Shown here: piece by piece, positions 1 through 64,000 of the stretch
Position numbering within the stretch: position 1 is the stretch's first letter
How the letters are laid out: every line of letters starts with the position of its first letter
Source: Polytrichum commune
Lineage: Eukaryota; Streptophyta; Polytrichopsida; Polytrichales; Polytrichaceae
Length of the DNA: 64,000 nucleotides
Direction: 5' to 3'
Assembly: GCA_950295325.1 (NCBI GenBank)
Contig: OX485804.1
Location: forward strand, 42,098,001 to 42,162,000
Notes under the pieces: model-generated
What the model was told of the DNA's origin: nothing
What the model saw: the letters and a program-made list of their open reading frames with translations, nothing else
The model's database searches: none
Program-made: the position numbers and the translations under genes

Positions 1-1363
1 CTATAATGTTAATTCTGAAAGGCTCGAGGGGTAAATCACTTTCAAAGATGTATTATTAATTTACATTTTCAATGTGAATTATCCCAAAAGAGAAGTTGTG
101 CAGCACCATCAAAATATCACATTCATGCAGTTAAAAATACAAAAATGCTTTTGATCCTCCTATAGTGAAGTTACTGTAGTAGTGAAGATTTTGAAATTTC
201 ATTATAATCAAAAATGTCATTGTTTTGATGGGAAAGTTGATGCATAATATGATCTTGAAACCAATCAAACTGTTAGTAAATCCTAGTTACTTTTCTCCTC
301 CACTTTGTGATATGCTTGAAACTAAGGTCCGATTGGTACATTGGCCGCAGCCATCCATCCCATACGACTGAGAGTAGGGAGCTCATTCTATGGCAGTCTT
401 GCCAGGCAGAGCCATTAAAACCATCCAATGAGTACAAGAAAACGTTCTGGTGAAAAATCACAAGAGACAAAAAGCAGGTGTCCCCCACAAGTTCCCCCAA
501 TATAGAGGTTACTATTAGCAAAACGAATTATAAGTTACAAATGGAGAACACCATTCAGTAGATTCTCATGCACAAAAGCGCATCAAACTTTCACGGCAAA
601 AACATGTTCTCAATTCTGCAGTTTGACAAACATAACTCACAAAATAGAACACTGCACTAAGACAGACAAAACATCTTCTGTCCTTGCAGGAATTTCTGCA
701 AACAACTCATCTCAGGTCCTCCAGGACTACCTGTCCCTGTAATGGATTGTTTCTAAGGATTGACCATGTAAACAACACAAAAAATGTATAAACATATTCT
801 AGACGATGTGAAGATCAAATCGTGGTGAAATTCAATAATGCACGACACTTCGAGAAGAACAGTACAACACAACAATTTTGAAAGCTCCTTGACGTGAACT
901 TATGAAAGTTGTCTTTAATCATTTGATATACTCAGCTGGTTGGTTGATATTTACAACTTGCCAATGAGGCATTAAGAAAACGGGCTATTTATGTGTCGAC
1001 AATGGCACAAAGCTTGACTACGAATAATTATGTCAGACTACAAGGAGCTCAACCCTGCAAATGCGCAGGGAAATTGAATCTTCAGTTAAACGTGACCGCA
1101 TAAACTGGCCAGACCAAACACATGGTTTCCTTAAGGCTTATCTCCTAATTCAAGCATAACCATCACAGGTCCGCGATGCCAGCCTTTCTGATGCGCCCAT
1201 CAAATAATTCCTTAATAAATACCCCTCCAGGTTCTTGGCGAGTGGGAGATGATTGACCTCAATTCAGTCGCTCGATGACTTCTTCAATTTTATCCAGCTG
1301 GAAGCGAACCTGGTAATGTTCAACCCACTTGCAGAACCTCGAGGCATGATGACCTTTTGCAAA
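1..1363. other. 3' flank of the katanin-like gene, no gene seen
   Basis: No convincing coding exon, RNA gene or transposon end is visible. The part next to 1,364 should contain the 3' UTR of the minus-strand katanin-like gene, but I could not place the poly(A) site. Confidence 0.4.
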
Positions 1364-2659
1364 TTACATGGCTTGGCTACCAAAATCGTTATCAAATTGG
1401 GCGTACCGGGCCGCCTGCAAATGTGCAGAGGGCCGTGTGGTCTTCAATGCTACAAGAACATCATCAGGTGTAATGGGTCCCATCTCAGGCAACGGCTCCT
1501 CGCTGCTAGGATCTCTATTCTCAAGCACAGCCATGACCCGCCTCAAAGGACGCATCGCAGCTTCCTTACACACAATGCGGATATCTGAACCAGAATAGCC
1601 CTCCGTTCCTACCACCATCTCCTCGATAGGCAAATCACCCATTTGTTTCCCCTCGAGCAAACCTTCGAACATCGCCTGCCTTGCTTCAGGCTCAGGCAAT
1701 GGCACCAGTATCCGCTTCTCCAGACGCCGTAACATAGCTCCATCAAGCTGCCATGGCAAATTCGTGGCTGCCAGCAGAAACACAAGCTCGTTTGACTTCG
1801 TTAACCCATCCATCTGCACGAGAAGCTCCGTCTTCAATCGCCTACTCGCCTCATGCTCACTGGACCCTTCCCCTCTCTGACTTATCAACGCATCGATCTC
1901 ATCCAAAAATATCGTGCTTGGGGCAAAATACCTCGCCAGCTCAAACAACACCTTCACCAGCTTCTCGGAATCTCCCCGCCACTTGCTCACAATCGAGGAA
2001 GCTGAGATGTTGAAGAACGTTGTCTTGCACTCCGTTGCCACCGCCTTCGCTAACATAGTCTTTCCCGTCCCAGGTGGCCCGAACAACAAGATCCCCTTCC
2101 AAGGAGTTAATAAGCCGGTAAAGTACTGCGGATACTTAATCGGCATCACCACAGCTTCCTTCAACAGCCGCTTCGCATTCTCCAAACCCTTGATGCTGTC
2201 CCACTCCACATCCAAGTTCCCTTTCACTATGTCACGTGTGATGCTCTCCGCAAGCTCCCGCATCTCCACGGTCGAGAAATCCGGTAACGGCTTCTGCCAT
2301 GATTCCTGGGGGAGTCCTTCGACTCCATTCGCATTCCCATTGCCACTCGAAACCCTAACCCCATCCTTATTAGTATTCAAAAACTTCTCATATGGAGCCA
2401 GCTCCCGCTGCTTCTTCTTTGCAGCTCCTCCTCCATTCGCAACGGCCCCGTTCTGATGATCCGCCACACTCGGTGACATGTCGCCCAATCCAGTGGACGC
2501 TCGAGCCACACCATTACCGTTGCTGTTGCTGTTAGCCAGGTTGTTGGACGAGGGCTTGCGACCGAAGCGGGCGTCGTAGGCCTGTTTAAAATCCTCAAAA
2601 TACCATCGAGTGTCCGACGGCCTGCTCTCCAAAGCTCCGCCGCCGTTCGCACTGGACAT
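1364..2659 (-). CDS. KATNAL2: Katanin p60 ATPase subunit A-like 2 type AAA ATPase
   Basis: Intact single-exon frame of 431 residues. The conserved N-terminal block (residues 18-36, [18 protein letters not shown]) is followed by a Gly/Asn-rich linker and one AAA module: Walker A GPPGTGKT at 194-201, pore loop KWRGD at 226-230, Walker B TIFLDEID at 249-256, sensor AATN at 297-300 and the arginine-finger region RRLEKR at 311-316. The C terminus ends [21 protein letters not shown]-like, the family's C-terminal helix. Family knowledge: such meiotic-clade AAA ATPases form hexamers and sever microtubules; this plant subgroup is less well characterised. The start at 2,659 was chosen because it opens directly into the conserved block. 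The frame stays open to 3,199, but the upstream part translates a CT microsatellite and transposon DNA. All catalytic residues are present. The lack of introns contrasts with the neighbouring genes. Identification is firm; the severing role is inferred from the family. Confidence 0.93.
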
Positions 2660-2801
2660 CCTCTCTCTTGTGTGTGTGTGCTTGTCTCTCGATCTCTCAC
2701 CTCGCCCCCTCCTGCCCGCAGCATCCACCGATCGCAACGTTGCGATCGAGTCGATGATCGGAGCTGGAAAGTGCGAGGGAGGCAGGGAAAGAATCGGAGT
2801 G

Positions 2802-2804
<3 letters not shown>

Positions 2805-2844
<40 letters not shown>
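2805..2844. repeat. (AG)20 microsatellite in the katanin-like leader
   Basis: Forty bases of pure AG, read as CT on the sense (minus) strand, about 145 bases before the start codon. It probably lies in the 5' UTR or core promoter. Plant GAGA-binding (BBR/BPC) proteins recognise such tracts. Confidence 0.9.
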
Positions 2845-2847
<3 letters not shown>

Positions 2848-2977
2848 TTCCGGTGCGCTGGCTTGGCAGAAGAGAGGAGTTTGGCATTGGACGACGTTCC
2901 CTGAATTTTAGTAACGTCATAGGTTCGCATTCAACTGCCATGCATGGAATACGGTACACACGACTTGGGGTCGCTAA

Positions 2978-4170
2978 GGGCCAGTTTACACCATGGAAGA
3001 TGGCCTTTTCCCATGGTCCGACTTCATGGTCTAAGGGTCGCTTCACACTATAGCCTGTCGAAGTCGAGAGGTCGTGGGATTGAGTGGCCAAACTTTGTTG
3101 AGAGTCCAAAGAAATGGGCTGAAAACATACAGTCGATGAAATATAGTAATTGGAGCCTTCGGCCGGGCATAGTGTGAAGCCTCCACAGGCCAAGCCCAAA
3201 GTCCAAACCTTTGGTCATGAATTCCGACAGCCTCTCAACTTGGACGGCCATAGTGTGAAGCCTCCAAACGTCAAGCCCAAATTCCAAACCTTTGGCCATG
3301 AACTCCCATGGACTCTCAACTTTGGCTAGGTATGGTGTGAAGCCTCCAAAGGCCAAGGCCAAGCCCAAAGTCCGAACCCAAAGGAGCATCCCACTTTATA
3401 TATTCCTTGCCCAAAACAACCCCTCCAACCTAACAGCCAAGATCTTGTCAATGATCGATTTTTTTAATGAAAAAAACCGACAGTCTCTTGACCATAGTTT
3501 GGGTTTCCATTCCCATCCAACCCAAACTTCCTTCGAGAGTCCGTCGCCTTCTTCAAAAAGATATCATTTTAAATTGCGACGGCCTTTGGACCCTTTGGCC
3601 TTAGTGTGAAGGATTGAGAGGCCAAACTCTAGGTTTCTTGCAATATGATTGGTGGAAATCGACGGCCTCTTGACCTTGAAGCGCCCTTAGCATCCATGCT
3701 CTGATTTCTTTAAAAATAAAAAAATAAAATCATTTTTTTCAAAGCTTTTGGGCTCCTCGCTAGGTGTAAACCAAATGTGGACCAAGAGGAATGACAATGC
3801 ACCAAAAGTAAATATGTTTTTTTAATATATGTCCAAACAAAGCTCTTTTGAAAAAATATTGACCATTCTTTTCTCCAAAAAAACATTTCACTAAAATTTT
3901 ATTATAACATCATTTCTATGTCATGGGTCCTTGTTTTTTTTCTACTAGAGCACCTCTTTTGCCTCTCCCACCACAAATTAAAACCCATTGGACCATATCA
4001 GTGGATAATGTAGGCCTTATAATATGTTTTATGGGGACCTCGAACTCCACGGTCACTTTGACCATTTTTCCTTGGTGTAAACCGAAGTGGTTATGGGATG
4101 AGTTCAACAGCCAATCGCAAATTCTACATGGCCTTAGCACGACTTCATGGTCCATGGTGTAAACAACCCC
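2978..4170. mobile_element. PIF/Harbinger-type MITE, outer element of a nested pair
   Basis: The left end GGGCCAGTTTACACCATGG and right end CCATGGTGTAAACAACCCC are imperfect inverted repeats, flanked by TAA on both sides (2,975-2,977 and 4,171-4,173). The 3-bp TWA duplication and GGG-starting termini are PIF/Harbinger hallmarks. It is interrupted by a second element at 3,035-3,686; without that it would be about 540 bp, close to the related copy at 54,061-54,612, which aligns to it in reverse orientation. No transposase is present. It starts about 315 bp upstream of the katanin-like start codon. Confidence 0.8.
3035..3686. mobile_element. PIF/Harbinger-type MITE nested in the 2,978-4,170 element
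   Basis: Ends are GGGTCGCTTCACACTATAG on the left and GAAGCGCCC on the right, flanked by TAA and TTA, so the duplication is imperfect or mutated. The interior shares the repeated 'agtgtgaagcctcca' and 'ggccaagcccaaagtcc' phrases with the intact MITE at 13,652-14,219. Non-coding. Confidence 0.7.
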
Positions 4171-4173
4171 TAA

Positions 4174-5334
4174 GGTCCAGTTCAGACGAGTGCCCTACCA
4201 AAGCGTGAACAATGACACCTCGGAGAAACTTTCGTCCTTCCAAAACGTTTTCACATCATCATGTCATTGTGTGTGTTGTCGAGTCTATCAGATGCAGCTT
4301 CGTACCTGCAAGTAACCGAACAAACAAGAGTGTTCTGCCACTTGAGAAGTTTGGAGCCACCCCAATGCAATGCTTAAAACTACTCCATATTGTCCATTGA
4401 GATGGCTACATTGGTTGGTGACATGGTGAGTTGATGAAGTCGACATAACCTAGGTTTGTACAACGCGTTGAATAAATTTGTTATTACAACCAATGACATT
4501 TGATAATTGTTTGTCCAAGCATTTGTCTAAATTGGGCCTAAGGGTATATAGGTCTTAAGGGCTCGTTAGGTGGGGGTCCACAAACATAGGGAACATTTAG
4601 ACACAATTCAAACCCACAAACCATAATATCTTTGCAATAAGTTAAAATCATTTTGTAGGGTATAATCAACATGTCTAAAGGCATTTTGTCCAATTTAAAG
4701 GTCCACTTACCAAAGGCATTAATGCACTTGAATCATAAGGGTATGCACACAATGCACACAATATATGAGCATAGGCACAAAATAGTGGTGATTTTTGTCT
4801 TGATTATGACATACATCGAGTATGTGTGCAAGTGGCCTCATTACAACGTGTGATTATTGGGCAACACAAGATCATGACAAACCCTTTGTTATTTTGTGGA
4901 ATTTGTGCATATACTCCCGAGAGTTCATATCATATAGAAATATGAAAGGGTCATGGGATCATTAAGAACCAACATTTTGAATATTATTACCAAAAGACGT
5001 TTATACAACATATTATATTAAAACACGCAACGAACATATACTTCATTCACGTCGGTCCCCTACCGGAGACCGAAGTTTCTTCTCTTCTCTCTTAAAACAC
5101 AACACTTTCAATTCATTGATTAAAGTTATATAGGTTCAAAACTTGAGGAAAAACACAAACATGAGAAAGAAGATACTAGTAGAAGCAAGAGTAGCAATGA
5201 CTGTTATAATATTAGGTAGAAAAAACTTACTAAAAATGTGTGGAAAAAAAAATATATATATATATATAAAATATAGGTTAAATCATTGTAAGATGATTTT
5301 AACAAGCATTTACAACATACTTTGAAACCACCAA

Positions 5335-5370
<36 letters not shown>

Positions 5371-5773
5371 CCATTAGTTTTAAACGTTTAAATGAAATCC
5401 TCACATTATTTTTTCAATGAGTGGCAAATACAAAATTTACATTTTAGGATTATGACAAAGGATGAGCTAAAAATATTCATTATTAAACTAAAATTTTGTA
5501 AATATTGGATAAGAGAATCATGAAAGGTCTTATTTTATCTTGTAAAATGATCGGCGACAAGGTTTATCCACTAAGGTCATGTCTTTATTTTTTTAAGAAA
5601 AAAAACCAAGGCCCAAAAAATATCATAATTTAATACAAATTAACACAAAACAATAGTTGAAATACTTTACATATATTAAAAATAGGTAAAAACATTTTAT
5701 CAAGAATAATAAACATTATCGTATGAGATATGACAAATTAAGTTGTAACTTATATATATGGATGTAATAAGTG
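4174..5773. other. Intergenic AT-rich DNA, no gene seen
   Basis: Only short, compositionally unconvincing open frames. Contains AT dinucleotide runs, the longest at 5,335-5,369. Confidence 0.5.
5335..5369. repeat. (AT)n microsatellite
   Basis: About 35 bases of alternating A and T; a shorter run lies near 5,252-5,268. Confidence 0.9.
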
Positions 5774-5781
5774 TATAAAAC

Positions 5782-7662
5782 CCCAGGTACGCAACTCCCG
5801 TATTATATGATCCTGATTATAATCACTTATAATGTGTTTTAGTCCAATATTGAGTGATACAAATTGTTTTAATGTAGGAAACCCTTGTAGCCCTTCTAAC
5901 AAGGAATCCAAAAATGTAATTATATATAGGAAATGAATATATTTTGAAGCATATAATTGCATTAAAAAATCAATTATATGATTTTTTAATACATGTACCA
6001 TAGGTCAAACTACCCAACTTTTTGGACTTTTTAATAAAATTTTAACATTGTGAATGACTTGTAATTTTAATGGGAGGCAACTATTCGTGGCTTATAATTC
6101 TAATTGGAGGCAAATATTCGTGTGGATTTTGTAAAATTATGTATAGGCAACTTACTGGTCTAACTGTTGGGATAGAAAACTAATGATTTGTGTTAGGATA
6201 CAATTGAGGTATGTATTTTTAAGACCATATACATCATATGGTGCCCCGACTACTCAAGGGTATCATGGGGTATTTCAAAATATCATGGGTTCCCGGTTTA
6301 GGGTTAGGGCTTAGGGTTTGAGGCTTCTATATATTCACTTTGAAGCTTTTGTGTTTGGTTTTGGAGCCTTTGTGTCTTTGCTTTGGAGCCTTTGTGTCGT
6401 CACTTTGGAGTGTGCTTGTGCTCATTTGGGAGGGTCATCCTTGGCATTCAAAGAATCAAAGTAAGATCATGTTAAGGGTTTTGTTTTCTCATATTTTGTT
6501 TGTGGAATAGGTTTGTAGTTCGCCAAGTTTCTATAGTTTTTGCTCCTTGCGATCGCCGCACATCACCCAATATTTTGGTATAAGGGAGAGAAAAAATACC
6601 ATGTATGTTATCTAAACGCCTTTGAAGTGCTCAATAGTTTGTCTGGACTCTTGAAATGTGAAGTGGTTGTTGGTCAAACTCAAGTAGTTCATCGGATACT
6701 AGCAGTTGGTTCTCCCTGTTCATTGTTGGTCACTCTGAAGTTGCCCATATCACTTAGTACCCTAACGAGCCCCTTGCTTTCTAACTTAAACTTCGACAGT
6801 GTGAAAGTAAGAGACAGTGGTATGGAGTGCTTGCTCTTGCCCATCTTGATGGTGGTCAATGATGGGCGTTCAATTTGTCTTGAGGTAAACTTGAGTCATC
6901 TCTTGGAGCGTGGCTTCTTGCAGTGTGTTGATTTGTCTTCTAGGGCTGAATTGCATAGTATGTCATTTGGTTTTGGGGTCAAGGTCATAAAATCATCCAA
7001 TTGCTTGAGCTTGTATTCTTGTGGATTGGCAACACAGTGTTGGCACTGGATGGGTTAGGTCTGCGGACCACAGAGGGTTCCACTTCAACAGAGTGTAGCT
7101 TTAGATTTTAGTTGTATGTGTTTGGAGGCAAACCCTAACTCTGAACCCAAATCATGTAGGAATGTTGCATGGAGAGTATTGTATGCATTGTTTCAATAGT
7201 CATTAATGTAGATAAGAATGTCTACACATTGGCTCCAGAGGATCGTGATGCCTTAAACAAACACATGGATTGTGAGATGAAGCGTAGAGGCTCATGTAGT
7301 GGAGGTAGAGATAGGGAGAAGGAATATGTTACACCTATAATTGCCACAACTCCTTCCAAAAGAGGGAGACCTCAAAAGGACCCTCTAGTATTTGTGAATA
7401 CTAATCCGACATCTACATTGAATACCCCTCTTAGACGCTCTACAAGGTTAAAAAAACTAGGCGTTTCTATTGTTTATATACGTTGGAGTTTTTCTTAATA
7501 AATATGCAACCCAACTTTTTTTCATCTCATTTTATTTAATTTGGTCTTCACCCAACCTTTTTGATCATTTTAATAATTTGATATAATTTTTACAAAAGCC
7601 GTCCTCTAAGCCGTTTTAAGTACGATGCCCCCTAAGTATAATGTGGGAGTTGCGTACTCGGG
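5782..7662. mobile_element. 1.88-kb DNA transposon with 8-bp target duplication, superfamily unassigned
   Basis: The left end CCCAGGTACGCAACTCCC matches the inverted right end (CCCGAGTACGCAACTCCC read inward) at 16 of 18 positions. The perfect 8-bp direct repeat TATAAAAC flanks it at 5,774-5,781 and 7,663-7,670. An 8-bp duplication fits hAT-like or P-like transposition, but the CCC start is not the usual hAT end. Inside are two plus-strand frames: 6,540-7,058 (no recognised domain, starts without ATG) and 7,169-7,498, which has an AT-hook-like KRGRP and a basic TPLRRSTRLKK stretch. Neither resembles a transposase I know, so this may be a non-autonomous element carrying captured sequence. Confidence 0.75.
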
Positions 7663-7670
7663 TATAAAAC

Positions 7671-9199
7671 TTCTTATCACATGTTATAAATTCTTAAGAT
7701 TTATATTAATACAAAAATTAATGGTCGTTATCCCATAATAAAATATTCAAATATGAAAGTGTATTTTATTTAATATTCCATAATAATTAGTTATAATGAT
7801 AGTTCACTCACCAATAGGCAACGTGAGTTGGGTTTAGACCGTCGTGAGACAAATTATGTTAGTTTAGTGGCACTAGCCAAGTGAGCTTGGACACTACCTA
7901 ACTAATAACATGTTCCGACGGAACTAAAAAAATTTAGGTTTCCGCCAAAAGAACAATCCAAGTTTGAGGCTTAAGCATAAGCCGATTAAATAAATAAATA
8001 CTCAGATAATGCAAGCAATAACCTGTTGAATCCAAATCGGACCCGAGGGAAAATGTACACATGCTAAAGATAGTGAAGAGGGTGGAAGATTTGCATTGTC
8101 AGCACGAAATCGATTGAAAATCACAACTTAGATTGTCAACGCAAATGGCTCGAAGAACACGGAAAGCAAAATAATAATGAAAAAGAAAAAGAAAACGACA
8201 AAATCGAAAATGAGACTGAAAGGCCCCACCTCAAAGAGGGGTCACAAAGTAGTCTAGGAATAGCAGGAGAAAGGAGATTTAGAGTGAGGACTAATCTAGA
8301 TGTAGGATTAGTCGGAATATGCAAAAATACATGTTAACCTAAGCCAAATGTGAAATGCAACATAAAAGATAAGATGGAACCCAAAGATATAGAGAATACC
8401 GACAACCAAGAAGACGATTGAGAGCCAAAAACGCACGAATGTCAGGCAACACACAGTCAGTTCAAGAGGGCTATGAAATGATAAACATAACCGGTCAAAA
8501 GAACATGGAGAACGACAACACGATCATAGCCAAATTCAAGATAAAAATGACTATAATCCTAAGGAAAAACGAAATGATAGAAGACCTAAGGTTTAAACCA
8601 ATAGCCATAATGAAGAACTTTGTATCGAAACTCAAAGGCAGTTTAAAAGAATCACAAAGACGATCTTCAAATACATAACTAACCAACATGTTAAAGTTGA
8701 ATGAGAAAATAATGTCGTCAAAGGCGAACGGATAGACACGGTTATTAAATGGCAGTTGAACTTGGTGGTGACCCAAATTTTTGGTATGGTCTAACATTGG
8801 CCCGCGCACCTCGATGCAAGAAATCCATGCGAATGAACCTCGCGACGAGGAACGATCTGTGACGAGGCTAAAGATGGAAAGTAACGATGCCCTAAATCGA
8901 CAGTATATTGGATAAGTCCATAAATCTCATCATTGGTTATACGAGAAAGGAACTAATCACGCAAAGATCAAAATTACAACGGTGGAACTTTATGAGTTTG
9001 TCCAACCCATCTTCACAGACGAGGCAATTCATGCGGAACAGGTCTCCCGGTTCTCAGGAGACAAAAAATATTTTTGAAAACTATGGTAGAGTGACGTTAA
9101 GCACCATGTTTCTAATGAAATTAAGATATGAGGACGATGAGAATGAACTCGTGATAAAGCGGATATGAAAAATAATTCAAAATAAAGGACGGCAATAGA
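7671..9199. other. Unassigned intergenic DNA
   Basis: Several frames of 60-105 codons occur on both strands, for example around 8,418-8,678 and 8,908-9,168, but none shows a domain I recognise. They could be a decayed retroelement; no long terminal repeats or primer-binding site were seen. Confidence 0.3.
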
Positions 9200-10620
9200 G
9201 GTCCAATATATGACTAAATTACGTATGGAATACTGAAAGAATGTAAAAAGATCCCGCTGGCTAAATGAATGATCAACACATTTAGTTATTATTGAAATTT
9301 TTACTACAAAAATATTGGTTCAATGATTTAATAATTTTAATAATTATATTTGATATTATAAAATTATATTGGTTTAAACATTAAAAACTAGTGAAATAAG
9401 AATAAAATATGAAAATGAAATTTCTCTGCTTGAAGCACTTATCAATAAACAAAATTTAATATTTCTTACTTTAAATTTTTTTTAAAAGTTCAAAACATTT
9501 AAAAGTTAAACACATTAATTTTTCTTGTTTATATACCCTATATTAATTCCAATCAACTTTTAACCTTAAACAAAAAATAATGTGTCTTATTTTTATATAG
9601 TACAAAATTATAGACTCAAATGATATCACATTTGAATATTTTAAAATATAAGTGATATCAATATTCTAAGTCATGGTTCACTATAATCAAATATAAGACT
9701 ATGATTTATAATTATAAAATAATTATAAATTTAGTTTAGTTAAAATTTTATATTATAACACAAAATATTTTAGTTTATAATTTATAATTACTGCTGAGAA
9801 TGAATTTTTAAATATTTTAAATAATACAATATATATTTAGATATTGTATTTATAATTATTTATAATCTCACATTCATTTAAATTAAATTTATCATTACTT
9901 ATTCATATATTAATTCTAAAAAATTCTATATCGATCTTGAAATTTTATTGCTCACTAGAATTGGCTAATAAATATATTTTTTCAAATAATATGTTATATG
10001 TTTTATAATGCAACCTATTTAGATTATTTTATAGTTGATATATATTTCAAAGGTTTGGAACAAATTAGTTAAATGTTTAATTTATGTAATCATTCTATAT
10101 ATATATATATATATAGTAATAAAAATTTAATTATAAATATGTATTGTATAATCATATGTTTAATAATATAATATAGTATTGATGTTTGATGTATAATTTT
10201 GTATTTTGATAGAGTATGATAAATAATTTATTAGATTATATTTAGCAAAGTGATCCTTGTAATCAATACTTGAAAATAAAATATTAATTATTAATCTTAA
10301 GTTTTGTTCATTTTAATTTAATGATTAACTATTTATATTATATATAATAAAAACTTATATTTTATGTTACAATTCAACAAAAATTAGTGAAAATTTGATA
10401 ATTCTTCATTACTATTTACAAAATCTGTAACTTTTATTTTTAAATTAAAAACAAAATTGTTTATTTTTATGAAGAAACAAATATTTTTTATTTATTCTTA
10501 TTTCTAATTCAACAACTATATCATGAAATTTTATCATTCGAAATTCATGTTTTATATTATATTCATGCAAATTATATTATAATGATTGAAAATATATTGT
10601 TTCATTAGACGAAATATTTT
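9200..10620. other. Extremely AT-rich gene-free block
   Basis: About 1.4 kb of almost uninterrupted A/T with short ATATAT runs (for example 10,098-10,115) and no open frame of note. It could act as a matrix-attachment-type or nucleosome-poor region, but that is only composition-based inference. Confidence 0.5.
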
Positions 10621-10850
10621 AGGCCTAACAAGGCTTTGTAGTCTTTAAAGTCAAAATTGTGCAAAATGTCGTTCTTTAAGATGAAGTGATTTATTCAGAG
10701 TGTAAGGCTGATGATAATTTTTTTCGTTCAAAACTAATCCTGAAATGAATATCCTAAAGTACAAAGTACAATTTCATGATTAATTCAAGTATGAATAATG
10801 TTCCCTCCCAACTTGACTTTAGGGAGGGTAGTTTTAGGCTAAGACTCTGT

Positions 10851-10889
10851 CCCTAATACCGGCCTTCCCCACCTGAGCCGGTATTAGGG
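10851..10889. repeat. Perfect 13-bp hairpin
   Basis: CCCTAATACCGGC and its exact reverse complement GCCGGTATTAGGG are separated by 13 bases. It sits at the edge of a GC-richer island (about 10,800-11,190) within AT-rich DNA. No terminator-like or known RNA context was recognised. Confidence 0.7.
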
Positions 10890-11652
10890 CCCGAGCTGAG
10901 TTGGCAAGCTCGTTAAGACCGGATAATATTGCCAAGCTTGCAGTTTCAGTCCTGGAGCTTGTTGCCTCCGCTAACATTACGGAGGCATTGTAGCATCGGT
11001 AACGCCTACAGACTGCGGCACCCGAGTGGCCACCATGTGGTTTTAGTTATTGAGCCTCAAATCGGGACTTTACCGGTAATGCTGATAAAAATGGGAGGGT
11101 CCCACTCCCTGGACCTAGCCAAGGCGACCAACGGTCTCTGCAACAAATTTCTCAGTGTATCACCGAAAGCGCCGGTTTAGTGAAAGATATTTAGTGAAAA
11201 GATAATCATGAGTTGGTAATAGATATTTAATTTGGTAGATTATTTTTTATTAGTAACAATCAAATTTCAAAAGATGGTTGACTTAAACTGTGGAGTATAT
11301 TTATCATTATGGTTAGTATCTCACATATTGTTTTGAAGAAGTTCATTTACATACATACCAATATAAGCAGAGATAGTTATCAGATGGGTTTAAGTTGTTT
11401 AATCCACAAAAACCAAGTTTTAGTTGGTTTTTATATGCTTCTAAATTTTTCCTATATTCATTTAATAAAAAATAAAATGAACGTAAATATTGCATATTTG
11501 TGAATTAAAAATATTTACAAATCAACCTTGGGATTGGTAAACAAGGGGTTTTAAGTTTATGTCATAGCATTAGTAGAAAACTATGCCAGATTTGCTAAAT
11601 GATTGCATATTTGTTTTTTTAGTTTGAAGATTGAGATTTTAAGAAATTTGGG

Positions 11653-11713
11653 GGCGTGTAATATACCGTTGGAAAGGTCTTGCAGATGCCTTTCCAACAG
11701 GATATTACACGCC
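11653..11713. repeat. 61-base stem-loop with 25-bp arms
   Basis: The 25-base arms (11,653-11,677 and 11,689-11,713) pair with two mismatches around an 11-base loop. Weaker complementarity continues outward into A/T-rich flanks. It could be a very short foldback transposon or a small-RNA precursor-like hairpin; the sequence cannot decide between them. Confidence 0.7.
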
Positions 11714-13648
11714 TAATAAAATTTCAAAATTGCAATCGCAAAATGAGAAAATAAAATATGTAGTCGTTTAACGTATGTAGATCACGCTAGTCAAAAGAAC
11801 CGCAACTGATTTCGACTGTGATTTTTTTAAGCATTATTTTCTACTAGTGTAGATGTCAATATAAGATATAAGTGTAGTTGTTTATATCTTTGGATATATT
11901 ATTGACACCCTAGGCATAGTAGGTGAATCGTTTTAGAATTCATATAGAGAATGGGTAGGATTGTGGACCTAATCAACAAATTTGTAGGATGGAAGAAATG
12001 AGTGATGGCAATAAATTGAAGTGTGGTGCTAGGCATTTTAGACATAGCAAAAGTGTAGTTAAAATTTGCAAAGAGAGAATTGTTTGTCAAATCTATTACA
12101 AGTCATCCAAAGATAAGTAGTGTGTCTCCCCATGCATTTGGGGGGGGGGTGTACAATTGTCGTAGATTTGGAAGATGTTCAAAATGTTTGTCAATTCCAA
12201 TTTCTAGAGAGGTGAAACGGGAACCTCTAGTGTTGTTTCAAAGTTAATATGAACATGTTTGTAATTGGAAGTAGAAATCTTAATTTATGGCTTGCATTGT
12301 TTCCAAAGTTTCTTGAAAATGAGATTTATCAATGGTGCAAATGCCAAAACACATATACAAAGTGTTCTTTGGATAGGGCGAGTGGATATACGAGAGTTTG
12401 AAGTGGGATTATAACCACGTGCATGAAGGAGATTCGCAAACAAGGTTGCTTTGTACTTATGCTGGAATCAGATTGCTTAGAAGTGCTCCAAAACATCTGA
12501 AATTTTTACCACATGTAAAGAACATTATGACCCTTATGTGGAATTTGTTTCGTCAAGTTCTGAGGTGTGGAAAAAAAGATATGGGACTTTGAAGTCTCCA
12601 AGCAATGAGATTGGGCCCAAAAACTGAAATTTTTGTTCACTCAAAGAATTCGCCAAAAATCCAATCCTTCGTCATTTTCCGATCGGAAAAGACCATTGGA
12701 TCCATCTCGCAAAAACAGCCAGGGTCCTCTCCCCGCAAATTTGGGTTTCTTTGGAACAATCTCATCCAATTTGCACTTCTCTACAATCAAAAGCCCCCTG
12801 GGGGCCTTACGGTCCTTTAGGGGTTAACTTCCAAAGTCATAAAGAGTTTAGAGCGAAAGACATAGAAGAGAATAAACGTTGACCATGCGATCAGCGTGAT
12901 TGGAATGCCCATTCGACCCACCCTTGGTATTATGCCCTCAAAAGACACATGTTATGCTAACCATAATTTTGGTTGTATTGAATCCTTGGAAGTTAAACAT
13001 TTCATGATTTGGTTGGTGCTGGAATTGCGGCAACAAATCAAGTCCAAAAGAACCAATTGTGTTTTCGTCACGAGACACGGGGCATATAACTTCACATGAA
13101 TGACTTGGACAAGATCCAAAGGAAATGACAACGGTTCCAAGCATAAAGTTTTCAATTGAGAGATGGAGTACATTCTTTTGTATGACATAAACTACCATAG
13201 TTTGTTTTTTGGTTTTTTGAAATACATCATCATAATGTAATATATAATACGTTTGGGGGAGTGAATTGTGGGAAATAAAGATACCCTGCAAGGTTGTAGT
13301 TGAGCATAGGTGTCCGTGTTCCCCATAATGCATTTTGGGGAATGCATTGCCAAACGTAAAGGCCGAAGGACAAATTTCAACACCTTTGACTAGTTGAGAA
13401 ACAACAACATGTCATGCCCATAAACACAATGCACTCTAAAATACGCAAGGTGCATTATGCAAAGTAAAGTTGTCTCAAATTACAAAGGAAAAACTCGGCT
13501 TGGGTCTTCACAAAACCTTTGACAAGGATTTCAAGGGGAACGCATTTGCCCTATGCCGTCTCCAAATGCAATGGAAACGTTAAAGAGATTGAAGAAAGAG
13601 TTCCAACGAGCTCCCATTATCCAACCCCTGAATCGGGATAAGTCGTTT
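11714..13648. other. Intergenic DNA, no gene recognised
   Basis: Contains a 10-base G run near 12,140-12,149 and overlapping minus-strand frames at 12,938-13,333, none with a recognisable domain. A weak inverted pair (about 12,577 and 12,842) was not convincing enough to call. Confidence 0.35.
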
Positions 13649-13651
13649 TTA

Positions 13652-14219
13652 GGGCCGCTTCACACTATGGCCAAATGTCAAGAGGCCATCGATTTTCACA
13701 AGTTAGATTGCAAGAAACCAAGAATTCGGCCTCTCGACCCTTCACACCAAAGGCCAAAGTCCAAAGGCCGTCGCAACTTAAAATGCTTACATGGCAATAA
13801 TTTTTTGACCAAGGTAACAAACTCTAGAAGGAAGTTGGGTCAGACGGGAATGGAAACCCAAACTATGGTCGAGAGGCTGTCGATTTTTTTTCCATAAAAA
13901 ATTCGAACATTGACAAGATCTTGGTTGTTAGATTAGAGGGGTTGTTTTCGGCAAGGAATAAAGTGGAACGCTCCTTCCTCCTTTGGACTTTGGGCTTTGC
14001 CTTTGGAGGCTTCAAACTATGGCCGTTCAAGTCGAGAGACTGTGGAAGTTCAAGACAAAAGGTTTGGACTTTGGGCTTGGCCTTTGGAGGCTTCACACCA
14101 TGGCTCCAATTCCTATGTCTAATTGGCTATTTTCAACCCATTTCTTTGGACTCTGAGCAAAGTTATGCTATTCATTCCCACGGCCTCTCGACTTGGATGG
14201 CCATAGTGTGAAGCGGCCC
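13652..14219. mobile_element. Intact PIF/Harbinger-type MITE (568 bp)
   Basis: Perfect 21-bp terminal inverted repeats beginning GGGCCGCTTCACACTATGG, with TTA duplications at 13,649-13,651 and 14,220-14,222. Internal copies of the motif (for example 'ggaggcttcacaccatgg') suggest subterminal repeats. No coding capacity. Perfect ends and duplication suggest relatively recent movement. Confidence 0.9.
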
Positions 14220-14619
14220 TTAATGTTTACAAATGCTCCGGGAGAAGGTATGGGAGTAGTTTACACTCGTAATTGATTATGTAGTTACCGGGAGTTAATT
14301 TATTATATCAATACCAATGTACGGTTATTGATAACCTTCTAAATACTACATGGATGCTCTAGGCATTTAGTAGGGTAGGTGAGACATTCTAGTAGTCAAG
14401 TAGGGAGTTGCTAAGTTTGTTGACTTGGTAAGAGATTGAGTCGTTGTGATGGTGGACTTAGACTCCACCACGGCGAGGAATCCTAAGAGGATTTGACCTC
14501 CGAGGAAGAGAATGAATCCTTCGCAAAGACAATATCTACCACATGGAAAGAATAGTGATTAGATCTTCAAGAACGGTAGATTTGGGTAACTATGAGGGTA
14601 GTTGACTACATAGTAGGAA

Positions 14620-15029
14620 CACGGGTAGATCACTCCATTGTCAAGTTGAACACCACGTGCGACCAAAAAAAACCTTCTTTTGGTAAGTTGCACCACCAAA
14701 ATGGGTCAAATTTTATCAAATTTTTTTTCATGAGTAGATATACACAGTACCTATGACATAGTCAAAAAATGGTAACTAAATTTGATGATTTGTTTTTTTC
14801 ATAAAACATACCGTTTCTAACTAGAATGACATAGAATTGAACTAAAAAAATTACTAAAAAACAAAGATGACTAAAATTTTCAAATAAGTATACAAAAGAT
14901 ACTATCAATGGTTATGTATATGTAGAAAAAAATATCATAAATTTTAAAACTATATATGGCATGTAATATAGGGGTAGCAAACTTTGTTTGCACGTGGTGT
15001 CAACTTGACAATGAAGTGACCTCCCCGTG
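14620..15029. mobile_element. hAT-like foldback MITE (410 bp)
   Basis: Inverted repeats of about 40 bp start CACGGG at both ends and contain CATTGTCAAGTTG and CACCACGTGC. The perfect 8-bp direct repeat AGTAGGAA flanks it at 14,612-14,619 and 15,030-15,037. The 8-bp duplication and CA-starting termini fit the hAT superfamily. No coding capacity. Confidence 0.85.
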
Positions 15030-15037
15030 AGTAGGAA

Positions 15038-16046
15038 GGAAAGCTAGCATGTGAGCGGTGAGCAATAACACGAGATATATGTATTAAGTTATTATGGATT
15101 TCATCTTTTATAACTTGTCAAGGGGTCTACTACGATGTAATGAACCTTTTGTAAATATGGAATAAACCTGGTCTTACCATAGCTTGAATGTTAGTACGAG
15201 GGCCTTGAAAATAACTACAATTGCCTACATATGTTGAAGGTTCGTAAAGTATACATTTGAATAATGTATGAACATCATAAAATGATTAGGTGTTATTCAT
15301 TATCAATGCTTGACAAAAACTTCAACGCAGCATGATGCACATGACCTTGTTGTAGGTTAAAATTAGGGTTGTCTACATGACGGTGTTTGTCATGTAGTCA
15401 ACCTAGCATAAATAATGAATAAGTGATACACGTGTTTGTAATACACCCCTTCACATTTCTTCCCCACCTTGGCTTTAGAGCACATCCTAGTGTAGTTGGA
15501 GCAAGTGTCTCGCAAACGCATCTTGAGAATCAGATGATGGGCACACGGGTGGTTTTATCATTGTCAAATACAAGGGTCATTATGGCACGTATGGGAGCAC
15601 CTTAACCATGACGACGCAACACCCATTGTAAGTATTGCACTCTTGCATTTGTTCCTATGCTATGCATTTAAGTGTGTATGGATTGCAACAAGTTGTCTTG
15701 AAGCACCAAGTTGGGAGGATGGTGTGAATTGGATGGAACACAAATATGAGACCATAATTAAGGGATGTTTTACATAATTCCCAACATTTAATGTGGTGAA
15801 AATACATTGATGTTTTTATTGTTGGAAACCAACATCTTCCAAATTAAAAACCTCGTCCCAAAAGATGATGGTGCCAGTCTTCACCCACAACGTATTTCCC
15901 CAATCACAAAAATAATTCTTCATTGTGAGACAATGATTGATGACTGGTGATTCACTCTTCATTGGATTTCTAAATGGTGCGCATGGATGATTATCAAATA
16001 AAGCCCCTTGTATGCGGAAATTTGTGAAGAAAAACAAAGGCACACC
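15038..16046. other. Intergenic DNA, no gene seen
   Basis: A minus-strand frame at 15,816-16,043 (75 codons) has no recognised similarity and leads into the tandem array. Confidence 0.35.
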
Positions 16047-16284
16047 TACGAATGGTATGTTAGAAAATAAATTAATGTATCTATACTAAGGTTTTCAATT
16101 AAGATGATACTTTAATTATTACATCCTACAAATGGTACGTTAGATAATAAATTATTGTATTTATACTAAGGTTTTCAATTAAGATGATAATTTAATTATT
16201 ACATCCTACAAATGGTACGTTAGATAATAAATTATTGTATTTATACTAAGGTTTTCAATTAAGATGATAATTTGATTATTACAT
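16047..16284. repeat. Three-unit 80-bp tandem repeat
   Basis: Units begin at 16,047, 16,127 and 16,207, exactly 80 bases apart, each starting 'tac(g/a)aatggta' and running to 'attattacat'. Units 2 and 3 are nearly identical; unit 1 differs at several positions. There are no spacers of independent sequence, so this is not a CRISPR array. Confidence 0.92.
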
Positions 16285-16432
16285 ACATAATATAGATATC
16301 ATGGAAAGAATATGTCTTTAGGTTTTAAGAGATTTTTTTTCTCCCATATGAACTAACTCATGATAATTTGACATTACACCATATGATTATGTTCATGCAT
16401 GTAAGAGAAGTGGTCACCACCTTGTGGCCTTG

Positions 16433-16590
16433 GAGGGTGATACAACCATATTTGATGCCATTTTGTCTCTATTGTGTGTAGAGATTCCTCTCTTAACATG
16501 TGGAAGTGTATCTCACACTACATCCCTCGCGGGTAAAGACGAACTTGTCCGGAAGGTTGCACAACGTTATTGCATTTGTAAGTAAGTCTC
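16433..16590 (+). pseudogene. Short coding-like fragment, possibly shared with 17,508-17,658
   Basis: A frame reading EGDTTIFDAILSLLCVEIPL and ending VAQRYCICK is followed by a stop. A second fragment at 17,508-17,658 reads KGDDAIFNAIPTPPC and ends NVAKFSHISE with two in-frame stops. The shared GD..IF.AI spacing suggests two decayed copies of one source sequence. I do not recognise the source. Confidence 0.25.
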
Positions 16591-17662
16591 TACTTGTCAT
16601 TTGATATGTGAATTATGTTGTATTGCACATGAGTACAATTTCAAGTATCCTCTATTTCTATTATGTGTGAACGTAATCATGAGCCAACTGCAATCCCTCC
16701 CATCTTGATGTTACTTCCTCACATATAGAGAATGTGGCACATGTTACGGTGGCTACCTCAACACTAGTTGTTTATTGAAGATCCTAACGGTTGGTTGTGT
16801 TGGCATATGTAGATGACAAGGCATAAGAGAGTAGCGAAGAGGATAATGAGAATGTATAGCATTATAGTTAGTCTTAGACAATATGAGTGGATTTGTGTGG
16901 GTTGGATTTCATGTTATTGCTTTGAATAAATCATAACTAGTGGACTTGGTTGTGTGTGCCAATATCATCTTCCCCCACCACCATTTAATCAAATACGAAT
17001 GTGTTGGCAAGTGTTATTTAATCCCATTGTGTAACACTTTATTGATCACAACAATACATTCTAAAATGCATATAAATTTGATTGGTGAATGGAGTAACCA
17101 TATAAATTATCCATACTTGTGTACATGGTCCAACTTTTCATGGCAAATAATCTACGGTTATAGGACACATGTGACCCTAATTCCATTTAATTTTTTTCCA
17201 TCATTGCTCATATGTTACCACTCATTGCTCACCGCTCATATGATATGATTCCCCCCCTCGAAGCTTGTGGATACTCACACTTCAACGGCATAAACCCAAT
17301 TGGTACCTACTCACAATCGATGTCTTTGCATCCTTGTTTATTGGGTCAATTTACAAAAATTTAAACTTTCAATCATTTTATTGTGAGTGGAACTTGGCTA
17401 TCGTGCAATTTCTTTTGGATTCATGTATTGTAACATGTAAAAGATTTTGTGTTGGTGGCGGCTTATAGGGATTATACCTTTCACACAATCCATTAAATTG
17501 ATTGAGTTCAAGGGAGATGATGCCATCTTCAATGCCATCCCAACTCCTCCGTGTGACGATACTCCTCCCCACACAACTGCAAGTGCACCTTAGATGGTCT
17601 CGCTTATTGATGACGGCACACCTATTTAGAACGTTGCAAAGTTCTCTCACATTAGTGAGTAA

Positions 17663-18205
17663 GGGCCGCTTTACACTAGGAGTCGAGGCCATCAAAAGTT
17701 GGGGCCGTTTCAATCTAAATTTGAGCCCTAATGGCCTCAAGGTCGGCCTCAAGTGGTCATTTTAATAATAATATAACCGGGGCCTCGACTCCTAGTGTAA
17801 AGGCCTCGGGGCCAAAGAGTCAAGGCCGTTGTATAAAGATAGAGAGAGATAGAGAATGACAAGAAGAGAAGAAGCTAAAGAAAGAGTGGACCAAGAAGAG
17901 CCGTTCAATTTCCAATCCATCCTCCGGTGCCGATCTCTTGTCAAAATAATACTTTAATGAAAAAATCATATTTTATTGAAATTTGGAAACGGCCCCAATG
18001 CCATGAATTGGCCTTCCATTCTCGGCGGACCCAATTTTTGGAGTTGGGGCCGTGTCATATCTTGTCCCCTAAACATTAAAATAATTTTCCGACTTTCGGT
18101 CTCGACTCCTAGTGTAAAGGCTTTGGGGCCGATTTCCAAATTTCAACCAATGGGGAACAAGGATTTGGCTTCAAAACGGCCTTGACTCCTAGTGTAAAGC
18201 GGCCC
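17663..18205. mobile_element. Intact PIF/Harbinger-type MITE (543 bp), second subfamily
   Basis: Near-perfect inverted repeats of about 28 bp beginning GGGCCGCTTTACACTAGGAG, with TAA duplications at 17,660-17,662 and 18,206-18,208. Internal 'actcctagtgtaaagg' copies recall the structure of the 13,652 element, but the interior sequence differs, so this is a sister subfamily. Non-coding. Confidence 0.9.
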
Positions 18206-18208
18206 TAA

Positions 18209-19165
18209 GTTTGCCATATATTGTGTGTTGCTATTTTCCATAATTGTGAGATTTTGAAGTCCCTCAACATGCTAATTTCCAATGATGATGATGTCCATAT
18301 CTATTTTGTATCTAGCAAAATGATGAATGTGTTGCCTCCTCCAAGTTGGATAGTTTCCCATCATATGACGAAGTTGTTGTTTTAATGGGAGTAACCTTAT
18401 GTTGACGTGACGTGGAGTTGTCATGTGGTGTTTGTAGTGCATGCTCTTGATTTTTTTTTGCTCATTATTCTCTTTATTACAATTATGTCTAGTTGTTTGC
18501 AATTATAAAACCTAAGACCAATCGTTTATCTCCTCCTCGTGCATTTGCAGCCCTCTTTAATTTTTAATAATCAAATTATTATAAAAAACATAGTATGTCC
18601 GTAAACATGTGTAAATTTACTAAATTTGACCTCGCTGCTCACATGCTACCAGTCGTCACTCGTGTGCTAGGTTCCCTCACGCATTCTTAAATCCAACAAC
18701 CACTCCACTACAACATAGTCACGAGCATCACCAACACCACCACCTCCCTTGCCTCAACAACATGGCAACAAGGGCAACATGCCAAACATATTAAGCTTTG
18801 CACACAAATTTGTGCATGGTAGGGACAACATTGAGTTGGTCAAGTTGCGCAAAAACAAGAAAGTGGTTGAGCACAGTCACATTGAAAGGTCTTAAGGGTT
18901 GCAATAGAGATCGAGGCTTAGCATGGCCAAAACCAATGGGACATGGCAACCATTAAAGGAAATGGAAGGTTTAGGTGGTCCGAGTTCGGTCCTTTATGCA
19001 AGTGGATTTCCCTAGTCAACGCTCTATACATATACGCAACCCATTTTTAGGTCCCAATATTGGAGATCATGGACTGCACCTAACTTTGGTGGCCATAAGA
19101 CATGGATCCTCATGTTTTTGACCATTGAGATTTTCGACCTTCTTTTAGTTACAAGTAGATCATTG
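18209..19165. other. Intergenic DNA, nothing recognised
   Basis: No gene, repeat boundary or RNA gene could be supported. Confidence 0.4.
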
Positions 19166-19516
19166 CCCTGGGCTGGATCACATATCTTCATTCAGCTGGG
19201 CTCTGCCCCTCCCACGCTTCCTTCACTGCCCGGTCTTCCTGCCTGCACCTGTGAGCTTTTCCCTGCTAGAAACCAATGTGACAATACCCGATCATTTAAG
19301 CCATTAAGCTCCTTTGGCATGTGAAGGAACTACATCAACTAACTTGAGAATAATGAGAGTGATGTCAACTTGAATATTTGTAATTTTGATAAGGTATTGT
19401 CACATTGGTTCCCAACGAGGAAAAGTTCCCACATAGGTGCGGACAGGAAGACCGGGCAGTGAAGGAGGCGTGGGAGAGGCGGGGCCCAACCGAATGAAGA
19501 TGTGATCTAGCCTGGG
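19166..19516. mobile_element. Foldback element with ~130-bp arms, copy 1
   Basis: The first and last ~130 bases are inverted copies of each other (arms include GGATCACAT, CTTCATTC, CACTGCCCGGTCTTCC and AACCAATGTGACAATACC). A second copy occupies 55,338-55,689. No clear target duplication was found, so the superfamily is open. The long arms could form double-stranded RNA if transcribed. Confidence 0.8.
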
Positions 19517-21489
19517 ACTAAATCATTTGAAGTGATCAAGTTATCAATGTGTATCTTTAGACGTAAACACTTCACGAGCCATACGTAGAGGACGGGTAAC
19601 CATTCATGAAAGTTTACGCCCAAGCCTTTGAAGGTGACAACAATTTTGATAGTTTTGACAAGAGAAACAAAATTGGTAAAAAAAAATGTTGGGTTTTAGC
19701 TAGATTCGAATCATAGCATGTTGTTTAGCTTGTCCTACTAGGATGGGTGGGCCAAGCTAGCCTTGCATAGGGCAATCATCGATTTGGGACAACAAGCTCC
19801 ATGTGCATACACTACTTTAGATTATGAGATTCTTTTGAAGTTTTTGAAATGGGAAGAGGAGGTCCGAAAAATTTCATCCAACTTTTAAAATAGGCTTTGA
19901 TACATGACAAGGTAACGAGCTCTTAATAGAAAGTTTTCTCAAAGAAGGATCAAACTCACAATTTGTTCTTCTTTGAGGGCCTTTACGGATAACTCTACAA
20001 ATTGGAGTCGGTTTTATATTGTACACATATTCTAATCATATGAACTTTCATAAATTCTATGGACTTCCTTGTAAATGGAAAAACCTAGGGTGCCTAGATG
20101 GTGACCCATGTTTTAGAAAAGAATGTCTTCAAATGATTTTGAGGATGTATTTAGAACATTCTAAAATTTTACAATTCAACCACATTTGATATTAATGGAT
20201 TCCTCTCAATGCCTTCTTTCTAGACATATTTATGGGATGCTACTCATCTTTGTGTTGTAGCAAATCGTTGATTCATTAGAAGCGATTTGGAGATCATTGA
20301 GATAAAAGTGAGAGTTGCCACCATGGGATAATTTCATGTAGATACCAATTGTGATTCACACAAATTATCTTTTCAAGCTTCAAAATCAAGCTTGAGATAC
20401 AAAAGTTTACATTTCAGAGTGAATATTTCCTATTTGTTAAGGTAACCTTTAGCACTATGTTTTAAGAACATGACCTTGGTAAACCAATCTATAAAAGATA
20501 GACTAGTTGGCCATAGATTATGAGAGTGGCCATAAATGGCACTTTAGTGGTTGACGTCAAATTTGTCCTTAATGGAACTAGTTGTTAAAGCTAGCACTAG
20601 TTGGTTTTGTTATTTTTCTAATGAGCACTATGTTTACTAGTGGTAGATGTGTGGCCTTAGTAATTTAATTGGCCCATAAATTACTTGTAGATTCCAACTT
20701 ATTAGAATGACATTGTGAATCTTTTACTAGTTGACTATTTCTATGAGTTTATGTGCCAACTGATCATGAACTAGATAGGGGGAAAATGCGTTAGAACAAC
20801 TAGTTACAATATTTTGTCAGGGTATCAACCTACCAAGTTGAACCGTCTAACATATTGTTGTTTTGAAGCATATAAAGGTATTCTTGCCCGTCATTTTGGG
20901 CGGATGGCACCGAAGCTCATTTGCTAATGAGTAGTTGGGTTGAGACTCGTGCTCCTTAAGGTTTGTGTTTAGGGTTAGGGTTTTTGAGAAGAAACGGCAA
21001 TTTGTTGAAGGCAACACGCCCGTTCATCACCATTGACGAATGATACACATAAAACCGTGTTGATGTTTGGGTTTAGGTTGAGTTCAAATATCAATTGTTA
21101 AATAAGTGTAAATTGTTAGTTGATTGACTTGGTAGTTCATCGTCAACAACATTTACATTGTTTATAGCAACATTCCAATTCGTTTGACGAAGTTTGAAAG
21201 AAATTTCACCAAACGTATCTTTTGTTTCGTAACGCAAATTATGTCCAAACGTAACTTTTGATATGAAACGGAGGGAGTATGTGCGAAGATAGCTTGGAGA
21301 GTGTGTGCAAACTTGCGAGTTTCAGATCTGGATGTGAAGCTTTATATATATAGTTTAAACAATCAAATAGATACTTCCATTTGTGATGTTCACTATAATG
21401 ATCTCTAAATTTTGAGCACATAGTTCAATCTTGTTGTAACACATGTCTTTAAAGTTTTCGTTTGTTCTCAACTACAAAGCTTGGTATAC
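19517..21489. other. Intergenic DNA, no gene seen
   Basis: No coding region of note. A telomere-like GGGTTAGGGTTT stretch occurs near 20,970-20,985. Confidence 0.4.
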
Positions 21490-22720
21490 ACACACCAATG
21501 TATAGGGTATGTGGGCCTTAAGTAACCACTATTTTTAATCATATGTTTAATTGAGTTGTGAATGGCAAGGGCCATTATTAAAAGTGGACATCAAAAAGAC
21601 ACGTGATACAATGATATTGGACTATTTCCTTACCATTTTAAGTTCAATTCTTACACAATTGGGATGGTCTATGTGACCATTAATAACATATAGACTATTC
21701 TCTATCTTTTTGCATATGAACTCCAATTATAAAATTTGAAAAGGCAATTTGCGTGGTTTGCAATTGCTAATTATATGAGTCAATTCCTGATCCAATCCAA
21801 CAACGCAATATGTTTGTGGAAATGGAATTGCTAGTGATAGGGCCAACATAACCTTAGGCATCCAATCACGAAGTCTACCAACCATATAAGGCCCACACAC
21901 TTTAGTACTTAGTACTCACCTTATACAAAATGCATCGTTGGCAATTATAGGCGATGTTGATTCCTCCAAGACACACATGTCGAGGACCATAGTGCACTAT
22001 GTGCTCAAAATATAAACACCATTCCAAGTTCAATTGTTAACACACTTGAGAGGGTTAATGTGATCACTTACAGAAGGAAAAACATCTTCAATTTGACCTC
22101 CGATAGCTTTGCATTTGAACTCCAATTTGAAACTTGAAATGACAATTTGCGTGACTCACAGTAGCTAACTAGATGAGAGAATTCCCATTATGATCCAACG
22201 ACAAGTGGCATTCAAAGTGGTTGTGCTAGGGCCACCATACCCCTAGGTGTCTACTCAAGAAACCTGGTGACCTCATAAGGCCCACACACAAAACGTATTG
22301 TTGCCAACATGCGTACAATTGGTGATCGTGAATAGGTGACGATGGTTTCTCCAATACACACATGTTGAGGATTGCCCAACATATTGCACTGTGTGCTCAA
22401 AATACATACACACATTCTAGGTTCAACTGTTAACACACTTGGGAGGATCTACATGATCATTCAAAGAAAAAAAAAACAGAGTTCATTTTGACTTTCTATA
22501 TCTTTTGCATATGAACTCCGATTACAAATTTTCGATGAACAATATGCGCGATCCACAATTGCTAGCAAGATGAGACGATTCCCGATCCAATCCGACGGCG
22601 AGAAATGCGTGTGGAGTTGGAAGTACCCGTGATAGGGCCAACAATAACCCTAGGTGTCCAATTAGGAAGCTTGAACGACCACATAAGGTCCACACACCTT
22701 AACTTACCTTACCTCATTCA
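21490..22720. repeat. Dispersed repeat 'R1', three diverged tandem copies
   Basis: Three successive units share the phrases 'ttgcatatgaactcc', 'gatccaatcc', 'gatagggcca' and 'aaggcccacacac' at about 21,490-21,900, 22,020-22,290 and 22,380-22,700. Another copy lies in an intron at 35,100-35,560, with fragments near 43,060-43,220, 50,070-50,420, 51,830-51,980 and 62,500-62,640. No terminal structure or coding region was found. Confidence 0.65.
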
Positions 22721-23171
22721 ACCAAAGTGTGTAAGTACTGTTGGCAACATGCTTGTTGGTGGTTGTAAGTGAGAGGTGATGAGGATTCCCCCAAGACACA
22801 CACATGCCCAACAGATGATTGATGCTGCACCACGAAATTCCGGATTCAAAATTGGGAGAGAAAGAACGACTCAAACTACCCTTAACTCTACTCAACAGAA
22901 TTTCATCAAGGAAAAAGGATCTCAACTTTACTTAGTATCCGAAACCATCGTCTGTTGCTGTGAAAATTCGGACGGTTGCCCTACGCATTGAATGATTTCC
23001 TTCAGAAACTCAATCTTGCATTACAGATAGGTGGCAATCGGTACTTAAAACTTAACTTACTCTCTTCTCTCGTTTCGGAGGATCTCACAATACCAGGAGC
23101 AATTTCACTTTAGTTTAAGTAATCAGAGATCATTGTGTGGATAAGTACACGGGGATCAAAGGTACTATTTC

Positions 23172-23209
<38 letters not shown>

Positions 23210-23963
23210 ATTGTTCTTCTTCTTTAATTGATGTCATCACTCCTTGTAAGAAGTTAAGAAGAGGTGAACGAGTACTTATTACTGACCTGACCTACCTGAG
23301 TCCTGACCTGTCCTGACCCGCATGTTCGTCGTGGAACGTTACCTTCGTCGCAGTGAAGACTCCGAAGAGAGTTCCAACTTCCAATGTATGTGTATGATAA
23401 AGTTGATGATTGTCCTTGTCGGTGTCGAAGTGTCCAAAAATATGATGCATGGAACTAAGTGAGTGGTTGATGTAGTACATGGCAAACAGATGACGATGAT
23501 GCAACCCTAGGTGCAAGTTATTATTACCTCCGACGAGTGAGTCGCTGCCATGACTCTGCCGAGGATGGACAGGACGGGACGGACAAGATAGGATGGTAAG
23601 TGACGAGTTCTTGCTTGTACTAAGCTTAAGGTGATTTGGAGGGCAGAAGACGGAGGGAGGGTTTTGTGGCAGGAGGAGAGGGTTTAGGAGTCAGAATGGG
23701 AGTAGTGGTGGTGGTGGTTGGATCAAGCATTGGCCTGCTACAGAGGGCGCAAACGTTTTATCAGGGTTACCAAGGCCATCATCCCGGGAAGGCGTGGATT
23801 GTGCACCGAGGAACAACCTGGATGCATCATGTGATGGCAAGGAGAACCGAAGAGGAGGAGGAGCGTTGAATGTATGTTTGGAAGTACGTAGTATGTGTGT
23901 GCAGGACATTTCGGACATTCAGTGTAAGAAGGAGAGGACGCTCGTTGTTTGTCTGGCTTGCAG
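22721..23963. promoter_or_regulatory. Upstream region and first 5' UTR exon of the MOM1-like gene
   Basis: Contains a TTG microsatellite and the putative transcribed leader that ends with a strong donor (CAG|GTGAGT) at 23,963/23,964. A G-rich frame at 23,636-23,869 is probably leader sequence. The transcription start is not visible. Confidence 0.35.
23172..23208. repeat. (TTG)12 microsatellite
   Basis: Thirty-seven bases of TTG trinucleotide repeat, about 1.1 kb upstream of the MOM1-like start codon. Confidence 0.9.
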
Positions 23964-24023
23964 GTGAGTTGAGGTTAAATCGGGGGTTATGTCATCAATT
24001 GAGTCTCGTAGAGCTTTTCCTCC

Positions 24024-24088
<65 letters not shown>

Positions 24089-24258
24089 CTTTTGTTAATC
24101 AAGCGGTTCTAACCCCGTTGTTTGTAAAACTTTGCACAACGATACTACCAAGGCAGTCTGTGCATTGGGTTTTCCTTGTGGTCGTCAATGATTCCAATGT
24201 GGTGGAATAGGCTTAGGTTGACTGGGGGTTTCATGTTCTCTTTTATTTTATTACGCAG
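23964..24258 (+). other. Predicted 5' UTR intron of the MOM1-like gene
   Basis: A consensus donor CAG|GTGAGT at 23,964 and an acceptor after a T-rich tract (ttttattttattacgcag) ending at 24,258 define an intron just before the first coding exon. The CT tract lies inside it. Predicted from sequence only. Confidence 0.45.
24028..24088 (+). repeat. (CT)n followed by (CTTT)n microsatellite
   Basis: About 40 bases of CT then about 20 of CTTT, inside the putative leader or leader intron of the MOM1-like gene. As in the katanin-like gene, the sense strand carries the pyrimidine tract. Confidence 0.9.
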
Positions 24259-24306
24259 ACTCTTGAGAAGTGGAGAGTGTTATAGACCGAGCTGCCAACC
24301 CTTCGA

Positions 24307-24375
24307 ATGTCTCAAGCTCCGAAAGCTGCTTGTCCAGATCATAGGTTGAAGTGCAATGTCACATGTGAGAGTTGA
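24307..24375 (+). CDS. 22-codon uORF overlapping the MOM1-like start
   Basis: ATG at 24,307 opens a 22-residue frame (MSQAPKAACPDHRLKCNVTC and two more residues) that stops at 24,375, overlapping the main ATG at 24,356 in another frame. Overlapping uORFs commonly lower main-frame translation in plants; that role is inferred. Confidence 0.35.
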   Translation: MSQAPKAACPDHRLKCNVTCES

Positions 24376-27300
24376 AAGGGATGAGGTTGCGCTTGGGGAT
24401 TCCACTACGGCGAATAGGAGGGGCGATGGCTTGCAGTCAAAGAAAAAAGCGAGGACGGAGGATGTTGGAATTGAAGGAAGAGAGAAGGCGCAGAAAGTGG
24501 GAGAAGCAAACAGTAAGACATTTCGTCGGAAGTTCATTACAAATGATGATGATACCGAGGAGGAAGTGGAAGACGATGATTCAGAGCAAGAGGGAGCGCA
24601 GGTGAAGGCAGGCTTGAATGTTGTTGTTGGTGGGGGTGGGAAGACAAATTCGGAAGGAAAGGCCTCATCTCAAGACCGACCAACGATTGCTGGTATCATT
24701 CAACTGTTGCACTAAACCCCTATCATTACACCAATCGAGAGTGAGCAAGGCAGAAGAAACTCAGTGTTTCTTGATTAGATTTGTCTGGCAGAGATTCGAA
24801 TCCACTTAGGACCGCCAGCCATGTTGAAGGCAGTGGGTATCCTTTTTGATACTCATATTATCTACCGTTACGTCGGTCTGGCATCCAAAGTGCATTTTTA
24901 AAGGATGTCTGCATTAATGGAACAAAATATGTTTACCTTTGCGGATGTTGTAAATTTCCAACATTTCTAGGTGTGGGGAGAGACTTGCTGCGCACACAGC
25001 ATGTGACCTTCCATTTCATTCACCCAATTTCCCTACATTGGTTTAGGGTAGTGTATGAGTGTCAACGGATGGTTTTTGAGGTTGATGATTTCATGGCTAT
25101 TCATTATCTTACAAAAGTCATCATCTGGGCAGGTGAAACGCTGATTAATCAGGGCACAGGGGTTGTGGATTTGAAGGGTAATCTTCAAGTTCTCAGCAGC
25201 AGTGATGGAGGCTCTGTGGCCAGGGGTGCAGATGAAGAAGAGATTCATCTGCAGCGGAATTCCTGTACTGGATGGAATGCACGTAGGTGAGTTCCTGCAC
25301 TCCGTAACCAAGTTGACCGCCCTATACCATGAAACATTTTTTGATTTTGATGGTTCAGGTTCTCAATATGCAATGTTGACAAGGATGTGTTTGTTCATAT
25401 GGCATCCATGTTTGGTGCCTGTGCAGGGAACCCGGATTTGTTCACTGTGCACCGAACCAGGTTTGCAACAGCTACACATTTTGGGTCACAGTCAAAAATG
25501 CGAGAAGGGGTCAGACCTTTAGTAGTTAGGAGCACACAGATGGGGTTTTTAAGGAATAAATTAAACACATGTTGGTGTCCACCTTAATTATCTCAACTGC
25601 AATGTGCTGCTGAATAAGATTTCCGGCCAAGGTCATTTGTACCAGAGCATCTCCTTTTTGTGGTTGAGTGTAAAGATATAGGGGAGTACTAAATTCATTA
25701 GGTTTTACTGCGGAAGGCATTTGTGAGCATGAACCACAGTAGCTTGCAAAATATATTAGTATCGAAAGGAGCAGCTGGATGTCATTTTGTGAAGCTGTTA
25801 TTTATCTGAAAGGTATTGGCATGGAAACTTTTTCCGCAGGAACATGATAAGGTGGTGCTTGAGGGAGATGAGAAGGATGGACCTGTTTCAGTAAGAGAAG
25901 CTCTAACTGATTCATCGGTTGATATAGATGAGGACAACCACAAAGGCTCAGCACACCTCAGCCTGGTTTGGCTGAAGGTAAATGTCTCCAGAAGCAGAAA
26001 TCCTGCTTTGCTTACTATCAGAATCTGGTCTAAAATTGGTCAACAGCCCGACTGAAGTTCTACAAAACAAGTAGCAAACTTGTACATCTTATTCACCTCC
26101 AAGCAGGCTGCTATAAAAAAACCATCTGGCATTAGAAAGCTCATCTTAGCTACTGTTAGCGTGTTTATGGAGATGGAGGTCAATATGGAACCCAATTCAT
26201 TTTGTGTATTCATGGGTTTACTGTTCAGCATGCAAGGCAAGACTGACCTTATACCTGGAATGAACATGATTTGTGGGTCAGTTGTTACCCAAAGGTTTTC
26301 AATCTTCTCTTGCGACATTTTAGATATTATTCAGTTGCAGTCTACACCATCCTGTGGCTTGGAAGCTCTCTCTCAAGGTTTAGCAAGGACACATTTCCTT
26401 CCCCCCAGTACTTAGCCAGTCTCCCACTCACAGCCACAAAGATACAGGAAAGAACAGCAGGACAGAATCTGCTGATATGAGTCTACGCTTCAGACTGTAG
26501 AGTTGTACTTACCTACATTCAAGTCAGTAAACTTGTAAGGGTCCTTGGAGATCTTGATTCATGAGGTGAAAATGGAAGAGAGCAGAGAGACAGTTGTTAA
26601 CTACATAAAAGGTTTTGTGAGCTCTTTAACGTCAAATGCGTGAGATACAGAAGTCTTGAGATGCAAATAAAGAGGAGACTTTACATGAAATCACCAACAT
26701 CAAACAGTATTCAGGTGGCTGGTTTGGAAGAAGATGTTGTTCAAGCTATGAGAATGAGATTGAGATTCCCCATACAACTTGGTCAACCATAGGGTCAGCT
26801 AGAATTTAAAATTTCCTTACCTCTTTCTTCCAACTTTTCGAAGGAAATGAAATTACCAATGAATAATCTGTACGCTTCTTGCTACCATTGATTATCAACC
26901 ATCATCCATATCTCAATGACCAGAAATTTATAAAATTGTTGATGATGTTTATTGTCATGACAACATTACCCATGTTTCAGGTGGATGAGAAGGGGCTTTG
27001 GTGGCCTGGAAAGCTTGTGACAGAGGCAGAAGTTCCTGCGGATTTCTACAAGTTGCTGGCACTGTCTGAGGGCGTCAAGAAGAGAGTTGTCTCCCTTTTC
27101 AATCCAGCAAAAGAATTTGAACCATACCAGGCTGTTACACGAAGGTGGACTTTTGTGCTTTCTTTTACCTCTGGAGGATGAGGTTTTAACTTGCGAGCTT
27201 GCAAATGAATTCAATTAGCAGTCTCATACTCTTTCCCCCTATTATGAGCATCCCTTTTTTAAACCCCCTGACACTTACGCTTTAAGAAACTCTTGTACTG

Positions 27301-30300
27301 AATGATTTCAATTGTGGATATTTATCTCCAGTGACATCCGACCTTTCAAGCAGTACTACGAGAGCTTCAAGAACAATCATCCCCATCCCAGATTCAAGTG
27401 GGCAGTGCAGGAAGCCTACAGGCTGTTCTGTGACTACTCACAAACAAGTAGTGGAAACACAGACCAGCATACCAACCGCACCATTGAAGAAAAGCTTATC
27501 TCAACAGAAAATAATGGAGGTGCCTTCCAAGAGAAAGTTGATGGAGATGTGCAGTCAAACCAAATCAAACCTGAAGTGGAAGATTCTCAGATTTTAGACA
27601 ACAGTACGCAAGATGGCCAGTCACATGCTGATGTACACTTCAGAAGAATCAATACAGATGAAGTTGTTCAAGCTGGAAGTGAAGTGCCAAGAGGTTCAGC
27701 TCAAATACCTGATGCCACTATTGGCTCTGGTGCATCTAAAAGGAGAGATGAAGAGTCTAGTAGTTTTAAGACGTCGGATAGTGAAGAATGTAAAGTACTC
27801 CATCCAAAGAAGAAAATGTTGGATGGGAACAATCAGGCAAATGCACCTCTGGAGAAGCTTGTGGTGGATCTTGAAATATCACCTTCACATAGGCTGATCT
27901 TATACGACCCATCCTCAAAGGAGCTTCACTTTCAGGATGGAAGTGTATCGAAGGTTGATCCTGAGTCACTGGGTAGACTTTTGAACAAAAGCTTCACAGG
28001 GCTTATCCTTCACCACTGCATCTACAAAGCTGGGAAAGATGATATTCGGAAAAGGTTTCCAAAGCATGCTAGATCTTCTAACGGTCTCGAGTTTAATGCA
28101 CTTGATCAGACCAGCGAGTTTGCGAAGCGGCTGCGAGATACTTGGGCACGAGAATATAAGGATGAATCAATGCCAAAGTTCCTAAAGACAAGGTTTGTTG
28201 CTGGGTGTATTATGGAAGAGAGAGGTGAAGCTGTTAACTGGGCAGCAGAATTAACACATGACATAAACCTAGAGCTGAAAGACATTTATTCACAAAAACG
28301 GTCAGAATTAAGTCCCCCTGTTTATAAGCTCATTAGTCGTGTGCTAAGCCTTCCTCCACAGCAGGTGACTGTGACAGAGAACTGCATTTCTAGTTGCTTA
28401 CTGGATGCTTCTAGGTCCTCTCTTGCTGAGCCTGAAAGGCTCAATTCTGACGACAACACCGAGCCACCAGAAAATGTATCCAGGTACTGTTTCTTCCTGC
28501 ACTTGTCTATTTTGTATGACTGTGACTAAAATCCTGCTGGTAATCAACTCCTTTAGAGCTGTGCAACTGTCCAGAGCCACCATTTTCATAGCTTGATGAG
28601 GTGCATTTTGAAGATGAATGATTCCTGTTTGCCATATCAGAGATTCTGTGTAGAGTGTCCTGCTGCAAATCACATATATTATGAGGAAATAAAAGTTTCT
28701 CTTATAGGAGATTATTGTTGCATTCTAGCTGGATTGGGAGGGGAGCTTCAGATTGGGACACATTCATTATTTTGTCTGATAGCCTAGGTTATGGACTCTT
28801 ATCCTGCTTTCCTTGTGTTAGACAATTGTATTATGGAATTTTGTTCTTGGTCCTAAGCAACTCTGGGTAAAGATACAAGCTACTAGAATTTTTTCATAAT
28901 TGGCTCGTAAGCTGGATGTTTGGAGATAATGCGTTGTCCTCGACTATCTAGAATTTTTTATTTCTGATCAACTGTTTGCTGGGATTGGACTCTCAGATTA
29001 TACGATGGTGAAGGATGTAATGCTCAACAGGAGGAAGTTTCTGACATTCTATTGCGAACTGTTCTCACCGAGGAGGCCCTCTGCTCTAAGTGTGGGTTGA
29101 AATGGAAAGATCATGTTGTCGAGAACATATGGGGTGTGCGCAACGATGGTTCTACCATACTGATCAATAAATTAGATCTAAGCGATACAGTTGAAAAAGA
29201 AATTCTGGCCTACTCAAACTCAGAAAAACCTCAGAAAAATCAACATGCTCTCTATGCTAAACGTTTTCAAATTTACCAAGGTATCCCATCTAGCAGTTGT
29301 GGTGGAAGGAGTCCGCAGAGACCCCATGCAGAGGTGAAACATTACCATGAGCCCCCAGAGGTTTCAACTTCTCCAGAGGGTTCAACTTCTGCAGATGGTG
29401 TGTTAAAGCACACACTTTCCAAAAATAGTCATCAGGAGTATCTTGTACTCTGGAAAACTTGCTCACATAATCAAGGTGAATGGGTATCAGAAGAGGATCT
29501 TGAAAAGTGGGCTCCAAAAGAGTTGGCCTGCTTCAAGAAGTTGGTAACGCAAGGCCAGGTGACATTTCTATACTCTGTCTCAAGTTCGTTTTCACCCAAG
29601 ATCTGACACTGATTGTGTAAAACATCAGACATTCATTCATGTACTGAATCTAGTATGTATATTGTAGGTTTAGCTCAAAGTTTCAGAAGTCTTTAATAAG
29701 AAAGGTAATTGCTAGGGTGTATGAAAATGTCAGTTAAATTTCAGCGACCACTATAATGCAGAACTAATGCATTGCAATTTTCTTGAAGGTGAGCATGCTA
29801 GGCACAGGGCAGAGGCTAAGGAAACGGGTGAGGTGTGACGAGGATCCTGATAGATTTGCACCCGTAAGAGATGTTGATGAGAATGAGAGAAAATTGCAGA
29901 GACGAAGATTGAGTACTGCAGGTGACCTTGAGGTTGTCCATGGGGAAGACGGAGGCTTAACATCTTCTGCTCAGAAGTGTAATATGCAGTCCAATGCCTC
30001 TCCACCAAGTACTCTACCTCCAAATTCACACATCACCGTTTCCTCAAATGCTGTCCTGCCTGCATCCCGTGTTGATACACAGCTCACAGTGACTCATGCC
30101 TTTTCGCCCTCAGCTATGTCCAGAGCTATGCCCAGTGCTATATTGCAAGAGCAAACCACTACAAGCCAACTTAACACAACAAAGGTTTTCTCTCCAGATG
30201 TTACTGAATCATGTTAAAGTCAACTGCTCTTTCTTTGTTGACTAACTAGGGCACTCCACTTTTTTAGCACTTGAAGAGGGCAGTTTGCAACATTGCAAAT

Positions 30301-33300
30301 CTTGTTCATAAGGGGACCTAATTTGTATATCATTGTGAATTTGTACACTATTGACATTGTGAGCAGCCTGCTAACTGAAAAGCTCAATACTAACTGGAAA
30401 CATGTGTATCCGTGTTTAATACAGCACAGATTTTCTCTCCAGATTTTACTAATTTATGTTGAAGTCAACTGCCGTTTCTTTGTTGACAAACATAGGGCAG
30501 CCACTATTTTAGCACATGAAGAGGACAGGTCACTTGCAACCTTGTGAACCTTGTTCATAAGGAGGATGTAGTTTGTAAATCATGTTGAATTTGTACACTA
30601 TGAACATCATGAGCAGCCTGCTAACTGGGAAGCACAATATTAACTGCAGTTATGTGTATCCATGCTTGCTCTGTAATGTGCAGGACTTAAGTACAGCGAA
30701 TAGTCTGCATCAGAATAGCCATTGTCATGGATGTAATCCAAATTTGGGCTCAGATGGCACCCATGTGCCTAAAAGTAATGGTCTGCAACCTGACTCTCCA
30801 GTGATGGTCCTGTCTGTGGCGAGTTCCAGTAACCCTGGTGTGGGTGGTAACATTGCTGCTGTGAATACAGTCAATGCAGGGCTTGATTGCACAGAAACGG
30901 GAAAGGAAAACACATATATTGCATGGATGATAGACATCCTGTCAAAGTTATGCCTGACTTTGAAGCTCCCGGTATGACTCTTCCACTCTATGCATATACA
31001 AATGAATGTTGTTTTAGCACTTGAAGCACATTGTGACCTTCATATTTGGTGTGGCATGTTTTGTGAGGTGTATCATGGACAGGATGTAGTTGGATTTGTT
31101 GAAGGGTGGCACTGGGTTGTCATTGAGTCCAGGGTTTATTGATGTTGCATGACAGAATCCAGTTGAAAATCATGTACAAGAGCTGTTCAAACACATTATG
31201 CGAACCTCCAAAAACCTCCGGAAACGGCGCAAGCGACATGAGGTCATTGCAATTGAACTTGCCATGGTATGGTTTTTTAAACTTATAAATGCTCCCTCAC
31301 CTTCAAAGTACGCACTGTATGTTTTACTTGGGTTGCTTGTGAAGGATTAGATGGGTGTACGTCTGACAAGATCCTTGGAATAGTTACATGTTCTCAGTAA
31401 GTACATAAACGTGGATCCATCTGGACTAAGTGTAATTCTCTTGGAAGTCTTTTGCAATAGATTTACTGGGGTTCTGATTTGAAGAGCAGTTGTAATGAAA
31501 TTGATAATTTATGTTTTGGTGCAAGTTTTATAAGCATGGGCATTTTATGGGCATTTAATGTTTATTGCATAAGCTGACATCGACAAGAAATGGGAAGTGC
31601 ATGAAGCATTAGTTTGCTTCCTAAGAATTTTAATTCATGATCAATTGCAAATTACTAGCGTAATGTTGGTGGACGTGCAAGTGATAGTTGTTCAGAGCAT
31701 AAAAGTTACTTGTATTTTTCTCCTTGGGCTGGCTTGGGGTATAAAGTATGATTTACTGATATTTATAATAAATTGATCTTAGTGATGCTGCTATGATTTT
31801 CTTGAAGTTTCAACTCCATGTCATCAAGACAATGAGATAAACGCTGTAGAGTTTTTCTGGGGTTCAAGGTTCACGATTTGCAGGAGTTCAGATATCTCTT
31901 CCCCTAGATAAATTTGGCCTTGCAAATTTTCACATTGACATTTGTTGATCTGGAGCTTTTTACCATCCAAAAGAAATAAAATCCAATATACAGATTATAG
32001 GAGCACATGGTGTGGAGTGCCTAAAATTACTTTATAAATGTGTATTTTGCAAAGTATGTTTGCAGATTCCAAAGACCATACACGAGTATGGAAGGTGCAC
32101 GTTCTGTAGTGACCGCACCTGTTTACACAGCTTTCTGAATTATTTCTTGTGGTTGAAATGTAGATCTGGTTGGCAGCAGATCGACTTTGTTATCCACTCA
32201 ACAAATCAACCACAATTGATGAGGTGGAGGTGGCACTCAATGTGCATTATGACAACCGCTCCCAACTTGAAAGTGCTCTGTATAAAAAAGTACAGGGACT
32301 TTGCTCAAACTTCAAGACAGCATCTTCTCTACCGACAACTTCTCCTACAGCCTCTCAACCAATTTCAATACCTCAGGCCAATACTTCAAAGTCAGTTGTC
32401 TCGGTGCCAAATACGTCTTTGAGAAGAGAAATTAAGCCTTCTCCTGGGCATGAACCAACAGAAGCCAGACGAGATCAAGAAGTCCTCAGTGATGCTTCGC
32501 AAACGTTGCCTGGAGGTACTCCAGAGGCTGGAGTTCAAGCTGACTATCCAAATTCAACTCTAGCGTCTTCCTGCCCAGGAGTGCTGGCAGTTCGTAGTGC
32601 AGTGAAATCCAAGAACTCTGCACCAAATACCTCTTCCAGAATAGATCCTGTACATTCTCCTGCGCTCAAAATGGCAGAGGTGAGACGAGAACAAGTAGCC
32701 CTCAATAATACGTCCCAAAGGTTGCCTGAAGGTACTCCAGGGACTGGGGTTCAAGCTGACCATCCAATCTCAATTACAGCTTCTTCCTGTCCAGGAGTGC
32801 TGGCAAGCCCTAGTAAACTAAAGTCCAGTACCTCTGTACCACATACCTCTTCAAGAATACACCCTGAATCTTCTCATCGGCATGAACCAACAGAGGCCAC
32901 ACAAGAACAAGAAGCTCGCGATGATGCTTCCCACATGTTGCCTGAAGGTACTCCAGAGGCTGGACTTCAAACTGACTATCCAATTTCAATTATATCTTCT
33001 TCCTCTCCAGCGGTGTTGGCAGTCCATAGTGCAGTAAAATCCAGTAGCTCTGTACTCAAAACCTCTTCAAGAATAGATCCTGAACCTTCTCTTCAGTATG
33101 AACTGACAGAGGCCAGACAAGAACAGGAAGTCCCCAATAACGCTTCTCAAAGGTTGCGTGAAGGTACTCCAGAGGCTGGACTTGTAGTTGACCATTCAAC
33201 ACCAACTACAGCTTCTTCCTGTCCAGAAGTGTCGGCAGTTCCAGTAACACTTCCTTTAGCATCAACCCGATTTTTTAAAGAACGAGAGTTATTCAGGAAT

Positions 33301-36300
33301 GGATCTGAAGCTGATTTTGGTGAGAAAGATCCAGTCTCTGTTTACAAGATATCATTAGACTCATTGCTTGCACAAAACATTCCCTCTGATCCTTATACCC
33401 CTTGTACCCTAACCTCCAGCATGTCTACCGTGGAAGATGGATTGGGGTGGGTGATCCAGGGCGCTTTTCTTCAAGTGCGGTCCACTGAGGAGTGTGAGCC
33501 TTGCTTAGAAGTAGTGGCACAGGCTGTAGAGTTGTTTCCTTGCCCACAGGTACTGGGAGCTGATGCTGCAACAGAGGCGAGAAATCAAAAAGGCTCGGCC
33601 AGAACCAGATCTTCTGAGGCACTTCAAAAGACATTTGAGCCCCCTGTTCAGACACAGGTGGCACTCTGAACATGTTGAATTCTAAATCATTGCCTAAATC
33701 ATGCATCAAAGTCTCTGTGATTGGGATAATTCTGACTCACTAGTTCACACTATAGTGAAGATAGCTAAGCACTATACTATATTGATAGTTTCAGTATGAG
33801 TTTCTTCCTGATACTGTTAGTAGTGAGCAGTTCAATAAGGGTTTAGGGAGTGTCCTTCTGAAGTGCACATCAGTCATGGTGGTGGTAGAATATATAATAA
33901 TGCTGAAGTATGAAGTCAATTTGTCCACTAATTTGAAAGTAGTAGTGCTTTCATGGCTAGCTTAATGCAAATTTGCCTGTAGGTTCAGCTTGTGGCTCTA
34001 AGTTGGGTAGTGCTAATCATTTTTGACCTCTCTGTCACAAGTGAGGTCTCAGTAATAGCAGAAGATCTGATCAGTTCAATCACGGTGTTCATTTTTTCAT
34101 GCTGTGATCTTATATCCCAATTTTGTAATTTTGGTAAAAGACATCAGCATTTGATATGGTGTGCCTGCTGGTTGTATTTTGGTATTAGGGTGTTCCAACA
34201 CCAGAAGACCCAGTACTAGCAAGACTCTATGCACAACTGGCAGAACAATTAAGTGTGGATCGGGAACAAGTTATTCGTGCACAAATGAGGGAGTTTGAGG
34301 AGATTGACCTGAGGTTGGATCAAGAAACAAGACAGCTAAAGGAACAGTTCAACCGAGACTGCCTAAAACTTCGAAGCACGAATGCTGATCCTGAGCCTTT
34401 GATAGTGACAACGAAGCTCGTGTTTGAAACAAATATGAGAGAGGTAGTGCAACGAGCGATTCGGGAGCGGAGGGGAATTAAAGCACGGCAACGCAAGGAC
34501 AGGGACAAACTCAATGAGCTCTATAGAATAGTCACTGGTGAACTTGGGAAACCAGATTTATTGAAAGTTGAGTGGGAGTATAACTCTATCAAGAAGTATT
34601 ACTCTAAGTTTTTCAATCATACGCAAACCCAGCAGCCGGTGCAGGAACCCACCCGCAATCAGCAAATAAATGACAGGAGAACTACACAAGATCTACCAGC
34701 TTCACAAGCTTCATCTTCAAGTAGAATGCCACAGATAAATCAGCGACCAGCAGCTGTCCAAACAGCTGAAGGGCAACGAAGTCAGCAATCTGTTCAAGCT
34801 CCAAGCCTGGTTATTCCACCCTCTGCTGTTTCACCGCAACAACCACAGTCACATGCTGTGCTCCTTGGGTCAAGCCATGGCATAAATCATGGTGTTGATG
34901 CCCAAAGGCATTCACGGGTTATGTCCACAATTGCAATGCCACAAGCTACTACACAGCCTCCTGCTGTGCAAATTCCAATGAATCGCTCTACAGGCGCAAC
35001 ACCTGTTGTCTCTGCGTCGAACGCACCCATTCTGCCTGTTCCTCTGGTATGTAAAAACCTTTCCAGTTTTCATTTCATTCCTTTTCCTCCTTTTAAGTTA
35101 TGTGGGCCTTATGTGGTGACTTCTCTGAATTGGACACCTACATTTGAATGATATATAGTAAGACTTGTAGTTAAGAATGGACACCAAAAAGACACGTGCT
35201 ATAATGAAATTGGACTATGTACTCAAAATGTGTCAATCATTCTAGGTTCAATTGTTAACATCACAATTGGGAGGGCCTTTGTGAGCTCAAAGAAAAAGAG
35301 AATCCTCATTTTGGCCTCCTATAGCTTTTTGCATCCCGTGAAACTCCGGTTTGAAACTTGAATTGGCAATCTTTGTGATTCATCGCAATTCCTGACTGGA
35401 TGAGATGGTTCCCGATCCTCTCTAATGGCCAAAATTGTCTGTGGAGTTGGAAGTGCCCACAATAGGACCCACTTACCTCAATAGAAAACTTGTGGAGGCA
35501 AAGAAACAGAATCTCCATATTGGACCTTGCCAAAATGACTTTGACACACTGACAGAATCTCTGTAGTGTTTTGTTGATTCTATATGAAATAGATGTGGTT
35601 ATTGATCCTGCAGGTTGAACCTCCCTCTGGTGCCGTTCACGAATACATTGATGTCCTTGTGAAGGAAAAGGAAAAGCTGAACAAAACTTTGGAAAGGGTC
35701 AAGGTCATGTTTGACTCCGAGGTAAGAATATGAATATCATCTTTGCTCAAGGTCATTTGGAACAGTTGCTTACATCATGCTAGACATCATCCTGGACTCT
35801 TTTAGTTTATACACTAAACAGTCACAAACATGATGGCTTACTCCAAGCTCAAATTTCAGTCCTTGCATTTGCATTTTCTATCTGGAGAATATAACCCATC
35901 TTGTTTCTTCTAAACATAAATTTAAGAACTGTTTTTCTGGCTTCCAAAACCACTTAATCATATGTATTGAGATTGCATTTAGAAGTCTTACCTGGTTGTA
36001 AAGATCTTACCTGTGACAGGTTGTAACTGCCAATTAATGTTCAATGGCTGGGAGGCTTAGCCTCCATGTGATAGATTAAAGGATGTCATACTAATGTTGT
36101 GAAATATTTGTGGACATGTTTATTGCTCTCCCTTGACAGTCGCTAAGGATAAAAGCACAGTATGATAAGGAAGCAGAGATCCTGTACAAAAGGTATGAAA
36201 CATTGCTTGTTGACGAACACCAAGCTTTTGCAAAGAAACATCAACACATTCAGCAGAAGATCGTGAAAGTGGAATGGAATAGACAGTTAGCAGAGGCCCT

Positions 36301-38659
36301 CAATCTACGAGAAGAACTGGCATATCGTGCAGGTAGGCACTACTAACACAGCCACATCACATTAAAAACGAAGTTCAGATTTCGTGGATGTTTTCTAAAC
36401 TCGCTGAGGATCTTTGATGTCACCATGGGTAAAGGAAATCACCACGGCGATATATAGGTTTCGTCACAAACCTGATAATGCTGTCTAACAAATTTAGCAT
36501 CTCTAGTGGCACTCTAATAATCGTCCACAACCGTTTCATTTTTAACTCTCCTACTGCAATGGTCATATTGCTGTCAACCAGTGACATGGTTGTTTAATGC
36601 CCTTATCAATGTTAGTACATTGTTGCATTTTCTTTTAGCCACTACGACTATTTACTACTGTAGGGTGCTTTATGCTTCGGCTTTTAGTGGACAATGATCC
36701 TTAATCTTGCCACGTGGCAGTCTCACATTGCTTGGAAATTATAATTCGGCATCCAAAAAGGAGGATGAACTAGGCAGCACCTTACATGCTTAGTATATGG
36801 ATATCATGCTCATTTTCCGAATTTGAAGCTTGGGTTTACTTTGTAATGAAGATTGAGGTTTTGCATGATGCTTGACCAGCTACAGGAATAGCATCTGGGC
36901 AGATTCCTTCAACTGCTATGCAAACCCCTCCTCATCAACCTGCTGGACAGCAAACAAGGCCTATATTCAGCAATGCTTTTGCTTCATCTGGTATGCTTCC
37001 CTGCCACAAGTTGCAGTAAAAACTGTTTTCGTAACCAGAGGCTGTATATATTACATCCAAGACAATGGTGTTCTGGGAAGAACTGGAGGTGGCAGAGTTT
37101 ATTTTTCCCAATTCCGTCATGAATTTAGATGTTACTCAGTGATAAGACAATATTTTTCACTCGGGATTACATATAGGAGCACTTTGTACTAGAGCTTGAG
37201 GGCCTAAGCAATTAAGGAAGTTTGAATGATGGAAAACCTACATGGAGCTCTGCTATACATTAAGTTTCGTAGGCTACAGGATTTTCCGTCAAGCCCACCT
37301 CAAAGAGACAGGTCCAACACAAAACCAGGAGACTGTGTGACACTTCAAAACTCACCCTTGATTTATTATACCTTATTGTGTAGAGGGGTCGCATGAATAG
37401 GATGGTAATGAACTAGCTTTTGATCGAGAGCCCAGTCGCATATATCTCTACACTACATTTGAAGGCTTGTGACCACACTAAATTCAGTCTTAATTTTCCA
37501 TGATACGGCCTTCAGATGAGTTTCAAGGGCCTCACAATCTTATGGTCACGGCCCTTGGCTGTAGTGTAAAGTGGCCCTTAGTCTCAAGATGTTCGCTTTC
37601 TGGGGATGGGGGGAACAGGCGCCAATGCTGGAACTATATTCTCCATGGGGATGCCCAGCACATGCTCAACTACTACTGCATTTGGCTACCAGCCACCCCC
37701 AAGGAATCCACTGCACATACGAACTGAGCAACCTCAACAACGTTTACCACAATCTAGTCATGACATGTTATTGCTGAGTAAGGCCCCCTTCTACATCTGT
37801 TGGTGATTTGTAATTTAAAATGTCTTTGTAAAGAAAATGTCAAAGTATAAAATAAATGCAATTTAGAATGCTTATCCACGCCCTGTAAAGGCATTGTCTT
37901 TCCATCTCTCCTGCCAGGTGGGTTTAAATCTCAAAATGAGGAAGAATCTACTGAAGTTTGGTGTTTGGGGGGCTAACCTACCCTGGGTCCATCATTACTG
38001 GAAGGTTCTCTTTCTCTTCAAATGATTGCCATAGGCCATCCCATTTGTGTCCATTCTCAACTAAAAGCTTCCCATATTCCACTAAACATAGGTGTCCAAT
38101 TAAGAAGAGAGGCCACATACCTTAAGCACATTATTGTTCTATCTCTCCAGCTGGTTGAGTCTAACGTCTCAAAGGCAGGAAACATTTGCTGACATTTGGT
38201 GTATTGTTGTTATTCTGCTCAGGGAGGACAATGCCACCCCAGACTATAGCACAGCCAAGTCAACAAAATCCGAGCATCAGTGTATCTCCTCGGGACGCAA
38301 CCACAGTCACAGTTCAGTCAACAGAGCCACACAGAAATACGTCGTCTCTGAGGCTTCCAATATATACTGGAGCAGCTTCTAATATACATGTGCCCTTACC
38401 TCCAGATCCAATTTTAGGTATTATCCAGAACAGTGTTATTCCCTCTGTGAGTTTTATTATGCCCACAAGTTTGGTGGTTCCAGAAGTTGGAGAACAATCT
38501 GTGCCTGCAAACCTTGTGCCAGAGGTTGTAATTGGAGCAGATGGCACACAGGCAGCACAAATGGGTTATTGCCAAAATACCGATACTCGGGCTCAGGTTG
38601 CATCATCACTTCTGAGACCCACTGGTATTATTGTCTTGTCAGAGTCTGATGAGGATTGA
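24356..38659 (+). CDS. MOM1-like silencing-type protein with PWWP-like and chromo-like domains
   Basis: Exons placed by splice sites and frame: 25,840-25,977; 26,981-27,144; 27,332-28,483; 28,997-29,558; 29,789-30,184; 30,684-30,971; 31,156-31,266; 32,164-33,657; 34,189-35,046; 35,614-35,721; 36,140-36,332; 36,880-36,990; 37,589-37,777; 38,223-38,659. All phases agree and give 2,066 residues. The N terminus is provisional (24,356-24,692; 24,971-25,286; 25,359-25,509), for about 2,334 in total. Order: acidic start; PWWP-like fold across exons (VWLK/VDEKGLWWPGKLV, then DIRPFKQYYESF and AVQEA); an unrecognised domain (27,857-28,310); chromo-like YLVLWKTCSHNQGEWVSEED (about 29,430-29,490); a basic helical segment (31,156-32,320); a Ser/Pro repeat region; coiled coils (34,189-34,620; 35,614-36,332, ending RQLAEALNLREEL); C-terminal IIVLSESDED. 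The helical and coiled-coil half resembles plant MOM1, a transcriptional gene-silencing factor; this rests on recalled family features. No SNF2 helicase was found. Nuclear chromatin binding is inferred. Confidence 0.72.
30186..30675 (+). repeat. Two-copy 245-bp tandem duplication inside an intron
   Basis: Two copies start at 30,186 and 30,431, each 'ttttctctccagat...' and both containing 'gagcagcctgctaactg' and 'tgtgtatcc'. They fill almost the whole intron 30,185-30,683. Copy 1 starts at the splice donor and copy 2 ends near the acceptor. Confidence 0.85.
32416..33279 (+). repeat. Coding minisatellite: four 216-bp (72-residue) units
   Basis: Units start at 32,416, 32,632, 32,848 and 33,064, exactly 216 bases apart and in frame in exon 32,164-33,657. 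Each carries SSRI(D/H)P, a (T)EARQEQE-like acidic patch, LPEGTPEAG and ASSCPGVLA. The units differ by many substitutions but no length change except near the end of the last, indicating selection or recent homogenisation for frame and length. The composition is Ser/Pro/Ala-rich and probably disordered. Confidence 0.93.
35100..35560 (+). repeat. R1 dispersed-repeat copy in an intron
   Basis: Lies in intron 35,047-35,613 of the MOM1-like gene and matches the 21,490-22,720 units in the same orientation (for example 'gacaccaaaaagacacgtg', 'gaaactccggtttgaaacttg', 'gttcccgatcc'). Confidence 0.7.
37176..37577. mobile_element. Diverged PIF/Harbinger-type MITE in an intron, next to a splice acceptor
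   Basis: The right end reads TGTAGTGTAAAGTGGCCC followed by TTA, matching the GGGCCRCTTTACACTA termini of this window's family. The left end (GGAGCACTTTGTACTAGAGC) is about 75% similar in inverted orientation; its exact edge is uncertain. The element sits in intron 36,991-37,588, and its right end is only 11 bases before exon 37,589. Confidence 0.6.
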
Positions 38660-41253
38660 TTTGGTATTAAGTCAGCATGCGGATGGGTGCATCGTCAAGG
38701 TAAGAAAATATCTATGAACTTCAAACCCATCTTTCAGGGTTTAGGGTTGAGGGTTTAGGAGCACAAAATGGTGTCATCATCTACTAGCCACCTCCCATTG
38801 TATTCTTCCAAGCTGAAGAGAGACACCAGATTCTGAGCTACTTCCTATGAAAATGGAGCTCCTTGTACATTGAGCATCTGTACAAGACAGGTCAAGAAGG
38901 TCACAAACTTTAGAATGTTATGATCCTAAAAGTAGAAGTGTGCAGATTTTTGTCTAGTTCCCCATTAGGGGACAACCCCCATTCTTTCAAGGACATCTTT
39001 TGTAACATAGTGGTGAGATGATTTGAAGACTTGTTACCGGCTCTAATAGGTATCATTGTGGTACATGTAGTTTCTTTTTCTTTTTCTTTGGGGCCTTATC
39101 AGGTAAATTTGTTTTCCTCTTGAAAGGAAGATCTTCATTCTTCAGCTGATTTTACATGAAAGTCTGTCTGCATTGTTGTTTTACATCCACAGTCCTGTGG
39201 ATTGAAAGTCATGTTTTGTGGTAGGTTAGGTTACTAAAGATCATGAATTTTTGCTAGGTTAGGTTACCAAGCACATGTGGTACTCGCTCGTAGTGCACTC
39301 CACCCTTTCAATCATAAAACCTTCTTATATGAGGAAGCTGCCTAGAAGGTCAAATAAGGCTTACACGGCTTCCAAATAGGGGCCTCTATCCAAAGAAACA
39401 TTTAGGTTTTTATTTGAGCTCAATCTTTGAACTTGACTAATAAGAAACCCCAAAACTGTTGCCATTCTACCTGTCTGCTTTGTAGCAGTAGCAAATAGTC
39501 TTTTGACATGTTTCAGTCAAGTTCAAGAGAAAAAAAACAGCCCTTATATTGATATGGGCCAAAAATATATCTGTCCTACCTGCCCACCATAGTGTTCATA
39601 AAAACTATGGCAACCAAGCATAGACTCTGCAATTGAAGAGCCTGTCTTGCCAACACATCAAACTATGAAACTCATTGGTCCCACCTGCCCTAATGACAGG
39701 AGGGTGGCAGGGAATGCCTCCATCCAGATCTAACTCATGACCACTCTAAGTCCCTGCAGAAGCTAAATTTGAGAAGCGGTTGATTGGAAATTGTTGTGTT
39801 TCACAACTTAGTTGAACAATGTCACTGCTCCAAAAATTTGCTAAAGATTCCATTTCCTGTTAAATCAAGTTTTTTCAATAGTTGGAAGATCTTCAATGCA
39901 ATTTTTGCACCCATTCCCACTTGCATTCAAAATCCTGGAGTTTATATCAGCCTTGAATCCCATCTACCAAGATTCATACTTCTTGTACCCAGATTTTCTT
40001 CCTCTTCTTTGCAGTGGATTTCAATCTTCCTCCCCTGGTCATCTTCTCGAATCTACAAAAATAAAGTCTGGGTTGGCAAAGGGAGTGCATCATGCAATTC
40101 CTGTGCAAATCAACTCATTGAGGGATGCTTGAATGATGGGTATGTGTGAACAAGGCCGAGACTTATGAACTACAAGAGTTTCCAACCAGACCGAAGAATT
40201 TCAGGTAGCAAGCATCACAGGAGACAAGTTGTTGCATGCTTGGGGCAGACAAAGAATCTCTTGGAAGATCACTAGGATTTTTTTATTGCAAGCGTGAACT
40301 TCCAATTGCAACAAGCTGTATGGCCTAATGGTCTGTCTAGATCACACAATGGTGTGAATTTCTGAGCTACTCAACATACTCATGCACATAAACAATTCTT
40401 TCACCATTCCCCTGTTGCTAGAGCATTTGTGATGTCTAGCTGGGGCGCCAGCAAGAGTCGGGAACGAAAATGTGACACCCGAAGTGCTTGTGCAGCCACC
40501 CCAGGTGCATGTCCTAGTGGAGGTGGCTCCCTCAAAGACAATGAGCAGGCCAAAGAGGAAGTTGGAACCCCTGCCAAGACCAGTCAACCACTGGGCTTTC
40601 TTGAAAACTAGAATGCGTCAACGGGTCCTGAAGTGCCTGTCTGGTGCACGTGTATTCCTGCGGGGTGATTATTCACGACCAGCCCCTCTGCAGCTCGGAA
40701 TTGCAGAACCATAACCGGCCCGGGGTCCCATTTCAATTGCCTATTTTTTGTTTGTGGAAAGGGTAGCCTGACTGCAAGGGACAAACCAAAACCTTAGGTC
40801 AGGTAGGATGGCACTACTGGCAAAAACTATCTAGCAAAGACACGAGCCTTAGGGGATAAGGCATGCGTCAAAAGCATACAGGAAAATTCTAGTAGCAAGG
40901 AGAGCCAGGGAGGAAGCCGGTAGAGCTGCAGGAACATTACATGCAACAATCCTATATTCAAATCCCAACCATGATCAGGTCAATATCACTGCCTCACGCC
41001 CTCATAAATGCATCACAAAGCTCCAAAGTTCTGATCTACAAGACATCAATAGCATTACCCTTACGTTGAATGCCCCTCCTCCTTTGATTGTGGTTGAATA
41101 TGTTTGTCATGCACATGTATCAACACTTCCAATGCTTGTTAGACTTCCAACGTACTTCATAGGTGGGAGTCAAGTTGATTTTGAGGATAAAACCATTTAA
41201 CGTCTAGTCAACCATGGAATGTTATAAGTTTTCCAACAATAAGTTCTTAGGAT
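38660..41253. other. 3' flank of the MOM1-like gene, unassigned
   Basis: A telomere-like CAGGGTTTAGGGTTGAGGG stretch lies at about 38,736-38,755. A frame at 40,472-40,714 (basic, with MSRPKRKLEPLPRPVNHW) and a Ser-rich frame at 39,896-40,132 could be alternative 3' exons or a small separate gene; no splice link was established. Confidence 0.3.
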
Positions 41254-41755
41254 CTAATAGTTTGTCCAACTTCGTGTTGATGGAACAAATTGCTCTTTCA
41301 TGTCATCCTTCATGTCTTTAATGACCCTTTTCAAGTCCTTAATCTCCCCTTTCATGTTGTTCACCTTGATACCGAGTGTTTCCACTGTTTTCTCAAGACC
41401 TTTGGAAGAGCTCTCTATACCTTTAAATCGGTTGTCCATGAAAATTTGATTTGAGACCAACTGCCTCTATAGCAATTCCTAGCAATGTAGAGATAAAAAC
41501 GCCAAAGATCTCAATGATATTTTTACATTGCAATAGCCCCAAATACACCTGTCCCGAAATAATAGCCACCCATATGCATAACAAACCAAGTGCCATCATG
41601 ATATTGCATGTAGTCAGGGCATGGATGAACTCAGGCCAACTGCAGGTAACATGCATTAGAATTATACAGAAGATGACACTGATGTGAATTACCAGACATT
41701 GAAATCTTGATGGAGGAGAGTTGAAGAGACTCAAATTGTGCGAGATGACGTTCAT
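41254..41755 (-). pseudogene. Membrane-anchor plus coiled-coil frames, possibly one frameshifted small gene
   Basis: Two overlapping minus-strand frames adjoin. The upstream one (41,423-41,755) is hydrophobic with two or three membrane-like stretches (for example MMALGLLCIWVAIISG) and ends FHGQPI. The downstream one (41,254-41,460) is a heptad-like coiled coil (GLEKTVETLGIKVNNMKGEI). A single shift near 41,450 would join them into a membrane-anchored coiled-coil protein. It could be an intron, a decayed gene or chance. No family recognised. Confidence 0.25.
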
Positions 41756-41989
41756 GCTTCACAATAAGTTTCCAGCCAACCTCAAGGAGGGCAAAAGCGT
41801 GAACGCTAGTAGATTGCGGATGCCTTGTAAATATCTTCTGTGATGTGATGATGGAGTTGGAGCACATTCATCAGTTGCTGGATTGCACTGAAGCACTGGC
41901 CCCTTTTCCATGCTTCAACCTTGGGATGTCCATGTGAGGTCTTTTGACAATTTGGAAGCATCTCGAGAGCTTTCTCCCATCACGTTTGT

Positions 41990-42075
41990 GTTTTTTTTTT
42001 GGGGGGGGGGGGGGGGGGGTGTGACACAAGGTTTAGTGAAGGGGGGTGACACAAGGTTTAGTGAAGAGGGGTGAC
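41990..42075. repeat. T11-G19 homopolymer junction and a short direct repeat
   Basis: A T run reaches 42,000, then 19 G (42,001-42,019), followed by two near-identical copies of 'gtgacacaaggtttagtgaag'. G19 can form a G-quadruplex and its exact length may be a sequencing artefact. Confidence 0.85.
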
Positions 42076-42530
42076 TAATTCCCTTTCCCTTGAACATTCT
42101 CCCAGACTTCCGGACCAGATTTTGAACAGTGGATTCAAATTTGATCCGGTACTACTGTAATGTAGTACTGCATGATACAAGTGTCTATTCAGCAGACATC
42201 TGCTGGGCTTCCTTTGAAGGGTGCAACATGTTACAGCATATGAAAACTACCTAGATTTGAATCCACTCACTAATCCTGTAAGTATTCCAGATATCTAACC
42301 AATATGATGACTAAATGGGGTTGTCTAATTTAGAGTTTTCTAGGCTGAGGACAGAAGGCAACCCCAAGCCTCCTTTGACATTCTCATAAGCAATGAGAAG
42401 AAATTCTTCAAACTCTACATAAGAAACCATATAATCACAATGTGGCAACTGAAGCCATAACCTACGACCATTGCATGACCAACTTTACATACCGGACTTA
42501 GGGTAGTGAGCTCAACTGCCATCAAGAAAC

Positions 42531-45500
42531 TTAGACCAAAGTTGGGCACTTGGCATCAAAGAAATCTCGAAGCATGCGAGCAGGTTGTCTTCCCCCCATT
42601 AACTCAGCTAATTCTTCCACCGAAAGCAAGGCTATCTCTGCAATGCTCTTGCACCCATCCATGAGTGAGCGATAATTTGCATCAGTGACACCTGGCAATC
42701 GTCGGAGTAGCTCCACAGCAGTGGTGTTGAAACTCTCTGCCCTGTAAGCCCCACCAGCAATAATTTGAGATCCAGTTCAATTAATCAGTCACATGTACAT
42801 AGTCAGCTGTCTACAGGTGACATTTCATAGATCTCATAAAATCTGAGATGCATATTTAAGGTAGACATGTCTTAAATGGTTAGTTTTTGTTGTTTGTCAT
42901 GATTCTCAACTAGGATCCCAGAGTTAGGATTTTTCGAGAATCGTGCATGTGGTATGAGATTTTAGCAACAATCTATGGAATTTTCTGATTCTGCTATGAA
43001 TTTTTGGAGTCAAAAGTGCTGGAGCCATAAAACAAATAGGTAACACCACCCCCACATATGTTGACTATTGAGCCCTATAATGGTTGACAAATTTTGAGCA
43101 CGTAGTTGAATCTCTCTTAACTAAGCACATGTTTTTTGGGTGTCTCTTCCACACCAAACCAGACACCAGTCAAATATAGGTGTCTAAATAAGATAAGAAA
43201 ATAAGACACTTTTACCTTCCATACGCATCATGTGCCAGACCCTAAGCTAGTAACAGAGGTAAGACACGATTCAAACCTGATGTCTCCCTCAATGAGTCCA
43301 TCTTCAGTGGGCACACCAACCCGCATTGCTCTATCGAGGTCTGGCTCATCCTGATTTGCCTTCAGCGCTGCAAAAATGTCGGCTGTAGCATGTAGGCTAC
43401 GAGACCACACTATACGTAGACGTGGGAAATGCAGTACCAATAATGAAACCTTGGAAATGATGTTGGCAGGTACAATATCCTCGCCTACATCACTCGCCGA
43501 CTGAGACAACACATCCAGAAACATAAACGTAAGTGGGTTTGACACTGATTAGTAACCGAATTACACCTGCTTATCTTAATAAAAAACTGCTGTGAGTCTA
43601 AATCCAGAAGTGAATGAAGGAAATCAAGACAAGGCATTACAGCTGTGCATGCACTGATTTCGACTGACCTGAAAAGAAAAGCTCTTGTCCTGAGAAAACT
43701 CTATAAGCAGTACAGGAAGGCGGTAGTGCCGTGTCATTGTTTCAGCTTGATGATAAAGTCGTCCAGATGCAAAACTGGAAAAAAGATCTGCAACACTCTT
43801 TCGTTCCACACAGATGTCGTTTGAAAGAATATAATCCCCAACTTCAAGAGTAACTGGTATGATCTTCATGCCCTGTTGGTGAAGGACAGACGGAAGACTA
43901 CTCCCAAACTCCCTCATGTCCACCACCACCTATGTCACAGTCCCTCATTCCCCTCAGCTATCTATTTACAGAACACAAATAATCAGATAGATTCTAACTA
44001 GCAGCACTCGAAACAAAATATTTCATCTCCAAGTTAGTCAGTAAAGCCAGAATCGAATTTCAATGCATGCAATGCTGATATTGAGACGCTCCATCCTGGT
44101 TGACGAGAAATATGATTTTCTTACAAAACAAGGTAGTCTTCATCAACCACACAGAAGCATAAATCCTTGTGGATGTCAAACAAAGGATGGTTGTACAATG
44201 GTCTACTTGCTGATAACCTTAAAAAAAAGTTTCAGAAATCTACCTGCATCTGCTTCTCCACTTGCTTACGCCCACCAGCCTTTCTAGTTACAGCATTTAA
44301 TGTAACCCCGGTAGCAGACATCTTTGGTGGAGATGCATGCAACATTCGTCCATCCTGTGATAACAGAGGAATCAGATACTTTTACTAAACCAAAGAGTAT
44401 TCATGTCAGTAGTAGTCAAATTACCTTCTATTACATTCATTGGTCTTTAAGAAGATGCGTATATAAGAGAATAGCCACAAATGACAAACCTGCAACATGG
44501 AAAAAGTACCTGATCTACTGGAATCATCATTGATGCCTTCTGCCGAATCAAGGCTTCAAACGAATTATTCTCACGCCGTATACTAGCTTCAAATTTACAC
44601 GCCTCAGTGGACTCTTCATAAAATAGAAAGTACACCTTTAACGGGCGATCTTGATTCATTGCCTTGTAGACCTCCAACTCTCTCACGAAACCCATATCAG
44701 GGTCATAAACTACAACAAACAATGGCCTCACAACGTCTAAGATTCGCTGCTCACTCTCCAAGGCATAGAAATGTACAGGTGGTATTGGCTTTCTGCCCTG
44801 CTCTCCCTCCAAAATTGTATCCTTTTCAGAGGTGGTACTGTCCAAATAGTTAATTTGGACAGAGTCTTGCTGTAAATTGATGCCATCTGGTAACTCTGGA
44901 CCTAACTCTGTCACATTGGACTTGCCCTCTGTGGATGAGTCTATTTCATTGCTTGTCTTGTTCTCCATATCAATCTCATGACCACATCCCACTTCCTTCC
45001 CTACCAATCCCAGCAACCAATTGCAAGAGATGAAAATGAATTCACTTGAATGTCACCAAATGTTAGCAATACAATAGTACAATTATTACCTAAATGACAA
45101 CTGTGAAGTACAGCCGTTAGAAACTGTTGTCTCCAATTTCCAGCTTATGTCTCCTAGTACTTTTTCCAAATAGAAGAGCTGAGATTCAAATATAAGCAAC
45201 TGTAAAGTGGAACCTTGCAAAATTGTGTACCTTTCCCAGTTCTTCCACTTATTCCTTTGGTTCTTCCCCTTCCTCTTCCTCTCCCTCTTCCGCGAGACCT
45301 CAATCCTTTCCGTACAGCCACATCCTCTCCAAGGGCAATGACTTCAATATTAGCAACAGCAACCTCAGCAGCAGCAGCCATCAGAGCTCGTTGCTCTTCA
45401 CTCTGTGCACTTCGAGTGTGATCTCTACTCTCACCTTCCTGTGGTCCTCCATGGCTGCCTTTTCCTATCATGACTCCAGCCCACTTTGGCGGGGCAATTG

Positions 45501-48491
45501 GCTTTTTCTTGTTACGCATCCTCATCCCATGAAGCTCCGCCTTGCTAAGTAAATATTTCTTCCACTCCTCTCGCATGACCTGTGCACCAGTATTTTAGTT
45601 CACAATATCCAGCAGAAAGAGAAAAGGAAAATCACATGACAAGGAGAGTGATTGACGAATCAACATCAGAAAGGATAAGAGGAGATGAGACTCTATGTGT
45701 CAAGAACAGAAATACAGCTAGTCTATTGTGTGAAAATGCAGAGTATTATCCAACATATATTATGCAGACCTTGTCTGATCAAGCAGAGATGGAAGCCAAG
45801 CATCACTACCTCTTCTACATAGCTCAATGGCCCACAAGATGCCAAGGACCAGTAAAATGGGTACTACTCAAGGCAATTTCACAGCTTTCTCTTCTACAAG
45901 CATGTAGCCATGAATAGTGGGTTCATGTATTTGGAATGTCCAGCACATAGTCAAAGTACAAATGAAGAGGAGAGCTAGGTATATAATTGAAACTCTTCGC
46001 AAGGCAAACAATCTAAAATTACAGAATACATCAGTACCATTTGCAGTGTTTTAGATCCTAGATGACCTGCTCAACAACAGCATAAGTACACTGCAACAAT
46101 TGGGACTGTTGAATTTTTTTCTGATGGGCCTCACCTAGACACTCCTTGGCTACAATGCTTTGCAGCCATACACTTACACATGCAACACAAAGAGAGTGTT
46201 TGATATCTGAGACACAGAAACCTCAATGAAGATTGAGGTCCTTCTGCCTACTGGAATTACAAATAATATATGGAGACAAGAAACAAACCAGAAAGTCCAT
46301 GTTGATACATAAAACTCACAGAAGAAAAAGGACATGCATGGAGTAGCTACCTCTTGTGGTCCATGACTGATAATATCTTGGAGCTGCATACACATCCGCT
46401 CATCCTTGCATGCTACAAGGACTGGGCCTCCACCTTCACCCCACGCATTTTGTGACAACTCTGCTGTTACTCCTGTGACATTAAATTTTTGCCTCTCCTC
46501 CTCTATTTCCTCTAGCACTTCCTGAAGTCCAAACAGAAGCAAAAGTGTGAGAAGAAATTTGCAGCTCAGAAACTCCCCACCACTGGCTACATTAAAATTG
46601 GTTATTACTCAGAAGGGTGAGATTGCAGCCCAATCAGATATTGATGGTTGCACAGGAGCATATCTAGACATCCACCTAAGAAACTGGCCATAAGTACTTG
46701 ATAAAGACTATGTAACTGTTGATTCTAGAGGCTGTTAACTGGGCTAACACTTGAGAGGCAACAACTCAAAGCATGTCCTTCACATCTGATTCTATTTATG
46801 ATACTTAGAAATTGGAAATTGTGAACAGAAAGCATAGGCACTTGCCAAAGAACAGAAAGCATAGGTACCCGCAAGATTCTCCACTTTGGCATTTCCTCTA
46901 CTACCGGTTCCAGCTCAACTTCCTGCACCTCAACTGTTCCTTCCCCTACCACATGGGCTCCTTCCACACTCACACCATTTCCGGGTGCTCTGTCATTTAG
47001 AGGTATTGCATCTATGTCTGACTTATCTCCAACTTTCTGACGTTTGCCACCAATTTCAATATCATTCTCCACTGAAGCAATTCTGCCACCTGGACACCCA
47101 TATTAAACAAGACTCTTAAAAGCACGTTGCATGAGGACTGTACTAGCCAACTTGTAGCCAATCAGAAATTGAAATGTTAATAATGCAGCCAGGAATAACA
47201 TTCTCATGTGGACATCACACCAATTGCAATGGCAACATCTCCATGCTCCATAGGAGCTTCATTTTGGAATATAGAAGGACTCAGGCAACAGGATAGAAAG
47301 AGACATACATGAATCACAGAATTTATACTGGAAGATGTTTGGGTTGTTGAAAGACCTACCTCCAGTTTTCCTCTTCGAAGCTATCCGGCCACCACCCCGA
47401 CCTCTTCCTGCTTGAGCCCCACCTTTTTCTTGCCTAACCCGGCTCCCATCTGTTCTAACTAGCATGTACACCCGTCTCTTCGCAAGCTCGAAAATCTTGT
47501 GGGTGGGATTAGCAAATATCCACACCGACCTCACTCCTTCTGAAGCTCGCAAGGTGTCCAAATACTTCAAGAATGTTACCGCATCGTAACGAAGTAGATA
47601 CTCCACCAATTTCCTCAGGGTTTTGAGATCTCCAACCAGTTGTTTTGTTTTCCGCCCTACTGTATGCCATATGGGATCCAATTGAGACCTAACAATCTCA
47701 TCAAAGGACTTAAAAAGCCCATTTTCCACTGTCAATTCCTCAATATCAACTTTATTAGTTTTCCTTAGCTCCTTCAAGCACGCATCCATAACCTCAATAA
47801 TAGCACTCTGGATGCCAGCCATGGCTGCCGTCAATGGCATTCGTATGTCCACCACTACAGGTGGGGTTTCTTCCAACTCTTGGCTCACAGAAAGATGAAA
47901 CCTTGGCCAAATGTACAACCTCCTCACAAACAAGGATTTCATAATTCTTTCGGTCTTTGCAAACCCCGAACTCATGGCTTGAGGTCGATCCGAAAATGCT
48001 CTTATAAACCCTACCCTATTGGCTTGCCGGAACAGCCTGACAATGAAAGCTTCTGCACAAGTCTCTGTCAACCTATGTGCATTGTTCACAACAATGCCTG
48101 CCACTTTGTGCAGTGGTACCCGATCGTTCAACATATCCACTATCAAAATTCGGGATGTGATGGAAAATGCACCTCCCTTGTTGTACAATTCAATTCTTTC
48201 TGCACTTGTGTTCTGGCTGTTGATGTCCATTGGGAGGGAGGGATGTCCATTTGGGTCTTGGTCTTGGACTTCTTCTCGAATGGCCTGACGTTGAGCATCC
48301 GATGTGGAGAGGAGGAGAAGCAATCCATCTGCAGGAGAGTGCAAAGAGAGCAGGGAAGCAAGCACTTTCACTAACCCTAGCCCAGAGGCCAGAACTGTGA
48401 TCCCATCTTCTTCCAGAAGCTCCCCTACCATCTGCTGATGAAAGGGCAACATCTCTGTTGGCAACAGAAGAGTGACAGAGGAGGGGCCCAA
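42531..48491 (-). CDS. XPF: XPF/RAD1/UVH1 structure-specific DNA repair endonuclease subunit
   Basis: Nine exons in transcript order: 48,491-47,360; 47,089-46,869; 46,521-46,351; 45,579-45,231; 45,000-44,510; 44,354-44,244; 43,929-43,669; 43,500-43,277; 42,741-42,531 (TAA). All junctions are GT..AG and phases agree. The preferred start is 48,452 ([17 protein letters not shown], matching the family N terminus), giving 1,043 residues; ATG 48,491 would add 13. Family role: with ERCC1 it cuts 5' of lesions in nucleotide excision repair and removes recombination flaps in the nucleus. Visible: a degenerate SF2 helicase-like half, ATP motifs not conserved as usual for XPF; a linker with an RG-rich patch in exon 4; ERCC4 nuclease in exon 7 with D816, GDY 843-845, ERK 854-856 and D860; a C-terminal helix-hairpin-helix ([13 protein letters not shown]...ELMGGRQPA). 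The gene looks intact and lies tail to tail with the MOM1-like gene. Intron 1 is flanked by a repeated GGRIAS coding motif. Confidence 0.96.
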
Positions 48492-48639
48492 GCATCATTC
48501 AGATGAACTTGATGGATTCATGCAATGAATACCACGAAGCTCCGAATTCCTGCAGCAGCCAAGACCATCAACAGAAACAAACAAAACCATAAATTCATGT
48601 CCAACCTTCAAGGTGATGGATGTACTGCAGTTTAATTTC

Positions 48640-48920
48640 TTTGGTTCTATTTTTAAGAAATAAGGAGGGAAGAGGTGCATTAATGACAACCATCACAACC
48701 ACAACTACTCTTACTTGCCCAATTAAAAATGATACAAGATGTCATTGGAAGTAGTTGCGACGATGGTTGTCGTTTAGTTTCTTTGGTTCTATCGTTGAGG
48801 GATAAGCAGGGCTAAGAAGGTGCATTGATGACAACCATCACAACCACAGGTACTCCTTGCCGAACATCGAGACAAGGTATAGGTGGGAGTAGTTGAGATG
48901 ATGATTATTGTAAAATAGTA
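48640..48920. repeat. Two-copy ~141-bp tandem duplication upstream of XPF
   Basis: 'ctttggttctat' through 'gacaaccatcacaaccaca' occurs from about 48,640 and again from about 48,780. It lies 150-430 bp upstream of the XPF start, in the likely promoter or leader. Confidence 0.7.
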
Positions 48921-49639
48921 TACCTTCTTCGGCTCTGTTTTCTTTTTTCTTTTTTACTATATGGCACCGCGAGAGACTTTCAAAGCTGAAGGATGGAAAG
49001 GGATGATTTGGAGGAGGTAATTATTCTTAGACAAGCTTTCCAGGAGAATCCATAAGCTGTAAGCCTCCACTACACGGACTGCACCAATAGGAAGGACAAT
49101 CATTGACGTCAAATCCACTCTTCAACTTCAAGAGTAGTTGTGATGTGTAAATGAAAAAAAAATCGTAGTTGTGGTTAAAAGTGGGACCAAACCACAACCA
49201 CAACTACTCGAGTAGTTGTGTGTTAAAATCAGATGGGTATTCTGATCGTCAAGATTCAAGTCGTGCGCAAATACTTCCATCAAATGCATCCATCAAACCA
49301 ACAAAGGTATCCATGGCGACGGAATTAGAATTCCTCTTATGACGACCATCCCAAGGAATAAACTAACATCCTACTTAACTTCTAAAAGCTTTTGGAGCCC
49401 AATTTGGGCCTCTCTTTACATACGGTATTTTGAAATTCTACAACATGAATACTCTTTCATAGATAACGATAGTGATAGCTTGCTGTCTTGGAAGGTTATT
49501 CTTCTTGGCACCTGGCCAGAAACTTGCAGGAAGCATGATGAAGATTTACATATCATCCAATATAAAAAGAGAATACACAACTAGTATGAACATGCAAAAA
49601 GCGTGTAGGGCGTTGACCTCACTTGAAATTGAAACTCAC

Positions 49640-49990
49640 CTTCAACTTCTTGTCGAATGACCCGGTGTTGGGAGTCCGAGGTGGAGAGGAGGAGAAGCAG
49701 GCCATTCATTCGCAGGAGAGACGTAAGCACTTTGTTTGATGACTAACCCTTAACCCTAATCTGGATGTAAGTCTGTCTTCTTCCCGAAACTCGACCACCA
49801 TGTGCTTGTGAAATGGCAACATCTCCGTTGGCATTCCGAGAGTGAGACAGGAGGGAGGCGAGCATTGTTTCCGACGAATTTGTATTCATGCGAGTGCTGT
49901 GAAGCTCCAAATTTTGTGGGCGAGCGACTGGCAACACACAAAATTCATGTCGGAGCTTGAGTCGGAAGCAACAAACAAACAAACCAAACG
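49640..49990 (-). pseudogene. Truncated, degraded copy of XPF exon 1 and leader
   Basis: Matches the 48,260-48,600 segment in the same orientation: MLPFHKHMVVEF-REED recalls the parent's [16 protein letters not shown], and the 'gatgtggagaggaggagaagca' and 'gaagctccgaattc' stretches recur with substitutions, small deletions and frame changes. It covers roughly the first 75 codons plus leader and stops. No downstream XPF exons follow. Confidence 0.75.
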
Positions 49991-50049
49991 AACAATCGAT
50001 CGTCGGCACTGCAACACATTCGAACATCGTTGGCCCCACCTCTCATATG

Positions 50050-51067
50050 TCGCTTTTTAGTGGAAGCTTAAACCCTTAATTAGGTTACGTAGATGGGCCT
50101 TGAATGGTTACTTTTTCCTACTCCATCCTTTATGGCATTTAGTGTCACGTACACTATTTGCGAAGGCCCAAACTAGATGCTTAAGGTAGATGTGTCTTAA
50201 GTGGCTTGTTTTCTTAATCGGACCCCTAGATTTGATTGGTATGTGGTTTGGTGAGGATCAATGAGAAAACATCTCAAAAACACATGTTTAAAAGAGGTTG
50301 GACTATGTTTTCAAACATTAATAACTACGAGTCTACACTCAACAGTGAACATAATTGGGAGGACCTATGTAACCAGTTAAGAAATCAACAAACATGCACT
50401 CCTGATAATTGTAACTAGATCAAGGGAGGTCTTATTTTCAATCTGGTCTTTGCAAATGTTCCATCGTAGATTTGCTAATGCAACACGGGTTTTTGTGTAG
50501 ATCTAATTAATAGAAGTTGGGGAACAACAAAAAGGGACCAAATAACACACCCACATACCTTAGTGGTCTCAAAGTGTCACATCCACTAACTATTACTATG
50601 AGGCTCTATTCTTCAACATAAGTAAGTTTTTCAAGCGAATATTTATTTACATTTTGACATTTAGCATAGCACATTGGGATACTTGAAATGGTAGCTTTTT
50701 GTTTTTGTTTTAGTATGCAAGGGGAAGATGTTATAATGAGGAAACTAATGGCAAGTGTCATGTGTTTACACTTTCATAATCAAGAGGAAGTCATTCTTGA
50801 GCATATTAATGCCAAGTGTCATTTGTGTACAATTTTAGTCAACTTGTAGACCATTATGTAACATAGGCCTACACCTCATAACATTGTTGAACACACTCAT
50901 GCCAAGATATTAATAAGCGCACTTGAATGCCAAGTGTCAATGGGCGACACTAATAATGAAGTTGTTGATCATTAGTGTAACCTAGATACTCCTCAAAACA
51001 AGGTAAGTGGCACTATATGTCACAAATGGTGTAGCCCACTTCTCCTAGAATATGAAAAATGTGATTA
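50050..51067. other. Intergenic DNA with R1-like fragments
   Basis: Stretches near 50,070-50,420 share phrases with R1, and 50,360-50,450 recurs at about 53,930-54,020 ('aatcaacaaacatgcact...'). No gene seen. Confidence 0.45.
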
Positions 51068-51696
51068 CCGTAGCACCATAGTTGGTTCGTGCACCTCAAA
51101 ACGAATATTTATTTATTTATTGAAAAATAAGGTTCGTCAACTAAAAATATAATTTATGAAATTTCATCAGTCCTATGATTTTAAAAAAATTAATTCGTTT
51201 CTTTAGTAAGGTCCAGTAGTATTGGAAGTAGGTTGTTGTTTTTCTCATTCATTCGTTGTGGCTTCTTGGCCTTAAACTTAAGTATCCATCTTAACCTTAC
51301 TTATTGTGGTGTTTGTTTGTCTTTGCATAGTGTATGTGTTAGGTCTTTTGTATGTATTTGCACTTTGACATATGTGAGAAGAGTGTTAGAAATGGCACCA
51401 AAACAACAACGGGTTGGTTTTGTTTTTATCCCTATTAGCAAGGATGAGAGGGAGATGGATATAGAAAGAGAGTTTGCCGCTTTGAGTGAGCAGGGTGCCA
51501 AACCATTAACGCATTAGCATGCAGCCTCTTATGGCGTGTTGACATGGTTGGAGCTTAGAAGAGTCCAAAATTTCCATTAATTAGTTTTTTCCAAATATAA
51601 AATTTCACTTATTCGTTTGATTGGGTTCATAATTTCCGATTTCTTCAGTTTTTTATTTGGGAATTATTTTTGCACGAACCAACTATGGTGCTACAG
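51068..51696. mobile_element. 629-bp TIR element with TA duplication
   Basis: Inverted ends C(C/T)GTAGCACCATAGTTGG, continuing to 26 bp with one mismatch, flanked by TA on both sides: Tc1/mariner-type insertion. A plus-strand frame inside (51,233-51,517) contains MAPKQQRVGFVFIPISKDER and an acidic-basic tail. It is not a recognised transposase and might be a captured or residual host fragment. Confidence 0.8.
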
Positions 51697-52442
51697 TAGC
51701 ACAAGATGATTAGCAAATCTAGATTGAGGCAATAGCCATATTCCTCCTAATTTTTGGAGCTTATATGGAAATCTTATTCATTATCAAAGTGAAGACTCTC
51801 ATGCTCATTAATTATTCATATGGGTCCCCTCCAATTATGTTGACCAATGAGTCTAGAATGGTTATCACATTTTAAGCATGCAATCCAATCTCTTTAAAAT
51901 ACATGTCTTTTTTATATCCATTTTTGGAGCCACACCAAAGCACATTCCACTCAAATATAGGTTTCCAATTAAGAGAAGTAAGTGAATCGTGCATGTCTAT
52001 ATTAGATGGGCTTTGTTTGGTTTTTTTTAAGTTGTTTGCTACTTTATACTACTCAAATTTGGGAGGTGAAATTTATATGTTAAAGAGCTAGGATCAGTCC
52101 CCCAAAAAGCTTTGGAGCTAATTTTGAATTATTATGAATTATCAAAGTCCATTGCCAACAAACTATGTCAAGGCACATATGTCTTAATGGTGTATGTTCT
52201 TAGACATGCACCTAACCACCCACCATTGAAATATACAATGACTCACTGTATCAATTTCACACATAATGCTAGGCAAATAAAAACAAGAACATACAAATTT
52301 TCACTTATGTAAGTTAACAATCATAGTCTAGTACATTAGTTCCAAAGTCTTGTGTTTATTGCAAAACTACACATGAAGAAGCAATGATTTGAGAAGAACT
52401 ATATAGAATGACTCATTTTTGTATCCTGCATCTACCATTAGA

Positions 52443-53146
52443 TCAATGGGTTGTCCCACCTCCTTTAGAAGCTAAAACAACTTGGATACCATTGGGCATG
52501 CTATGATAGAACTTTTGACATTGCCCAAGAGTGATGAAATGGAAAGAAGCTCCCACGATTGAAGCATTTTCTTTGGTTGGTGTTGGATACTCGTTTAATG
52601 TTTTTTTCACAAGTGCCCACACAAGCTTAATTGGATATAGGACATGTATTTGAGGAGGCCAAGTGAGTACATCAAAAGTTTGCATTGACAACCACTGCTT
52701 GATTTATTGTGTAGTATGTTTAAGATCACTATCATGCTGAAATATGACACAAGAAAGGTTGAAACAACACCTTTCAATTGTCTTTCATGACCCCATCTTG
52801 AAAAATGCTAAGATACAAAGGTTGTGTCATCTTCCCCTCTGTCTTGCAAATGTAACCCATGCCACAAGAAGTCATACAACCCCACACAAAAATTCCACCA
52901 CCTTCATGTTTGATTGTCCAACTCACATGATGAGCTTGTAATTAAGATTCTCCATCCCTCACCCAACACCGAGCGCGACCATCGTACTAAAATCGAAGGC
53001 TCCACATGAGGATCACACTCTCTACAAATCATAGAGCATGTAGATTGAGAGATACCCAACAAGTTTGACACTTCACATGTGCTATGCCCATGCTGCAACA
53101 TGGCTATTTCAACCTCTTCTCCTATGGTAATGCTCTCATGGGCCAA
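52443..53146 (-). pseudogene. Degraded Tc1-like transposase
   Basis: From high to low coordinates: an N-terminal helix-turn-helix (GHSTCEVSNLLGISQSTCSM, 52,904-53,146); then IKHEGGGIFVWGCMTSC (about 52,870-52,915); then QHDSDLKHTT with the second catalytic Asp (about 52,725), followed by an in-frame stop; then DVLTWPPQ, where the family's NPIE glutamate reads YPIK; then the C-terminal SMPNGIQVVLASKGG. The order matches Tc1-like DDE transposases. The first Asp segment is not visible; frameshifts, a stop and loss of the Glu show it is inactive. No terminal repeats were matched. Confidence 0.8.
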
Positions 53147-53149
53147 AGA

Positions 53150-54057
53150 AAACCTTCACAAGTGTAAGAGAAAATGTCCTAAGAGATTATACAACTAACC
53201 AAAAGTGAAAGGCTAAACCCTAGGCAACTTCGTGAACATATTCTTGCAATTAAAAGTGGGTGATGAGAACAATTTTAAAACTATGTCAATAGACCTAAGT
53301 TCATTCAAAATGAAACTTCTCTCTCATTGCTACAATACTCGAGCTAAGATTTGGAAGGATGATAGCCAAATTGGTTGCATATCTAACCCAATTTATGGTT
53401 TGGCAAAAAGATAAATACTCTTCTAGATATGGCTTCCTTAAATTTGTTGTTTTGTTGATTGGCTCAATTTTGAGTGTCCGGTTTAGATTAGTAATTGGAT
53501 TAGGCTTGCTTACATAAATGCTCGTGAGGGGTTTTGGGTTCATAACTTGTCCATAAGCACTTGGCATATGAGGTGGTGTTTCATGATTGTAGAAGAGGTT
53601 GACTTTCATAGAGCATAAACCTTGCTTCCTGCACCCTCAATCTAAGCGAATGATATGCATGATTGGATGGCCTAGAGCAGATGTCATCCAAATGGGTATG
53701 TCTGGTAACCTCCTCAGGCCTTCCCGCTCTTGGGGATTACCTAATGCAAAATGGATCATCTTGCGTGCCCCTTCGTTAAGAATTCATAGATAAACATCAA
53801 TGAGAAGCAATTAACCCCTAAGTGTTTAAGGCATCTAATTTGGGCCTTTGAATGCACAAAAACGTATGTTTGAGCTACATAATTCCAATCAACTACTCCA
53901 CACTTTATAAATAACACAATTGGAAGAATATATGTATTCAATTAAGGAATCAACAAACATGCACTTCCGATGACCATAACTAAATTAAGGGAGGTCCGAT
54001 TTTCAATCCCATGTTGTTGATACTAAAGCAACACAAGTTTCGTCATGTAGATGTAAA
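53150..54057. other. Intergenic DNA, no gene seen
   Basis: May contain the outer part of the decayed Tc1-like element. The 53,930-54,020 segment repeats sequence seen at 50,360-50,450. Confidence 0.4.
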
Positions 54058-54060
54058 TAA

Positions 54061-54612
54061 GGGGTTGTTTACACCATGGACCATGAAGTCGTCCAAAGGC
54101 CCTGTAAATTATGTGATTGGTTGTTAAACTCATCTCAGGACCACTTCAGTTTACACCAAGTAAAAAAATGTCAGAGTAACCATGGAGTTGGAGGTCCCCA
54201 AAAGACATATTTTAAGGCCTACGTCATCCACTGACATGGTCCAACGGGTTTTGCGGTGGGAGAGGCAAAATAAATGCTATGGTAGAAAAATGCAAGGGAC
54301 CATGGCAAAGAAATATAATTATAATATAATTAGAATGAATTTTTTTGGGGGGAGGATAAGTTGAAGACAAAAGAATGGTCAAACTTAAAACTACTCAAAG
54401 CTGCCCTTTTTTAACATACACTAAAAAAAAAAGAGCGCATTCATTTTTTGGTGCATGGTCATTCCTCTTGGTCCACATTCAGTTTATACATAGTGAAGTA
54501 CCCAAAAGCTTTGTAAATTGTTTTTCTTAAGAAATATGACCATGGAAGTTGGACCATGGAAAAAGGCCATCTTCCGTGGTCCAACTTCATGGTCCATGGT
54601 GTAAACCGGCCC
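54061..54612. mobile_element. PIF/Harbinger-type MITE, uninterrupted relative of the 2,978-4,170 element
   Basis: Ends GGGGTTGTTTACACCATGGA and CCATGGTGTAAACCGGCCC, flanked by TAA and TCA (one base mutated). In reverse orientation it aligns with the outer element at 2,978-4,170 on both sides of that element's nested insertion, confirming the nesting. Confidence 0.82.
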
Positions 54613-54615
54613 TCA

Positions 54616-55337
54616 ATAGAAGTTAGAGAACATGCAAAAACAAAACTGAATAACACGCACAATACCTTGCACATCATTCATTCACCGTCACATCTCGATT
54701 TCCTAGATCCGTCGTAGGGATAATTAATTGCCTAGTACAGCTATCATGGTCCCAAGTGCCTTAATAACCCTTGGAGGCTAGGAGTTCAATCGACTATCAG
54801 TTGATTATTTGCCTATGTTAGAAAGTACATGTGGCCTTTGGGTAATATCATTGCAATTCCGTACACATACATAATATACTTTCCACCTCCACTTTCATAC
54901 TTCACATGCCATCCATCGACCAAGAATGCGTTGCTTTGGGAAGTTAAGAGTTAAGTTTACATACATGCCCACACATGTGCTTTATAATTGCTTAATGGTT
55001 GACCAAACATAAATCCTTGGATTACATACACACGTATATATATTTCTCCCGTGTTGTAGTAATGAGCATAAGCATAGTAACAACGATAGTCACACAATCC
55101 GACACTTGTCAACTTTTTACCGATTCAAATCTAGGCTAATTATAAAAAAAAATCAACGTGTTTGAATGCACTTTCCACTTTTGGTTTTCCTTTATAAATT
55201 TATAGGCATATTCTACATATATCATCCATAGTGATGGACAATTTGCCTAAAGTCTTTAGTTCAAATTAGTTGTTTTCCAAACTCGATTGGCCATCTGTGA
55301 CTAGCGGTTGGATCTCCCCGTTCATAGGTTGGTCCCA
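54616..55337. other. Intergenic DNA, nothing recognised
   Basis: No coding or repeat feature could be supported. Confidence 0.4.
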
Positions 55338-55689
55338 CCCCGGGCTAGATCACATCTTCATTCAGCTGGGCCCCATCCTCCTACGCCTCCTTCACTGCCT
55401 GGTCTTCTTGCCTGCACCTGCATGGGTACTCTTCCTTGTTGGGAACCAATGTGATAATACCCGGTCACTTAAGCCATTAAGCTCCTTTGGCATGTGAAAG
55501 AACTTCATCAATTAACTTGGTAATAATGAAAGTAATGTTAACTTGAATATTTGTAATTTTGATCGAGTATTGTCACATTGGTTCCCAACGAGGAAGAGTT
55601 CCCATGCAGGTGCGGGCAGGAAGATTGGGCAGTGAAGGAGGTGTGGTAGGGGCAAGACCCAACCGAATGAAGATGTGATCTAGCCCGGG
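55338..55689. mobile_element. Foldback element with ~130-bp arms, copy 2
   Basis: Begins CCCCGGGCTAGATCACATC and ends in its inverse; aligns along its length with 19,166-19,516. No clear target duplication. Confidence 0.8.
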
Positions 55690-55691
55690 TA

Positions 55692-56447
55692 GTGTTCAAG
55701 ATTGAAGTCTTCAATGCCCTTCAAACGTGATTTGGCCCTTCAAAACATACCTCTCTCAAAACAACCCTTCAAAATGCAACCCCAAATTGAAAATGAAGAT
55801 GTCACTTGAAGTTCTCAATGTAATCTACCTGGCCACCACAAGAACCAACAAGTGTAGGGCATTGTTACTACAAGAAGTGGAGTTAGATGGTTGATTCTTA
55901 ATTCTTCACATTGTATTAGAAACATGTAGGGTAAGTGCGCCATTGACCGAACGCGGCCCACGGACCGCACAGCCACCGCACAGTTTTCAATCCTGAGAAC
56001 TCTCGCGGGAACTTCGGGAACGTTCAGGGAATTTCAGAGAGAACGTGAATGTACAGGTACCGCACACTGTGCGGTGAAGGGCTCACTAAGCTCTTGAGAT
56101 CCACCTGTGTATGTTTGGATTCAATTTGTGATAGCTTTCACAAATCAAAATATCTTTCATTTTTATTTTTTTGTAAGAGAATCCTCACTTCACAATTAAC
56201 AATCCTTCAAAATTTGAAACAATTTAAGCTTGTAAATTTGTACTTACAAGGATTTGAAGATTGATCGTGCGGTCATTGGCGCACTTACCTTACCATATAA
56301 TTCATGCACACGTTTAATATAAGTTTTGTATTTCATTTCTATATTCTTAGATTGACGTCTTGGATTTGAACGAGCTCCTCAATTGAAGAGCTGCAATTTG
56401 AGAGCCCTTCAAAATGAAACTCATATGAGGGCTTCAATCTTGAACAC
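55692..56447. mobile_element. TIR element with perfect 16-bp ends, carrying a nested element
   Basis: GTGTTCAAGATTGAAG at the left and its exact inverse at the right, with subterminal 'cccttcaaa' repeats. It starts two bases after the foldback element and contains another transposon at 55,929-56,290. Target duplication unclear. Confidence 0.65.
55929..56290. mobile_element. 362-bp TIR element with TA duplication, nested
   Basis: Inverted ends (G/A)GGTAAGTGCGCCA(T/A)TGACC, about 25 bp, with TA on both sides. The interior includes a GC-rich section and no coding region. Tc1/mariner-type insertion is inferred from the TA duplication. Confidence 0.75.
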
Positions 56448-58064
56448 CGAGCTCCGGCGTTGGTCCCCACTTTCGATGGCTTTATGGTTAACTCTAATGT
56501 GGCTTTAATAAATGTGGCGTGCCATGTTAATTATTATCATCATTATTATGCACAGGTCCTGCGCAACCGAAGAGTTGCTAAATCTATCACAGGGGTGGAT
56601 TTGCGGTAGTGTGGCCACTAATCCAGGTTAGTGGAGCATGCTAAGTTGGTGGAGCTGTTTGTCGATCGAATGGCGATGGCGCTGCGGCTTCCATAAGTCC
56701 CCGGGATTCGCAGCAGATCGCCCCGCGCTTCGACGACTCGAGAGTCAAAAACACATGACTGCGCAACACATCTTGTCTGTCTGAGCGAAAACATCTCAAA
56801 CAACTTTTAATATTCACCCCCTTCTCTTCCTTTCACCTTCCTGTCGCTTCCCAACATCAATCGCACTTGCACCGGTTTTGAGGAATCGTCGTTTTCCGTC
56901 ACTCGGCCTTGGCTTAACTTAACTTCGCTTACCTAGTCGCCATCCGTTGTGCTCGCTTATCCATGTCAAAGACGGAGCGATCACCTTCCTACGCAGCCAG
57001 TTTGGCAATGGATGAAGGTTTTGGTGACACAGAGTGAGTGTTAAATGAAATGGCGGGAAAAGGAGGCGAGGATTGTTGAAGGTGTGGCAGCCTGGGAGTT
57101 GGAGTTTTGTCCCTCGAAGCTTCACTTTGCGGCTGCCTGTTTGATTTGGTTCAACAACCTTGTAACGGTGCTTATCGGAGTGAGTTTTGTGTGCGGCGAT
57201 CAGTCTGAGGGGGTTTGGAGCGAAAATGGAGAGTTCAGTTCAGAATTGAGCAGCAAATGGATTGTAATTCGCGGGTCTTTATAATTGCGGAGGGCGTTCA
57301 GAAGGTATGAGCTACATTTTTCTCCCCCCTCTCTTGAGGATATCTAATTTGTCGGTTGGCGGTTTGCGGTTCTTCGGAATCCGGATCAATTTTGTCCCGG
57401 TGTAAAGGTAGTGATAATTTGACTGCATTTTGGACGAGACACATGACCGAGACCGTGTTTGAAAATAGGTACCCTGTGAGTAGGCGGCGTAATGTAGTGC
57501 TCACATTCCTAAAAGTAAGTCAAGTCATCACTGGAGTATTACTTTGGTGTATTGGTGGCAAGAAAGTTGATATCAGATGCAAGGAAGGAAAGCGTAGTGG
57601 TTTCCTTTTCCAATGTAAATGTGCTTTCGCAAATGTCTCTAGTAGCAACGAAAATCCTGGATAGCGTTCCCAGTACTATTGTCATTGGTTGATCGAATGC
57701 TTATTTCTTGCTTATTGTTGAGAAAGAAGTTGCACATTTCTCGGCAGTTCTTTTCAAAGAAACAAGACAACGCTGCTGAAGTTGCAGCTTTCTTGATCAG
57801 TTTGGAGGACATTCCACCCCTTGGGGTTATATATTGGGGTTTTAGCCACAAGGGATCCAATTACTGGACCCCTCCTAAGTCAGTCTGAAATGTTTCTCCC
57901 TACTATGCAATTTAGCGTACATACTAGAGTTATCCTCTAACTCAACATGACTCTACTCAGTGATTGTTAAGTGTACTCAAGTTTAATTATGAGGTCTAAC
58001 ATCGATGCTTGTCTTGAATGTGCAGTGCTGAATTCAGGCAGCCGAAACTGCAGATTACTGAAGG
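56448..58064 (+). promoter_or_regulatory. Upstream and leader region of the WG/GW-motif gene
   Basis: A leader acceptor (gaatgtgcag) ends at 58,025, 39 bases before the start codon, so the 5' UTR is probably spliced. Its upstream exon may lie in the GC-richer 56,900-57,300 stretch. A plus-strand frame at 57,045-57,284 is likely leader sequence. Confidence 0.35.
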
Positions 58065-60900
58065 ATGACTGATCGGTATGAAAACAGGAGATCCTACCAG
58101 AACAGAGGTATACTTTTATGTGCAGTTTTCTTACATGACGGGGACCTGTAGCATGTCCTTTGCTTGCAGATGCAGAGTTGGTTAACTCTTGATGCTTTCA
58201 TTGAGATCTTCAATGTAAGACAATTCTGTACAGCCTGCTAAAGACTCTGTTATCCTGCTCTGCTAATGCGTGAGCTGTGTTTTGGGTTAACCCATGGAGC
58301 TTCTTTATCTTCTCAGGACAGCATGAATACTCTAGGAATTGGAGACGTGGAGGTAGAGATGAGCGGTGTCGGGAAGCCCCCAAAGATCATTACAGAGGTA
58401 AAACCAAGGTAGCCTGTGGAGAGTCACTAGTATGCTGCCACTGTTGCCCTTCCCGTCCATTCTTAATCAAATGACTACGGTCAATCAGGGCTTATGATAA
58501 CCAACTAAATATTGATGTGTTTATTCAAGTCAATGTAGGTAGCTAATTGTAGTCAGTGAGTCTCTGCGTCTTGTTGAACTTGTTTAATGCTGGAGATGAT
58601 GGTAAAGTTGGATGGCCATGGGGCGCCTGTGGTTGCACAGTCCATTTGTCTGTCTGAACCACAGAGGTCTGTTACAGAGTGAAACGCCCACAAAATGTTA
58701 TGCTTCTTTAAAGCTTTTGTTCACCTTATTTCTCCTCTATCATCAGAGATGAGGTGATTCTCCCACATGCACAGTCAAAGATACTATTAGACCCAGAGCA
58801 TACACAGAATTAATCAGTGACTCAGAACATAATGACAACTCACCACAGAACGGGCAGAGTGCCGCAGAGTCCTACTTTGTCTTCACGCATTTCTAGGACT
58901 ACTTGACCATTTAGTGTCAAATTTCCAGACAACAGGAGGGAGGACTGGCCTTCTGAGTGGATTCAAAGTGGGTGGTCCGATCCTGCCCCATCTTCCAGGA
59001 ATAAGCAGAGCAATCAGTTATATGTCAAAGGTATGGTTCTTTGACCAGTTTGTGAATATCACTTCATTTCAGTGATAATTGTACAAGAATGTCCCTTTTC
59101 TACACAAGGAATATGCAAGTGTTCAGAGGAAAAGATGAGGTCTGTGGCTCCAAGAGCTTTCTTTGAGGGTGCTGCTGGAGATATACGTTCATTCTTTCAA
59201 TGTATGTTGATGTTAATTTAATTGACTGGTTGTCTCTAGTCTGCTGTTTTGGTTAAAACTGGCATTTCTTTTGCTGAACTTGAATCTTGAAAATAACTCT
59301 AACAACAGGCACATGGTTAGTTCAGATTCCAAGGTGACAGAACTTGATGATAGGGGTTGCACTGCTGTTACAAACAACACGATAAGAGGCAATGATGGTT
59401 GGTTGTGGAATGCACCCGGGGAGAATTCAGAAGGTAAGTTACACTTCCTGTTCTGTTTATGATGGGGGCCTGCTGTAGATGAAGAGTTCAATTTCTGCAG
59501 CTTAATTGCCATCCTGACATCTACTCTCCATTGAGGATTCTTCTTGTGCCTTCAATCTTGGATCATCTTTTGAGCTATTCCTTGCATGTGTCAACAGATA
59601 CCAAGTTGAAAGGTCATCATGGGTGGGATGAAGTCAAGACGGCTGGTCCAGCAGGTATCAAAATTAAATTTCATTATGTCAGGTGTTTTCTAACAAATCT
59701 GCCTGTTTGAGTGGCACTGGGGCATGCAACTTTATTTTCTAAAAGCTTAATTGCCTTTGATGTCTGTGACCCAGATGCTACAAGTGGGTGGGAGATCCTT
59801 GGATCAAAGAAGACTTTTGATTGGAGTGAGCCCCCACATATTGAGAGTGTGGACTCCTGGGATGATTCTGGTGTCAAAGAAACATGGAAACTCTACCAAT
59901 CTGGACGCCTACCTGTGGAGGACGCAGACCTTTACATTGATAAGAACATCAACTGGCATTTCAGGACATGTATGGATATTCCTTCATCTGCAGATGATAA
60001 GAGAAGGTTGCAAAAGGCATTCCCCAGAAGATCTGGCAGCCCTGTCATTTTGAATCTTGAAAGCTTACTTCTCGAAGGAGAAGCAAAACTCTTACAGGGT
60101 ACAGGACAGGTGCATGTGAGGAAATCAAAGTCCAATTTGTCAGGTGCAAAAGCTAAGAAGGATGGAGAGATTAGTGGTTGGGATGTTGTCAATCAGTCAA
60201 CTTCACCAGCCTGGCAAGGGGCACAGCAGCAGCCTTGCGAACCAGTATCAAGGGGAAAACGCAAGATCAGTGAGAGAGATGACAACAAAGATAAGAGCTA
60301 TAGAAGTAGAGGTGGTATGTACATCAATCCATTGCTTGTGCTGACAGGGTTGTGTCACCGATAGTGTTGCTATGTGTTCTGTTGTCAGTGCACGGTACTG
60401 AATGGCACCAGGGATTCTAGAGATGCAACAATCTCCTCAAGATAAAATTTGGAAGATTGCGGGTCATTTCATGAATATTTTGAGAAAGCATATTTCCGTC
60501 CACCAATTCCTGCAGTAATTTCATAAGTTATCTGATGACTCTCCTCCAGTATTACCTAGGGTTCTGGAAATTTATTTACGTGACGTGGTTGCAACTTGTC
60601 ATTGCCATGAATGATGAAGGTCACATTCTGATAGTGCCATAGTTGTGATTACATTCATGTGTCTGTGGACCAATAGAAGTTGCATCTGAACACATCCAAA
60701 TGTTCGGGCGAACTCTATTTCTGCAAATTCACACTTAGTGAAATGTTTTGCCCAGTACATTTTGAAGGTTATTCAGCAGCTCAGTTTCCACGTATAACAG
60801 GACTATGGCAGGTGCATGTACTCGGTGGGTGCGGTTGGCAAATGTTTGCTACAGGCAGGGATGATTGGTGTAGGAAACCAAGGTACTCCTCGAGCCACAG
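58065..60900 (+). CDS. Arg/Trp-rich protein with WG/GW motifs, CCCH-like last exon, 3' end unresolved
   Basis: Exons: 58,065-58,107; 58,317-58,397; 58,929-59,030; 59,326-59,433; 59,598-59,654; 59,775-60,314; and tentatively 60,801-60,900. All internal junctions to 60,314 are phase 1 with consensus sites. The start MTDRYENRRSYQNRG follows a leader acceptor. Tryptophan motifs recur: DWPSEW, SGWSDP, NDGWLW, HHGWDE, SGWEIL, FDWSEP, DSWDDSG, SGWDVV, PAWQGA. The 59,775 exon has a compact core (TWKLYQSGRLPVEDADLYID...NWHFRTCMDIP...GSPVILNLESLLLEGEAKLL), presumably the conserved domain, then a basic KRKISERDD tail. The last tentative exon reads FATGRDDWCRK...SSSH, resembling a CCCH zinc finger with a Tyr at the third Cys position. 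WG/GW peptides can bind Argonaute, but that is inference. Family not firmly recognised; exons after 60,900 were not found. Confidence 0.6.
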
Positions 60901-62499
60901 GTATGATTAGCTGGTCTTGTTTTACATTTCCCCTGCAATTGCTCAAGTTGCTTCTTAGATAAGAAACTACACTGCCAGTGTTTGCTAATCCAGGTGCTAA
61001 CTTAGATATCTGCACATTGGGTTTGTTTCTAATTGGCTTATTATTGTTTGCAGTCTATTTTACATCCCATTGCATTTTGATAATTTCCTCGTGCTTTTGT
61101 GTGGACTAAAGTTCTTGTGTAAAGTACAGACAATAGAACGATGCAGAAGGGACTTGAAAAAATTTCATGATTGTTCATGAGATTTTATTAATATATTAGC
61201 ACCAAGAGAAATAGGGTGCATAGTAAGAATTTTGATACAAGTGCTACTTTTAGGTAAGTGTTTGATCCCTTCAGTGTGCTTTGTAGAAATCATTGCTTGG
61301 ACCAGATGCAAAAGCAACTATGGCTAAAGATATCCACATCGGGAGGATCTTGGATTCAGTATCTGAGTTTTGCATGTTGTTGTCAATTGGTTTTAGGCTT
61401 TACCTCTGGGTTCTCTAGAGAAAATGTAATTTTGTGGGCATGATGACATCAGACTCAACAGTAGGAGAATATGTGCCAGTTTTGGGCATTCGAGAATGGG
61501 GTTTATCATCCGTCTGACCTCCTTTAAAAGCAGGTGCGATACTTGACAACGGAGCTTTCTCAATCTGCATTGTCATTCACTGTCCAAATTTTACATGGTG
61601 CTGAAAAGAATGTGACATTCATTTCACTTCTTTTCCATGGTTTAGCAACTCGTGATGGCAATGTCCTTCATTTGTCTGGTAACTGGAATGAACTCCAGAT
61701 AAAACAGTAGTTGATACATAGGAGGCACAGTATGTTATGCTGTTCTTCTTTATTGCAATTGATTGTCAGTTGCCTGGAAGTGGACACTTAAAGCAAGTGA
61801 GCTAACCCTTTGAAGGTTTCAACTTTTGCTGCAGGAGGGCACTGTTTCCGCATCAGTTTTTCTCATTGTGAGATGGCAGGTGCTCTTGTACACATTAAAT
61901 GAACCACAGAATATGTAGTCGATTCTGAGCATGGACGAAGGTCCCCTCATGTGATGGATACAATTGATGATATATATTTTAATCTTTCAACAAAAGCAGT
62001 AATAAGAGGAGCTCTATATCCTCTTAGTGGTTACCATGACACATAGATCTGACAGATTGTAGGAAACTTCTTTTCTTGATCAAAACTTGTTTCTGATTTT
62101 AACGCTGTTGAGCACAGCCTGTGGCAGTGGATAGATATGTTTTAGACTTCCCAAATAAGTCATTTGAGCACTTCCATCACTTTGCTCAGATAAAGGTGTA
62201 GGAAACCTTCGTCAAGAGCAACATATGGATCACAAGCATCATTTCTTTTGTCACAAGGAGCATCCACTATTCCGGAGGTCATTTTGTCGATTGTGATCCA
62301 TTCTTGATATGAATTGTTAAGCTTCCTAAATTTCCTTTCAATTGAACTCTAAATTTTTTCTGAACACTTGCTTTCTGGAAGTGAGTAGGCTAGAGAAAGA
62401 GTACCCCACTTCAACCATCCACTTGTGCATTATCATGTGCATCATGAATCAGACACCTAGATGAAGGAAACTGAGCCTCATGTGCTCACTCTTTTCAAA
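60901..62499. other. Probable 3' part or flank of the WG/GW gene, unresolved
   Basis: Introns and further exons may lie here (for example around 61,500-61,900), but no acceptor continued the frame from 60,900 without a stop. Confidence 0.3.
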
Positions 62500-64000
62500 T
62501 CAAACACCTTTATTTGATTGGTACTTATCAAGGCTTGTAGTGAAGAATGGTTGCCAAGAATAGTTGTGCTGAAATTGGACCCTCATAATATATTAACCGT
62601 TCTAGTTTCAATACCAAATCCATGTTACAATAATTTACTGGAAACAGGTGAACCTTACCCAAAAGCAACCACTTAGAAAATTCATGTTTTATTCATGCGA
62701 TGTTCAAAAGATGCAGGCTAAGATTTATTGAACTCCTCTTTCATTTATCAGCAAGACCAAATATCAATCAAGAAAGTTTAATAACAGTATCTATGCTCGA
62801 ATACTTAAACAGACAAGTAATGGTGTTCTTACCATCTCATACCATAGGGTGGGTTTACATCAGGGTCCAGGTCCAAGAAACTGGGGGTCCAAAGGCACCA
62901 ATCAATGCACCATATTTTTGTACTCAGGATTGCACCCAAAGCTTGACGCTTGGTTTCTCAAATCAGGAGTATTGTCTTGAGTTGGAATTGTTGAGATTTG
63001 GTGGGAAAATGGTTTGAGATGACCCTAAACTGCCATATGATAGTGGAGAGGTACCCAAAACTGAATGGAGTGGTCGACAGTTTGACTCCCGGCTATGAAA
63101 TTGTCTCTTTACTTGACGGAAAAATCAGCCAGGTCACCACATGCCTCCTATGTTCCAAAGAAAGAAAAGGATTTGATGGGAAAGTGATGCCACATTAGCA
63201 CTAACTTCCCTTTTTTTATATGTTTCAAGTCATACCTTGGATCCATCCCCTAGTGTGAACTCCTTGGGTCCGAAATTTTGATCTCAACCAATAGATCACT
63301 TGATTTTGGAGTTCCTTTGGTCTTGAAACCTGGTTTTAAATTAAACCTATCCTAATGTAGATGAAGGAAACTGGAATTCATGAAGGCTAATATGAATGCC
63401 GAGCGGCATTACCAATTTACTGCCCTCTATCAATTAATGTCTAGTGTCAGAAAAGAGTGTGGTGTAGGGGATTTGGCAGCACCATTAGGGCAGAGTGGCA
63501 GAATTACCTATGTAGAATTACACATGTCCACTGGTTTAATGGCCCGCCAGTAAGTACATATATAAACTACGAGTATCATATGACTTTTTCAATTGTAGAG
63601 ATTTCGAGTTAATATATAGTAAAATCGTGTCATGGCCCACACAATGTGCAAGCAAGCAGGCAGGTGTTTTTATGTATCTAAGGTGGAGGGTGCTTAAACC
63701 GACACTTTAAGCTATTGCACATACATATGGCTATGTGGTTGATATGAAGATATGTATTCATATCAGCCTTTGGGCTGAACACTGGTACAAAAAATTATAT
63801 ATATATGATGAATATTCACAGTCAAAACCACTAGCTTTTTTGACCCAATCCATCGGCCTCGTGTATGACGATCTTGCATATGATGAGGACCCCCACCTTC
63901 ATTGCCTAGAACCAACACAACATAGTTGGGTACTAGACCCAAGCTAGATGAAAGCCCAACTAGTAACGGTGCACACAGCCACATGGCCACCTTCATGATC
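62500..64000. other. Intergenic DNA with R1 fragment and a weak TIR candidate
   Basis: 62,500-62,640 resembles part of R1. A weak inverted pair near 62,848 and 63,354, with a MITE-like interior phrase ('ctagtgtgaactccttgggtcc'), may be an old relative of the 17,663 element. No gene seen. Confidence 0.3.

Follow-up and report, generated by a model that had tools for sequence, protein, structure and literature searches.

The locus described here raises the question of whether domains that contact chromatin and a MOM1-type half can belong to one gene that has no helicase and, if so, whether this layout is old or derived. MOM1 is an unusual silencer, which acts largely without altering DNA or histone marks. 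The window, meaning the whole 64-kb stretch analysed (C2:42,098,001-42,162,000), comes from the moss Polytrichum commune, whose genome (408 Mb, 64 contigs) was searched for related genes. Two marker proteins of this genome fit a moss: a chalcone-synthase exon is nearest to PDB 6dx7, 9jl6 and 9kah (677 bits, compared with 547 for 2p0u of Marchantia and 509 for 6dx8 of Selaginella), and an allene oxide cyclase is nearest to 4h6b and 4h69 (247 and 230 bits, compared with 198 for the Arabidopsis protein), 6dx7, 4h6b and 4h69 being entries of Physcomitrium patens. LEAFY pieces, whose first matches are a Ginkgo chain and the homolog 4bhk, do not discriminate. The gene in the window can with reasonable confidence be read as a MOM1-family gene of moss, one of two old paralogs, which has lost the SNF2 helicase, the second chromodomain (chromo2), the first PHD finger (PHD1) and most of the second (PHD2), and whose product is proposed to be a silencing scaffold.

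Gene model and predicted domains

Fourteen exons on the forward strand, with splice sites placed by eye, join between 25,840 and 38,659 into an uninterrupted frame of 2,056 codons and a stop. AG precedes all 14 exons and GT follows 13 of them, the last exon being the exception. An earlier note on this DNA had given a translation of 2,066 residues, which the joined exons correct to 2,056; the motifs that it named are present at the positions given, as seen in a six-frame reading. Upstream lies a probable first coding exon of 82 codons (24,356-24,601, forward strand), which opens with the ATG at 24,356 and ends in a phase 0 donor, CAG/GTGAAG. This exon may be spliced to the one at 25,840, as the donor after 24,601 preserves the phase. 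No equivalent of it was seen in the C6 paralog described below when the two copies were compared, the first C6 exons encoding a zf-CW finger, and a search for a better start among the open frames at 24,692-25,839 found none. Rfam and tRNA scans were empty.

The protein was compared with Pfam as four hand-joined pieces. The PWWP domain begins in the exon at 25,840-25,977, which is defined by its splice sites and aligns to exon 3 of the C6 copy, has its core (KGLWWPGKLV) at 26,981-27,144, and ends in the exon at 27,332-28,483, which also encodes a conserved domain of about 160 residues; the PWWP is 62% identical to that of C6. Over the joined exons, PF00855 gives an E value of 4.4e-5 and 24.4 bits, just under the Pfam cut-off of 25.6. 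The conserved domain (27,846-28,373, 64% identical to C6) has no assigned fold: no Pfam or PDB match to it was accepted as real, a likeness to ribosomal eL21 (PDB profile, best E 0.057) being taken as chance, and an AlphaFold model built from two sequences is of low confidence (pLDDT 56.5). The next exon (28,997-29,558) holds a PHD2 remnant, which retains three of the eight zinc ligands in the pair alignment with C6, followed by chromodomain 1 (chromo1; E 1.9e-7, over the Pfam cut-off). A pattern search found no complete PHD in the window protein and two in the C6 protein. Only weak matches were returned from the PDB for the N-terminal half, with the chromodomains of CHD4 on top (0.017).

The exon at 29,789-30,184 opens with VSMLGTGQRLRKRV and encodes basic, NLS-like clusters; on inspection of the sequences, such clusters lie between the helicase position and CMM1 in both copies. 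The Pfam "MOM1-like domain" PF25029 (E 5.1e-10, 39.7 bits, cut-off 27), which because of its position is taken to be CMM1, starts at 30,684-30,971, continues through 31,156-31,266 and ends in the exon at 32,164-33,657. This hit above the cut-off agrees with the claim of the earlier note that the coiled-coil half is MOM1-like. The remainder of the third exon is of low complexity and includes a coding tandem repeat (32,437-33,239) with a 216-bp unit (72 residues), 3.7 copies and 76% matches, most of which faces gaps in the alignment with C6. A coiled-coil exon follows (34,189-35,046, 37% identity to C6 over the compared block), and then two exons of a CMM2-like coiled coil, at 35,614-35,721 and 36,140-36,332, the second carrying WNRQLAEALNLREEL. 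Two linker exons (36,880-36,990 and 37,619-37,777), assigned on splice sites and frame, lead to the last exon (38,223-38,659), which ends in GIIVLSESDED and a stop, a CMM3-like, C-terminal SUMO-interacting motif (SIM). The C6 protein ends in SVIYLSDSDDD and a stop, so that by eye the short motif reads IIVLS in the window and VIYLS in C6. CMM3 of Arabidopsis MOM1 has its SIM, VVCLS, at residues 1994-1998 of 2001; silencing there is independent of this SIM, and SUMO2 was absent from the MOM1 co-purification, according to the accessible part of that report (PMC6084981).

The structure of CMM2 has been solved in Arabidopsis (PMC3276543), and this chain (3VEM) was used for a shuffle test (n=2000). 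CMM2 is 63% identical between the two moss copies. That of C6 scores 82 against 3VEM, which none of the 2000 shuffles reaches; that of the window scores 50, which 24 of 2000 shuffles reach and which is weak when taken alone. When the proteins were tiled, the tiles over CMM2 scored best against 3VEM among the 151 of C6 and among the 100 of the window. At E<10, 3VEM was not listed by phmmer or hmmsearch from either the window coiled coil or a two-copy CMM2 profile, and Pfam gave no family over the CMM2-like part of the window beyond one chance match.

As predicted from these comparisons, the window gene keeps the PWWP, the conserved domain, chromo1, the basic stretch, CMM1, the coiled coil, CMM2 and the C-terminal SUMO-type motif. 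It is not a CHD3 remodeller, having no SNF2, no chromo2 and no complete PHD.

A collinear paralog and the missing helicase

Protein searches of the same genome revealed a second locus with the same order of parts, a collinear paralog at C6:24,926,043-24,942,960. The matches extend over 24,927,631-24,941,405 on the minus strand, in pieces that are 36-67% identical (the piece with the PWWP 56%, the following one 47%, the CMM2-like one 67%). The only third place listed for the protein queries is a weak chromo piece of a CHD3 gene on C5 (E 0.476), and no third MOM1-type copy appeared among the matches listed. Profile searches of the genome contigs overlook genes split by introns, and it was the protein queries that succeeded: the PF25029 profile recovered neither MOM1 gene and gave one weak place on C5 (30,749,304, E 4.22, under the cut-off), while the PWWP profile gave two other loci, neither of them a MOM1 gene. 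For the AAA-ATPase gene that neighbours the window gene, no paralog was listed around C6 24.9 Mb, so that this one neighbour lends no support to a block duplication.

The C6 model comprises 25 exons and 3,071 residues, with the uncertain donors of exons 16 and 24 picked to keep the frame. Its domain order is CW-PWWP-conserved domain-PHD-PHD-chromo-chromo-SNF2-CMM1-CMM2-CMM3. By pieces, Pfam reports zf-CW (9.8e-7), PWWP (6.6e-8, 33.4 bits, over the cut-off), the PHDs (5e-10 and 7.5e-11), chromo in two stretches (2.9e-16), SNF2 (1.9e-20), Helicase_C (2.5e-9) and PF25029 (1.8e-10, over the cut-off). In C6 the first half of PHD1 lies in the same exon as the conserved domain and the end of the PWWP, a further exon joins the end of PHD2 to chromo1, and the PHD-chromo-SNF2 part then continues into CMM1. 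Since the C6 copy is collinear with the window copy, and the intron phases of the two match, the two halves in the window very probably form one gene. The joining of PWWP and chromo modules to a MOM1-type half, as the earlier note had it, thus finds support in the single 2,056-codon frame and in the paralog.

The absence of SNF2 from the window gene, also noticed earlier, holds over the whole 64-kb window, where the best tblastn match to the C6 SNF2 has an E value of 1.6. Other parts of C6 fare no better against the same 64 kb (CW finger 1.9, no trace of it being found; PHD1 0.99; PHD1-linker 5.7; chromo2 0.83), against 2e-18 for a control made of the PHD2 tail and chromo1. An exon of the C5 CHD3 gene finds the chromodomain alone in the window (3.6e-4, the next match at 1.5), and in a genome search with chromo2 and SNF2 the window locus was not among the 23 matches listed. 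The place of the loss can be read from the exons. The chromo1 exon of the window (end 29,558) and the exon opening with VSMLGTGQRLRKRV (29,789) are separated by a 230-bp intron (29,559-29,788, forward strand), at the place that exons 8 and 16 flank in C6. In C6 the distance from the exon ending in LAQGQ to exon 16, which opens with VNMLGKGQRGRKRV, is 4,838 bp, and the chromo2 and SNF2 exons lie between them. The correspondence of VSMLGTGQRLRKRV and VNMLGKGQRGRKRV was read by eye, the pair alignment wrongly setting the window exon after chromo1 opposite SNF2. Both borders of the junction are in phase 0, so that the reading frame survived the removal of entire exons.

The SNF2 part of C6 is itself degenerate. 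The genome also encodes a CHD3 that is intact (C5:33.306-33.308 Mb; Pfam SNF2 2.5e-77). It shares 34% identity with the C6 SNF2 (175 of 519 aligned positions) and has GxGKT, TGTP and RxHRIGQ (motifs I, III and VI), all of which the C6 SNF2 lacks; DEGH in the C5 protein is DEGR in C6. A DE.H match at index 1020 of the C6 protein was discounted, as it falls outside SNF2. PF25029 was not reported in the three open reading frames scanned from the C5 CHD3.

Because the CW finger, both PHDs, both chromodomains and an SNF2, though a degenerate one, are still present in C6, the absence of the helicase from the window gene is a secondary loss. The earlier note had left open whether its layout is ancestral or lineage-specific, and the comparison divides this suggestion in two: the missing helicase is very probably a derived loss of whole exons and not the ancestral state, whereas the PWWP, chromo and MOM1 parts in one chain very probably represent an older state, which predates the duplication.

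Other explanations of the window gene

The losses just described would also be expected of a decaying pseudogene of a full-length copy, caught midway in domain loss: PHD1, chromo2 and SNF2 are gone, PHD2 has lost five of its eight ligands, and some regions diverge fast, the coiled-coil and C-terminal parts being 35-37% identical between the copies. Decay is nevertheless very unlikely, given 2,056 codons that remain open over 14 exons with GT-AG sites, and given the pattern of change. In each of the eight blocks that were compared, third codon positions are more divergent than first and second positions. Between window and C6, dN/dS (NG86) is well below 1 in the PWWP (about 0.20), the conserved domain (0.24), chromo1 (0.13) and CMM2 (0.29), although a value taken between two sequences does not tell one branch from the other. 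The other blocks give about 0.36 (PHD2 remnant), 0.43 (coiled coil) and 0.35 (C-terminal part). With dS at 0.8-2.4 all these values are rough, and dS of CMM1 was not computable.

A split of the locus into two neighbouring genes, the N-terminal one with PWWP and chromo and the C-terminal one MOM1-like, would have a precedent in Arabidopsis MOM2, described as a stand-alone C-terminal half in what could be consulted of PMC2507757. Such a division is most unlikely, as the order and the intron phases match those of C6, in which PHD-chromo-SNF2 stands between both parts, and as the MOM1 homologs of poplar and Selaginella are reported in the same source to unite PHD, chromo, SNF2 and the CMMs in one protein. 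It is also improbable that the gene is an independent CHD3 derivative with an acquired coiled coil, having the helical domain alone in common with MOM1. The similarity of the window CMM2 to 3VEM, weak alone and unlisted by HMMER, would fit this reading, but CMM1, CMM2 and CMM3 follow one another in MOM1 order with CMM3 at the extreme C-terminus, the C6 CMM2 outscores 2000 of 2000 shuffles, and the degenerate SNF2 of C6 fits the description of MOM1 homologs, whose SNF2 has replaced residues (PMC2507757, in part). Membership in the MOM1 family, with loss of the helicase from one of two paralogs, is therefore the reading retained.

Comparison with known systems and possible action

Arabidopsis MOM1 (At1g08060) and its seed-plant homologs resemble the window gene, as predicted here, in the succession of CMM1, CMM2 and a C-terminal CMM3/SIM, in a stretch of basic residues that comes after the helicase position and before CMM1, and in low-complexity repeats; Arabidopsis MOM1 and MOM2 are each described as having repeats of their own (PMC2507757, accessible part). 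The two differ in what they have lost. The window gene has a PWWP and one chromodomain and its SNF2 is wholly gone, whereas in Arabidopsis MOM1 the second SNF2 lobe remains and PHD and chromo have been lost, as far as this source was available (PMC2507757). PtMOM1 of poplar and SmMOM1 of Selaginella resemble C6 in having PHD, double chromo, SNF2 and CMM1-3; C6 has a CW finger, a PWWP and a second PHD beyond these, while the window gene, compared with them, is without a working PHD, chromo2 and SNF2. Arabidopsis MOM2 (At2g28240) is, like the window gene, a SNF2-free MOM1 homolog with CMM2, CMM3 and its own tandem repeats. However, it corresponds to the C-terminal part only and reportedly has no NLS, and the window gene has a PWWP/chromo end and basic clusters. 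With the plant CHD3 proteins (PICKLE and relatives) the window gene shares the ancestry of chromodomain 1, of the PHD2 remnant and of the exon framework, but it has no ATPase at all. MOM1 was left outside the CHD proteins in the portion available of PMC4036436.

In Arabidopsis, MOM1 is reported to stay active when SNF2 (511-837) is deleted, and an NLS together with a 197-residue CMM2 segment nearly restores silencing (both from the accessible part of PMC2507757). The window gene retains the basic stretch and CMM2, the parts nearly sufficient in Arabidopsis, and is without the SNF2 that is dispensable there. By this analogy, its product is likely to be a scaffold for silencing that dimerises, and would be the natural counterpart of the helicase-deleted Arabidopsis MOM1. 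MOM2 is described as a C-terminal homolog within the MOM1 complex, with miniMOM1 pulling down MOM2, PIAL1 and PIAL2; MOM1, MOM2, PIAL1/2, PHD1 and AIPP3 act together, and RNA-directed DNA methylation is recruited via MORC6 (PMC10338684, accessible part). PIALs are said to be more prominent in bryophytes (PMC11371177, likewise in part).

In the moss, the PWWP/chromo end would dock the protein on chromatin, and CMM2 would form homodimers or pair with the full-length product of C6, the latter perhaps as MOM2 joins MOM1. The dimer could then recruit PIAL-type partners and factors of the RNA-directed DNA methylation/MORC kind, and targets would be kept silent without a remodelling ATPase. As to the docking, the first aromatic of the PWWP cage, at what we take to be the BRPF1 positions, is G in the window and D in C6, and at presumed HP1 positions the window chromodomain has C in place of one aromatic. 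On these assumed positions both cages of the window copy look incomplete, for which reason binding to DNA or nucleosomes may be as likely as methyl-lysine reading.

The origin of MOM1 has been placed with the vascular plants (PMC2507757, 2008), its homologs being apparently absent from Physcomitrella and CMM2 undetected there, and its entry into RNA-directed silencing has been set at the onset of vascular plants (PMC3276543, 2012), as far as the accessible parts of both papers go. Both moss genes speak against a vascular-plant origin of MOM1 and CMM2 as given in these sources. The word PWWP does not occur in the main text of PMC2507757 in the form consulted, and in the accessible part of the open-access literature on MOM1/CHD3 no PWWP-bearing MOM1 and no moss MOM1 was found. 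A wider proposal can be put forward only tentatively, at somewhat less than even confidence: the MOM1 platform would predate vascular plants and would have begun as a reader-rich protein (CW-PWWP-PHD-PHD-chromo-chromo) with a dead remodeller, and the helicase-free moss paralog would be its dimerising partner, independently repeating the Arabidopsis MOM1/MOM2 pair.

Two MOM1-type genes in a moss would move the origin of MOM1 and CMM2 back, and would place chromatin-contact domains in the same chain as the MOM1 parts. A natural version of MOM1 that is free of the helicase would test which parts of the protein silencing needs.

Domains of the window gene and its paralog

The full-length paralog of the MOM1-like window gene, a collinear second copy on contig C6 of the same genome (G000), begins at its N-terminus with a CW zinc finger (PF07496; G000:C6:24,942,550-24,942,960), which scored over the Pfam cut-off. 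The term "CW-type" has 0 occurrences in the main text of PMC2507757. The paralogs also share a conserved domain of ~160 amino acids after the PWWP, located at 27,846-28,373 in the window and at L014:6535-7050 (-) in the C6 locus, which is 64% identical between the two copies and conserved on a par with the PWWP. No convincing match to this domain was found in Pfam or PDB; its counterpart could be the reported N-terminal homology region of MOM1 (33-140).

Intact CHD3 and other open frames

An intact CHD3-type SNF2 with a double chromodomain is encoded elsewhere in the genome (G000:C5:33,306,742-33,308,646, minus strand) as a single open frame of 1,011 codons. Within the window, the minus-strand frame at 1,367-2,659 encodes an AAA ATPase (Pfam AAA, 6.6e-40) that by eye appears katanin/spastin-like. 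The ORFs at 44,450-48,494 (-) resemble, again by eye, an XPF/RAD1-type repair endonuclease. At a threshold of 0.001, Pfam reported nothing for the two of these ORFs that were scanned, or for a 217-codon frame at 59,711-60,361 (+).

Coding tandem repeat

The window copy carries a coding tandem repeat with a 216-bp unit (32,437-33,239), which is confined to this copy as far as the alignment of the pair shows. Arabidopsis MOM1 and MOM2 have repeats of their own (PMC2507757).
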